DNA of 50,195 nucleotides from Candidatus Campbelliibacteriota bacterium. Its GTDB lineage: Bacteria > Patescibacteriota > Minisyncoccia > Phycocordibacterales > CSBR16-193. The position numbers and the translations under genes were made by a program. This document shows, in pieces, positions 1-50,195 of this stretch. The stretch is from positions 1-50,195 of the forward strand of contig SLDR01000003.1 in assembly GCA_007125155.1 (NCBI GenBank), read 5' to 3'. The notes below the pieces were generated by a model that was given only the letters and a program-made list of their open reading frames with translations, was not told where the DNA came from and made no database searches. Within the stretch, counting starts at the first letter, position 1, and each line of letters opens with the position of its first letter.

Positions 1-39
1 TACGGCGATCGTCGTTAATTCTCGCTCGTCACCATACAT
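1..39 (-). CDS. 5' end of a gene running off the left edge (unknown)
   Basis: The reverse complement of the first 39 bases reads ATG followed by 12 sense codons (MYGDERELTTIAV) without a stop. A good minus-strand promoter lies 49 nt upstream and points at it, which is the main reason to believe it. Thirteen residues are too few to name a family. The alternative ATG at 35 hits a stop after six codons. Confidence 0.3.
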   Translation of the reverse strand, partial: MYGDERELTTIAV

Positions 40-52
40 GTAATGGTTTCGG

Positions 53-67
53 GGTTACCAGGTAACC
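53..67. repeat. Perfect 7-1-7 inverted repeat, possible operator
   Basis: GGTTACC-A-GGTAACC is a perfect inverted repeat. It sits about 20 nt downstream of the minus-strand -10 box and before the ATG of the off-window gene, a usual position for a repressor site or a small 5'-UTR hairpin. It has no T-tract on either side, so it is not a terminator. Confidence 0.4.
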
Positions 68-87
68 GCTTTTAATTTGTTTTGACG

Positions 88-116
88 AGTATACTACACA
101 ATTTTTCGAATCGCAA
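88..116 (-). promoter_or_regulatory. Promoter for the leftward off-window gene
   Basis: On the minus strand TTGCGA is followed after exactly 17 nt by TATACT. It drives transcription toward position 1 and implies a 5' UTR of roughly 40 nt that contains the 53-67 inverted repeat. Confidence 0.5.
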
Positions 117-175
117 GATTGAGGATCGGCCATCTTCGGCCTCGTTATTCCACTCTTTAAGAACCTCTATTTTTA

Positions 176-184
176 TGTTAATAT
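176..184 (+). promoter_or_regulatory. Extended -10 before the MBL-fold gene
   Basis: TGTTAATAT matches the extended -10 pattern TGnTATAAT and ends 9 nt before the ATG at 194. No Shine-Dalgarno sequence fits in the space, so the transcript would be almost leaderless. Confidence 0.45.
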
Positions 185-193
185 GGCTTCATT

Positions 194-832
194 ATGATAA
201 TTACTTTCAGCGGATTGCAGACATTCAAGATACAGTTCGGTGATACGGTTATTTCCGTTAATCCGGCATCTAAGGAGTCAGTGAATTTCAAGCAACCTGC
301 CAGATTTGGGTCCGATATAACTTTGGTAAGCTTGGCGCATCCCGACTTTAACGGAGTCGATAACAATACCAAGAACGGCAAAACACCCTTTGTAATAGAA
401 GGTCCGGGTGAGTACGAGATAAAAGACATAACGGTTACGGGAATAAGTTCACCGGCTAATTATGAGGGCCGGAATTTCAATACGATATATACGATGAGAT
501 TGGAACAGATGAACCTTTGTTTTTTGGGAGCTCTCAATAGCATTGATCTGTCTTCGGATGTTTTTGAGAAGATCGGCGGGATCGATGTCTTGTTCGTTCC
601 CATAGCGGGAGGTAACGTTCTGGATCCGGCTGATGCCTACAAGCTTTCGATCAAACTTGAGGCCAAATTTGTCATCCCTTGTCATTACACCAAGATCGAA
701 GAAAGTTGTGTCTCCGAACTATTGAAGGAGAGCGGAGAGGATGAGATGGATCCGATCGATAAATTGACCTTTAAAAAGAAGGATCTGGAAGGGAAGAATG
801 CGGAGATAAAAGTTCTTTCACCATTAAAATAA
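194..832 (+). CDS. Degenerate MBL-fold (UlaG-like) protein, probably inactive
   Basis: The 212-residue protein has the layout of the small cytoplasmic metallo-beta-lactamase-fold proteins common in CPR genomes: a metal-motif strand near residue 48, a GPGEYEI turn near residue 70, a 'GAL' turn near residue 112 and a closing VIPCHY near residue 160. Active members have HxHxDH and a GD turn. Here the first motif reads LAHPDF, so two of its three histidines are gone, and the GD aspartate is alanine. Only one His and one Asp of that motif plus the late His remain. I infer a non-catalytic or altered role. It precedes the acidic membrane protein and gyrA on the same strand, 7 nt ahead of the former. 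Confidence 0.65.
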   Translation: MIITFSGLQTFKIQFGDTVISVNPASKESVNFKQPARFGSDITLVSLAHPDFNGVDNNTKNGKTPFVIEGPGEYEIKDITVTGISSPANYEGRNFNTIYTMRLEQMNLCFLGALNSIDLSSDVFEKIGGIDVLFVPIAGGNVLDPADAYKLSIKLEAKFVIPCHYTKIEESCVSELLKESGEDEMDPIDKLTFKKKDLEGKNAEIKVLSPLK

Positions 833-839
833 AAGAATC

Positions 840-1313
840 ATGTTCTCATTGTTAGAGCGGTTGCGAAAAAAACCCAAGGGAACCAGAAAGATGATAGCTT
901 TAGGTATGTCCGTTGGATTTACGGCTTTCATATTTATATTCTGGATCTCCGGTAGTTATATTCAAGGTGTCTCGGTATCAAAGGACAGGTCGGGAGGAGA
1001 ACCCAGTCCGTTTAGTGTCTTAAGTCGATATACCAATGAATTCCTTGCCGAGGCCGGTAGTGTGATAACGGGCGCAAGGTCCCTTTTTGATGAAATTGGA
1101 TTTCACCAAACCGAGACATATCAAACCGAGGGTCTTTTGGATGATGAAGAGGATGAAATTTTTACAAAACCTGAAGACCTCTATCAAGAACAGCCTGAGG
1201 ATGAAGATGTACCGGAAAGTATCGAGGAGGGAGAGGGTGCCGAATTGAGCGAGGTTGACGATGCGATCGAGGTTGATCCCGAGGAAGAGTACGTGGTGGA
1301 ATACGGTATTTGA
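840..1313 (+). CDS. Single-pass membrane protein with acidic C-terminal tail (unknown)
   Basis: The 157-residue protein starts with a basic patch (RLRKKPKGTRK) followed by one hydrophobic helix at about residues 18-36, so the N-terminus should be cytoplasmic and the rest outside. Residues 100-157 are dominated by Glu and Asp with almost no hydrophobic core, which suggests a disordered tail. I recognise no domain. It lies 7 nt after the MBL-fold gene and about 60 nt before gyrA, so it probably shares the MBL-gene transcript. Confidence 0.6.
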   Translation: MFSLLERLRKKPKGTRKMIALGMSVGFTAFIFIFWISGSYIQGVSVSKDRSGGEPSPFSVLSRYTNEFLAEAGSVITGARSLFDEIGFHQTETYQTEGLLDDEEDEIFTKPEDLYQEQPEDEDVPESIEEGEGAELSEVDDAIEVDPEEEYVVEYGI

Positions 1314-1343
1314 AGATGAAAGTGGCGATCATTAGGTTTTATT

Positions 1344-1352
1344 TGTTATACT
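1344..1352 (+). promoter_or_regulatory. Extended -10 before gyrA
   Basis: TGTTATACT is an extended -10 element ending 22 nt before the ATG at 1375. The TTG at 1354, the start in the ORF track, would lie upstream of or at the expected transcription start, which favours the ATG. Confidence 0.5.
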
Positions 1353-1374
1353 TTTGGTCTCATTACATTTATAC

Positions 1375-3846
1375 ATGAAAAACAAGAATAAAAAGAACAA
1401 AGACGAAAAGAACATACCCCCGGAAGGAAGGAGTGTTATTCCCCATAACATAGTCACGGAAATGAAAGATTCTTATCTTGACTATGCGATGTCGGTCATA
1501 ACTTCCAGGGCTTTGCCCGATGTAAGAGACGGTTTAAAGCCGGTTCATAGACGTATTCTTTATGCCGCTCATAACATGAACCTGACCGCCGGAGGCAAAT
1601 TCAGAAAGTCGGCCGCGATCGTCGGTGAAGTATTGGGAAACTATCATCCCCATGGAGATTCATCGGTCTATGACGCTCTTGTAAAGATGGCACAGCCTTT
1701 TACTTACAGGTACCCTCTGATAATAGGTCAGGGAAATTTCGGTTCCGTAGACGGGGATTCTCCTGCGGCCATGAGGTATACGGAGGCTAAGATGTCAAAG
1801 TTGTCCGGCGAGATGCTCAAGGATATCGAAAAGGAGACCGTTGGATGGCGCTCAAATTATGATGGAACAAAAAAGGAACCCGTTGTCTTGCCGACCACTT
1901 TCCCCAATCTGCTTGCAAACGGGACTTTGGGTATAGCGGTCGGAATGGCAACAAACATTCCTCCCAACAATATCCGCGAGATCGCCGATGCCATAATTCA
2001 TATGGTCAATGACCCCAAGGCGTCCACTGAAGAACTGCTGGAGTTCGTTAAGGGTCCGGATTTTCCGACGGGCGGAGTGGCTTTTAATAAAAATGATATA
2101 CAGCAGGCGTACGCGACCGGTCGCGGAGGGATAACAACAAGAGGTCACGCTTCCATAGAGGAAGGAAGCGGGGGAGGAAGGTACATATTGATAACGTCAA
2201 TTCCATACAGGGTAAATAAAGCCGATCTGATCATGAAAATAGCGGATCTCGTAAAGAATAAGAGGATCGAGGGAATAAAAGGATTGAGAGACGAGTCCGC
2301 CAAGGACATTCGTGTCGTCGTTGAGCTTAAAGGTACGGCTCATCCGCAGACGGTTCTGAATGCTTTGTACAAACACACTTCTTTGGAAGATACTTTTTAT
2401 GTGAATATGGTGGCATTGGTCAACGGGGTTCCTCAAACACTTTCTCTTAAGGGTGTACTGGAGCAATTCATATCCCATCGGTTCGAGGTGATAAGAAGAA
2501 GAACGGAGTTCGATCTTAACAAGGCTCGTGACAAGGAACATATTCTTTTGGGTTTGAAAAGAGCTCTTGATCACATAGATAAGATAATAAAGCTGATCAA
2601 GTCATCAAAAGATACAAAGGTGGCCCATTCGAATTTAATGAAGGAGTTCAAATTCTCTGATAGACAGGCGACCGCAATACTTGAAATGCGTCTTCAGAAG
2701 CTGGCCGGTTTGGAGAGAAAGAAGATAGAGGATGACCTTAAGAACACCCAAATACTTATAAAGAAACTGGAAGCCATACTTAAAAGCCCCAAGAAGGTCC
2801 GTTCCATAATCATCTCGGAAACAAAAGAGATAGCGGAAAAGTTCGGTGATGAAAGACTTACCACGATCTCTCCCAACAGTGTCGGATCATTTTCGACCGA
2901 AGATCTTATACCCGATGAGGAGAATGTTCTCGTAATGACCGCCGGTGGGTATATCAAGAGGACCAGCCCTCAGGAGTATCGTACTCAAAAAAGAGGAGGA
3001 ATCGGGGTTATTGACCTAAACACCAAGGAAGAGGATTTTGTTACAACGTTTTTGACGGCCACCACTCACAGTGATGTTCTATTCTTCTCCAATGCCGGTA
3101 AGGTCTATAAACTGAAGATGTACGAGATACCCGAAGGAAGAAGATCGACAAAAGGCAAATCGATCATGAATTTTCTTCCTCTCGCCTCCGATGAAAAGAT
3201 AAGCTCGGTCCTCGCCATGCCCAGTGATATCAAAAAAGAGGAAGATTATGCTGTATTCATGGTAACTAAACACGGAACGGCAAAGAAGGTGAAGGCGCGC
3301 GATTTTTATGAGGTTCGAAGAAGCGGATTGATAGCGATAAAATTGAATAAGAAAGACAGTCTGGTCTCGTCATCTTTTATCGGACCGAAAGACACCGCGG
3401 TTATAACGACGTCAAAGGGCCAGACAATAAGATTCAAGTCCAAAGATATCCGTCTTATGGGACGTGCCGCCGTAGGCGTGCGCGCAGTGAGGCTGAAAAC
3501 GAGCGATGTCGTCATAAGTGCGGATGTTGCACGACAGGGATATAAAGATCCCGTGTTGCTGGTATTGACAAAAAAAGGTTACGGTAAAAAGACATCACTC
3601 TCTGAATATAAAGTGCAAAAAAGGGGAGGGTCCGGAATAAAGACAGCCTCCGTCACCGATAAGACGGGAGCTATCATTGTTGCGCGGGTGGTTGAGGAAG
3701 AGCGCGAGTTGATAGCGGTTTCCAAGAAATGTAACGTGATCAGACTGACCGTTGAGGAGGTGCCCAGATTGGGTAGACAGACACAGGGAGTTAGGATAAT
3801 GAAGCTCAGACAAGGCGATTCTTTGGCCGCCGGTGTTTGTTTTTGA
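1375..3846 (+). CDS. gyrA: DNA gyrase subunit A
   Basis: Breakage-rejoining subunit of DNA gyrase; with GyrB it introduces negative supercoils. With the ATG at 1375 the product is 823 residues. The winged-helix region carries [10 protein letters not shown] (the quinolone-resistance region; the Ser and Asp equivalent to E. coli S83 and D87 are kept), and the catalytic tyrosine is Y135 in AAMRYTE. The C-terminal beta-pinwheel contains GyrA-box-like QKRGGIG at about 538 and a second QKRGGSG at about 748, which favours gyrase over topoisomerase IV. I rejected the TTG at 1354 because MKNKNKKNK is a better start and a -10 element lies just before it. No gyrB is nearby. Confidence 0.95.
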
Positions 3847-3891
3847 CACTTGACTTATACCCACATCATACCGTTTTGAGAACCGTCTTTG

Positions 3892-3900
3892 TGTTATAAT
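3892..3900 (+). promoter_or_regulatory. Extended -10, leaderless promoter of the methyltransferase
   Basis: TGTTATAAT is a perfect extended -10. Only 6 nt separate it from the ATG at 3907, so transcription would start at or beside the A of the start codon. Confidence 0.6.
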
Positions 3901-3906
3901 ACCAGC

Positions 3907-4443
3907 ATGTCGATTTTTCTTGATCCGAAAAAGGCTATAGAACCACTGAACATAATACCGGGTATGAATGTTGCCGACATCGGATGCGGTTCGGGTTATT
4001 ATACGTTCGCGGCCTCCGAAAAGATGGATAATGAGGGAAAGATATATGCTGTTGATGTCAGGAAGAATGTTTTAGAGAAACTTGCCGCCGACGCCAAGGA
4101 AAAGGGCGTATCGATAGTAGAGACGATATGGGGCAATGCCGAATTGGAGGGCGGAACGAAGATAGCGGATGAATTTGCCGATGCGGTCATAGCTTCAAAT
4201 ATTTTTTTTCAAGTTGACGATAAAAAGGCTCTGGTCAAGGAGCTTTTCAGGATAACAGGACCCGGAGGTAAGCTTCTGGTCATCGATTGGAGTGATTCAT
4301 TCGGTGGGTTAGGACCTCCTCAGGAGTATTTGGTATCTCCTGAGGAGATAAAGAGCATATGCCAATCGACCTCTTTTTATTTTGTGGAAGAGATCAAAGC
4401 GGGTGCTCATCATTACAAGCTGTTGTTCAAGAAGGTTCAATAA
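3907..4443 (+). CDS. Class I SAM-dependent methyltransferase
   Basis: The 178-residue protein has the Rossmann SAM-binding motif I VADIGCGSGYYTF near residue 22, an acidic residue after strand 2 (YAVDVRK), and PGGKLLVIDW typical of strand 5. It is a bare catalytic domain of the UbiE/Methyltransf_11 type; the substrate cannot be read from the sequence. The ORF track starts at a TTG at 3889, but that codon lies upstream of the predicted transcription start, so the ATG at 3907 is used. It is followed after 9 nt by the solute-binding-like gene. Confidence 0.8.
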   Translation: MSIFLDPKKAIEPLNIIPGMNVADIGCGSGYYTFAASEKMDNEGKIYAVDVRKNVLEKLAADAKEKGVSIVETIWGNAELEGGTKIADEFADAVIASNIFFQVDDKKALVKELFRITGPGGKLLVIDWSDSFGGLGPPQEYLVSPEEIKSICQSTSFYFVEEIKAGAHHYKLLFKKVQ

Positions 4444-4452
4444 AATTTTTCC

Positions 4453-5766
4453 ATGTCTTCTTTAAAAGAAATGTCAACCTTTCAGCTTGTGGTAACGGGC
4501 ATCTTCGGTATTGCCGCTGTGGTGGCGACAGCCGTTTTTGCGCTTGCCAATTTCGGGGGTGATACCAGGTATTTGGTGTTTCTCGAACTTTGGGGATCGG
4601 TTGATGAGAAGGTCATGGAAGGGTGGCTTGAAGAAAACTTTTCGGATCATCCGGAACTAAGGGTAAACTACAAATATATTCCGGAAAGGAGGTTTGACGA
4701 AGAGCTTTTGGAGGCCATGTCGTTGGGGAGGGGTCCGGATATGGCGCTGATCTCTCAAGATCAGGTGACCAGGCATGAAAAAAGGATCGTGCGTATTCCT
4801 TTCAGTCATTATTCGGAACGTGACTTCAGGGATATTTTTACTCAGGCCGGCGAGGTTTTTATGGATCAGAAAGAAGGATTCATATACGGTTTGCCCGTAT
4901 TGGTTGATCCGTTGGTCATGTACTGGAACCGTACCTTCACCAGAGCATCCGGGTATCCTCGTCCTCCGGTTAGATGGGGTGATTTTGCCGACTTTGTTAC
5001 AGATAACGTAAGACAGGAAAGAAGGGACATCGTTGTCAGTGCTGCAGGATTGGGAGAATATGACAACATTGAACACTCCAAGGCCATATTGAGCACCCTG
5101 ATATTTCAAGCCGGTGGAAAGATAATTGACGGGAGACCCGAAAACTTCAAAGTTAATTTGTCCGACCGGTTCAATATGCCGGTAAGGCCCGCCGAATCGG
5201 CCCTTTTGTTTTATACGGACTTCTCCGACCCGGGAAGGCTTATATATACCTGGAACAGAAGAATGCCGAATTCTTTCAATGTTTTCGTTGATGAGAAAAT
5301 GGTTGTCTACTTCGGTATGAGTTCCGATTATGCCAGAATAAAGGAAGCAAATCCTTTTCTTGATTTTGACGTCGCCTTGGTTCCTGAAAATGAGAGCGGT
5401 TTAACTTCTTCTTACAGCAACGTCACGGGCCTGGTCATAATGCGTTCAACCAAAAATTTCCCCGCCGCTTTAAGGGCTATTGATCATATGGCGTCGGGTA
5501 ATTCCTTGAACATGCTCTCAGCGAGCCTCCAGGGGATACCTCCTTCCAGGAATGATCTTTTGGTGAGACCCGATACGGAGCGGTTTCAGTTGCCGGTCTT
5601 TTATGAAGCCGCCAGAAGATCGTTCAGTTGGGTCGATCCCTTTCCGGAAAGAACGGATGAGATATTTTCTGAGATGGTTGTAACAGTGGTCGATAGAGAT
5701 TCAGAGGTGTTCGATGCGGTCGAAAGAGCTCGTCGGCAACTTGAATCGTCATTAAGAGATCTTTGA
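4453..5766 (+). CDS. Membrane-anchored extracellular solute-binding-like protein (family 1)
   Basis: The 437-residue protein begins with one hydrophobic helix (about residues 10-32) that has no lipobox cysteine, so it looks like an N-terminal anchor rather than a lipoprotein signal. The remainder resembles ABC sugar-binding proteins of the MalE/family-1 type: LELWGSVDEKVMEGWLEEN for the first beta-alpha unit, GRGPDMALIS, and YGLPVLVDPLVMYWNR for the hinge region. No ABC permease or ATPase gene is in the window. The pilin array begins 4 nt after its stop, so the two may be co-transcribed and both act at the cell surface. Ligand unknown. Confidence 0.7.
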   Translation: MSSLKEMSTFQLVVTGIFGIAAVVATAVFALANFGGDTRYLVFLELWGSVDEKVMEGWLEENFSDHPELRVNYKYIPERRFDEELLEAMSLGRGPDMALISQDQVTRHEKRIVRIPFSHYSERDFRDIFTQAGEVFMDQKEGFIYGLPVLVDPLVMYWNRTFTRASGYPRPPVRWGDFADFVTDNVRQERRDIVVSAAGLGEYDNIEHSKAILSTLIFQAGGKIIDGRPENFKVNLSDRFNMPVRPAESALLFYTDFSDPGRLIYTWNRRMPNSFNVFVDEKMVVYFGMSSDYARIKEANPFLDFDVALVPENESGLTSSYSNVTGLVIMRSTKNFPAALRAIDHMASGNSLNMLSASLQGIPPSRNDLLVRPDTERFQLPVFYEAARRSFSWVDPFPERTDEIFSEMVVTVVDRDSEVFDAVERARRQLESSLRDL

Positions 5767-5770
5767 TGTC

Positions 5771-6178
5771 ATGCTTATAAGATCAAAATTTTTTGAATAT
5801 TTATTTATTTCAATACCGGTACTTTCGACCCCTTTTGTTCTACGGGCCCAAAATCCGCTGGTTCCTTGCGAGGATGGTTGTAATTTTTGTGATCTTGTTC
5901 AGCTTGGCTGGAACATTGTTCATTTTATCGCCTGGATAGTAATTCCTCTGGCCGCAATTGCGTTCGCTTGGGCCGGCTTTTTATATCTTACATCCGGAGG
6001 AAGTCAGGATAAGATAAGCAGAGCTCATTCAGTATTCAAAAAGGTGGCTATCGGACTTATTTTTGCTCTTGCCGCTTATTTGATCGTTCATATGATAATT
6101 GTCGGTTTGACAAGATACGATACCGTTGAAGGCATAACGGGAGAATGTCCTCCCCTAACAAGGTGGACGCCTTTTTAA
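5771..6178 (+). CDS. CPR pilin-like protein 1 (VirB2/TrbC-like, two helices)
   Basis: A 135-residue protein with a Sec-type signal peptide (about residues 1-26, ending near LRAQ), a cysteine-containing segment CEDGCNFC, and two hydrophobic helices at about 45-70 and 88-110. The linker YLTSGGSQDKISRAHSVFKK matches the small proteins annotated in CPR genomes as type IV secretion pilins. With the next gene it forms one subtype of this array. The start is ATG, 4 nt after the upstream stop, and no Shine-Dalgarno sequence is visible. The extra cysteines could form a disulfide; that is inference. Confidence 0.7.
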   Translation: MLIRSKFFEYLFISIPVLSTPFVLRAQNPLVPCEDGCNFCDLVQLGWNIVHFIAWIVIPLAAIAFAWAGFLYLTSGGSQDKISRAHSVFKKVAIGLIFALAAYLIVHMIIVGLTRYDTVEGITGECPPLTRWTPF

Positions 6179-6192
6179 TCGTTAATTCTTAA

Positions 6193-6585
6193 ATGAATGT
6201 GAAAAAAATAAATACCATCTTGATCAATTTCCGTCATGCATACTATTCGGTCTTGGTTTCTTTGTTGGTCATTAATACATTTCCGGCTTTGGTTTCGGCT
6301 CAAGGAACCAATCCGCCGGGTTCTATGAATCCTTTGACGGTGGACAGTTTTTATGAGTTCATTAAAATGATCCTTCAGAACATCGTTGTTCCGATCGGAG
6401 GCCTGATAGCGGTTATGGCCATAATTTATTCCGGATTTTTGTTTGTCACAGCCCAGGGCAATACGGAACAGCTCTCCAGAGCCAGATCGGCCTTTTTGTG
6501 GGCGGTCATAGGAGGTCTTATACTTTTGGGCGCCTGGCTTTTGGCTACAATGATAGAATCGACCATAGATCAGATAACACCGTGA
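6193..6585 (+). CDS. CPR pilin-like protein 2
   Basis: A 130-residue protein: signal peptide with a likely cleavage site at ALVSAQG (about residue 36), then two helices at about 60-85 and 100-122. The linker FVTAQGNTEQLSRARSAFLW is clearly related to the gene before it. VirB2/TrbC-type pilins consist of a cleaved signal and two membrane helices and polymerise into conjugative or uptake pili; whether this one polymerises is not known. It starts 14 nt after the preceding stop. Confidence 0.7.
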   Translation: MNVKKINTILINFRHAYYSVLVSLLVINTFPALVSAQGTNPPGSMNPLTVDSFYEFIKMILQNIVVPIGGLIAVMAIIYSGFLFVTAQGNTEQLSRARSAFLWAVIGGLILLGAWLLATMIESTIDQITP

Positions 6586-6625
6586 GGTTGAATGTAGTCT
6601 GCAGAAAAAGATCCATATAATAATC

Positions 6626-7000
6626 ATGAACCGACTTTACTATTACTATATAATCCTGTGCGCTTATCTATTAACGGTTCCCGAGCCGGTCTTTGCTCAG
6701 GGAATGACATTCAGGGAATTTGTATTGACCACTATAAGACCCATAGTTAACAGCGTACTGGTCATTATGTATGCACTCTGTCTACTTCTTTTTCTCTGGG
6801 GATTGGCGAAGTTCATACTTAATGCGGGGGATGAGACGGAAAGAAGGAAAGGTAAGAGCTTTATGCTTTGGGGTTTGATAGCACTTTTGGTTTTGGCTGT
6901 ATTTTATGCGGTTGTTTATGTTGTGGCCGGTTCCTTCTTCGGTTTGACCTCGCCGGGTTATTTACCTGAAAGTGGAGGGTTTAATATTCCCAATTATTAG
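6626..7000 (+). CDS. CPR pilin-like protein 3
   Basis: A 124-residue protein: signal peptide ending near PVFAQG (about residue 25), then two helices. It introduces the second subtype of the array, with the linker FLWGLAKFILNAGDETERRKGK and a following LWGLIALLVLAV helix. A TATAAT at 6616-6621 sits 4 nt before the ATG; whether it is used as a -10 is uncertain. No Shine-Dalgarno sequence. Confidence 0.7.
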   Translation: MNRLYYYYIILCAYLLTVPEPVFAQGMTFREFVLTTIRPIVNSVLVIMYALCLLLFLWGLAKFILNAGDETERRKGKSFMLWGLIALLVLAVFYAVVYVVAGSFFGLTSPGYLPESGGFNIPNY

Positions 7001-7018
7001 TTTAAAGGTAAAGGTATT

Positions 7019-7300
7019 ATGAATACTTTAGATGACATCCTTATTCTTTTCTGGAACCTTATCGATGGTCTTGTCGTTATCGTTGTGGCTTTGGGATTGG
7101 TGTTTTTTCTTTGGGGACTGGCCAAGTTCATTTTGAATGCCGGTGATGAAAAGGGGAGAGAGGCCGGGAAACAGGTGATGTTCTGGGGTATCATAGCTCT
7201 TTTCGTTATGATATCTGTTTGGGGTATAATTAATTTTCTTCAGTCGGCAATTTTCGGCAATGGAGGAATAGAGGATCCTTGGGATATTCCGAGTATCTGA
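7019..7300 (+). CDS. CPR pilin-like protein 4, without signal peptide
   Basis: A 93-residue protein made of the two-helix core only: helix 1 at about 12-38, linker WGLAKFILNAGDEKGREAGK, helix 2 at about 55-80. It lacks the cleavable signal peptide of the three genes before it, so it would be inserted as a plain two-pass membrane protein. It lies 18 nt after pilin 3. The core is very close to proteins 3 and 5, which indicates local duplication. Confidence 0.68.
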   Translation: MNTLDDILILFWNLIDGLVVIVVALGLVFFLWGLAKFILNAGDEKGREAGKQVMFWGIIALFVMISVWGIINFLQSAIFGNGGIEDPWDIPSI

Positions 7301-7414
7301 AATTTAACCCCGAGTCCCAACTTATCCCCATATTAATTGATTATTTGAGGAAATCTATTATCATTATAACTAAGCCTTAAAAGCTTATTTATTAATAGTT
7401 TATTATAAACATAT

Positions 7415-7768
7415 ATGAAAAAGTTGTATTTAACTTTGAGTGTTGTCGGGTTTGTGGCCCTGACCCCCATGGTGGCAAGCGCTATAGTCGAAGGCGGATT
7501 TGATGGTCTTATACAGAACATCTTGGCGATCCTGGATCTTATAGTGATCCTCATAATCGCTCTTGCACTTGTATTCTTCCTTTGGGGAGTCGCAAAGTTC
7601 ATATTGAACGCAGGAGATCCGGAAGAACAGAACAAAGGAAAGAGCATAATGTTCTGGGGAATAATAGCACTCTTTGTAATGGTGGCCGTTTGGGGACTTG
7701 TAAACTTCCTTGAGGACGCACTGGTCGGACCCGGAACCGTTACACCTCCGGAAACCCCGGGTAAATAG
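7415..7768 (+). CDS. CPR pilin-like protein 5
   Basis: A 117-residue protein with a short signal peptide (cleavage near MVASAIV, about residue 24) and the second-subtype core: FFLWGVAKFILNAGDPEEQNKGK, then MFWGIIALFVMVAVWGLVNFL. A 114-nt AT-rich gap precedes it, longer than elsewhere in the array. TATTAT lies 8 nt before the ATG, so it may have its own promoter and could be expressed separately from genes 1-4. Confidence 0.7.
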   Translation: MKKLYLTLSVVGFVALTPMVASAIVEGGFDGLIQNILAILDLIVILIIALALVFFLWGVAKFILNAGDPEEQNKGKSIMFWGIIALFVMVAVWGLVNFLEDALVGPGTVTPPETPGK

Positions 7769-7785
7769 TATCGTTTGAGAATCCT

Positions 7786-7810
7786 GAACCTTGATCATTC
7801 ATCAAGGTTC
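7786..7810 (+). other. Perfect 10-bp hairpin between pilin genes 5 and 6
   Basis: GAACCTTGAT and ATCAAGGTTC flank a 5-nt loop. No T-tract follows, so it is unlikely to be an efficient terminator. An mRNA processing or stability element that sets the level of the upstream genes is possible. Confidence 0.4.
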
Positions 7811-7843
7811 AAATCAAGCAATGTGAAGGTGTTTTGTTGAAAT

Positions 7844-8107
7844 ATGGATATAACAGATATTCTAAATGCGATCAATCGGCAGATACTCAACCCGATCATA
7901 TTCCTTCTTTTCTTTTTAGCCTCAATCTACTTCGTCTGGGGATTGATTAAGTTCCTGGCGAATTCCGACAGCGATGAAGCGCGGACAGAAGGTAAGAGCC
8001 ATATGGTTTGGGGAATTGTCGGGATGATAATCATGGTAAGTGCTTATGCGATCCTCGCACTGGTTACACGCTCGTTTGGAGTTGATATGCCTTTTGAATC
8101 GCAATAG
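7844..8107 (+). CDS. CPR pilin-like protein 6, without signal peptide
   Basis: An 87-residue two-helix protein, the last of the array: helix 1 at about 13-37 (FLLFFLASIYFVWGLIKFLA), linker NSDSDEARTEGKSHMVWG, helix 2 at about 50-72. It is the most diverged of the second subtype: the N-A-G-D of its paralogs is replaced by NSDSDEA. No signal peptide. A strong terminator follows 35 nt after the stop, which closes the cluster. Confidence 0.66.
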   Translation: MDITDILNAINRQILNPIIFLLFFLASIYFVWGLIKFLANSDSDEARTEGKSHMVWGIVGMIIMVSAYAILALVTRSFGVDMPFESQ

Positions 8108-8142
8108 AATCCAATTGACACCTTTTGAAGGTAAAGAGATGT

Positions 8143-8180
8143 AAAAAACAAGATCCGGCGTACGGCGGATCTTGTTTTTT
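8143..8180 (+). terminator. Intrinsic terminator after the pilin array (bidirectional)
   Basis: A 15-bp A/T-flanked stem (arms ending CAAGATCCG and CGGATCTTG) with an 8-nt loop is followed by six T residues, and the complementary A-run gives the same on the other strand. It separates the pilin genes from the convergent minus-strand gene. Confidence 0.8.
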
Positions 8181-8241
8181 ACCGGTTTAGCGCCTCGGTT
8201 ACTTTTGAGCGATATGAAAATGGGATAATATTGAAAGTATA

Positions 8242-8269
8242 ATACGGCGAAGGGATCCCTTCGCCGTAT
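8242..8269. terminator. Perfect 28-nt palindrome downstream of the minus-strand gene
   Basis: The block around GAAGGGATCCCTTC is a perfect palindrome with 14-bp arms, 8 nt after the stop of the minus-strand gene. It can form a hairpin or cruciform. A T-tract is lacking on either side, so it may be an mRNA 3'-end stabiliser or protein site rather than a classical terminator. Confidence 0.5.
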
Positions 8270-8277
8270 CAAAAGAT

Positions 8278-9063
8278 CTAAGGATGACCTTGGGTCCACG
8301 CCCAGATCACCAGTGCCGTCTCAAAGTAGTCGACACTCCGGTATTGCAGGCGTAACGGCCTGCTTTCCACCGGCCGGGTTTTTTCTGAGGGGTATATACC
8401 GAGGTGTCTACTTCGGTTCATTACCTCCAGTTTCCCCGGGAATGACACAGGTTCTATCCTGTAATAATTCCCCCGGGGTGGAACCGGGATTGTTATTACA
8501 GGCGACCACGATTCGTGGTCTATGATGTCGGCGTAAACCACCCTCAGGTTCCAGATCTCACCTCTGTCTTGCCTTTCGACAAGGTCCCGAGGTGGTTCGG
8601 GGTCTTCGAGGAACTTGAACAGTTCGCTCCTCGGTACTTCTCCCAAATACGGTCGGTATTCAGGATATCTTTCCGGTTCAGGGATCTTTTCGATAACATA
8701 GATCCCTATGACCAGGATTAGCGCGGGAGCGATCAACCATTTTGCCCATCTGGGTCCGAACATGAAGAGTAGGGCAATGGCAAGGACCGTTATTTGGATG
8801 GGCCAAAAGACCTCGACTTCCCACAACCAATTCCATAATTGGGGATGCAATTCCCTGGTTAGTAAAACTAACAAGAGATAACACCCCAATACGACCAAAA
8901 GCGTTGCTTTGGCCGCAAGAAACTCGGCAATTCCTGAAGTGCCGGGTATGGATTCGGTGACACCGTTACTCTCTGAGATCCTCTTGGCTATTTTTATTAA
9001 CACCAAGAGGATCAACGTCATCGGTAAAATGAGTCCAATTGCGATCATTATGTAGTGCATCAT
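8278..9063 (-). CDS. Four-helix membrane protein with soluble C-terminal domain (unknown)
   Basis: The 261-residue protein has hydrophobic helices at about 4-24, 48-66, 81-99 and 107-124, then a soluble region of about 135 residues rich in Pro, Arg and Tyr with no motif I recognise. The start at 9063 is supported by a strong GGAGGG ribosome site about 5 nt upstream, unlike the core genes of this window. It has its own promoter. The upstream neighbour on the same strand is the probable SPFH protein, which has the same initiation style. Pairing of an SPFH protein with a small membrane partner recalls the stomatin-NfeD pairs, but I see no OB-fold, so this is only an analogy. Confidence 0.55.
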   Translation of the reverse strand: MMHYIMIAIGLILPMTLILLVLIKIAKRISESNGVTESIPGTSGIAEFLAAKATLLVVLGCYLLLVLLTRELHPQLWNWLWEVEVFWPIQITVLAIALLFMFGPRWAKWLIAPALILVIGIYVIEKIPEPERYPEYRPYLGEVPRSELFKFLEDPEPPRDLVERQDRGEIWNLRVVYADIIDHESWSPVITIPVPPRGNYYRIEPVSFPGKLEVMNRSRHLGIYPSEKTRPVESRPLRLQYRSVDYFETALVIWAWTQGHP

Positions 9064-9106
9064 CTGTGCCCTCCTTCCTTTAAGTTTAAAAAGTTCTACC
9101 GGTTAA

Positions 9107-9135
9107 ATAGTAAAATAATTTGCCGGTTTAGTCAA
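9107..9135 (-). promoter_or_regulatory. Promoter of the four-helix membrane protein
   Basis: On the minus strand TTGACT is followed after exactly 17 nt by TACTAT. The start would give a 5' UTR of about 35-40 nt carrying the GGAGGG site. Confidence 0.6.
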
Positions 9136-9173
9136 CTTATTTCGCACAGCATCCAGATTTTTTTAAAATAGAA

Positions 9174-9201
9174 AAAGGCCGATATTAGAATATCGGCCTT
9201 T
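9174..9201 (-). terminator. Intrinsic terminator of the SPFH-like gene
   Basis: AAAGGCCGATATT pairs with AATATCGGCCTTT. On the minus strand the stem is followed by TTCTATTTT, a usable U-tract. It lies 13 nt after the stop of the minus-strand gene and separates it from the next one. Confidence 0.75.
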
Positions 9202-9213
9202 GAACACAAGACA

Positions 9214-10848
9214 TCAGCTATCCGGTTTCTCCCTCGGAGCGGGCTCCGAATCGTTTTTGGAGCGTTTTGATCCGGGCGGTTCACTGAGCGGAATTGCCAC
9301 AGGTGGATGTTCTCGGCCTCCACTTCGCTCGAACCATGTGGTTACACTGCTCTCTTTGGAACCCACATTGGAGCTCTTCTCGATCTCCCTGACGGTTTCC
9401 GAGGCAATGTTCGGATCAACTCCGAGGTCGGATTGAGATTTGATCATGAGCCGTAAGGCCTTTGATCGTCCCTCTCCTAAAAGGACCTCGGCCTTTTTAA
9501 GGCCTTCGTGTTGCGCTACGACGCCCTGAGCCGTGTATATTTCAGTTTGTTTCGCTTGCAGGGCTTCGGCTAACTTTTTGGTATCGCCGTGCGCCTCCCA
9601 GTCAACAAGACGAAAAGCTTTCATCGCGAATCCGATTCCCGGGACTATTCCTTCTCCTCCCAGCCCTTTCGCTTCCAGCTTTTCGGACTTCGTCATTTCT
9701 TTCTCAACTGATGAAGGTCCGTTACCTTCCTGATATTCATCGTCGTGTCTCAGATGTTTGTAGATCCCGTGGCTGATCTCATCCAACAGACTCAGGATAT
9801 CGTTAAGGCCCTTTTCCCCATTTTCCGCTTCTTTTAGAGCCTTATAATAATCCTTATCTGTCTTTTTACCTCTCTTTTTGAGATCTTCCAGCTTCTCTCT
9901 GGCGTCCATGTATTCTTCCACTATTCGTTGATAGTAGGTTGCGGTGCAGTTGAACAGCATCATGTGCCTCTCGATCGGTGAGCCGTGAGCTTTCTTAAGT
10001 TTGATCCAGAATGCATAGGTCAAGGGAGCCGGTTCGTAGAGTTCTTTGTATCCGTCACCTTTGTTTCCGTCAGGGTCGCCTATGTCCGGATCATATGTAT
10101 CGTGGGCGAATTCACCTCTTTTGGGATCTGTCGCATTTTTACCTTTATGGACAGCCACCCTGTGAGTGGCGAAGAAGTCTTCAATTCCCGCTTCCACCGC
10201 ACCGTCCAAAAGAGGGTAGAAATTACCCATATAATAGTATATGGGAGTAACCGGGATCACGAGTTGCCACGTCGGCAATAGAAGCAGGTTGATCTTCGAG
10301 TTATCTCCGGCCAATTCAACCCCCTGCTTATAAACCGGGCGGTAGGAAACGAAAAGAAGATTGTCAACTTCCTTACCCTGATTGGGAGATACCCTAATTC
10401 TGTTTTTGAGGGACGGTTCCGTCGCCGGCCCGCCTGTTCCACCGCTTTCTTCGAGTCTTTTTCGGTCCACTTTGAATCTGTGGATGTAGACCTGCGGCCA
10501 GTACGGGCTGATAAACCGAATACCGAATTTTTCCCATAGGAATTCATGGAACGGTTTTGTGTAGTTGCTCACGTCCCTGAAGAATACCTTCAATCTTTCT
10601 TTTTCATCTTTTGTTTTTACGATCCATCTTCGTCCGTCAGAGTCTTCGGCACTGGATAGTTTATATCCGCCAACATTGACCCAAATTTCTTGAAGGTTCT
10701 CACCTCTGTTCTTAAAGACCGCAGTGCCTCTGGGCGGTTGAAAGAACCACCATCCCATACTCGATAGGATTATTATTAGCACTATGGCAGAGATGGCGTT
10801 TAGCGCCAGGATCGCTACAAGAATTAAAAATACCGTGAGATATTCCAT
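9214..10848 (-). CDS. Probable SPFH/band-7 domain membrane protein
   Basis: The start at the ATG at 10848 (544 residues) is fixed by AGGAGG 5 nt upstream; the ORF-track start 33 nt earlier lacks this. One long hydrophobic helix at about residues 4-30 is followed by WWFFQPPRGTAVF, the kind of sequence that opens an SPFH domain, and FLWEKFGIRFISPYWPQVYIHRF resembles CPR band-7 proteins. A charged helical stretch (about 300-340) and an Ala/Glu-rich C-terminal part (ALQAKQTEIYTAQGVVAQ, then GEGRSKALRLM) match the coiled region after SPFH domains. The last 40 residues are Pro/Ser/charged and disordered. SPFH proteins form large membrane scaffolds. Family call rests on pattern recognition; a novel membrane protein is the alternative. 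Confidence 0.55.
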   Translation of the reverse strand: MEYLTVFLILVAILALNAISAIVLIIILSSMGWWFFQPPRGTAVFKNRGENLQEIWVNVGGYKLSSAEDSDGRRWIVKTKDEKERLKVFFRDVSNYTKPFHEFLWEKFGIRFISPYWPQVYIHRFKVDRKRLEESGGTGGPATEPSLKNRIRVSPNQGKEVDNLLFVSYRPVYKQGVELAGDNSKINLLLLPTWQLVIPVTPIYYYMGNFYPLLDGAVEAGIEDFFATHRVAVHKGKNATDPKRGEFAHDTYDPDIGDPDGNKGDGYKELYEPAPLTYAFWIKLKKAHGSPIERHMMLFNCTATYYQRIVEEYMDAREKLEDLKKRGKKTDKDYYKALKEAENGEKGLNDILSLLDEISHGIYKHLRHDDEYQEGNGPSSVEKEMTKSEKLEAKGLGGEGIVPGIGFAMKAFRLVDWEAHGDTKKLAEALQAKQTEIYTAQGVVAQHEGLKKAEVLLGEGRSKALRLMIKSQSDLGVDPNIASETVREIEKSSNVGSKESSVTTWFERSGGREHPPVAIPLSEPPGSKRSKNDSEPAPREKPDS

Positions 10849-10895
10849 TTTGTCCTCCTTTTTTTTTGTGTTCGTTATCAAAGAATTCTGTCTAG

Positions 10896-10924
10896 ATAAT
10901 GCTTTAAAAATGAAATATTGTCAA
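10896..10924 (-). promoter_or_regulatory. Promoter of the SPFH-like gene
   Basis: On the minus strand TTGACA is followed after exactly 17 nt by CATTAT, about 47 nt before the ATG. This is one of the few consensus -35 boxes in the window. Confidence 0.6.
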
Positions 10925-11050
10925 TGTTTCAAACTTAGATTCGGGCTTCTTACTGAACGATCTATTTGATAAATTACTGAGAATAATAAGAAAAAACGCC
11001 CCATTACGGTTTTATAAGTTCTTTGAAGAATAAACAAAAAAAGTTTCTGA

Positions 11051-13012
11051 TCAGGTCCAGATCGGTTCGAATGTCAGCCGTCTTTCGTCGAGATCGGCAT
11101 CTAGAAGCTTTACCTTTATTCCGTCACCCAAAGTGAACCTTTTTCCGGCCTCTTTTCCTATGAGGGCGAATGCTTTTTCATCGAATTCATAAAAGTCGTC
11201 ATTTAGTTTGCTTACATGTATCATTCCGGAGGAAAGGGTGGTCTTCTCTTCGACGTAAAGACCCCAACTTGTTACTCCTGATATTACGGCATCGAAGGTC
11301 TTACCTTCATGTTTCTTCATGAACTCCACCTGTTTGAGTTTAATGGATTCCCTCTCCGCTTCAGCTGCCTTTATTTCGGCCTCTGTTGACTCTTTTGCTA
11401 TAGCTTCAAGGGAAGCCACCTCGTCGGAGCTTATCTTCTTTCCATTAAGTCTTTTTAAGAGAAGGCGGTGGACCACCAGGTCCGGGTACCGTCGAATGGG
11501 AGAGGTGAAGTGGGTGTAGTATCTGAAAGCCAGTCCGAAGTGTCCCACGTTCTTTGTAGAGTATACGGCCTTGGCCATTGAACGAATGGTCGCGGTCTTT
11601 ACCAACGTTTCTTCGTTTTTACCGGTTACCGCTTTAAGCACTCTGTTGAGGTCCTTCGGTCCCAGATCATCCGGTTCAACGGAAACATTGTGTCCGAGAG
11701 CATTAAAGAGAATCAAAAGATCTTCCATTTTTTCCGAATCGGGGCGATCGTGAATTCGATATATAACACTTCCTTTTTTTCCTTTGTCTTGCTTGGTCCC
11801 TTTATTAAGGAAGTGGGCCACTTCGCGGTTGGCCAAAAGCATCAGGTCCTCTATCAATTTATTGGTGTCAAGGCGTTCTTTTATATATATTCTTTTCGGT
11901 GTCCCGTCACCGTCCAGTTCGAAGCCAACCTCGTTGGTATCAAAGTCGAGGGCTCCTTTTTTGAATTTTTTCTTTCTGAGTTTTTTGGCGATCGAGTTGA
12001 TTATCTTTAACTCTTCAGCCATTTCTCCCTCTCCGGCGTCGATAACCTTCTGCGCTTCTTCATATGTAAATCTTCTGTCGGACGAGATCAATGTTCTTCC
12101 GAACCATCTTTTTTTTATTTCCCCATCCTCTGTTATGGAGAAGACGGCGGAGAAGGCGCGTTTTTCTTCATTGGGGTTCAGACTGCAAAGATCATTTGAA
12201 AGAACCTCGGGGAGCATCGGTATGGTCCTGTCCACCAGATAGACCGAAGTTCCTCTTTTGCGGGCCTCTTTGTCGATCTTCTCTCCTTCGTTAACGTAGA
12301 AAGAAACGTCGGCAATGTGGATACCGACCTCCCATGTGTCTCCTACGGTTTTTTTAATAGACAGGGCGTCATCGAAATCTTTTGCGTTTTCAGGATCAAT
12401 CGTAAACGTCTTTCTGTCTCTCATATCCTTTCGACCTTCTTTGCCGATCGATATTTCTGACAGCTCCGTTTTGAGACCTTCCGCCTCTATAAGAATTTTT
12501 TCCGGAAATTCGGTCTCAAATCCTTTTTCTTTCACTATGGCGTTCATCTCAACGTTGTGCTCGCCGGCTTTTCCTATGATCGAAACCACCTTTGCTTGAG
12601 GATTTTTTTTATGGTCATCCCAGCGGATCATTTTAACCACCGCTTTGTGACCTTCGCGGATGTTTTTTGGGGGGTCGGATATCTGAAAACTCCTGTAGGA
12701 TCTTCTGTCATCGGGAGTTAGGTAATAGGTCCCGTTGGATCTTTCTATGGTGCCAACGAATTCCTGTCTTGCTCGGTTGATGATCTTGATAACCTCGCCT
12801 TGGATCCTCCGGCCTTTTCTGAGGGATCGAATCGAGACCTTCACCTCGTCGCCGTGCAAGGCCGTGTTTAAAAAGTTCTCTTGTATCTCTATGTCTTCTT
12901 TGAATATTTCAGACCCGAGATAACCCACGCCGTGGGAGGTTATGCTTATTACCCCTTCAAAGATGTTCTTTTTTTTGTCCCTAACGTTTTTTTTGCTCGA
13001 TGATCTTTTCAT
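11051..13012 (-). CDS. rnr: Ribonuclease R / RNase II family exoribonuclease
   Basis: 3'-5' processive exoribonuclease that degrades structured RNA. The product is 653 residues from the ATG at 13012 (MKRSSSKKNVRDKKK). Order: basic N-terminus, cold-shock OB domains (about 17-190), RNB catalytic domain with IDPENAKDFDDALS carrying the metal-binding aspartates (about 207-220), the HIADVSFYV block, the FTSPIRRYPDLVVHR block near 520, and a C-terminal S1 domain (FDAVISGVTSWGLYVE). The ORF-track start 75 nt upstream would read through the promoter region, so the later ATG is chosen. It is divergent from rpsP. Confidence 0.93.
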   Translation of the reverse strand: MKRSSSKKNVRDKKKNIFEGVISITSHGVGYLGSEIFKEDIEIQENFLNTALHGDEVKVSIRSLRKGRRIQGEVIKIINRARQEFVGTIERSNGTYYLTPDDRRSYRSFQISDPPKNIREGHKAVVKMIRWDDHKKNPQAKVVSIIGKAGEHNVEMNAIVKEKGFETEFPEKILIEAEGLKTELSEISIGKEGRKDMRDRKTFTIDPENAKDFDDALSIKKTVGDTWEVGIHIADVSFYVNEGEKIDKEARKRGTSVYLVDRTIPMLPEVLSNDLCSLNPNEEKRAFSAVFSITEDGEIKKRWFGRTLISSDRRFTYEEAQKVIDAGEGEMAEELKIINSIAKKLRKKKFKKGALDFDTNEVGFELDGDGTPKRIYIKERLDTNKLIEDLMLLANREVAHFLNKGTKQDKGKKGSVIYRIHDRPDSEKMEDLLILFNALGHNVSVEPDDLGPKDLNRVLKAVTGKNEETLVKTATIRSMAKAVYSTKNVGHFGLAFRYYTHFTSPIRRYPDLVVHRLLLKRLNGKKISSDEVASLEAIAKESTEAEIKAAEAERESIKLKQVEFMKKHEGKTFDAVISGVTSWGLYVEEKTTLSSGMIHVSKLNDDFYEFDEKAFALIGKEAGKRFTLGDGIKVKLLDADLDERRLTFEPIWT

Positions 13013-13024
13013 GTTGAGTTTTAT

Positions 13025-13033
13025 AATATACCA
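13025..13033 (-). promoter_or_regulatory. Extended -10 before rnr
   Basis: On the minus strand TGGTATATT is an extended -10 ending 12 nt before the ATG. An overlapping TATAAA lies 7 nt before the ATG. Either gives an extremely short 5' UTR. Confidence 0.45.
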
Positions 13034-13087
13034 TAAACTTATTTTGAAAAAATCGTCTCTTGATATTCTTAAAGAACTTTGAGGCAA

Positions 13088-13116
13088 TTGACCTTTGTCG
13101 TCGGCTTTGCTAGGAT
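13088..13116 (+). promoter_or_regulatory. Leaderless promoter of rpsP
   Basis: TTGACC, then 17 nt ending in TGC, then TAGGAT: a -35 plus extended -10. The ATG at 13124 is 7 nt after the -10, exactly where transcription should start, so the mRNA is predicted to have no leader. Confidence 0.65.
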
Positions 13117-13123
13117 AGCCATC

Positions 13124-13726
13124 ATGTTGAAGATAAGATTACAGCGTGTCGGTAGGCGTCATCAGCCAAGTTTCCGTATAGTTGTCATTGAATCCACGAA
13201 AGGACCGAAGAGTGGCGGTTTTGTGGAGATATTGGGAAGCTATGATCCGACCCAAAAAGAAAGGACTCAGATCAAGTCAGAGCGTGTCGAGTACTGGATC
13301 TCAAATGGGGCCAAGTTGTCCGGGACCGTTCATAACCTTTTGATAACCCAAGGAGTCATCAAAGGTGAAAAGGTGAATGTCTTGCCTCGAAAAACACCCT
13401 TGGTTACCGAAGCTCCCGATGAGAAAAAAGAGGATGTGAAAATAGAGGAAAAAGCATCCGAAACCTCTGAGGGGGTGGCGGATGAAGAAAGTTCCGCTTC
13501 AGAGGATGTCGCAGGTGGTAAGGAGACCGAAGGTGAGGTATCCGAGAACGGGGAGCTTGAGACCGGGTCCGAGAAAGATGCCGAGGAAGGGGAACCGGCC
13601 GGTGAGATCGAAAGCGGTAAAACCGAGACCGAGGCAGAGGAGGGGTCCGATACAACCAAAGAGGAGGGGTCCGATACAACCAAAGATGAACCCGACGAGG
13701 TTGCAAAAAAAGCATCCGAGAAATGA
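13124..13726 (+). CDS. rpsP: Ribosomal protein bS16 with long acidic tail
   Basis: Small-subunit protein bS16. MLKIRLQRVGRRHQPSFRIVV and FVEILGSYDP are the family's conserved core, in about the first 80 residues. Typical bS16 is 75-90 residues; this one is 200, with about 115 extra residues of Glu, Ser, Thr, Gly and Asp that must be disordered. A perfect 24-bp tandem duplication (13637-13660 and 13661-13684) encodes GSDTTKEE-type repeats, so the tail is growing by slippage. Start at 13124 because the upstream in-frame codons overlap the promoter. KhpA and trmD follow, as in many bacteria, but rimM and rplS are absent. Confidence 0.92.
   Translation: MLKIRLQRVGRRHQPSFRIVVIESTKGPKSGGFVEILGSYDPTQKERTQIKSERVEYWISNGAKLSGTVHNLLITQGVIKGEKVNVLPRKTPLVTEAPDEKKEDVKIEEKASETSEGVADEESSASEDVAGGKETEGEVSENGELETGSEKDAEEGEPAGEIESGKTETEAEEGSDTTKEEGSDTTKDEPDEVAKKASEK
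13637..13684 (+). repeat. 24-bp perfect tandem duplication inside rpsP
   Basis: Two identical in-frame 24-nt units (core GGGGTCCGATACAACC) lie back to back in the part encoding the acidic tail. Length change here would keep the reading frame. Confidence 0.85.
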
Positions 13727-13790
13727 GCGCTCGAGGATCGTTATATATTTTAAGCCGAATTTGATCGGTCCTTTTTGTTTATAGATGTTA

Positions 13791-13819
13791 TTGACAGATT
13801 CAAAAAAGATGCTTAAACT
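13791..13819 (+). promoter_or_regulatory. Promoter of khpA with a 5' leader
   Basis: TTGACA, 17 nt, TAAACT. The start would be near 13826, giving a leader of about 84 nt before the ATG at 13910. The leader contains GGCG-CGCC complementary blocks around 13838-13856. Confidence 0.55.
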
Positions 13820-13909
13820 TCGTAAAGCAGGCATTTTGTGGCGGCATCCTGTCGCCCCAACGGTCGAGTTATCTGCATAGATTGTTTTTTACGAGTTAAT
13901 TCTGAATTT

Positions 13910-14236
13910 ATGGAAAAGGATCAGGAGTTCTTAGAGTATGTGATAAAGTCTTTAGTTGATAATCCCGACAAAGTGAAGGTCGACAGAAAGGTCGACGAAA
14001 TGGGAGTTCTTATGACTCTCGATATTGATCCGGCCGACATGGGAAAGGTCATCGGCCGATCCGGGAATACCGCCAAAGCTATTAGGACTTTACTTAGAGT
14101 TGTGGGAATGAAGAACAATGCCCGCGTTAATCTTAAGATAAATGAGCCAAAGGGAGGTTCAGGCGGACACAAAGGCTATTCCGACGAACCTGCGAAGAAA
14201 GATGTAGATGAAGCCATGAGCGATCTGAAGCTCTAA
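13910..14236 (+). CDS. khpA: KH-domain RNA-binding protein KhpA
   Basis: A single KH domain: DPADMGKVIGRSGNTAKAIRTLLR holds the GxxG loop (IGRSG) that grips single-stranded RNA. It belongs to the KhpA/YlqC family, which pairs with KhpB/Jag in RNA regulation and cell-envelope growth in Gram-positive bacteria; no khpB is in this window. The product is 108 residues, longer than the usual 75-85, with a Gly/Lys/Asp-rich extension after residue 80. The ATG at 13910 is chosen because the family begins with about this sequence; the ORF-track start lies far upstream with no family match. Confidence 0.88.
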   Translation: MEKDQEFLEYVIKSLVDNPDKVKVDRKVDEMGVLMTLDIDPADMGKVIGRSGNTAKAIRTLLRVVGMKNNARVNLKINEPKGGSGGHKGYSDEPAKKDVDEAMSDLKL

Positions 14237-14276
14237 TGAGACTGGTATCATCATATCTTATTCATTCCGACGAAAG

Positions 14277-14298
14277 CTCCGGACTTACCGGGGTTTTT
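14277..14298 (+). terminator. Terminator between khpA and trmD
   Basis: CTCCGG-ACTTA-CCGGGG followed by TTTTT. It implies that trmD is transcribed separately or only by readthrough. Confidence 0.65.
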
Positions 14299-14333
14299 GT
14301 TTATAGATCTGTTGATGTTAAAAATATATTATC

Positions 14334-14990
14334 ATGATAACTTTTCATGTTATTACCCTCTTTCCCGAGGTGGTGGAACCTTATCTTAAAACCTCCATAC
14401 TCGGAAGGGCGATCGAAAAAAAGAGAGTATCAGTTAAACTCTACGGCTTAAGGGATTATCTTGAAGACCCCCGTGAGCGGGTCGACGGGAGACCGTTCGG
14501 AGGAGGTCCGGGAATGGTGATACGTCCCGAACCTGTCGTAAGGGCGATAATGAAGGCCAAAGGAAGAAAGAAGAATGTTAAGATCATCTTTTTTGACAGA
14601 AAAGGAAAGCGATTTACCAATGATCACGCCATACATCTATCTTCGAACTATCGCCATTTGGTACTGGTGTCCGGACGTTATGAGGGTATAGACGCCAGGG
14701 TTTATGAGGTCCTTAAAGATAGGGGTGATAATGTAGAACGCTTATCTATGGGATCTTATATTTTGACCGGAGGCGAGATCCCGGCGCTGGCGGTCATAGA
14801 TTGCGTATCCAGACAGATAAGAGGGGTGCTGGGGGACCCTGACTCTTTGGAGGAAGGTCGCTCTGCAGGACGGTCCGTTTACACCAGACCGCAATCCTTT
14901 TATCACGGAAAAAGAAAGTATTCGGTCCCCGGAGTGTTGACCTCCGGCCATCATTCCAAAATAGAAAAGTGGAGGAGAGGGAGAGCTTAG
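14334..14990 (+). CDS. trmD: tRNA (guanine-37-N1)-methyltransferase
   Basis: Methylates G37 next to the anticodon of tRNAs reading CNN codons, using SAM, and so prevents +1 frameshifting. The 218-residue product shows the SPOUT trefoil-knot signature: MITFHVITLFPE at the N-terminus, PFGGGPGMV near residue 57, and GSYILTGGEIPALAVID near residue 140, followed by the conserved EEGRS. Length is slightly short of the usual 230-250, missing some of the C-terminal helical domain. No Shine-Dalgarno sequence. Confidence 0.94.
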   Translation: MITFHVITLFPEVVEPYLKTSILGRAIEKKRVSVKLYGLRDYLEDPRERVDGRPFGGGPGMVIRPEPVVRAIMKAKGRKKNVKIIFFDRKGKRFTNDHAIHLSSNYRHLVLVSGRYEGIDARVYEVLKDRGDNVERLSMGSYILTGGEIPALAVIDCVSRQIRGVLGDPDSLEEGRSAGRSVYTRPQSFYHGKRKYSVPGVLTSGHHSKIEKWRRGRA

Positions 14991-15024
14991 AAAGGTTGTA
15001 TTTAAAGAATATTATCCGGTATTG

Positions 15025-15052
15025 TTGACTTTTTTTCATAAGGATGTAATAT
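15025..15052 (+). promoter_or_regulatory. Promoter of the rpoBC operon
   Basis: TTGACT, 16 nt, TAATAT (with TG one base before the -10). Transcription would start near 15059, about 205 nt before rpoB. The leader contains the hairpin at 15183-15203. Confidence 0.6.
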
Positions 15053-15182
15053 GTTTTTTCATATACGGCTTTTGATTGAGTTGAGGCAGCCATCTCAAGG
15101 CGGAGACACTTGAATAATCATTAAAGGATAATCAATATCATTGACCTCTATTATTTTATAGGTTTTTAGTTTGTTCTCGTAA

Positions 15183-15203
15183 CGGACCGAATTTTTTGGT
15201 CCG
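15183..15203 (+). promoter_or_regulatory. Leader hairpin upstream of rpoB
   Basis: CGGACCGAA pairs with TTTGGTCCG over a 3-nt loop (9 bp, one G-U). GCGGAG and then six T residues follow, so the T-tract is offset from the stem by six bases. It could be a weak terminator or an attenuator of rpoBC. Confidence 0.45.
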
Positions 15204-15263
15204 GCGGAGTTTTTTGTGTCTTAAGAGATAATTATTATAAAAAATATTAATGGTTTTTAGCTT

Positions 15264-18200
15264 ATGAGTCCAAATTCTTCTTCAACCAGTGTCGGTTTTT
15301 ACCCGAAAAAACATTTCAAGGCCTATCGGGAACCTCTTATGGAGATCCCCGATCTCGTTAAGGACCAGCGGGAATCTTTTGACCGTCTGATCAAAAACGG
15401 TCTTAAGGAAGTGTTTCAAGAGTTCTCTCCGATAAAGGATTTTTCGGAGAAGAAGTTCGAGCTCGTTTTCGGTGATATAGAGTTGGGAGAGCCGACTATG
15501 ACAGAACAGGAAGCGAAGGAGTATAAACTTTCATACGAGGCTCCTCTTAAAGTGAAGGTAACACTCAAGAACAAAGTATTGGGAACCGAGAAGGAGCAGG
15601 AGATCTTCATGTCCGAGGTCCCGATGATGACGAAAAACGTCACTTTCATAATAAGCGGAATCGAGAGGGTTATAGTTCCTCAGCTCGCTCGTTCTTTCGG
15701 TGTTTTTTTCACATCCTCGATAATAAAGGGAGACCGTTATTTCGGTGCCAAGATCATACCTTTGCGAGGTGTTTGGATAGAAATGGAAACCGAACCTGAT
15801 GAAGCAATATATGTTCGTCTTGACCGAAAAAGGAAGATGCCGGTAACCTCGCTGCTGAGAATATTGGGAGCCGAGAGCGATAAACAGATAAAGGCTTTGT
15901 TCTCAGGTAATGAAAAAGCACTTTATCATATAAACAAAACACTGGAAAAGGATATCGCCAAGACGGTTGATGAGGCCGCGGTCGAGCTTTACAAACGACT
16001 TCGTGACGGAGATCTGGCGACACCCGAGAATGCCCTGGCTTTTATTCGTTCTCTATTCTCTTCGGATAGATATGATTTCTCAAAGGTCGGACGGTTTAGA
16101 TTCAATCAAAGATTCAATTTACCTGTTGATAAGAAGGATATCGAAAAGAGAGAGATAACCAATGAAGATCTTTCACTTATAATAGGTCACATTGCCGAAC
16201 TTAACAGCGACCCTCAGGCACAGGAAGATGACATAGATCACTTGGGATCTCGTCGGGTCAGATATTTTGATGAAACTTTTCAACAGAAAGTAAGAGTGGG
16301 GATGGCCCAGATGAAGAGGAATATACAGAACAGAATGTCCACCATCGAGACCGAGATGACCCTTCCGGTCAATTTCATAAGCCCAAAACCGTTACAGGCC
16401 CGTATTAAGGAGTTCTTCACCACCAATCAGCTTTCCCAGTTCATGCAACAGGAGAATTCCTTGACGGAGATAGAGCATCTCCGTACTCTATCGGCACTAG
16501 GTCCCGGCGGGTTGAATCGAGCCAGAGCCGGATTTGAGGTCCGTGATGTTTACCCTTCGCACTACGGACGCCTGTGTCCCGTACATACTCCTGAAGGCGC
16601 CAACATCGGACTCATATTAAGACTTACTCTTTACGCGAGAGTTAATGAATTCGGAATGATAGAGTCTCCTTACGCGAAAGTTAAAAAAGGTGTCGTAACC
16701 GGAGAGATATCATACATGAGTGCCCTTGAGGAAGAGAACCACAAGATCGCTCATGCCGCAGTTGACATGGATGCATCAGGTCGTTTACTCGGAGATGAGG
16801 TTTCAGTTAGAATAAAGGGTTCTAATGGAATGGTTCCGCCGGAAGAAGTTGATTATATAGATGTGGCAACCGGTCAGGCATTTTCCATCGCAACATGTCT
16901 TATTCCTTTTTTGAGTCATGACGACGCCAACAGGGCTCTTATGGGCTCCAACATGCAAAAACAAGCGGTTCCATGTATCGTTCCTGAAGCGCCGATCGTT
17001 GCGACGGGGATCGAGGACAGGGCCGTTAAGGATATGGGTCGTGTTATCTGTGCTGAAGAACCCGGTGAGGTAACTTATGTCGATGCTCGTAAAATAGTTA
17101 TGAGAGTTAAAGGCGGAAAAGAAAAGACATATCCTTTGATACAGTTCTTAAAAACCAACAGTTTTACCTGTTTTCATCAGCGTCCCGCAGTAAATAAAGG
17201 TCAGAAGGTCAAAAAAGGTGATCTTCTTGCTGACATATCTTCAAGTGATAACGGTCAGATAGCCTTGGGTCAGAATGTTTTCGTGGCATTCATGTCCTGG
17301 TCGGGAGCCAATTATGAGGATGCCATCATTATATCGGAGCGTCTCATAAAAAACAGCAAATTCACCAGTATTCACATAGAAGAGTTCGTTGTTTACGTAA
17401 GGGATACCAAACTCGGACCCGAAGTCACAACTTGCGACATACCCAATGTGGGCGAGGTCAAACTTCGAAACCTTGATGAAGATGGGATAATCCGCATGGG
17501 AGCCGAGGTTGAGACAGGAGATATACTTGTGGGTAAAATAACCCCCAAGGGAGAGACTCAACTGACACCGGAAGAGAGACTTCTGCGTTCTCTATTCGGT
17601 GAGAAAGCTCGCGATGTCAAGGATACCTCCAAAAGGATAGAGGGAGGAAAAAGAGGTCGAGTTATAGGTATTAAGGTGTTCTCCAGAGAAAAGGGGGACA
17701 AACTAGAGTCGGGTATCATTAAGAGGATCCATATTGAAGTGGCTCAGATCAGAAACATCATCGTCGGCGATAAGTTGGCCGGCAGGCATGGGAATAAAGG
17801 TGTTATTTCGAAGGTTCTCCCGGAGGAAGATATGCCGTACATGTCCGACGGTACACCTGTTGATGTTATATTGACACCTCTTGGTATACCCAGCAGGATG
17901 AACCTGGGTCAAATATTGGAGATGCACCTGGGGATGGCCGCCAACACACTGAAGTATCAGGCGATCGTACCGCCCTTTGCGGGGGCTAATGCCGAAGAGA
18001 TAAAAGACGAACTTGAGAAGATCGGCTTTAATAGAAGCGGAAAGACGAAGCTTTATGATGGAAGGACCGGAGAAGCCTTCGATCAAGACGTTGCTGTAGG
18101 TTATATGTACATTCTTAAGCTTCACCACATGGTGGAAGACAAGATACACATGAGATTCATTGGCCCGTATTCTCTGATAACCCAACAGCCTCTCGGAGGA

Positions 18201-18446
18201 AAAGCGCAGAACGGAGGTCAGAGGTTGGGAGAGATGGAGGTCTGGGCTCTATTGGGTTACGGATCCGCTTACAACCTTAGAGAGATGCTTACCATAAAAT
18301 CCGATGACATATCGGGGCGTTCCGCCGCTTTTGATGCCATGGTGAAGGGTGAACCGATAAAACAGCTTAACACCCCCGCTTCATTCAACGTCTTGTTGAA
18401 CACTTTGCGTGGTATCGCATTGGATATAGATCTCAAAAAAGAATAA
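15264..18446 (+). CDS. rpoB: RNA polymerase beta subunit
   Basis: The beta subunit of RNA polymerase, 1060 residues; shorter than E. coli (1342) because lineage-specific insertions are absent. Visible landmarks: the fork/rifampicin region TNQLSQFMQQENSLTEI, ALGPGGLNRARAGFEVRDVYPSHYGRLCP, the GANYEDAI block, and the C-terminal LGGKAQNGGQRLGEMEVWAL. In the rifampicin pocket, the positions equivalent to E. coli D516 and R529 are Gln and Thr. The ATG at 15264 has no Shine-Dalgarno sequence; a 205-nt leader precedes it. rpoC starts 35 nt after the stop. Confidence 0.98.
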   Translation: MSPNSSSTSVGFYPKKHFKAYREPLMEIPDLVKDQRESFDRLIKNGLKEVFQEFSPIKDFSEKKFELVFGDIELGEPTMTEQEAKEYKLSYEAPLKVKVTLKNKVLGTEKEQEIFMSEVPMMTKNVTFIISGIERVIVPQLARSFGVFFTSSIIKGDRYFGAKIIPLRGVWIEMETEPDEAIYVRLDRKRKMPVTSLLRILGAESDKQIKALFSGNEKALYHINKTLEKDIAKTVDEAAVELYKRLRDGDLATPENALAFIRSLFSSDRYDFSKVGRFRFNQRFNLPVDKKDIEKREITNEDLSLIIGHIAELNSDPQAQEDDIDHLGSRRVRYFDETFQQKVRVGMAQMKRNIQNRMSTIETEMTLPVNFISPKPLQARIKEFFTTNQLSQFMQQENSLTEIEHLRTLSALGPGGLNRARAGFEVRDVYPSHYGRLCPVHTPEGANIGLILRLTLYARVNEFGMIESPYAKVKKGVVTGEISYMSALEEENHKIAHAAVDMDASGRLLGDEVSVRIKGSNGMVPPEEVDYIDVATGQAFSIATCLIPFLSHDDANRALMGSNMQKQAVPCIVPEAPIVATGIEDRAVKDMGRVICAEEPGEVTYVDARKIVMRVKGGKEKTYPLIQFLKTNSFTCFHQRPAVNKGQKVKKGDLLADISSSDNGQIALGQNVFVAFMSWSGANYEDAIIISERLIKNSKFTSIHIEEFVVYVRDTKLGPEVTTCDIPNVGEVKLRNLDEDGIIRMGAEVETGDILVGKITPKGETQLTPEERLLRSLFGEKARDVKDTSKRIEGGKRGRVIGIKVFSREKGDKLESGIIKRIHIEVAQIRNIIVGDKLAGRHGNKGVISKVLPEEDMPYMSDGTPVDVILTPLGIPSRMNLGQILEMHLGMAANTLKYQAIVPPFAGANAEEIKDELEKIGFNRSGKTKLYDGRTGEAFDQDVAVGYMYILKLHHMVEDKIHMRFIGPYSLITQQPLGGKAQNGGQRLGEMEVWALLGYGSAYNLREMLTIKSDDISGRSAAFDAMVKGEPIKQLNTPASFNVLLNTLRGIALDIDLKKE

Positions 18447-18481
18447 AAATTATTTAAAAAATAAGTAGTTCGCCTATTATT

Positions 18482-21400
18482 ATGAAAACCAGTTCCTACA
18501 ATCAACAAAAACGAGCCACGATAAACGATTTCGACTCGATCACGCTGAAGCTGTCTTCACCGGAGCGGATCCAGTCTTGGTCCCATGGAGAGGTAACGAA
18601 ACCCGAGACCATAAATTATCGTACGCAAAGAAGTGAGAAGAACGGCCTCTTTGATGAGAAGATATTCGGTCCGGAAAAGGATTATGAATGTTACTGCGGA
18701 AAGTATCGAGGAATTCGTTACAAAGGGATCATATGTGAGAAGTGTGGGGTCGAGATAACCCGATCGGTGGTTCGCCGTGAACGTATGGGTCATATCAAGT
18801 TGGCTGTTCCGGTCGCCCATATTTGGTTTTTAAGGGGTATACCCTCAAGGATAAGTCTTATAATGGGGATTCCCATGTCGGACGTTGAAAAGGTAATGTA
18901 TTTCTCCGGTTATATAATTACCCATGTTGATGAAGATGAAAGGGCCAGGTTGTTGAAGGAGGTTGACTCAGAGTATAAGGCAAAGGTCAAGGATCTGGAT
19001 GTAAAAGAAAAGGAAGCTCTAAAAGAGAGGCTGGAGACGGCCAAGAAAGAGATAAAGAGCGTTCGTAAAGGAATGGTCCTTAATGAGATACAGTGCCACA
19101 AGTATTCGATGCGCTATGGATCATTGTTCGAGTCTGGTATAGGGGCTGAGGCCATTTATGAGATATTCAAGCAGATAGATCTTAAAAAACTCGAAGAGGA
19201 TCTTCTCTCAGAACACGAGAAGGCCGGCGCCGCTGAAAAGCTGAAGCTCACCAAGAGGCTTTCGTTGGTTCAGTCATTGATATCGGCCGATCTGAGACCG
19301 GAGTGGATGTTTCTTACTCACATCCCCGTCATACCTCCCGCCTTAAGGCCCATGGTTCCACTGGACGGTGGAAGATATGCCACTTCCGATGTTAACGATC
19401 TTTATCGTAGGGTTATAAACAGGAACAACAGACTTAAAAAATTAAAGGATATACAGGCACCGGAGGTTATCTTAAGAAATGAAAAACGTATTCTTCAGGA
19501 AGCTGTTGATGCTTTGATAGATAATTCAATGAGGCAGGGAAGCTCCCAGATCTCCGGACAGGCTCAAAAGATCGCCCTTAAATCACTTGCCGACAACCTT
19601 AAAGGAAAAAGAGGTATCCTGAGAAGGAGCTTGCTCGGTAAAAGAGTTGATTATTCAGGACGGTCGGTCATCGTTATAGGTCCGGAGTTGTCTCTGGACG
19701 AGTGCGGATTGCCCAAGCATATGGCCCTGGAACTTTTTAAACCTTTTGTTATATCGGGGATATTAAAGAGAGAGTTGGCCTATAACATAAGAGGAGCGAG
19801 CAGGCTGATAGAAGAGGGAACCCCGGAAGTTTGGGAGATATTGGAGAATGTCATAGAAGGGAAATATGTTCTTCTTAATCGTGCGCCAACTCTTCACCGT
19901 CTTGGTATGCAAGCCTTCAAGCCTCTATTGATAGAAGGTAACGCCATCCAGATACATCCATTGGTCTGTCCCGCATTTAATGCCGATTTTGACGGCGACA
20001 TGATGGCGGTTCATGTACCTCTTTCGGAAGAGGCTCAGTTCGAAGCTCGAGACATCATGGCCTCCGATAAGAACATACTTAAGCCCGGTAACGGTGATCC
20101 GATAATCAGTTCGAAGCTTCTCGACATAGTTTTGGGGTGTTACTGGATGACGAAGGTCCTTGAAGGCGAGAAAGGGGAAGGCCGTATCTTCGCAAGTCCC
20201 AATGAGGCCATAACCGCATATGACTTCGGTCACGTAGGTTTTAGAGCACGTATCAAGGTGCTTGCTTCCGACAAGCCAAAGTACAAACATTTCAACGAAG
20301 GTCTTTTTGAAACATCTGTTGGACGACTTTTCTTCAACAGTGTTCTTCCGAGTGATTTCCCTTACGTCAACGATGAGATAGACAGAAAGCGGATGGCGGG
20401 AATCGTGGACGACCTTATACAAACCTATGGTATAGAGAATATTCCTTCCATCATGGACAAGATAAAGGATTTCGGATTCAAGTATGCGACACATTCCGGA
20501 ATTACATGGGGAATAGATGAGGTTCGTATTCCTGAGAAGAAAGAAGAGGTGATCGCCGCTTCGAAAAGAGAATCCGACAGGGTTTTTGAGCATTATGAAA
20601 TGGGTCTGCTTTCAGCGAATGAAAGGATAAGAAAGAATATCGAGATATGGCATAAAGCTAAAAATGATGTCGAGGCTCTTTTGCCCGATACCTTCAAAAA
20701 TACGGACTCCGCATATGATATGTGGCAGTCCGGCGCCAGGGGATCTCTTTCTCAAATAACACAGATGGCCGGAATGAAAGGTCTGATCCAAAAGACGGCC
20801 GGAGACATAATGGAATTCCCGATCATCTCATGCAGTAAGGAGGGTCTAAGTCCGATCGAGTACTTCATAACGACCCACGGATCGAGGAAGGGCCAGACCG
20901 ATACCGCCTTAAAGACGGCACAGGCCGGTTATTTAACAAGAAGACTGTTCGATGTTGCACAAGATGTCATAGTCAGGGAAGAAGACTGCGGGACCAAGGA
21001 GGGTCTTTTGGTTAGCAAAAAGACGGCCTCCGGAATAAGTGATTCAATGGTCAAGGCCGTTAAAGGGAGATTCTTGGCTGAAGACGTCAAAGATTCTTCG
21101 GGAAAGACTCTTTTCAAGAAAGGCGAATTCATTGAAAAGGATGACGCGGTAGCCATAGAGGAAGCCGGAATAGAAGAGGTTCTGGTCTACTCTCCTCTTA
21201 CGTGTAAGAGCAGGCAGGGCATATGTGTAAAATGTTACGGCGTTGATTTCGGTAATAATAAGATAGTCGAGATCGGCGAAGCTGTCGGAACCGTTGCCGC
21301 TCAGGCCATAGGTGAACCCGGTACCCAGCTGACAATGCGTACCTTTCACGCCGGAGGCGCCGCCTCCGTCGGAGGCGACATCACTCAAGGTTTACCCAGG

Positions 21401-22183
21401 GTGGAAGAGGTGTTTGAAAAACGTCGACCTAAAAATCCGGCTATTGTTAGCCACGTAAGTGGTACGGTAATTGACATAAAAGAAAGTCAGAAAGGAAAGG
21501 TGATAACCGTTTTACCGGATATTTCGGACAAGAAATCGTCCTCCAGATCCAAGAGTGAGGTCGAACACACGGCGAGCCCCCTGAGGGTGGTTTTGGTAAA
21601 AGAAAACCAAAGAGTTGAAAAGGGAGACATAATGACAGACGGCTCGGCGGACCTTGATGAGCTTTTCAAATATGGTGGAAGGGACAGGACCCAGAATTAT
21701 ATCATTGATGAAATTAGCAAATTGTATGAACTTCAGGGAGAATCCGTCTCAAGAAAGCACATAGAGGTGGTGGTCAAACAGATGTTCTCCAGAATAAAGG
21801 TGAAGCAACCGGGAGATACCACTTTCATGCGCGGAGAGATAGTCGAAGAGGTCATTCTCGAAGATGAAAAGAAAAGAATAAAGGATGAGGGAGGAGAGGG
21901 AGTAAAAAGTGATCTCGTTGTCATGGGTATAACCGAGGTTGCTTTGACCAGAAGAAGCTTCCTTTCAGCCGCATCCTTCCAGAACACCACCAGAGTTTTA
22001 ACGGAGAGCGCGGTTCAAGGCAGGGAGGATAAATTAACGGGATTGAAGGAGAATGTTATTATTGGTCGCCTTATACCCGCCGGTACCGGTTTTGATGGAA
22101 GCCCGAAAGCGGAACGTGTTAGAAAACTTAAAGAGGAAATGATCGAGGCTCGGGAGGTTGGCGGAGACGAGGAAGGTGAATAA
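18482..22183 (+). CDS. rpoC: RNA polymerase beta' subunit
   Basis: The catalytic subunit of RNA polymerase, 1233 residues. The N-terminal zinc site is C70/C72 and C85/C88 (CYCGKYRG...CEKCG). The active-site loop NADFDGD lies at 500-506 with the three Mg-binding aspartates D502, D504, D506. The second zinc site combines a cysteine in EEDCGTKEG with CKSRQGICVKC, and TQLTMRTFHAGG marks the trigger-loop/bridge region. It is 35 nt after rpoB with no terminator between. dnaG follows 41 nt downstream, so one long transcript is possible. Confidence 0.98.
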   Translation: MKTSSYNQQKRATINDFDSITLKLSSPERIQSWSHGEVTKPETINYRTQRSEKNGLFDEKIFGPEKDYECYCGKYRGIRYKGIICEKCGVEITRSVVRRERMGHIKLAVPVAHIWFLRGIPSRISLIMGIPMSDVEKVMYFSGYIITHVDEDERARLLKEVDSEYKAKVKDLDVKEKEALKERLETAKKEIKSVRKGMVLNEIQCHKYSMRYGSLFESGIGAEAIYEIFKQIDLKKLEEDLLSEHEKAGAAEKLKLTKRLSLVQSLISADLRPEWMFLTHIPVIPPALRPMVPLDGGRYATSDVNDLYRRVINRNNRLKKLKDIQAPEVILRNEKRILQEAVDALIDNSMRQGSSQISGQAQKIALKSLADNLKGKRGILRRSLLGKRVDYSGRSVIVIGPELSLDECGLPKHMALELFKPFVISGILKRELAYNIRGASRLIEEGTPEVWEILENVIEGKYVLLNRAPTLHRLGMQAFKPLLIEGNAIQIHPLVCPAFNADFDGDMMAVHVPLSEEAQFEARDIMASDKNILKPGNGDPIISSKLLDIVLGCYWMTKVLEGEKGEGRIFASPNEAITAYDFGHVGFRARIKVLASDKPKYKHFNEGLFETSVGRLFFNSVLPSDFPYVNDEIDRKRMAGIVDDLIQTYGIENIPSIMDKIKDFGFKYATHSGITWGIDEVRIPEKKEEVIAASKRESDRVFEHYEMGLLSANERIRKNIEIWHKAKNDVEALLPDTFKNTDSAYDMWQSGARGSLSQITQMAGMKGLIQKTAGDIMEFPIISCSKEGLSPIEYFITTHGSRKGQTDTALKTAQAGYLTRRLFDVAQDVIVREEDCGTKEGLLVSKKTASGISDSMVKAVKGRFLAEDVKDSSGKTLFKKGEFIEKDDAVAIEEAGIEEVLVYSPLTCKSRQGICVKCYGVDFGNNKIVEIGEAVGTVAAQAIGEPGTQLTMRTFHAGGAASVGGDITQGLPRVEEVFEKRRPKNPAIVSHVSGTVIDIKESQKGKVITVLPDISDKKSSSRSKSEVEHTASPLRVVLVKENQRVEKGDIMTDGSADLDELFKYGGRDRTQNYIIDEISKLYELQGESVSRKHIEVVVKQMFSRIKVKQPGDTTFMRGEIVEEVILEDEKKRIKDEGGEGVKSDLVVMGITEVALTRRSFLSAASFQNTTRVLTESAVQGREDKLTGLKENVIIGRLIPAGTGFDGSPKAERVRKLKEEMIEAREVGGDEEGE

Positions 22184-22224
22184 GATAAAAACACCCGGCA
22201 ACTTTAAAAGTTGCTAAAAGTCTT

Positions 22225-23988
22225 ATGTCTTCAGACAAAGATCGCATAAAGGAGCTTCTTAATATAGCGGAGGTGGTAGGTGAATACGTTGAGTTGAGAT
22301 CCTCCGGTTCATATTATAAAGCAAACTGTCCTTTTCATAAGGAAAAAACACCATCTTTCATTGTGACCCCGGAAAGAGGGACTTACCATTGTTTCGGTTG
22401 CGGGGCTTCGGGAGATATCTTTTCATTCATTCAGGAGTTTGAAGGATTGGATTTTAGGGGCGCATTAAAGTTGTTGGGTGACAGAGCCGGAGTGGAGATA
22501 ACGGACACGAAGAATGACCCCTTTAAAGAAAAGAAAGATAGGTTGTTCATTGCCACTGAAGAGGCTACCAAGTTCTTTGAAAATAGTTTACTGAGCTCGA
22601 AAGAGGCTTTGAGGTATCTGAAAGATAGAGGTGTTACCGAAAAGACACGTAACGAGTGGAGATTGGGCTATACACCGGACGAATGGAGAGCTTTATACGA
22701 TCATCTGGGTAATAAAGGAATATCCGAGAAAGACATGGTTGATTCAGGGTTGATAAAGAAAAATAAGGGGAAGACCTATGACACTTTTAGGGGCAGACTG
22801 ATGTTTCCCATTAATGACGCTTCCGGTAACGTAATAGCTTTTTCCGGAAGAGCTCTTGTTCCCACCGATAAGGCTCCTAAATATTTAAACAGTCCGGATA
22901 CTGAGATATTTAATAAGTCTGAAGTTCTTTACGGATTAGATAAGGCCGGTCGCTCCATAAGGAGAGCGGGTTACGTGATCGTTGTGGAAGGTCAGTTCGA
23001 TCTTATAATGTCCCATCAGGCGGGTATCAAGAACACGGTGGCTCTTTCGGGAACTTCGGTCACAAAAGGGCACATAAGAAGATTGAGTAAGTCCACTAAA
23101 AACGTTCTACTGGCTTTTGATTCCGACGATGCGGGGATACGCTCGGCTTACAAAACGGCATTATTGGCTTTCAGCGAAGGAATGGATGTAAAAATAGCTA
23201 ACCTGCCCGCAGGTAAGGATCCGGCGGATTGTATAAAAGAAAGCGTACCCGATTGGAAAGAAATATTAAGGAACGCGTCTCATGCCATCCTGCACTCCAT
23301 AGATCACATCAAAGACTCTTTTCAGGAAAAAAGAAAACAGATAAAGGCTGTGAGAGATAACGTTTTTCCGATGCTTTTTTTGATAGAAAGTGAGATGGAC
23401 CGATCATACTTCCTCGGATCGATCGCGGACAAGTTAGATATTCCGATAAATGACGTTAAAGCTGATGCCGAAAGGTATATCGGAGGTAAGAAAGAGATCC
23501 TTCATCCGGAGATCGAGGTCGATAGAATGGGGAATATAAATGAACTGATAGACGGATCGGACATTCCGAAGGTTGAAAAGATAATAAAGCTTACCGCCGA
23601 TCTATTAAAGTGGCTGGAAGAGTCGGTCGAACCCGTATATCCCCCCGGTCGCTTAAGAGCCCAGATAGATTCTGCCGATCCCGAATTTGCCGAAAGGGTA
23701 TCAGAAGCGGAATCTAAAGCCGGACCGTTCGGCGGACCGGTGGAGTTGGAGATATACGATAAGCTTGACACCTCAGGCGTTGTGATTTATAGTAATGAAC
23801 TAGTGTTCCGTTATAAAACGGCCATACTGGAGGAAAAAATAAATAAATTACAAAAAAAGATAAAGGAAAGGTCCGGAGAAGACGATAACGATGAGAAGAT
23901 CCTATCGGACTTCCAGCAGTCTTCCCGGGAGCTTGATAGGATCCGTACGGAGAGAGAAAAAGAAGGAGTACGTTATATATTGGAATAA
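22225..23988 (+). CDS. dnaG: DNA primase
   Basis: Makes RNA primers at the replication fork. The 587-residue protein has the CHC2 zinc domain (C35, H38, C56, C59 in NCPFH...HCFGCG), the primase core, and the Toprim domain with VVEGQFDLI (near residue 255) and AFDSDDAG. The C-terminal region, normally the helicase-binding domain, is helical and highly charged but poorly conserved. It lies between rpoC and rpoD; the dnaG-rpoD pair resembles the macromolecular synthesis operon (without rpsU). Confidence 0.95.
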
Positions 23989-24023
23989 TATCAAGTTTTT
24001 TAATATATATATATCAAATTTTT

Positions 24024-25379
24024 ATGCCGGCTAGGAAAAAACAAAATAAAAAAACAAGACCGACCACCAAGCCTTCCGTAAAAAAGAAGGCGAGCGGATC
24101 TGTTGGTTCAAAAAGTGGAAGGGTCAAGAAACCCAAGGCTTCGATGGCTAAAAAGAAGAGCGAAAGGGTGGTGAAAAAAAGAGGGACCGCAGTAAAGAAG
24201 AAGGTCGCGGTTAATAAAACAAAGGCTCGAAAAAAGCCCGTGGAGAAGAAAGAGAAAAGAGTCCTTGAAACTTCAGGAGTAATAAAAGAAGAGAAAATGT
24301 TAAAAGCCGGTACGGGCAAGATGGAAGATAAGATAGAAGAACTTTTGATCAAGGGAAGAGATAGGGGCTTTGTCAGTTTTGACGAGATCTTGAAGTATTT
24401 TCCGAACATAGAAGAGAATATAGGCATGCTGGAAGAGCTATATGAAAAGTTCGGTATTGCCGGTGTAGATGTTCTGGAAAGCGGAAACTTGTTGGATTCC
24501 AAAGAAGAGAATGAACTTTTGAGTAGAACCGGCAGGGAAGAAACATCCAGTGACTCCATTCAGATGTACTTGAGAGAGATAGGACAACATCCACTGATAA
24601 CCGGAGATCAAGAGAAAGAACTGGCCAGGCGGATAGAAGAGGGTGATGAAGACGCCAAAATGATACTTATGAAGTCCAATCTGAGGTTGGTGGTTTCGAT
24701 CGCAAAAAAGTATGTCGGTCGCAGTCCCGATCTGACCCTTCTCGATCTCATACAGGAAGGAAACCTGGGGCTGTTCAAGGCCGTTGAAAAATTTGATTGG
24801 AAAAAAGGTTACAAATTCTCAACTTACGCAACGTGGTGGATACGGCAAGCCATCACCCGTTCATTGGCCGATCAGTCAAGGACCATTCGGGTTCCGGTGC
24901 ATATGGTGGAGACCATCGCGAAGTATAAACAGGTTGTAAGGAGGCTTTCTCAGGATCTGGGACGTGACCCCTTACCTGAAGAGATAGCTACGGAAATGAA
25001 TGTCGATGTTGAAAAGATACATCACATAGAGAAGATAGACCAGAGCACCGTCTCTTTGGAAAGTCCGGTCGGTGACGATGACGATGGAAAGTCAACCTTG
25101 GGAAGTTTCATAGCCGACGATAAGATAATTTCTCCCGAACAGTCAACTTCCCGCAGAATAATTTCCGATCAGATAAAGGAAATACTTGACGATCTTCCGG
25201 AGAAAGAAAGGCGTATCCTTGAGATGAGACACGGACTCAAAGACAGCATCACCCATACTCTTGAGGAAGTGGGGCAGGAGTTCGGTGTCACTCGTGAGCG
25301 TATCCGTCAGATAGAAGCCAAGGCTCACGAGAAGATAAGGCAACATAAGAACATAGAAAGGCTAAAAAGTTATTATTAG
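24024..25379 (+). CDS. rpoD: Primary sigma factor (sigma-70 family)
   Basis: Directs RNA polymerase to housekeeping promoters. The 451-residue product has a Lys-rich low-complexity N-terminus (about 1-85), a region 1.1-like helical part (about 100-150), region 1.2 ([17 protein letters not shown]), regions 2.1-2.4 ([47 protein letters not shown]), region 3 and region 4 ([22 protein letters not shown]). The lysine tail is unusual; sigma-70 proteins rarely carry such a histone-like extension. Many promoters in this window have an extended -10, which fits a sigma with intact region 3.0 contact. A terminator follows. Confidence 0.95.
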
Positions 25380-25424
25380 GATCGATCGGGAGAGGTTTCC
25401 AATATCAATTGAAAATATCTTTAT

Positions 25425-25453
25425 GAACGCACCTCGACCGGGTGCGTTCTTTT
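25425..25453 (+). terminator. Terminator after rpoD
   Basis: GAACGCACC pairs with GGTGCGTTC over a 7-nt loop and is followed by TTTT. It ends the rpoB-rpoC-dnaG-rpoD block. Confidence 0.8.
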
Positions 25454-25523
25454 ATAAACAGGTGCCGTGGACTATATGCGTATGAAAACCGGATAAGGAT
25501 CAGACACCTTCACTCGGTGGATT

Positions 25524-25551
25524 AAACTTAAGGTAAGTTTCGGGTTATACT
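25524..25551 (+). promoter_or_regulatory. Promoter with inverted repeat before the helicase-nuclease gene
   Basis: AAACTTA-AGG-TAAGTTT, a perfect 7-3-7 inverted repeat, ends 5 nt before the -10 TATACT at 25546, so it covers the -35 zone. The ATG is 10 nt after the -10. The layout suits a repressor or activator site. Confidence 0.45.
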
Positions 25552-25561
25552 GTTATTTGAT

Positions 25562-28500
25562 ATGTCCGACCTGAAGGAAGTTTATAAAGAAAGATACAAG
25601 AGACTGAACGATCTCCAGAAGGAGGCCGTTGACAGCATAGAAGGACCCGTTATGGTTGTTGCCGGACCGGGAACGGGAAAAACCACGGTCCTTGTAATGC
25701 GTATAGCATCGATCCTTCTAAAGACCGATACGGATCCGGAGAATATCCTGGCTCTTACATATACGGAGAGCGGGGTTATTTCCATGAGAAAAGCACTTAT
25801 CGGGATCATCGGATCAGACGCGCATAAAGTGAAAATAAATACATTTCATGGTTTTTGTAACAGTTTGATCAATGATTTTCCTGAAGAATTCCCGGAAATC
25901 ATCGGTGCAAGACATATACCGGAATCGGAGCAGATATCTCTTATAGAAAAGATATTATCCGAAAATAACCTCTCGGTCCTCTCTCCCATGGGAGATCCTT
26001 CCTATTATGTCAATTCAGTTTTAAGATCAATAAACTCTTTAAAAAGAGAAGGGGCCGATCCGAGTATTTTCAAGGCAGAGGTCTTGAAAGAAGAGGAGGA
26101 ATTTTATAAAAGGGATGATATTTACAATACAAAAGGCAAGAACAAGGGAAGGATGAAGGGGGAGGCGTTAAAAACGGTAAAATTCTTTGAAAAGAACAAA
26201 GAGCTTGCAGAGGTCTTCAGACTTTACCGGGACCATTTAAAAAAAGAACATTGCTATGATTATGACGACATGATCTTGGTGGTTATAAATAAAATGGAGA
26301 AAGACAAGGAGTTCTCGGCCATGATCCAGGAAGAAAACCATTATGTCCTTGCTGATGAGCACCAAGATGCGAACGGCTCACAAAACAGGGTCCTAAAGGA
26401 GCTGGTGTCTTTACATGAGCAACCGAATATATTCATCGTTGGCGATGAGAAGCAAGCGATCTTCCGTTTCCAGGGAGCTTCTTTGAATAACTTTATGTAT
26501 TTCAGAGACCTTTATTCCGATATCAAGGTAATTTATTTGACCGAGAACTATCGGTCACAGCAGATAATTCTCGATGCCGCTCAAAAACTGATCAAAAGCG
26601 GAGGTTCCTTTGATGAAAGTATTCATAAAACCTTGAATGCCATGTCGGGCAGGGAAAGAAGACCGCTTCTCTTGAAAGAAGCCGGTTCGGTCTCGGAAGA
26701 GTCATTTTTCGTAGCTGAAAAAGTTTCAGATCTCATAAAAAAGGGCACTCCCCCGGGGGAGATAGCCGTTATTTACAGACAGCACAAAGATGCGACACCT
26801 TATGCGCGTGCCATGGATAAGATCGGTGTTCCTTATATAATAAGATCGGATAAAGATCTCTTAGAGGATCCTTATGTCAGGGATATGATCGATCTAATTG
26901 ATGCGTCCTGTGATCCGATCAACGACGAAAAGATCTTCAAGGCTCTTCATGGCGGGATCTTCGGTGTGGATCAGATCGACGTTCTAAAGGTTAGTCGCTA
27001 CGCATATTACGATCGTGCTTTGATGTCCGATGTCCTGGAGAACGAGGAGGAACTGGGAAGGGCCGGTGTTTCAAAGCCGGATAGTATGATAAAGGCATAT
27101 GCATCCATAAAGGAATGGAACGGGAGATCTTTTGATGTGGACATAATGTCGATCTTGGAAGAGATGGTTTATAACTCGGGTATCATCAATGAAATTTTAG
27201 GTTCCTCAAAAAGTGCCGTTTCATTGAACAGGATTAGGAATTTTTTCAAAGAAGCGGACAGGTTCGCCGGTGATTCGAAGAAGCCGTCCCTTTATTCTTT
27301 TGTTGAACATATAAGAACGATGGAATTTTACAAACTTCCCCTTAAGGGTTCAGATGCGTACTTTGACGGAAGAGTGGAGCTGATGACCGCCCACTCCGCC
27401 AAGGGTAGAGAGTTCGATCATGTTTTTGTTGTTAACGTTATTGATAAAAAATGGGGGAACGTTCGAAACAGAAACAACTTTCGTTTTCCGGCCAAATTTT
27501 CCGGAGCTTTCGATGTCGGAGATAATGAGGATGAAAGGAGGCTGTTTTATGTGTCTTTGACGAGGGCCAGGGAGAGAGTCTTTCTGACATTCTCAAGGTT
27601 TCGAGAAGATGGCAAAGAGCAGATACCATCGATGTTCATTGGCGATATCGAAGATCCCGGGATCCTTGATATCGAAACCACGGATCCCGGTAGTGTGGCT
27701 TTGGGGAAAATTGATCCTGAGTTTGCGTTCAAACCGGCTACATCCGCAGGTCCATCAATAGCCGATAGAGAATATATCGTCGGAACTTTTTTGGATCAAC
27801 CCCTATCGATAACGGCCGTTAATTCATATTTGGAATGTCCGTGGAAATATTTCTACAAAAATCTGATGCGTTTTCCCGGAACTTACACACTGAAGCAGAG
27901 ATTTGGAATGGCGGTTCATGAGAGCTTGAAAAGGTTCTTTGATCTGTACAAAGAAGAGGGTGACCCCGGAAAGGCATTTCTTCTGGAGTCCTTTAAGGAG
28001 GCGTTATCTCGTCAGGTTATTTCGCCGACGGATGAAGAGACCCTGTTTCAGAAGGGAGAGAAATGTTTAAAAGGTTATTACGATGAATACTCGGGAGAGT
28101 GGTCATCGGACATTTTGAACGAAAAAAGTATTAAGGATGTTTCTCTGAATATCGATCCTCTACCCAAACCCGTGATCTTGACCGGTAAGATCGACAAAAT
28201 AGAGGGCAACGGTGACTATACGGTGGTGGATTATAAAACCAGTAAACCCGTAAGCAGGAATGTGATAGAAGGAAAGACCAAAAATTCTGAGGGAAACATC
28301 AAGAGGCAGTTGATCTTTTACAAGCTTCTTGTCGATTCTTCTTTGGAAATAGAGGGTACGGTTTCCAGGGGAGTTATAGATTTTATTGAACCGAATGAAC
28401 GAGGTAATTATAAAAAAGAGGTATTCTTGATATCAAATGACGACGTTTACGACATTAAAGATATGATAGACAGGATGGTGAAAGAGGTATACTCTTTATC

Positions 28501-28600
28501 CTTTTGGGACAGATCCTGCGAGGAGGGTGATTGTGAGTATTGCGAAATGAGACGCAGAATGCATACCGGTTCCGGTTTCTATCCTAACCAAATTCGATAA
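25562..28600 (+). CDS. UvrD/Rep-type helicase fused to a RecB-like Fe-S nuclease
   Basis: A 1012-residue two-part enzyme. The N-terminal SF1A helicase has Walker A AGPGTGKTT (34-42), motif II LADEHQD (D265-E266; His replaces the usual Tyr/Phe), VGDEKQAIFRFQGA near 293 and AHSAKGREFDHVFV near 610. The C-terminal PD-(D/E)XK nuclease has GKID near 875 and VVDYKT near 890. Cys759 plus Cys986, Cys991 and Cys994 (CX4CX2C) have the spacing of the AddB/Cas4 iron-sulfur staple. It therefore looks like a one-protein AddAB/RecBCD-like end-resection enzyme. It is monocistronic, with its own promoter, and converges with the DsbA-like gene. Confidence 0.88.
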   Translation: MSDLKEVYKERYKRLNDLQKEAVDSIEGPVMVVAGPGTGKTTVLVMRIASILLKTDTDPENILALTYTESGVISMRKALIGIIGSDAHKVKINTFHGFCNSLINDFPEEFPEIIGARHIPESEQISLIEKILSENNLSVLSPMGDPSYYVNSVLRSINSLKREGADPSIFKAEVLKEEEEFYKRDDIYNTKGKNKGRMKGEALKTVKFFEKNKELAEVFRLYRDHLKKEHCYDYDDMILVVINKMEKDKEFSAMIQEENHYVLADEHQDANGSQNRVLKELVSLHEQPNIFIVGDEKQAIFRFQGASLNNFMYFRDLYSDIKVIYLTENYRSQQIILDAAQKLIKSGGSFDESIHKTLNAMSGRERRPLLLKEAGSVSEESFFVAEKVSDLIKKGTPPGEIAVIYRQHKDATPYARAMDKIGVPYIIRSDKDLLEDPYVRDMIDLIDASCDPINDEKIFKALHGGIFGVDQIDVLKVSRYAYYDRALMSDVLENEEELGRAGVSKPDSMIKAYASIKEWNGRSFDVDIMSILEEMVYNSGIINEILGSSKSAVSLNRIRNFFKEADRFAGDSKKPSLYSFVEHIRTMEFYKLPLKGSDAYFDGRVELMTAHSAKGREFDHVFVVNVIDKKWGNVRNRNNFRFPAKFSGAFDVGDNEDERRLFYVSLTRARERVFLTFSRFREDGKEQIPSMFIGDIEDPGILDIETTDPGSVALGKIDPEFAFKPATSAGPSIADREYIVGTFLDQPLSITAVNSYLECPWKYFYKNLMRFPGTYTLKQRFGMAVHESLKRFFDLYKEEGDPGKAFLLESFKEALSRQVISPTDEETLFQKGEKCLKGYYDEYSGEWSSDILNEKSIKDVSLNIDPLPKPVILTGKIDKIEGNGDYTVVDYKTSKPVSRNVIEGKTKNSEGNIKRQLIFYKLLVDSSLEIEGTVSRGVIDFIEPNERGNYKKEVFLISNDDVYDIKDMIDRMVKEVYSLSFWDRSCEEGDCEYCEMRRRMHTGSGFYPNQIR

Positions 28601-28617
28601 AATGCCAAATCTGATCA

Positions 28618-29388
28618 TCAATGGAGAAGTATCGCATTTAGAACCTCCTTTATGATCTCTGCCGGAACCGATCCGTTGATCAAAAGTCTGTCGGAATTCG
28701 AAGGGATGAGAACAAGATCCGCCGGGATATCTCTTACCGTCTCCTTTATTCGTTCTTCTTGAGAAGAAGATAATCTTTCCGGAAGCAGTATTATTAAGAA
28801 GGGGGTCCTTTCCGCTCCGGAGGCCACAGCCTCTTGAATATTTCTTTGCACCTTATTCTTGTATCTCTCATCTTCAATGCAATTCGACAAGAATTCTGTC
28901 GAAACCCCGATCTTTTTAAGAGGTTGTTTGAGAAGTTCCGTATCCGTTCCGCCGTTCTTCGGGTCGGTGATATCGGTTTCTTGGATCATCCTGAGGTATT
29001 CCCAAAATACATGGTCATTGTGCTCTTCGGCAACACACTCCAGGGCCATGGCTTTTTTCTTTGATACACTATTTAAAACCGGAAGAGTTCGATACACCCA
29101 GGCGACCATTCCACTTTCACCGTAAAAGCTCATTATTCTATCCCTTTCTCTGGCGAAAGAGATGCAGAAAGAGCATTCCGTATCTGAATATTCGACAATT
29201 ATTATGTCGGCTTCGGGATTGCCTAGAATAGGCTCTTCCGGACTAATGGGAGATATGCCGGTGACCTCTTGAGATTTTTCGTTTCTATCGAAAAAGTTTA
29301 AGGACAGGTCGCTTGATTGAAGTATGGACCCGGAAACAATAAGTCCGGCTACGATTATGGATATTGGTATAAGTCTTTTATTCGTCAT
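28618..29388 (-). CDS. Membrane-anchored DsbA-like thiol-disulfide oxidoreductase
   Basis: A 256-residue protein with an N-terminal hydrophobic helix (about 5-24) and an extracytoplasmic thioredoxin fold. The redox motif is C72-S-F-C75 in YSDTECSFC, the Thioredoxin_4/DsbA-family arrangement, with the helical insertion expected before the cis-Pro loop (ERTPFLIIL). It would form disulfides in exported proteins, such as the cysteine-bearing pilin 1. No VKOR or DsbB partner is in the window. It is the last gene of a minus-strand group behind hisS and the exonuclease, but a TATAAT 7 nt upstream of the ATG suggests its own leaderless transcript. Confidence 0.82.
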   Translation of the reverse strand: MTNKRLIPISIIVAGLIVSGSILQSSDLSLNFFDRNEKSQEVTGISPISPEEPILGNPEADIIIVEYSDTECSFCISFARERDRIMSFYGESGMVAWVYRTLPVLNSVSKKKAMALECVAEEHNDHVFWEYLRMIQETDITDPKNGGTDTELLKQPLKKIGVSTEFLSNCIEDERYKNKVQRNIQEAVASGAERTPFLIILLPERLSSSQEERIKETVRDIPADLVLIPSNSDRLLINGSVPAEIIKEVLNAILLH

Positions 29389-29395
29389 AGGGTCA

Positions 29396-29401
29396 ATTAT
29401 A
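29396..29401 (-). promoter_or_regulatory. Leaderless -10 of the DsbA-like gene
   Basis: On the minus strand a consensus TATAAT is followed by 7 nt and the ATG at 29388. It overlaps the last codons of the upstream exonuclease gene. No good -35 is visible. Confidence 0.45.
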
Positions 29402-29975
29402 TCGGTAAAGTATGGGTCATGACACTGCCGTTCTTCTTCTCCCAGTCTGAAACTTCAATAGGTATGGTCTGGATCTTTTTGCCGTCGGCGTACTTAAGAA
29501 ATCCGTTTTTAAATGCGAACTCGTATATCTCTTTTGTTATTCTGACATCTTCCAGGCAATATTTTCGTATTTTTTCTATCTCTCCCTTCTCCCACCACTT
29601 TATAGCTTGCAATCCGTGCGAGATTTTCTTTTTTCCAAGGGTGGCTTCCGCAACATCATCCAGTTTCACCCTTCGCCCCGCTTTATTCTTTATTTCTTGC
29701 ATCAGGTCGATACTTTTAAGTATGGAGAGGTCGCCCGGATAATACGAGTTAAGTAAGGGAATATCGAAGTGGTTGGAGTTGTAGCCGATCAGTATGTCGG
29801 TATTCTCTATTCTTTCCCACAGCTTCCCGAATTCTTCTTCCATATATGAGTGGTAGGAGTTGTCCGTGAAATCATAAATTCCAACCAAAGATATATCAAG
29901 TTCCGCCGGATCGTTCGATTCGATGTCGTAGAAACTGTTCTTTGTCTCTATGTCGAATACTATTTTTCTTGCCAT
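29397..29975 (-). CDS. DEDD-type 3'-5' exonuclease (RNase H-like, YprB-like)
   Basis: A 192-residue RNase H-fold exonuclease. FDIET carries the first Asp and Glu, GYNSNHFDIPLL the second Asp, and YCLEDVRITKEIY the Tyr and final Asp, giving the complete DEDDy set. The family includes YprB-type proteins and archaeal-like 3'-5' exonucleases; substrate unknown. With the ATG at 29975 it overlaps the hisS stop by 16 nt; the ORF-track start 33 nt upstream would extend the overlap and has no family match. It is probably translated coupled to hisS. Confidence 0.8.
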   Translation of the reverse strand: MARKIVFDIETKNSFYDIESNDPAELDISLVGIYDFTDNSYHSYMEEEFGKLWERIENTDILIGYNSNHFDIPLLNSYYPGDLSILKSIDLMQEIKNKAGRRVKLDDVAEATLGKKKISHGLQAIKWWEKGEIEKIRKYCLEDVRITKEIYEFAFKNGFLKYADGKKIQTIPIEVSDWEKKNGSVMTHTLPI

Positions 29976-31270
29976 GATCCTTCCGTTATAAGTGTTTCGG
30001 TTATCCATTCAATAGCATCTTCGATCGTCATCTCGCGCTCTTCTTTTGAATCAAGGTGCTTTACCTTCATCTTTTCATCCTCTCCGATCACGACGATGAA
30101 CGGAATATTCTTTTTGGAGGCTTTGCTTATCTGGTCTTTGATCTTTTTCCCGCTAATATCTACCTCGGTAGGGATGTTGTTGTCTCTAAAGACATTCGCA
30201 ACTGACGAACTTCTTGCGTAAGGATGTTCATTCATGTGGCAGATCATGACTTTCACTTCGGTTTCATTCAAGGGAAGAAGAGAATGACTCTTTAAAAACT
30301 CCAACAGCCGGACATCTCCGAGGCCGAATCCGACGGCGGGTATCTCTCTGTCGCAGAAAAGAGATATCAGCGTATCGTAACGACCGCCACCGAAGATGGA
30401 GCGAGAGTTATCCGGGTCCGTGTCAAAGACCTCAAACACAAATCCCGTATAGTAATCGAAACCTCGAACCAGTGTCGGATCGAAAATGATATTGGTTATA
30501 CCTACCACACTCAGCTCCTCGATGATGCTCACAATGTGTTTTACGGCGGGGTGTTCCTGACCAACGTCCTCCAACGTCTTGGTGGGCGTCGATATGGTTT
30601 CGAGAAAAAGCTTTACTCTTTCTTTGTCAAGGTAACGAGTCATTTCCTTTATTAATTCCTTTTCACTGATCTTGTTTTTTTTGTCCAGAAGTTTAGAGAC
30701 CGACGGTCGATCATCTTCATCTATTTGGTGAATGTCGTAAAGGCTTCCAAGGATGCGTCTGTCGTTCATACGTATCGTAAAATCGGTGGTCTTGGCGCCG
30801 AAATTTCTCATGAGCCGGTGTGTGAGATCGATCATTTCCAGATCCGCCTTTTCCGGAACACCCCCGAATATGTCCGCGTTAAGTTGGTAATGCTCTCGTA
30901 GACGGCCCTTTTGAGGGCTTTCGTAACGAAAGATGTTCGATATGGAGTACCATCGAACCGGAAAGATCAACTCTCTGTTCCTCTTGGCTATCATTCTGGC
31001 GGCGGTCGGTGTCATTTCCGGCCTTAATGATATGGTCCTGTCTCCTTTGTCTTTGAAGGTATAGGTTTGTTCCTTAGCTATCTCTTCTCCGGATTTGGCC
31101 TTGTAAATTTCCGTATATTCCAGAGGGGAGGCGTTGTATTCTTCATAACCGAAGTCTTTCACAACCTTTCTCATTCTTGAGAACATGTATTCTTGTATAC
31201 GATGATCTTCCGGATAGAAGTCTCTAACCCCTTTGTAGTTGTCGGTCGACAGCTTGGATTTTTTGTTCAT
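29960..31270 (-). CDS. hisS: Histidyl-tRNA synthetase
   Basis: Charges tRNA-His. The 436-residue class II synthetase shows motif 1 (near YKGVRDFYPED and EEYNASPLE), motif 2 with RPEMTPTAARM and FRYESPQKGRLREHYQLNAD, the histidine A signature LVRGFDYYTGFVFEV, GGRYDTLI, and an anticodon-binding domain at the C-terminus. The ATG at 31270 (MNKKSK) is chosen because a TACAAT lies 7 nt upstream and the ORF-track start 63 nt earlier has no family counterpart. The gene diverges from truB. Confidence 0.95.
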   Translation of the reverse strand: MNKKSKLSTDNYKGVRDFYPEDHRIQEYMFSRMRKVVKDFGYEEYNASPLEYTEIYKAKSGEEIAKEQTYTFKDKGDRTISLRPEMTPTAARMIAKRNRELIFPVRWYSISNIFRYESPQKGRLREHYQLNADIFGGVPEKADLEMIDLTHRLMRNFGAKTTDFTIRMNDRRILGSLYDIHQIDEDDRPSVSKLLDKKNKISEKELIKEMTRYLDKERVKLFLETISTPTKTLEDVGQEHPAVKHIVSIIEELSVVGITNIIFDPTLVRGFDYYTGFVFEVFDTDPDNSRSIFGGGRYDTLISLFCDREIPAVGFGLGDVRLLEFLKSHSLLPLNETEVKVMICHMNEHPYARSSSVANVFRDNNIPTEVDISGKKIKDQISKASKKNIPFIVVIGEDEKMKVKHLDSKEEREMTIEDAIEWITETLITEGSWQEK

Positions 31271-31277
31271 GCATAGT

Positions 31278-31283
31278 ATTGTA
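31278..31283 (-). promoter_or_regulatory. Leaderless -10 of hisS
   Basis: On the minus strand TACAAT is followed by 7 nt and then the ATG of hisS. The region lies between hisS and the preferred truB start. Confidence 0.4.
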
Positions 31284-31313
31284 CGAGAAATTGAGGCCTT
31301 TAACAAGAAGAAT

Positions 31314-32072
31314 ATGAAAGATGTTTTTGCCATGTATAAATTGCCGGGAGAAACCCCACTGGAAGCTTTGGGCAGGGTCAGAAACCGTTTTAAAGAGATA
31401 GAGTGTGAAAAATTAAGTTATGCCGGAAGACTCGACCCCTTGGCTCAAGGAGTGATGGTCGTATTGGCGGGAGAGGCCAACAAGATGCGCGAAGAATATC
31501 TCAATTATGACAAGAGCTATTATTTCGATGTCTTGTTCGGTGTTAAGAGCGACAGTCTTGACCCGCTTGGGATGGTAGAAAAAGGCGTAGATCCATCTGA
31601 TGATCTAATGAGATTCATCGGTAATATATCTTCAGAATGGAGGGGAGAAAGAGAAATGAAGTATCCCGCCTTTTCTTCAAAGACTGTCGAGGGGGTCCCT
31701 CTTTTCCAATATGCACGTGAAGGAAGAGATGTCACTTTGCCTAAACGCATCATAAATATTTATGAACTGGAGATCGTTGATGTTTTACAGGTTCCCGTTC
31801 CTCTTCTGACCGGAATGGCGAAGAAGAAGGTGGCGATGGTAAGAGGAGATTTCAGACAGCCGGCCGTCCTTGAAAGTTGGTCAAAGTTGGAAAGGAGTTT
31901 TGCTAAGGGATCCACCTTGCCCATGGTGCGTTTTCAAATAAGATCTTCCAGCGGAACCTATGTGAGGTCGCTCGTGGGTCAGATGGGAGATGAGTTTGGA
32001 TCTTACGCTTTGGCTTTTCACATAGTTCGAACTTCTGTGGATTCTTTTGGCTTTCGAGACCTTGTTTTTTGA
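31314..32072 (+). CDS. truB: tRNA pseudouridine-55 synthase
   Basis: Makes pseudouridine 55 in the T-loop of tRNAs. The catalytic block is LSYAGRLDPLAQGVMVVL; the Asp of RLDPLA is the nucleophile. Other family parts are NKMREEYLNYDKSYYFDVLFG and SSGTYVRSLV. The preferred start is the ATG at 31314, because MKDVFAMYKLPGETP aligns with the normal N-terminus (GVLLLDKP-x-GMTS). An in-frame ATG at 31269 would add 15 residues and its start codon would overlap the hisS start codon. Length 252 residues, without a clear PUA domain. Confidence 0.9.
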   Translation: MKDVFAMYKLPGETPLEALGRVRNRFKEIECEKLSYAGRLDPLAQGVMVVLAGEANKMREEYLNYDKSYYFDVLFGVKSDSLDPLGMVEKGVDPSDDLMRFIGNISSEWRGEREMKYPAFSSKTVEGVPLFQYAREGRDVTLPKRIINIYELEIVDVLQVPVPLLTGMAKKKVAMVRGDFRQPAVLESWSKLERSFAKGSTLPMVRFQIRSSSGTYVRSLVGQMGDEFGSYALAFHIVRTSVDSFGFRDLVF

Positions 32073-32077
32073 TAATG

Positions 32078-32086
32078 TGTTATAAT
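32078..32086 (+). promoter_or_regulatory. Extended -10 after truB
   Basis: TGTTATAAT is a perfect extended -10 and ends 20 nt before the ATG at 32107. Confidence 0.5.
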
Positions 32087-32106
32087 TTAAACATTAAATA
32101 TTTAAA

Positions 32107-32328
32107 ATGACGGGAGGTATAACCATACCAAGTTTTATACTCTGGATAGCTATGATGGTAGTCCTTTTGATATTTATCATATTCTCTTTGATATTGCATT
32201 ATCACTGGAAAAGATACGGAGAGGACGACCCCGTTGTAAAGCTAATTAAGAAGACCTACTTTTCTCTCTCATTCGGACTACTGGGAGTTTCCGTTTTGGC
32301 TTTACTGCTGTTTACCTTTATGTCCTGA
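32107..32328 (+). CDS. Small two-helix membrane protein (unknown)
   Basis: A 73-residue protein with hydrophobic helices at about 8-30 and 50-71 separated by a charged loop (HYHWKRYGEDDPVVKLIKK). No cysteine, no motif I know. A good extended -10 just upstream and the bPH-domain gene 36 nt downstream on the same strand argue that it is real and co-transcribed with it. Confidence 0.55.
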   Translation: MTGGITIPSFILWIAMMVVLLIFIIFSLILHYHWKRYGEDDPVVKLIKKTYFSLSFGLLGVSVLALLLFTFMS

Positions 32329-32364
32329 GGTTTTGATCGCTATTTTAGATAAAGAATAAGGAAT

Positions 32365-32943
32365 ATGATGATAAAAATGAAAGAAGGAGAAAGGCTGGTA
32401 AAGGAGGTCCGCAGACATTGGTTCGTGATGCTGGCACCCGTTGTCGGAGCTGTCATCTTGGCTTTTGTACCTTTGATGATCATTATCGCCCTTAGGGTCT
32501 TTTCCGTGAATGTGTTTGATCATGTAGAGTTGGGTGGACCTTCTTTTGCTTTGGTGGCGGCCGTTTACTGTTGGTGGCTTTTAATGTTGGTCATTTTCAC
32601 GGTCGTTCAATGGACCGAGTATTACTTGGATGTTTGGTACATAACCAACATGAGAGTTGTGGATATAGATCAATCAAGTCTTTTCTCAAGAAAGACCAAA
32701 ACTCTAAGTTTGAGACGCGTTCAAGATATTACAGTCGATGTTAAGGGTTTTATAGCCACTTATCTGGATTTCGGTGATGTTCATGTTCAGACCGCGGGGG
32801 CTTCTCGAGAGGTCATACTTCGCCAGTCCAAGAAACCATATGATGTAAAAAGGGTCATTCTTAAATGCATCGAAGAGGCTCCCAGGAGAGGGGAAGCCAA
32901 CCTTGCCAGGATCGGTGCGGAAAAGGAGGACGAAGAAGAATGA
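32365..32943 (+). CDS. Bacterial PH-domain (bPH2/YdbS-like) membrane protein
   Basis: A 192-residue protein with two transmembrane helices (about 20-45 and 60-85) followed by a bacterial pleckstrin-homology domain. WYITNMRVVDIDQSSLFSRKTKTLSLRRVQDITV and the final HVQTAGASREVIL are the classic YdbS/bPH_2 pattern. Members are small membrane proteins of unclear function, abundant in Firmicutes and CPR. The C-terminal 20 residues are charged. A bidirectional terminator follows. Confidence 0.8.
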   Translation: MMIKMKEGERLVKEVRRHWFVMLAPVVGAVILAFVPLMIIIALRVFSVNVFDHVELGGPSFALVAAVYCWWLLMLVIFTVVQWTEYYLDVWYITNMRVVDIDQSSLFSRKTKTLSLRRVQDITVDVKGFIATYLDFGDVHVQTAGASREVILRQSKKPYDVKRVILKCIEEAPRRGEANLARIGAEKEDEEE

Positions 32944-32960
32944 TGTCCGGTAGGGATCGT

Positions 32961-32998
32961 AAAAAACCTTATCTCCTAAATAGGTGATAAGGTTTTTT
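32961..32998. terminator. Bidirectional terminator
   Basis: AAAAAACCTTATC pairs with GATAAGGTTTTTT around a short inner hairpin. The A-run and T-run make it usable from both sides, and it lies between the convergent bPH-domain gene and SurA-like gene. Confidence 0.8.
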
Positions 32999-33058
32999 CG
33001 ATTGCCATTTTATCGGTTTTGGTACAGATAACAGGAAACAGCTCTCGGATGGGGTCGT

Positions 33059-33892
33059 TTATTCCTCCAAAATGACACCTTCAGCATCAACATCCTCTTC
33101 GTGGGGCTCCGCCTCCATTTCCATGGGGGGCATCATCGGCTGTTCAGGCATATCGATCAGTATCTGAACATCGTAATCGTCTTCAATTTCGGTCAGTATC
33201 GCCTCCAATGCGAAGCTTAATTTTTCATTCTTAAGCTCCTGCTCCAACTGATCGCGTATTTCCTCCAAGGGGGGAAGATCATCGCCTATCTGAGCTTGTA
33301 GTTGATCGTAATAATTTTGAATTTCTTCTTCGGTCACTTCAAGTCCGCCTTCCCGTTCAGCAAGGAGTCTGATAAGAAGACTTCTTTGGATATCACTCCT
33401 TAGCTCCATTTCCGTCATGCCTGCGTCTTGTAGAGCACCTTCAAGTCCGACGGTTCCTCCGAACTGATCCGCCAATATCTGGTATTCTTCCTCGACTTCT
33501 CCCTCCGTTATGTCGAGTCCCAGTTTTTCGGCATGATCCATTAGGATCTCTTGATGGATGCGGTTTTGGACGATCTGCATTATCATCATGCTCTCCATCT
33601 CTTTATCCTGGGTTATATCTATTCCTTGAGCCATGTATTGGGTCTTTACCTGGTCGAGGTCCGAACTGATATCACTCATTGTGATCTCAACTCCGTTGAT
33701 CGTAGCCAACACCTGATCGTCTCCGGTTTCTTGAGCTCCCCATCTTATGATGCCGAAGGTGGCGACGGTTGCCACTACAAGAATGACGATCGCCCATATT
33801 ACGAAATTTCCCGCCCCTTTGCCGGAACTTTTACTTGTTTCATTATTCGGGGCATTCGATTCGTGGATCTGTTTTTCATCTTTATTTTCCAT
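33059..33892 (-). CDS. SurA N-terminal-like anchored chaperone, PPIase domain not seen
   Basis: A 277-residue protein with a polar N-terminus (1-28), one membrane helix (about 29-50), and an extracytoplasmic helical domain starting VLATINGVEITMSDISSDLDQV, the typical opening of SurA/PrsA N-terminal domains. EVEEEYQILADQFG and EEEIQNYYDQLQAQIG also fit. The parvulin rotamase domain normally found in SurA and PrsA is not apparent; the C-terminal 35 residues are Met/Pro/Glu-rich. I infer a holdase for exported proteins without isomerase activity. Isolated minus-strand gene. Confidence 0.7.
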   Translation of the reverse strand: MENKDEKQIHESNAPNNETSKSSGKGAGNFVIWAIVILVVATVATFGIIRWGAQETGDDQVLATINGVEITMSDISSDLDQVKTQYMAQGIDITQDKEMESMMIMQIVQNRIHQEILMDHAEKLGLDITEGEVEEEYQILADQFGGTVGLEGALQDAGMTEMELRSDIQRSLLIRLLAEREGGLEVTEEEIQNYYDQLQAQIGDDLPPLEEIRDQLEQELKNEKLSFALEAILTEIEDDYDVQILIDMPEQPMMPPMEMEAEPHEEDVDAEGVILEE

Positions 33893-34048
33893 GATTTATT
33901 AAATTCTTTTAGAGTTTTGATAATATTGGCATTGTAACAAAAAAAGCACTACGGTACAAACAAATTCAGGAGAGCGTGCTTCGGGTTGATACCGTGATGT
34001 AAAAAAGCAGATTTGGCATAAAGCTCGGATCTAAAAAATATAAATACC

Positions 34049-34273
34049 TTAATATTCATTCGAAGAGATACCATTCTTGTTTTGTATCAACCACAGTAAA
34101 GAAATGTATCCTCCGGCTGTTACGAATACCACGATCAGTACCCACTTTATGGTCCCCGTGAAGATCTCGGGCCATGTGGATCCGATGACCAGACCTAAAG
34201 ATATCAAAGCGGTCTCATAGAGCACGGCCTGCTTCCAGTCAATGTTCAGTTTTATGTTTTGAAACCTTCCCAT
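34049..34273 (-). CDS. Small two-helix membrane protein (unknown)
   Basis: A 74-residue protein. Hydrophobic helices at about 15-36 and 38-62 are separated by only a couple of residues; a polar C-terminus (QNKNGISSNEY) follows. Its arrangement recalls small hairpin membrane proteins common in CPR genomes. Its start lies 50 nt from the divergent UvrC-like gene. No recognisable motif; moderate confidence that it is expressed. Confidence 0.5.
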   Translation of the reverse strand: MGRFQNIKLNIDWKQAVLYETALISLGLVIGSTWPEIFTGTIKWVLIVVFVTAGGYISLLWLIQNKNGISSNEY

Positions 34274-34323
34274 TTTTTGAGTTTATCATATGTGGTAAAT
34301 TAAGTTTAATCTTCTGAGTTATC

Positions 34324-35601
34324 ATGATAAAGAATAATGAAATTAAAAAGAAAATTGAAAATTTGCCAAAGAGCCCGGGTGTTTATTTTTTTAAAGACCC
34401 TCAGGGGCGTGTTATTTATATAGGAAAAGCCACCTCTCTTCGCGACAGGGTCAGAAGTTATTTTAATGCGGGTTTGGAAGAATCCAGGGGTCCTTGGATA
34501 TCAAACATGTTGACTAAGGCGGTCGATATCGATTTTAAAAAGACCGATTCGGCTTTGATGGCCCTTCTGTTGGAATCCGAACTGATAAGAAAGCACAAGC
34601 CTCTTTTTAACAGCAGGGAGAAGGATGATAAGAGTTTTAATTATGTTGTGATGACCGATGAAGAGTTCCCCGTGATCCTTACGGTTAGGGGTAGGGAACT
34701 GAGTAAGAACAGGAAAAAAATAAAAGCTCTTTATGTATTCGGTCCTTTTCCTCAAGGTAATCTATTGAAAGAGGCCATAAGAATTATTAGGAAAATATTT
34801 CCGTTCAGGGATGAGAAATGTGAGGTCTTCGGGTCGAGAGGGAAAGGTGCCAATAAGCCCTGTTTCAGTAGACAGATCGGGCTGTGTCCTGGTACATGTA
34901 CCGGCGAGATATCTTCACGTGAATATCGAAAGCTTGTTAACCACATAAGTCTTTTGTTCCGGGGGAAAAAGAAAGAGTTGATAAAAAAACTGGAAAAAGA
35001 AAGGAATAAGTTATCAAAGGAACATCGTTTTGAAAAGGCATCCGAGTTACAAAGGAGGATAAGGGCTCTGGAGCATATTCGGGATATGTCACTGCTTAAT
35101 TATGAGGGATTTGACGATATTCTTTGGAAGGATCCGGAGAGGATCATGAACGAAAAGGACAGATCCTTTCGTATTGAAGGTTATGATGTGGCCCATATCT
35201 CGGGTACTTTTGTTGTAGGGGCGTTTTCGGTCATAGAGGGAGGTGAGGTAAAGAAAAGCGAATACAGAAAATTCAGGATAAAGGACAAGCCGGGCATCAA
35301 TGATATCGGCGCTTTAAGAGAGATGGTCCTCCGCAGGGTCAAACATAGAGAATGGCGTTTCCCGGATCTGATCGTGGTTGACGGAAATGAGGTGCATAGG
35401 AATGCCGCTTTGTCGGTTTTGTCGGAGGTGGATTTGAGAATACCGGTGATCGCCGTGAGTAAGGACAAGAACCACCGTCCACATCGTTACTATGGCGATA
35501 AGAGCCTGGTCTTAAAACATAAAAAGGATATTGTGTCAGCCAATATGGAGGCTCATCGTTTCGCTCTTTCATACCACAGATCATTACGAGAGAGGATCTG
35601 A
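34324..35601 (+). CDS. UvrC-like excinuclease subunit lacking the HhH region
   Basis: Dual-incision nuclease of nucleotide-excision repair or a derivative. The 425-residue protein has the GIY-YIG domain (SPGVYFFKDPQGRVIYIGKA, about 14-35), a UVR helical hairpin (LEKERNKLSKEHRFEKASELQRRI, near 225), and the RNase H-like 5' nuclease domain: YDVAHISG, DLIVVDGNE and the late AHRFA supply the expected Asp-Asp-His. Standard UvrC is about 600 residues and ends in two helix-hairpin-helix motifs; here the protein stops right after the nuclease domain. No uvrA or uvrB is in the window. Confidence 0.85.
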   Translation: MIKNNEIKKKIENLPKSPGVYFFKDPQGRVIYIGKATSLRDRVRSYFNAGLEESRGPWISNMLTKAVDIDFKKTDSALMALLLESELIRKHKPLFNSREKDDKSFNYVVMTDEEFPVILTVRGRELSKNRKKIKALYVFGPFPQGNLLKEAIRIIRKIFPFRDEKCEVFGSRGKGANKPCFSRQIGLCPGTCTGEISSREYRKLVNHISLLFRGKKKELIKKLEKERNKLSKEHRFEKASELQRRIRALEHIRDMSLLNYEGFDDILWKDPERIMNEKDRSFRIEGYDVAHISGTFVVGAFSVIEGGEVKKSEYRKFRIKDKPGINDIGALREMVLRRVKHREWRFPDLIVVDGNEVHRNAALSVLSEVDLRIPVIAVSKDKNHRPHRYYGDKSLVLKHKKDIVSANMEAHRFALSYHRSLRERI

Positions 35602-35641
35602 TCTTTTAATGATCTCCGGGTTCCGGCTTTTTCGCCCTGCA

Positions 35642-35650
35642 TGTTATAAT
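35642..35650 (+). promoter_or_regulatory. Extended -10 before ddl
   Basis: TGTTATAAT, a perfect extended -10, ends 9 nt before the ATG at 35660, giving an almost leaderless mRNA. Confidence 0.6.
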
Positions 35651-35659
35651 CATTAAAGT

Positions 35660-36628
35660 ATGAATCCTTGTGGTGCCAATAAACATATAGGTGTGTTGAG
35701 AGGTGGTCCATCCCCGGAGTATGAGGTTTCTCTAAAGACCGGCGGTAGGATATTATCGCTCGACATTCCGGGATATAAGTGGAAGGATATCTTTATAGAT
35801 AAGCACGGAGTTTGGCATCTGAACGGAGTCGCAAAAAAACCTTCTTCGATCTTGAGTGGTGTAGACGGCGTATTTAATGCTCTTCACGGAACTTATGGCG
35901 AAGATGGAGGGATACAAGAAGTATTGGATATATTCGGTATACCTTACACGGGATCCGGACGTGTAGCCTCCGCTTTGGCAATGAGAAAAGATCTTTCTCT
36001 AAAATGTTGCGCCGATAAAGGTATAAATATACCCATCTCTCTTTTGATCAGAGAGGGGGATGCGGGCGAAGACGTCATTACGTTTTGCGAGAAAGTGTCT
36101 TTTCCTTTGGTGGTAAAACCGGTTTCTTCGGGATCTTCGATCGGGGTCTTTCTGGTTTCATCCGAAGATGAACTTAAGGCTGCGGTGAAAGAATCTTTCA
36201 AATACGGGTCGGCGGTCCTGGTACAAGAGTACATAGAAGGAAGGGAGGCAACCTGCGGAGTGATAGAAGGATTTCGAGGGGAAGAGATCTATGGTCTTTT
36301 CCCGGTCGAGATAGTTCCACATTTTTCGACTTTTTTCGATCATGAGCAAAAATATGGCGGTAAGACAATTGAATTCTGCCCCGGAAATTTCAGTGAGGAA
36401 GAAAAAAACATGATCCTGAAAAATGCGGTCCTGATCCACCGATGTCTTGGTCTCAGGCATTACTCCCGCTCCGATTTTGTGGTCAATTCGGAGCGCGGTG
36501 TATTTATGCTGGAGGTCAACTCTTTACCGGGTTTGACCGAGAACTCGCTCTTTCCTTTGGAGTTGGAGTCTTCCGGGATATCTTTTGAGGAGTTCGTTTC
36601 GGAGATCCTGAGAAAGATCTTCTTATGA
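35660..36628 (+). CDS. ddl: D-alanine--D-alanine ligase
   Basis: Makes the D-Ala-D-Ala dipeptide for peptidoglycan, using ATP. The 322-residue ATP-grasp protein has HIGVLRGGPSPEYEVSLKTG at the N-terminus, NALHGTYGEDGGIQ near 74, VVKPVSSGSSIGV near 152 and the metal-binding MLEVNSLPGLTENSLFP near 290. It shows that this organism makes its own peptidoglycan precursors, at least at this step. No other mur genes are in the window. tRNA-Ala lies 53 nt downstream. Confidence 0.95.
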   Translation: MNPCGANKHIGVLRGGPSPEYEVSLKTGGRILSLDIPGYKWKDIFIDKHGVWHLNGVAKKPSSILSGVDGVFNALHGTYGEDGGIQEVLDIFGIPYTGSGRVASALAMRKDLSLKCCADKGINIPISLLIREGDAGEDVITFCEKVSFPLVVKPVSSGSSIGVFLVSSEDELKAAVKESFKYGSAVLVQEYIEGREATCGVIEGFRGEEIYGLFPVEIVPHFSTFFDHEQKYGGKTIEFCPGNFSEEEKNMILKNAVLIHRCLGLRHYSRSDFVVNSERGVFMLEVNSLPGLTENSLFPLELESSGISFEEFVSEILRKIFL

Positions 36629-36681
36629 TGTCAGTCTGGTAAATCTGTCTTTTTTTTGATATAAATTACTGAGGTTATTCA

Positions 36682-36755
36682 GGGCCCATAGCTCAGATGG
36701 CTAGAGCGCCCGCTTTGCACGCGGGAGGCCGCCGGTTCGAATCCGGCTGGGTCCA
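36682..36755 (+). tRNA. tRNA-Ala (anticodon TGC)
   Basis: Acceptor GGGCCCA pairs with TGGGTCC (one G-U), the anticodon stem CCCGC/GCGGG encloses TTTGCAC, and the T-arm is GCCGGTTCGAATCCGGC. CCA is not encoded; the discriminator A is followed by CAA. Confidence 0.96.
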
Positions 36756-36781
36756 CAAATTTCTCATGGATGATCCGGGGG

Positions 36782-36860
36782 TATCCACCTTCAACGGTTT
36801 TATTCCTTGTTTTTGAACATGTTATTTCTTAAACATATTTTACGATGTTCAAGGTGGGAA
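36782..36860 (+). other. Structured region between tRNA-Ala and the histidine kinase
   Basis: CCACCTT (36785-36791) and GAACAT (36815-36820) are both complementary to one continuous 3' arm, ATGTTCAAGGTGG (36845-36857), which allows a 13-bp branched helix with a 23-nt insertion. It could be the processed tRNA trailer or a small RNA; it has no ORF of note. Confidence 0.3.
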
Positions 36861-36918
36861 TATTCGTCCGGTCTTATTTGTCTTCCACCGTAATGTTTTA
36901 GTCTCCACAGATACACGT

Positions 36919-36947
36919 TTGACTTTAAGGGCCTTTTTTTCGATACT
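36919..36947 (+). promoter_or_regulatory. Promoter of the histidine kinase gene
   Basis: TTGACT, exactly 17 nt, GATACT. It gives a 5' UTR of about 44 nt before the ATG at 36998. Confidence 0.55.
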
Positions 36948-36997
36948 GTCTTTAATACTAAGAGGTTAACTTAAAAGACGTTCCATAATTATTTACA

Positions 36998-38770
36998 ATG
37001 AATACCGAACGCGAAACTTCGGAGGAAGGAGGGCTTGAACATTTTTGCGCCACCAATAAGAATTTTTGCGGCCATATGCGAAATACGGCCTGTCTTCTTC
37101 CTATCGCCTTCTGTAAAGTCGACCCCTCCGGCCGTATAGAATGTTGCAGTAAGATGTTCAAAGAAACTCTCGGGTACAGGGAATCGGAACTGCTGGGCCT
37201 GCCCATTCTTTCTCTGTTCAAAAAGAAAAGGAAGGCCAAAGAGTTCCTAAGGGTGCTGTCCGAGAGTGAAGGCGTGATCGATGATATGTTGACATTGGAA
37301 ACAAAACCCGAAGGGGAAGTGTCTTTCGATGTTTCCGCTCGATCCATTTACAACGAAGAAGGGGTGTCTGCAGGCTATCTTTTGACGCTTAAAAGAAAAG
37401 GAAGTGGCGATGATTTCGAAAGAGAGGTAAGAAAGAGAGTAAGAGAAGAAACGGCCGAGACCGAAAAAGAAAAGGAGAGAGTTAAGGAATTGGAAGAAGT
37501 TCTGGAAATAAGGGTAAATGCGCGCACCCGCGAGCTTAAGGAGATCGCCCAATTACTTGAGAAAAAGGCGAGAAAAAGAATGGAAAAGCTTGAAGAGAAA
37601 ACAAGGGAAGTTGAGAAGAAAGCGAAAATGGAGGAAGAAAGCAGGGTCGCCCTTTTGAATCTCGCGGAAGATCTTGAGGAAGCGTCCAAAAAGGCGGAAG
37701 AGGAAAAAGACAAAACATTGGCCATTGTAAATAACTTTACAGACGGACTCCTGTTTTTTAATCGTTATAAAGAGCTGGCCCTCATAAATCCTCAGGGAAA
37801 GAAAATTTTTAATATTGAAGAGGATGAGGTTTTATACAAGAAACCCTCGGAATTAAAAGAGGTGAATGAAAGATTTACGATATTGATGAATGCCATTGAA
37901 GGTGAAATGAAAAAAGTATTTCGCAAGGAGATGTCTTTTATCGACGAGGTCTTCCTTGAAGTCACATCGGTCGTGGTGGAAAATGAGGGAAAAGAGATGG
38001 GTGTTCTTGTTATCATTCATGACATCACCAGGGAGAAGAAAGTTGAAAAATTGAAGACCGAATTCGTTTCTTTGGCCGCCCACCAACTTCGCACTCCGTT
38101 AGCCGGTATTAAGTGGTCTCTGGGGACCATCATTGAGGAAAAGCAAGTCTTTAATTTGGATAAAGAAGTGATGGAAATAATAGAAAGAGCTTTCGAAGCC
38201 AACGAGAGAATGGTTGTTTTGGTAAACGATCTTTTGAATGTGACCAGAATAGAAGAAGGTAAGTATGTATATGAACCCAAGGATGTTGATGTAAAAGAGA
38301 TAGTCGATATAGCATTGGAAGAATACAAGGACCTGATAGAGTCCAGAGGTTTGGGATTCCGTTTGGAGATGCCGGAAGAGACCTTGCCTAAAATAAAGGC
38401 GGATATGGAGGAGATATCTTTGGTCGTTAATAATTTCTTTGATAACGCTCTAAAATATACCAAGGAAGGAGAGGTGGTTTTGAAGGTGGAGAGTGTGGAG
38501 TGCGGGAAATGTTTAAAGGTAACGGTCTCCGATACCGGCGTGGGAATACCCGAAGAGCAACAAGAGAGTATGTTTAATAAATTTTTCCGCGCCGAGAATG
38601 TTCAGTTGATGGACACCGACGGTTCCGGTTTGGGGCTTTTTATCTCAAAGAATATAATCGAGGCCCACGGAGGAGAAATAGGATTCGAGTCCGGTGAAGG
38701 TGAAGGAAGTTCATTTTTCTTCACAATACCCACGGTGAAAGAGGGTGCGAACATTACACCGAATGAATGA
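36998..38770 (+). CDS. Soluble PAS-PAS sensor histidine kinase
   Basis: A 590-residue kinase without transmembrane helices. Order: a PAS domain at about 30-130 (LLPIAFCKVDPSGRIECC), a long charged coiled coil at about 135-245, a second PAS at about 245-350 (NNFTDGLLFFNRYKELALINPQG), HisKA with the phospho-accepting H362 in SLAAHQLRTPLAG, and the ATPase domain with NNFFDNALKYT, DTGVGIP and GSGLGLFIS. It senses something in the cytoplasm or membrane-adjacent through PAS; the N-terminal cysteines (HFCATNKNFCGHM) could bind a metal or respond to redox, which is speculation. Two response regulators follow. Confidence 0.9.
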   Translation: MNTERETSEEGGLEHFCATNKNFCGHMRNTACLLPIAFCKVDPSGRIECCSKMFKETLGYRESELLGLPILSLFKKKRKAKEFLRVLSESEGVIDDMLTLETKPEGEVSFDVSARSIYNEEGVSAGYLLTLKRKGSGDDFEREVRKRVREETAETEKEKERVKELEEVLEIRVNARTRELKEIAQLLEKKARKRMEKLEEKTREVEKKAKMEEESRVALLNLAEDLEEASKKAEEEKDKTLAIVNNFTDGLLFFNRYKELALINPQGKKIFNIEEDEVLYKKPSELKEVNERFTILMNAIEGEMKKVFRKEMSFIDEVFLEVTSVVVENEGKEMGVLVIIHDITREKKVEKLKTEFVSLAAHQLRTPLAGIKWSLGTIIEEKQVFNLDKEVMEIIERAFEANERMVVLVNDLLNVTRIEEGKYVYEPKDVDVKEIVDIALEEYKDLIESRGLGFRLEMPEETLPKIKADMEEISLVVNNFFDNALKYTKEGEVVLKVESVECGKCLKVTVSDTGVGIPEEQQESMFNKFFRAENVQLMDTDGSGLGLFISKNIIEAHGGEIGFESGEGEGSSFFFTIPTVKEGANITPNE

Positions 38771-38774
38771 CTTA

Positions 38775-38803
38775 TTGACTTTGCTTCAGGCGAGTTTTAG
38801 AAT
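38775..38803 (+). promoter_or_regulatory. Promoter of the first response regulator
   Basis: TTGACT, exactly 17 nt, TAGAAT, directly after the kinase stop codon. It would let the regulators be made independently of the kinase. Confidence 0.55.
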
Positions 38804-38838
38804 TACATTAAGGTGATATTTTTGATAAATTTTGAAAT

Positions 38839-39243
38839 ATGAAAAGGGTAATTATAGTCGAGGATGAAGATATATTGAGGGATCTCCTTAAAAGGAAACT
38901 GGAAAATAATGGTTATGAGGTGGAGATCGCCCTTGAAGGGGAAGAGGGGCTTCGAAAGATAAAAGAACAGAAGCCCGATCTTGTTCTTCTTGATATAGTA
39001 ATGCCTAAAATGGATGGTTTTACCGTTATGGAGGAGATAAGAAAGGATGAAGAGATAAGCGATATTCCGATAATCATAGTTTCCAATTCCGGACAGCCGG
39101 TGGAGATAGACAGAGCTCAGGATCTGGGCGTCAAAGACTGGATAATAAAGACCAACTTCGATCCAATGGAGGTCGTTGAGATGGTGAATCGGTTTTTTGA
39201 CACGGAAGACGGGAAAGAGTATCAGCGGGCAGAAGATAAATAA
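38839..39243 (+). CDS. Single-domain response regulator (CheY-like)
   Basis: A 134-residue receiver domain and nothing else. Acidic pocket VEDED near residue 8, phospho-accepting D52 in LVLLDIVMPKMDG, IVSNSG for the switch Ser/Thr, and the conserved Lys in IIKTNFDPMEV. There is no DNA-binding or enzymatic output domain, so it should act by protein contact. It lies 68 nt after the kinase gene and 31 nt before a second REC protein. Confidence 0.88.
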   Translation: MKRVIIVEDEDILRDLLKRKLENNGYEVEIALEGEEGLRKIKEQKPDLVLLDIVMPKMDGFTVMEEIRKDEEISDIPIIIVSNSGQPVEIDRAQDLGVKDWIIKTNFDPMEVVEMVNRFFDTEDGKEYQRAEDK

Positions 39244-39274
39244 AAGGATCTTAAAAACATTAATAAATTTAAAT

Positions 39275-39646
39275 ATGGCCAAAAAGGTTTTGATAATCGA
39301 AGATGACAGGCTTCTTCGTGAGATGTTGTTCCGAAAGCTTGAGAAAGAGGGGTATGAGGTTTTCTCGGTCATGGATGGATCAGAGGCATTTGAAAAGACC
39401 AAAGAGATAAAGCCGGATGTGATCCTGTTGGATCTTATCCTGCCGGGCTCAAACGGTTTTGAGATATTGGAGAATGTAAAGAAAGAGCCGGAGTTCAAGG
39501 ACACTCCGGTGATCGTACTGTCTAATTTGGGTCAGAAGAGCGAAATAGATAAGGGATTGGAACTGGGGGCGGTCGATTACTTGGTAAAGGCTCATTTCAC
39601 CCCCATAGAGGTCACTGAAAAGGTAAAGAAATTTATTTCTGAGTGA
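39275..39646 (+). CDS. Second single-domain response regulator
   Basis: A 123-residue receiver domain: IIEDDR near residue 8, D53 in VILLDLILPGSNG, VLSNLG, and the Lys in YLVKAHFTPIEV. It is a paralog of the gene before it, sharing the NxGQ..EID..LxLG segment. The ATG at 39275 (MAKKVLIIEDD) is chosen because it starts the first beta strand; the ORF-track start 78 nt upstream lies inside the previous gene. No output domain. Confidence 0.88.
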   Translation: MAKKVLIIEDDRLLREMLFRKLEKEGYEVFSVMDGSEAFEKTKEIKPDVILLDLILPGSNGFEILENVKKEPEFKDTPVIVLSNLGQKSEIDKGLELGAVDYLVKAHFTPIEVTEKVKKFISE

Positions 39647-39666
39647 TTTAGATCGAACCGTTTTTC

Positions 39667-39687
39667 AGATATATATATATCTTTTTT
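39667..39687 (+). terminator. AT-rich hairpin with T-run after the second regulator
   Basis: AGATATATATATATCT is self-complementary and is followed by TTTTT. The stem is weak, so termination may be partial. Confidence 0.45.
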
Positions 39688-39756
39688 AATGTTCAACTCG
39701 GTTTAGATACCGTAGGCTTTTGTATTTTGGCATGGACATAAGCATTAACTATTGGT

Positions 39757-39762
39757 TATACT
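39757..39762 (+). promoter_or_regulatory. Possible leaderless promoter of the ATP synthase operon
   Basis: TATACT lies 8 nt before the ATG at 39771. No convincing -35 is visible. It precedes the first gene of the atp cluster. Confidence 0.4.
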
Positions 39763-39770
39763 CTTATGTC

Positions 39771-40070
39771 ATGGAAAAAGGTCGAAGTTCGGATAAAAAA
39801 AACGAGTACAGAAAGATAGCGGTACTTTTTTTGAGGTTTTCCGGCTGGGTCGTGTGGCCGGTCTTATTGGCGGTTTTGATCGGTTCATGGCTGGACGATC
39901 TGTATGACACTTCACCGTGGATCCTTTTGGCTTCGGTCGGGGTATCATTCTTCGTTTCAATGGCCGGACTTGTCAAAGAGACTTTAAAAGAGTATAAAAG
40001 TATCGAGTCTTCTTTGTCCGATGAGCGGAAAAATTCGGAAAATGATGATGAAGACCTTAAGAAGGAGTAA
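39771..40070 (+). CDS. AtpI/AtpZ-like ATP synthase assembly protein
   Basis: A 99-residue protein with a basic start (MEKGRSSDKKNEYRK), two transmembrane helices (about 19-37 and 45-67) and an acidic, Ser/Lys-rich tail. The position just ahead of atpB and the LLAVLIGSWLDDLYDTSPWILLASVGVSFFVSMAG pattern match the AtpZ/AtpI family, which helps assemble the c-ring. The ORF-track start 51 nt upstream would precede the -10 element, so the ATG at 39771 is used. Confidence 0.75.
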   Translation: MEKGRSSDKKNEYRKIAVLFLRFSGWVVWPVLLAVLIGSWLDDLYDTSPWILLASVGVSFFVSMAGLVKETLKEYKSIESSLSDERKNSENDDEDLKKE

Positions 40071-40078
40071 GAACAAGT

Positions 40079-40924
40079 ATGTCCGATATGACACAGGCCA
40101 ATGAAAATGTAAATCAGACGGAGATCTATCACCCTCACAATGTTTCCGCGGACCCTCTGTTTAACATAGGTGAGTTCGTGGTGACCAACTCTCTTTTCAC
40201 TTCTTGGATAGTGGTTGTTTTTATAATTATTCTGTGTTTGTTTTTGAATAGGAGCATAAAGAAGATACCCGGAAAGATACAAAATATTTTCGAGATGATC
40301 ACGGAGAAGTTTCTGGAAATGTTTGACTCCCTGACCGGGTCCAGAGAAACCTCTGTTAAATTCTTTCCTTTCGTATTTACATTTTTTCTGTTCATACTGA
40401 TCAGCAACTGGATGGCCATTATTCCGGGGTTCGCTTCGATCGGCCAGGTCGTTGAAGCACAGGGTCAAAAGATATTCATACCCTTCACCAGAGGAGTGAT
40501 GGCCGATGTCAACACGACCTTGGCTTTGGCTCTTGTCGGTGTGACGGCCAGCCACATAATAGGAGTTTCTTATATAGGGTTTTGGAACTATATAAATAAA
40601 TTTATAAATCTGGAGGCGATGGCCGATATACCCAGAAAGATGTGGAAAGAACCCACGGTATTGCTTATAAACCCCATTAAAGTATTCACCGGATTGATAG
40701 AGATAGTCAGCGAGGTGGCCAAGGTGGCCAGTCTGTCCTTTCGTCTTTTTGGTAACATATTCGCCGGCGAAGTGCTTCTTGCCGTTGTCGCGGGTTTCTT
40801 GGCTTTCGGTCTGCCTTTGCCTTTTCTTTTCTTGGAATTACTCGTGGGTCTTATACAGGCCTTGATATTCGCTCTCTTGGTCCTTGCTTACCTGGTCATG
40901 ATGACGACCGTTCAGGAGCACTGA
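40079..40924 (+). CDS. atpB: F1Fo ATP synthase subunit a
   Basis: The stator half-channel of the membrane rotor. The 281-residue, about six-helix protein has the essential arginine in SLSFRLFGNIFAGEVLL (equivalent to E. coli R210) and LELLVGLIQALIFALLVLAYL near the end. It begins 8 nt after the AtpI/Z-like gene, with AAGGAGT upstream at slightly long spacing, one of the few core genes with even a weak ribosome site. Confidence 0.95.
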   Translation: MSDMTQANENVNQTEIYHPHNVSADPLFNIGEFVVTNSLFTSWIVVVFIIILCLFLNRSIKKIPGKIQNIFEMITEKFLEMFDSLTGSRETSVKFFPFVFTFFLFILISNWMAIIPGFASIGQVVEAQGQKIFIPFTRGVMADVNTTLALALVGVTASHIIGVSYIGFWNYINKFINLEAMADIPRKMWKEPTVLLINPIKVFTGLIEIVSEVAKVASLSFRLFGNIFAGEVLLAVVAGFLAFGLPLPFLFLELLVGLIQALIFALLVLAYLVMMTTVQEH

Positions 40925-41290
<366 letters not shown>

Positions 41291-41310
41291 AAGCGGTATT
41301 TGTTTTCAAG

Positions 41311-41346
41311 GCGACCATTTTGACCCGGCTTTCATCCGATGGTCGC
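41311..41346 (+). other. Hairpin between atpE and atpF
   Basis: GCGACCAT pairs perfectly with ATGGTCGC over a 20-nt loop. There is no T-run, so it is more likely an mRNA-stabilising 3' end for the atpE part of the message than a terminator. Confidence 0.45.
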
Positions 41347-41381
41347 GGGTCGGAGTTGAAATGAATAAACGATCGTAAAAC

Positions 41382-41906
41382 ATGGATTTATTGATAGGAA
41401 CTTTTCACATTGATTCGGGATTGATACTTGCTCAGGTATTTAATTTCTTTTTGGTTTTGACCATTCTGTATTACTTTGCCATTAGACCCTTGATCCGGAA
41501 TATGGATGAGAGAAGGGATGAGATAGAAAAAGGATTGGATGACGCCAAGAGATCGGAGGATTCACTTCGGAGAGCCAAAGAAGATTATCAAAAAGTGATA
41601 AAGGATGCTCGAAAGAAAGCCAACGATATTATCGAAGAAGCTGTCAGCAAGGGGGAATTGAAAAAAAACAAAGCGGTTGAGGATGCGAAAGAGGAAGTCG
41701 AGGCAATGATAAGAAAAGAGAGGGAGGAGCTGTTAAAGGAAAGAGAGCTCATTATAGAGAACATAAAAGAAAAGACGGCCGAGTTTGTTTCGGTTGCCGT
41801 CGAGAAGGTGATAAGGAATGAGATGGACAAAAAAAGAAACGAAGCGGTTATTAAGGATGTTGTTAAGGAGTTCGATGCTTATAAAAGAACCGTCCCGGGT
41901 AAATGA
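41382..41906 (+). CDS. atpF: F1Fo ATP synthase subunit b
   Basis: Peripheral stalk subunit. The 174-residue protein has one membrane helix at about 12-30 (LAQVFNFFLVLTILYYFAI) followed by a very long charged coiled coil (RDEIEKGLDDAKRSEDSLRRAKEDY onward). Only one b gene is present, so the stalk should be a homodimer. The stop overlaps the ATG of the next gene (ATGA). Confidence 0.92.
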   Translation: MDLLIGTFHIDSGLILAQVFNFFLVLTILYYFAIRPLIRNMDERRDEIEKGLDDAKRSEDSLRRAKEDYQKVIKDARKKANDIIEEAVSKGELKKNKAVEDAKEEVEAMIRKEREELLKERELIIENIKEKTAEFVSVAVEKVIRNEMDKKRNEAVIKDVVKEFDAYKRTVPGK

Positions 41907-42313
41907 ATTTTATGAGATATAAGCCCAAACATTACGCCGAAGCACTTTGCGATATTTTGGATTCCGCCGATAAGGACCGGTTGAACGATATTCTGGAGGG
42001 ATTTATTGAATTGGTGGCGGAAAATGGAGACATTGGAAGGATGGATGAGATAGTGGACATTTTCGGCGAAGAATTCGACAGGAGGGAGGGAGTAGTTAAA
42101 GCGAAAGTGTTTAGCTCGCATGTTATTGACAGGGATATGATCAGTGTTTTAAAAGAACATGTGGCATCAAGAACCGATGCGCTTCATGTCGATATCGATC
42201 AGGAGATCGATGAGGATGTTCTGGGGGGTATGATATTGAGTTACGGTGACAAGATCATGGATGCCAGTTTAAGGAAAGACATAAAGGAAATGGGAGAGCG
42301 TATCAGGAGTTAA
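41903..42313 (+). CDS. atpH: F1Fo ATP synthase subunit delta
   Basis: Links the b stalk to the top of F1. The 136-residue protein is shorter than usual (about 175). RYKPKHYAEALCDIL opens like other delta subunits, and DVDQEIDEDVLGGMILSYGDKIMDASLRKDIKEM is the conserved C-terminal hairpin (LGG...D...S...L). I keep the ATG that overlaps the atpF stop (ATGA); an ATG three codons later is equally possible. Confidence 0.88.
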   Translation: MNFMRYKPKHYAEALCDILDSADKDRLNDILEGFIELVAENGDIGRMDEIVDIFGEEFDRREGVVKAKVFSSHVIDRDMISVLKEHVASRTDALHVDIDQEIDEDVLGGMILSYGDKIMDASLRKDIKEMGERIRS

Positions 42314-42374
42314 ATTTTTATATCAAAGACTTTTCAAAAAGATAATTAATATAAATAAATTAAAAACTTAACAT

Positions 42375-43892
42375 ATGGCCGGATCAAAAGATCAAATAGT
42401 CGAACAATTAAAAAAACGTATCGAAGGATTCAAACCGCGAGTCGTTGAAGAGAATGTCGGAAGTGTACTGCAGGTTGGGGACGGAATAGCGAGGGTTTCG
42501 GGGTTGTCCGAAGCCATGTCTTCGGAGGTGATACGATTTGAAACTTCCGCCGGAGAAAGCATTTACGGTGTGGTGTTGAACCTGGAGGAAGACGAGGTGG
42601 GCGCCATAGTTTTAGGTGACAGTTCGGCCATAAAGGAAGGTGATAGGGTGGTGAGGGAGAACAGAATACTCGACGTACCGGTAGGGGAAGGTGTTATCGG
42701 AAGAGTCTTGGACCCTATGGGTAATTCAGTTGACGGAAAAGGAAAGATCTCATCCAAAGAAAGCGGTCCGATAGAGAAGATAGCTCCCGGGGTAATAGAG
42801 AGAGCCTCGGTTAATACACCTTTGCAAACCGGTATAAAAGCCATAGATTCGATGGTTCCGATCGGGAGAGGTCAGCGTGAGCTGATAATAGGTGACAGAC
42901 AGCTTGGAAAAACAGCAATTGCAATAGACACGATAATCAATCAAAAAGGAGAGAATGTTAAGTGTGTATACGTGGCTATAGGCCAAAAAGAGTCCAAAAT
43001 AGCCGGTATTGTTTCAAAACTTGAGGAACATGGAGCTATGGAATATACCACTGTGGTTTTGGCCGGGGCAAGCGATCCGGCGTCAACGGTATTCATCGCG
43101 CCTTATGCCGGTTGCACCATTGCGGAATATTTTCTTGATAAAGGAGAGGATGTTCTCATTGTGTATGATGATCTTTCCAAGCATGCGGTCGCTTACCGTG
43201 AGATATCCTTGCTTCTAAGGAGACCGCCCGGAAGAGAGGCGTATCCCGGTGATGTGTTTTACCTTCATTCACGCCTCCTTGAAAGAGCCTGCAAGTTAAG
43301 CGATAAGCACGGTGGAGGATCGATAACGGCATTGCCAATAATCGAGACCCAGGCGGGCGATGTTTCCGCATATATCCCCACCAACGTTATTTCGATCACC
43401 GACGGCCAGATATATCTCGATAGCCAGCTTTTTTATAAAGGTAACCGACCGGCTATAGATGCGGGTAACTCCGTATCCCGAGTGGGTGGAGATGCACAGC
43501 TTAAGATAGTAAAGAAGGTTGCGGGAAAGATGAGGCTTGAAGCGGCACAGTATCGTGAGTTGGCCGCCTTTACCCAATTCGGTTCCGATATAGACAAAGA
43601 GACCAGAGAGAAGCTGGATAGAGGTGAAAGATTGACGGAGATATTGAAACAGGATCAATATTCTCCACTGGATGTTTCCAAGCAGGTAATTATTTTTTAC
43701 GCATTGGTGAACGGTTATCTCGACGATGTGGAAAGGTCCAAGGTCAGGGACTTTGAAAAAGGACTTTATGAATTTGTTGAAAACAACTCCCCTGAGATCT
43801 TGGAAGAGATAAAAAGCAAGGCTGATCTGGATGAAAAGTTGGAAGACGAGATAAAGGATGCGATAGGGTCATACAAGAGTACTTGGGCATGA
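42375..43892 (+). CDS. atpA: F1Fo ATP synthase subunit alpha
   Basis: Non-catalytic nucleotide-binding subunit, 505 residues. P-loop GDRQLGKTA near residue 173 (Leu replaces the usual Thr of GDRQTGKTA), VYVAIGQK, the [42 protein letters not shown] block, and the C-terminal helical domain. It begins 61 nt after atpH without a Shine-Dalgarno sequence. Confidence 0.97.
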
Positions 43893-43924
43893 TTTGCACC
43901 AATGATGTATTTGAATAAAAAGAT

Positions 43925-44884
43925 ATGAGTGGTACAAAAGAAATATTAAGGAGAAAAAGAGGAATAGAGAATACTCAGAAAATTACCAAGGCCATGGAAA
44001 TGGTCGCGGCGACCAAAATGAAGAGGGCTGTGGATGCTGTATTAAAGACCAGGAGATACTCCGAACTGGGTTGGATGACGGTCTCGAACATAGCGGGGAC
44101 ATTTGACGGTAAAGAAATAATACACCCTTTTTTTTCACCGATGGGAGAAAAACCTCAGAAGATGGATGTAATTTTAATAACCACAAACCGTGGTCTTTGC
44201 GGGGGATTTAACTTCAACGTTGTTAATAAAATGCATCAATTCATACAGCAATATAAAAAAGAGGTGGATGAAGGTTTGAGTGTGGAGTTGAATGTTATGG
44301 GAAAAAAGGGTTACATAGCCAACAGGTATTACGGATATGAAATCAAGAGGGAATTTCCCAAAGAGGATATAATAACCGAATTTGAAGATGTTATGCCGGT
44401 GGCTTGGGCGGTCATGGACGGTTTCTTAAGAGGAGAGTCTGATATGGTTTATATCGCTTATACCGACTACGTGAGTTCCGCGAGGCAGTTTCCAAGAATG
44501 AAAAGACTTTTACCCATCATTACTCTGGAGAAGGATGAACATTTGGGAGAAACCGAAAGCTATTTTAATGTGAATGGGGATTCCGAAGCGGATATAGTTA
44601 ACGGTAATGGGCTTAAGAAAGCGGAGTATCTTTTCGAGCCTGATCCCAAGGCGGTATTGGCGGATATTCTGCCTCGTCTGATAGAGACTCAGATCTTTCA
44701 AGCTCTGCTCGAGTCTAACGCTTCCGAGCACAGCGTCCGGATGTCGACAATGCATCAAGCCAACGAGGCCGCCGGTGAGATGATAGAGGAACTTGATCTG
44801 ACATACAATAAAGCCAGGCAGTCCGGTATCACAAATGAGATCTCGGAGATATCTGCGGGTGTCAACGCGTTGGCTCAAGAGTAA
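43925..44884 (+). CDS. atpG: F1Fo ATP synthase subunit gamma
   Basis: The central rotating shaft. The 319-residue protein opens with RRKRGIENTQKITKAMEMVAATKMKRA and closes with LLESNASEHSVRMSTMHQANEAAGEMIEELDLTYNKARQSGITNEISEI, the two coiled-coil helices that fill the F1 core. TTNRGLCGGFN is the other family landmark. It is about 30 residues longer than E. coli gamma, with the extra part between 200 and 235. Confidence 0.95.
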   Translation: MSGTKEILRRKRGIENTQKITKAMEMVAATKMKRAVDAVLKTRRYSELGWMTVSNIAGTFDGKEIIHPFFSPMGEKPQKMDVILITTNRGLCGGFNFNVVNKMHQFIQQYKKEVDEGLSVELNVMGKKGYIANRYYGYEIKREFPKEDIITEFEDVMPVAWAVMDGFLRGESDMVYIAYTDYVSSARQFPRMKRLLPIITLEKDEHLGETESYFNVNGDSEADIVNGNGLKKAEYLFEPDPKAVLADILPRLIETQIFQALLESNASEHSVRMSTMHQANEAAGEMIEELDLTYNKARQSGITNEISEISAGVNALAQE

Positions 44885-44911
44885 ATAACCTGAATTGTTC
44901 ATGAAATTTAG

Positions 44912-46399
<1,488 letters not shown>

Positions 46400-46408
46400 T
46401 ATTTTAGA

Positions 46409-46855
46409 ATGTCTTCGGAAAGAAAAATAATAAAGTTTGAAATAACGACACCGGAGAGAACGGTTCTGACGGATAATATAATCAAACTCACCGTACCGAC
46501 CAAAAAAGGGGAGATAACGGTTTTACCCGATCATATTCCCATCGTCGCCAGTTTAATGCCCGGAGTATTGGAAATAACCGATGAGAAAGAGAACCTTGAG
46601 GTTGTGGCCGTGTCAGGGGGTTTCTTGGCGGTAATGCCTGAAAGCAAAGTGGTCATATTGGCCGATACCGCCGAGAGGGCTCCCGATATTGATGCTGAGA
46701 AGGCCGAAGAAGCCAGAAGGGTGGCCGAGGAGGAAAGGGAAAGGCAAAAGACCGAGCAGTTCGACACCAAGAGGTTCGCTGATGTCAATACAAGAATATC
46801 AAAGGAGCTTGCTCGCGAAAAAGCCGTCGGTAAATGGAGGAAGATAAAAAATTGA
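46409..46855 (+). CDS. atpC: F1Fo ATP synthase subunit epsilon
   Basis: Rotor-foot and inhibitory subunit, 148 residues. The beta-sandwich carries KFEITTPERTVLTDNIIKLTVPTKKGEITVLPDHIPIVASLMPG, and the C-terminal part is a long charged helix pair (AEEARRVAEEERERQ onward). It ends the complete operon; no terminator is evident in the next 130 nt. Confidence 0.92.
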   Translation: MSSERKIIKFEITTPERTVLTDNIIKLTVPTKKGEITVLPDHIPIVASLMPGVLEITDEKENLEVVAVSGGFLAVMPESKVVILADTAERAPDIDAEKAEEARRVAEEERERQKTEQFDTKRFADVNTRISKELAREKAVGKWRKIKN

Positions 46856-46991
46856 GAATTCCTCAACTTGTGAAGTCTTGTGAATAAGAGTTTCCTTATT
46901 TGATCTTATTGATTTTTATGGGTATTCGGGTTATTCTTCCCGGCAGGTAGAATGCTTTTTTAACTTTTAAAAAACCGATAAGGAGGTCCAA

Positions 46992-47381
46992 ATGGGCACA
47001 TCCGTTGATGATGCGAGGTGTGGCAAGGTAAGATCGGAGTACCAGGTCAGCTTCAAACACCTCGAAAGAGCCAAGGAGGTTCAAGGGAAAGGTATGGTGG
47101 TCTTTGTCAGGTTTAGTAAACTCCCCTCGCTCATAAAGGAAATTAGAGGAAGAAAGATCTTGTATCAAAGTCCGGTCGGTGTTGTTCCAAACCGAGATTA
47201 CAGTGTGGTTTACCTCATTCCGATGGAAGACATGGAAAAGCTGAGAACGGCGAGCCTGAACGGCATCAAATTCTATGAGATATTGCCAAGACCTTGTTTT
47301 TGTGCAAAAAAGGAGGAAAAACCTCACTACCTTCTAACCCTTGCAAGTAGAGGCCTTTATTTGAAAGAGATCGATCCTTAA
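46992..47381 (+). CDS. Unknown small soluble protein with strong ribosome site
   Basis: A 129-residue protein with no membrane helix and no signal peptide. The central part alternates hydrophobic and charged residues (GKGMVVFVRFSKLPSLIKEIRGRKILYQSP, then RDYSVVYLIPMEDMEKL), consistent with a small alpha/beta fold; three cysteines, two in RPCFCAKK. I know no family for it. AAGGAGG ends 5 nt before the ATG, and a terminator follows, so it is an independent unit. Its initiation differs from the SD-less atp genes next to it. Confidence 0.55.
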   Translation: MGTSVDDARCGKVRSEYQVSFKHLERAKEVQGKGMVVFVRFSKLPSLIKEIRGRKILYQSPVGVVPNRDYSVVYLIPMEDMEKLRTASLNGIKFYEILPRPCFCAKKEEKPHYLLTLASRGLYLKEIDP

Positions 47382-47385
47382 ACGG

Positions 47386-47411
47386 AAAAACGCCGATACG
47401 TCGGCGTTTTT
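47386..47411 (+). terminator. Terminator after the unknown small protein
   Basis: ACGCCGA-TACG-TCGGCGT with flanking A5 and T5, starting 4 nt after the stop codon. Confidence 0.85.
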
Positions 47412-47428
47412 AATATATCAGGCCCTTT

Positions 47429-47456
47429 TTGACTTTTTAACGGTTTAAGGTATATT
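47429..47456 (+). promoter_or_regulatory. Promoter of the five-repeat protein gene
   Basis: TTGACT, 16 nt, TATATT. The start near 47463 leaves a leader of about 320 nt before the ATG at 47784. Confidence 0.55.
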
Positions 47457-47462
47457 TAGATT

Positions 47463-47783
47463 TCTTAAGGTGCTTTTTTCAGAATATTCATAAAGGGTCT
47501 TCCTCCCGAGAAATCTTTTGAAAAACATTTTTTGGGAGGGATGTTCTTTGAAAACCGATGATCCGTTGCTGATTTAATTCAACGGCAATAAGAAGGGAGT
47601 CGAATGATATTTTTCCTTATTTTTGAAGGTTAAGTATAAGATCTTAGGCAAGCTCAAGGCAGGCGATTTTGAGAAGTGATCAGGATCAAAAATCTCCGTG
47701 TTGAGCCGGCCAAAGATGAAGAATAATTGTTTGGAGGAATTAGGTCATAACTAAAATTAAAAAAATCGAAAAAGGAGGAGGTC
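47463..47783 (+). promoter_or_regulatory. Long, potentially structured 5' leader (gene-free 320 nt)
   Basis: No coding frame is convincing here. Two hairpins stand out: TCCTCCCGA (47501) with TTGGGAGGG (47532), about 9 bp with wobbles, and CCGTTG (47563) with CAACGG (47580). The region ends in AAGGAGGAGG just before the ATG. The first hairpin's CCTCCC could also pair with that ribosome site. I recognise no known riboswitch. Confidence 0.4.
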
Positions 47784-48803
47784 ATGAAAACCTTATCTTC
47801 ATTGCTCATACCTTCTGTCATTGTCCTTCTGTTGATGGTGATTCAATTTTATGAAGGGAATAGACAAGACAGATCGGCAATGATGGAAGAGGCAAGGATG
47901 GAATTTGAGTTACTGTTGGAAAACCCCTATGGTGCGAGCGCTTACTCGAGCAGGGTTCAAGAAAAAGTCGACAAAGGACTTTGGACCTGGAAGGAATTGG
48001 GATTCACACGCGAAGATCTTTTCGATCGGGAACGCTTGGCAAACATCACTGTTGCCAAAATAAACTTTGAAAAGATGATAATTTATCCCTATGACTCGAT
48101 GTTACATTCCCAAAATATTCATAGGTTGATGGAAAGAGAAGGTTTGACTTGGGAAGATGTCGGATTCACTTCAGAAGGCTTGATCGAGCGAATGAGAGTA
48201 GCCAGGATCGAGACAGCAAAGCTTTATTTCGGAAGGATCCCTTATATACCTTCAAGAGCGGAATATTACGCTCATACGGTACTTGAGATAATTGAGAGCG
48301 ATGATGTTACATACGAAGATGTCGGATTCACTTTCGCAGATGTTGTTTATCGTATCGCGATCTTCAGAGATCGGAATTTCTCCCCCTTGGGAATCGAAGA
48401 AGGATCTGAACCGAGTCCGGGTGATATCGTTGATAAAGGCAGGATGACAAATGTCCAAAAGGCAATAGACAGTTTTGAATCGATGTTGACCTATCCGTTT
48501 ATCGTGGAAGCCTATGCTGATGTTATCTATGAGATGATAGAGAGTGGCGATGTTACATGGGAAGAGGTCGGATTCACTTCAGGTGATGTCAGGGAGCGAA
48601 AGAAGTTCATTAAGAAGGAAAACGTGGAGCGTTATTTTAATTTGATGCCGATATTACCTTCAAGAGCTGAACGTTTTTCTGAACGTATCCATGAAATAAT
48701 CGAGAGCGATGATGTTACATGGGAAGAGGTCGGATTCACTTCCGCGGATGTCATTGAGCGTAAAAGGCTGTCTTTATCCTTGATCAAAGATGGGATGCTC
48801 TAG
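47784..48803 (+). CDS. Membrane-anchored protein with five ~53-residue repeats (unknown)
   Basis: The 339-residue protein has one N-terminal hydrophobic helix (about 5-22) and then five copies of a unit of about 53 residues. Each unit is helical and ends in a TWEEVGFTSxDVxER-like signature: TWKELGFTREDL, TWEDVGFTSEGL, TYEDVGFTFADV, TWEEVGFTSGDV, TWEEVGFTSADV. A spacer of about 25 residues (GIEEGSEPSPGD) splits units 3 and 4. Units 3-5 are very similar even in DNA, so expansion is recent. I know no family with this repeat. A strong AGGAGG site supports the start, and the ~320-nt leader may control it. Confidence 0.7.
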   Translation: MKTLSSLLIPSVIVLLLMVIQFYEGNRQDRSAMMEEARMEFELLLENPYGASAYSSRVQEKVDKGLWTWKELGFTREDLFDRERLANITVAKINFEKMIIYPYDSMLHSQNIHRLMEREGLTWEDVGFTSEGLIERMRVARIETAKLYFGRIPYIPSRAEYYAHTVLEIIESDDVTYEDVGFTFADVVYRIAIFRDRNFSPLGIEEGSEPSPGDIVDKGRMTNVQKAIDSFESMLTYPFIVEAYADVIYEMIESGDVTWEEVGFTSGDVRERKKFIKKENVERYFNLMPILPSRAERFSERIHEIIESDDVTWEEVGFTSADVIERKRLSLSLIKDGML

Positions 48804-48876
48804 ATCTTGGTCATCGTATTCTTCATTTGTTGATATTATTTTTAAAAACGGGATCTGTGTTTAAATGAGGTTGTTT

Positions 48877-48916
48877 CGGAAGAGTACCTCGATCTTAAAA
48901 ACTCTTCCGCTTTTTT
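48877..48916 (+). terminator. Terminator after the five-repeat gene
   Basis: CGGAAGAG pairs with CTCTTCCG over a 17-nt loop, followed by C and six T residues. The rest of the 338-nt gap to the next gene shows only the promoter at 49053-49079. Confidence 0.75.
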
Positions 48917-49052
48917 ACGATGAGATCGTGACTGATGAGCCCGTACCAAGACACAAAGCAGGGCGAAAAAGAGAACCTTTAAAAGAATTTGGAAATTGAA
49001 CAAAATAAGCCTAATATTAAGGTGTTTTTGTATTTTTGATGATCATAGACAA

Positions 49053-49079
49053 TTGACAGAAAGCAAATATTGTTATATC
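49053..49079 (+). promoter_or_regulatory. Promoter of the glycine-zipper lipoprotein
   Basis: TTGACA (consensus), 15 nt, TATATC with a TGT before it (extended -10). The spacer is short but the extended -10 can compensate. The 5' UTR would be about 55 nt and carries AAGGAGG. Confidence 0.5.
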
Positions 49080-49141
49080 CTATGAGTAGTTACTTAGTTT
49101 TTTTGTTATTTAAAAATTGAATAAAAAGAAGGAGGATTAAA

Positions 49142-49627
49142 ATGAAAAGATGGGTCATTCTAATTGCCTTTCTGGCGCTTGTTTTGAGCGGGTGCCAACA
49201 CGGATCCGGATCAGGGCATACCGTCGGCGGAGCCGCTTTAGGCGGGATCGCCGGAGGGGTCATAGGTTCTCAGATCGGTAAAGGTAGCGGTCAGACCGCC
49301 GCCATTATCGGCGGGACGCTTGCCGGCGCCGCATTGGGCGCTTATATCGGGAGTTACATGGACAGGATGGATAGGATGGACAGAAAGCGGATGGCTGAGG
49401 CGCTGGAGACGAAACCGTCCGGCGCCACATCAGAGTGGTATAATCCCGATACAGAAACGGGATATTCGGTCACCCCGACAAGAACCTTTAAGGAATCCCC
49501 GAAGGAAGAAGCCCCCGACAGATACTGCAGGGAGTACACCACCGAGGTTAAGATCGGTGGCGAGACTGAAAAGGCCTTCGGAACCGCTTGCCGTATGGAA
49601 GACGGCACGTGGGAGATAGTGAACTAA
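49142..49627 (+). CDS. Glycine-zipper lipoprotein, 17-kDa surface antigen-like
   Basis: A 161-residue lipoprotein precursor: signal helix with lipobox LSGC (Cys18), then a glycine-zipper pair of helices (GGAALGGIAGGVIGSQIGKGSGQTAAIIGG and on, about 28-70), an MDRMDRMDRKR linker, and a C-terminal domain with YCREYTTEVKIGGETEKAFGTACRMEDGTWEIV. That C-terminal pattern and the zipper belong to the Rickettsia 17-kDa antigen-type family, typical of Gram-negative outer membranes. CPR cells have no classical outer membrane, so the gene may be transferred. AGGAGG lies 6 nt before the ATG. The encoded MDR triplet repeat is near-perfect in DNA. Confidence 0.8.
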   Translation: MKRWVILIAFLALVLSGCQHGSGSGHTVGGAALGGIAGGVIGSQIGKGSGQTAAIIGGTLAGAALGAYIGSYMDRMDRMDRKRMAEALETKPSGATSEWYNPDTETGYSVTPTRTFKESPKEEAPDRYCREYTTEVKIGGETEKAFGTACRMEDGTWEIVN

Positions 49628-49635
49628 GAACATTT

Positions 49636-49675
49636 AAAAAAGGGAAATATATTGAAAAATATATCTCCCTTTTTC
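49636..49675 (+). terminator. Terminator after the lipoprotein gene
   Basis: AAAAAGGGA...ATATAT pairs with ATATAT...TCCCTTTTT over a small loop and ends in a T-rich stretch. Confidence 0.75.
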
Positions 49676-49841
49676 TTTTAAGTGAGCTCGGCCATCCGGA
49701 TCGTAGGCAATGACTTTTATCATTAAAAGATAACAGGTCCGGAACTTGGATAATGTTTTCTTTTCACTAATTAGATACTGTGAGTGTCTTCGAGGATCGG
49801 ATCGGAGTGATATCGATCGAAAATAATAAGATATTTTACTG

Positions 49842-49923
49842 TGCCCGGGGAGAGAATCGAACTCTCATGGGTTGCCCCACACGATTTTGAGTCGTGCGCG
49901 TCTACCAATTCCGCCACCCGGGC
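49842..49923 (-). tRNA. tRNA-Leu (anticodon CAA)
   Basis: On the minus strand GCCCGGG pairs with CCCGGGC, the anticodon stem CACGA/TCGTG encloses CTCAAAA (anticodon CAA), and the long variable arm TGGGGCAACCCA marks a class II tRNA. T-arm GAGAGTTCGATTCTCTC. CCA is not encoded. Confidence 0.94.
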
Positions 49924-49973
49924 GTGTAATATAAAATACTATATAGATCATTTTTTTTCAAACTATGTTTTTG

Positions 49974-49982
49974 TGATATAAT
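49974..49982 (+). promoter_or_regulatory. Extended -10 of tRNA-Ala(GGC)
   Basis: TGATATAAT, an extended -10, ends 16 nt before the first tRNA base. Confidence 0.55.
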
Positions 49983-49998
49983 CTTTTGAGTATTTTGA

Positions 49999-50071
49999 GG
50001 GCCTGTAGCTCACCTGGTAGAGCGCGCCCATGGCATGGGCGAGGTAAGGAGTTCGAGTCTCCTCAGGTCCA
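49999..50071 (+). tRNA. tRNA-Ala (anticodon GGC)
   Basis: GGGCCTG pairs with CAGGTCC (one G-U), anticodon stem CGCCC/GGGCG encloses ATGGCAT, T-arm GGAGTTCGAGTCTCC. Discriminator A; CCA is not encoded. It complements the TGC isoacceptor at 36682. Confidence 0.95.
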
Positions 50072-50074
50072 CAA

Positions 50075-50195
50075 AAATAACGAGCGAAGCGAATATATTT
50101 TTGTAGGACCCCGACAGCTTGTCTGTCGGGGTAAATAACGAGCGAAGCGAATATATTTTTGTAGGACCCCGACAGCTTGTCTGTCGGGGTAAATA
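50075..50195 (+). repeat. 58-bp tandem repeat with internal hairpin, cut by the window edge
   Basis: Units 50075-50132 and 50133-50190 are identical; five more bases begin a third. Each has CGAGCGAAGCGAATATA and a perfect 10-bp hairpin (ACCCCGACAG / CTGTCGGGGT). It starts 3 nt after tRNA-Ala. The array could continue beyond the window, or it may be where an assembly stopped. Confidence 0.85.

Follow-up and report, generated by a model that had tools for sequence, protein, structure and literature searches.

The locus and its repeat protein

The stretch of DNA analysed here, called the window throughout (50,195 nucleotides, contig SLDR01000003.1 of a Candidatus Campbelliibacteriota bacterium), carries an open reading frame of 339 codons plus stop, preceded by a strong ribosome-binding site (aaaggaggaggtcATG) (Table 1). 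Its product has a single hydrophobic segment, situated at the N-terminus (Kyte-Doolittle mean of 2.43 for its 19 aa and of 2.31 for the segment of the orthologue described below), followed by five tandem units. A preliminary description of this DNA had recognized the five units behind a membrane anchor, which our analysis retains, but had given the unit about 53 residues: the threonine of the TW/TY pair falls at residues 68, 122, 176, 258 and 312, and the unit length is therefore exactly 54 aa, a linker of 28 aa being inserted between units 3 and 4. Nor do the units end in TWEEVGFTSxDV, as had been proposed, since the motif occupies unit positions 36-47 and is followed by about seven further helical residues. 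The internal similarity of the five units is far above that of within-unit shuffles (summed BLOSUM62 score of 890 versus -480 +/- 48, z ~28), and no second copy of the gene was found in its own genome.

An orthologue of 332 aa, with 50% protein identity, is encoded by a congeneric Candidatus Campbellbacteria MAG (G001). Its five units match those of the window protein in order, with a linker of 24 aa at the matching place, and its gene likewise lies downstream of atpC and of a small ORF (128 aa; 129 aa in the window) and upstream of a gene for a glycine-zipper lipoprotein, the G001 locus having one additional small gene. When the five units of the window protein (W1-W5) and those of the orthologue (G1-G5) are taken together, F9, P16, T36, F42 and T43 never vary, and W37, G41 and D46 are at least 90% conserved. 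Cysteine is absent from both anchored proteins.

The F-type ATP synthase operon of the window comprises the genes of subunits a, c, b, delta, alpha, gamma, beta and epsilon. In two genomes of the same family no epsilon subunit was found, and the operon may therefore be absent from them. A probable intrinsic terminator, absent from the list of a consensus terminator scan, probably sets the repeat gene apart from the ATP synthase operon. We rejected a link to ATP synthase, as the repeat gene lies 0.9 kb past atpC, beyond the probable terminator, and has unrelated neighbours in other lineages. The small ORF conserved beside the repeat gene matches nothing in Pfam or NCBIfam. Glycine-zipper lipoproteins of the Rick_17kDa_Anti kind are usually tied to outer membranes; here one is encoded in a candidate-phylum genome. 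At the contig end, beside a tRNA-Ala gene, a 58-bp sequence is repeated perfectly in tandem (two copies), which is probably the reason for the assembly break.

Table 1. Coordinates of the repeat gene, its parts, neighbouring features and relatives in other genomes
Feature	Sequence	Position	Strand	Basis or remark
F-type ATP synthase operon	window	40079-46855		eight subunit genes
129-aa ORF	window	46992-47381		conserved in G001
Probable intrinsic terminator, upstream of repeat gene	window	47388-47412	+	stem AAAACGCCGA/TCGGCGTTTT, then T-rich; -14.8 kcal/mol
Repeat protein gene	window	47784-48803	+	open frame, ribosome-binding site, orthologue in G001
Hydrophobic segment, probable signal anchor (residues 4-22)	window	47793-47849	+	LSSLLIPSVIVLLLMVIQF; hydropathy, topology inferred
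Unit 1 (residues 33-86)	window	47880-48041	+	
Unit 2 (residues 87-140)	window	48042-48203	+	
Unit 3 (residues 141-194)	window	48204-48365	+	
Linker (residues 195-222)	window	48366-48449	+	poorly conserved in orthologue
Unit 4 (residues 223-276)	window	48450-48611	+	also in two-unit model
Unit 5 (residues 277-330)	window	48612-48773	+	most conserved unit, 69% identical to orthologous unit; also in two-unit model
Glycine-zipper lipoprotein	window	49142-49627		Rick_17kDa_Anti, 17kDa_Anti_2; conserved in G001
58-bp tandem repeat, two copies	window	50075-50195		AAATAACGAGCGAAGCGAATATATTTTTGTAGGACCCCGACAGCTTGTCTGTCGGGGT; contig end
G200 twin gene, first	L024	6685-7239		184 aa, three units, no hydrophobic anchor
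G200 twin gene, second	L024	8698-9249		183 aa, three units, no hydrophobic anchor
G993 relative	L055	4633-5334		233 aa, four units

Predicted fold of the unit and of its motif

Structural prediction of the array had been suggested in the preliminary description, and AlphaFold2 returned helical repeats that no solved solenoid matches significantly. With the two orthologues as input, the full-length model reached a pLDDT of 83.3 and a pTM of 0.66, and a two-unit piece predicted from six alignment rows, in the form of helical hairpins, reached 94.7 and 0.83. Helices alternate regularly in both of these confident models; pLDDT falls below 50 at residues 197-215, within the linker, and the overall curvature is uncertain because the full-length pTM is modest. 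According to the models, each repeat would consist of a long helix of about 22 aa that crosses the unit boundary, a second one of about 16 aa and a short one of four residues, and the array would probably stack as an alpha-solenoid-like rod.

Predicted helices begin at residues 259 and 266, immediately after T258 and T265, with E261 and D268 at the third helix positions. In the model, TWEEvGFTseD thus reads as two successive helix-capping boxes or turns, that is, a structural knuckle (T-W-E-E-V-G-F-T-S-x-D-V) in which T36 and E39 would cap the short helix and T43 and D46 the long one. Such an arrangement would account for the invariance of T36, F42 and T43 and the near-invariance of W37 and D46; the side chains of W37 and F42 are probably packed in the core. 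A DNA-binding helix-turn-helix was rejected as an account of the motif, its first helix having only four residues in both models.

Relatives in the class and the side of the membrane

The distribution of the repeat was addressed with two successive profiles, matches to sequences already within a profile being circular and left out of the counts. The first, built from the ten units of the window protein and G001 and searched in 397 genomes of the order, retrieved genome G200 (per-genome E of 1.4e-8), with its twin genes of three units each. The second, built from the six G200 units and one G001 unit and searched in 384 genomes of the class, retrieved G993 (2.2e-7), G934 (2.3e-4) and G1085 (2.5e-4). 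The G993 protein has four units at exactly 56-aa spacing with 71-78% DNA identity between them, and its first two units are identical in DNA over a long stretch of the motif half; this array looks recently homogenized or duplicated. The proteins of G934 and G1085 (143 and 154 aa) have two units each, their link to the others being weaker because many genomes were searched, and the repeat protein is present in two of the four genomes of their genus. A 69-aa ORF with a single unit in G372 is a tentative relative. Matches in seven other genomes (G391, G034, G351, G436, G610, G685 and G754; per-genome E of 0.002-0.007 over 15-35 residues) were set aside as chance matches, with about 400 genomes per sample, and an earlier profile found no further credible member in a phylum-wide sample of 380 genomes. 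The G993 gene, which encodes a soluble relative, sits after a sigma factor gene, and the G200 twins flank a peptidase E-like gene, as though a segment had been duplicated. Neighbouring genes are different in every lineage and hence imply no partner.

We define the 54-aa TWEELGFT family by tandem units of about 54-60 aa in which a [TSN]W-x-x-[LV]-G-[FVIT]-T-x-x-[DE]-like motif follows an A..I...v..G helix. It comprises the window protein and its G001 orthologue (five units), the G200 twins (three each), G993 (four) and G934 and G1085 (two each). The profile search proposed in the preliminary description has led to a handful of further genomes in the class and to no characterized family, and in the collections searched the repeat is undescribed, rare and patchy, and so far found only in this class of candidate-phylum bacteria. 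One may wonder whether the likeness to the units of G993, G934, G1085 and G372 is instead a convergence on a common helix-capping motif, which would restrict the family to this genus plus perhaps G200: little is common beyond the motif and its preceding helix, the per-genome E values of G934, G1085 and G372 are only 2e-4 to 5e-4 with about 400 genomes searched, and assorted PHROG and Pfam models weakly match the same core. We consider this unlikely, given that the G200 and G993 matches are strong, tandem and of similar unit length (54-58 aa), and that hhalign scores of the ten original units against G993 (35.7), G934/G1085 (47.5) and G200 (70.7) stand well above column-shuffle maxima of 15.6-17.1 (100 shuffles per comparison).

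All relatives outside the genus, the tentative G372 protein included, are devoid of anchor or signal. The N-terminal anchor is an addition seen only in the window's genus; a surface location is thus not intrinsic to the repeat, and a surface role rests on the anchor. Proteins that begin with positive charges followed by a single N-terminal hydrophobic segment normally adopt an N-in/C-out topology, and helical repeat arrays of this kind usually serve as binding scaffolds. In both species there is more positive charge on the N-terminal side of the segment, and hydrophobicity and charge suggest that the protein is probably of type II, tethered outside the membrane. The variable helix faces would most likely be binding sites for other molecules (partner proteins, or the surface of a host or neighbour), the C-terminal units being under the strongest constraint. 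It seems reasonable to argue, with somewhat better than even confidence, that the gene encodes a type II anchored array of five alpha-helical repeats, solenoid-like in its stacking, which serves as a binding scaffold. Conversely, the repeats may face the cytoplasm (N-out) or form an adaptor on the inner membrane face that organizes soluble partners, the anchor being a lineage-specific addition to an originally cytoplasmic scaffold. The anchorless relatives, the cysteines that all of them except G993 contain, which fits the cytoplasm, and the small charge bias around the hydrophobic segment of the 339-aa protein speak for such an arrangement; the usual orientation of a single N-terminal segment after a positive start and the lack of cysteine in both anchored proteins speak against it, and we regard it as the lesser prospect. 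Returning to the type II scaffold, the attachment or binding at the cell surface put forward in the preliminary description is possible for this protein by virtue of its anchor and, in view of the anchorless relatives, is not readable from the repeat.

Age of the array and comparison with known systems

In a tree of the ten units each unit pairs with its orthologous counterpart (W1-G1, W2-G2, W3-G3, W4-G4 and W5-G5; support 0.64-0.99), which places the origin of the five-unit array before the divergence of the two species, whose versions of the protein are 50% identical. Between the two proteins dN is 0.39 and dS 1.61 (dN/dS ~0.24), indicating purifying selection; constraint is strongest on unit 5 (dN 0.20) and absent from the linker (dN 1.01). 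The preliminary description had held that a fixed copy number in all relatives would count against its view of the array. From the sequences available, copy number is fixed in the window's genus (five in both genomes), yet it is 2, 3, 4 or 5 between lineages.

Three units had been described as close at the DNA level, which applies to their motif cores: units 3, 4 and 5 are 77-88% identical over codons 29-47, but only 56-66% over the whole unit and 45-56% over the first 28 codons. The stretch GATGTTACATGGGAAGAGGT, reported for two units, is indeed present in units 4 and 5, within 32 identical nucleotides. Where the same amino acid occupies a core position, the codon is also the same in 35/44 cases (0.80) in W3-5 and 32/43 in G2-4, versus 28/57 (0.49) between orthologous units and 0.39 predicted from codon usage; these pairs are not independent, and the comparison, strong as it is, yields no formal probability. 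The spelling of the motif is genome-specific, GATGTTACA in units 3-5 of the window and GACGTGACA in units 2-4 of G001. Because near-identity of the DNA does not extend beyond the motif core and synonymous sharing is greater within a genome than between orthologous units, the pattern points to local homogenization, probably by short-tract gene conversion acting on the motif of an old array within each genome, and not to fresh duplication. The recent expansion proposed in the preliminary description, read as that of an adhesin whose units were amplified by slippage or unequal crossing-over to diversify surface binding, can call on the 32-nt identity of units 4 and 5 and the motif codons common to units 3-5, and is nevertheless very improbable given that five units, linker and order are all kept in a species at 50% identity, that orthologous units pair in order, that the first 28 codons have diverged and that synonymous sharing is limited to the core, as fits gene conversion. 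Near-identical repeat DNA therefore need not signal recent expansion.

It is tempting, if decidedly tentative, to combine these elements into an uncatalogued helical repeat fold private to this class of ultra-small bacteria, with a copy number set by lineage and a core kept uniform by short-tract gene conversion, which one genus has anchored as a surface contact protein. An undescribed helical repeat is added to a poorly annotated candidate-phylum proteome, in an array whose copy number is fixed within a genus and different between lineages and whose homogenization is limited to a structural motif; the consensus allows others to find members and to ask whether contact is the task of the anchored protein.

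The preliminary description had matched the motif to no known repeat, and curated families and solved structures agree. The best Pfam match of the window protein, Phage_TTP_17, reached 18.5 bits for a cut-off of 27, NCBIfam gave no match, and 17 single units searched against Pfam gave nothing better than E 0.045. UBA_3 passed its cut-off (25.4 versus 20.4) in one G200 relative only, over 35 residues, and not in the window protein. Pfam signatures of TPR (34-aa) and HEAT (~40-aa) repeats were not listed at E up to 10 for the protein or up to 1 for units and relatives. Weak PHROG and Pfam matches (tail tube, major tail, DeaD dimerization) cover some 20-40 residues of the motif core at low scores and were rejected, as was a 17-residue chance match of the pattern TW[EK][ED][VL]GFT in Acetobacter estunensis. 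The whole protein had no relative in genome-contig and viral-contig collections, nor did tblastn against phages find one. Sequence searches of the PDB gave no credible match, Foldseek against the PDB no significant match with either model, and Foldseek of the full model against viral models nothing.

Among individual structures, a short stretch of an acyl carrier protein (NTFKELGFDSIDVIDL, PDB 1vku) resembles the motif (E 0.54, 22 columns), by chance or as a convergent capping motif. The designed helical repeat DHR4 (PDB 5cwb), built of generic helical hairpin repeats, is the top Foldseek match of the two-unit model (E 0.6, TM to query 0.21) and the third of the full model, a generic resemblance that does not make it a relative. 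The two-unit model has no Foldseek PDB match below E 0.6 and a best TM to query of 0.39. A structural analogy exists with the alpha-solenoid class as a whole (TPR, HEAT), which likewise consists of tandem all-helical units, here predicted to form an array and likely a binding scaffold; no Pfam repeat model fits the window repeat, which differs from that class by its 54-aa unit with a W-E-E-x-G-F-T knuckle.
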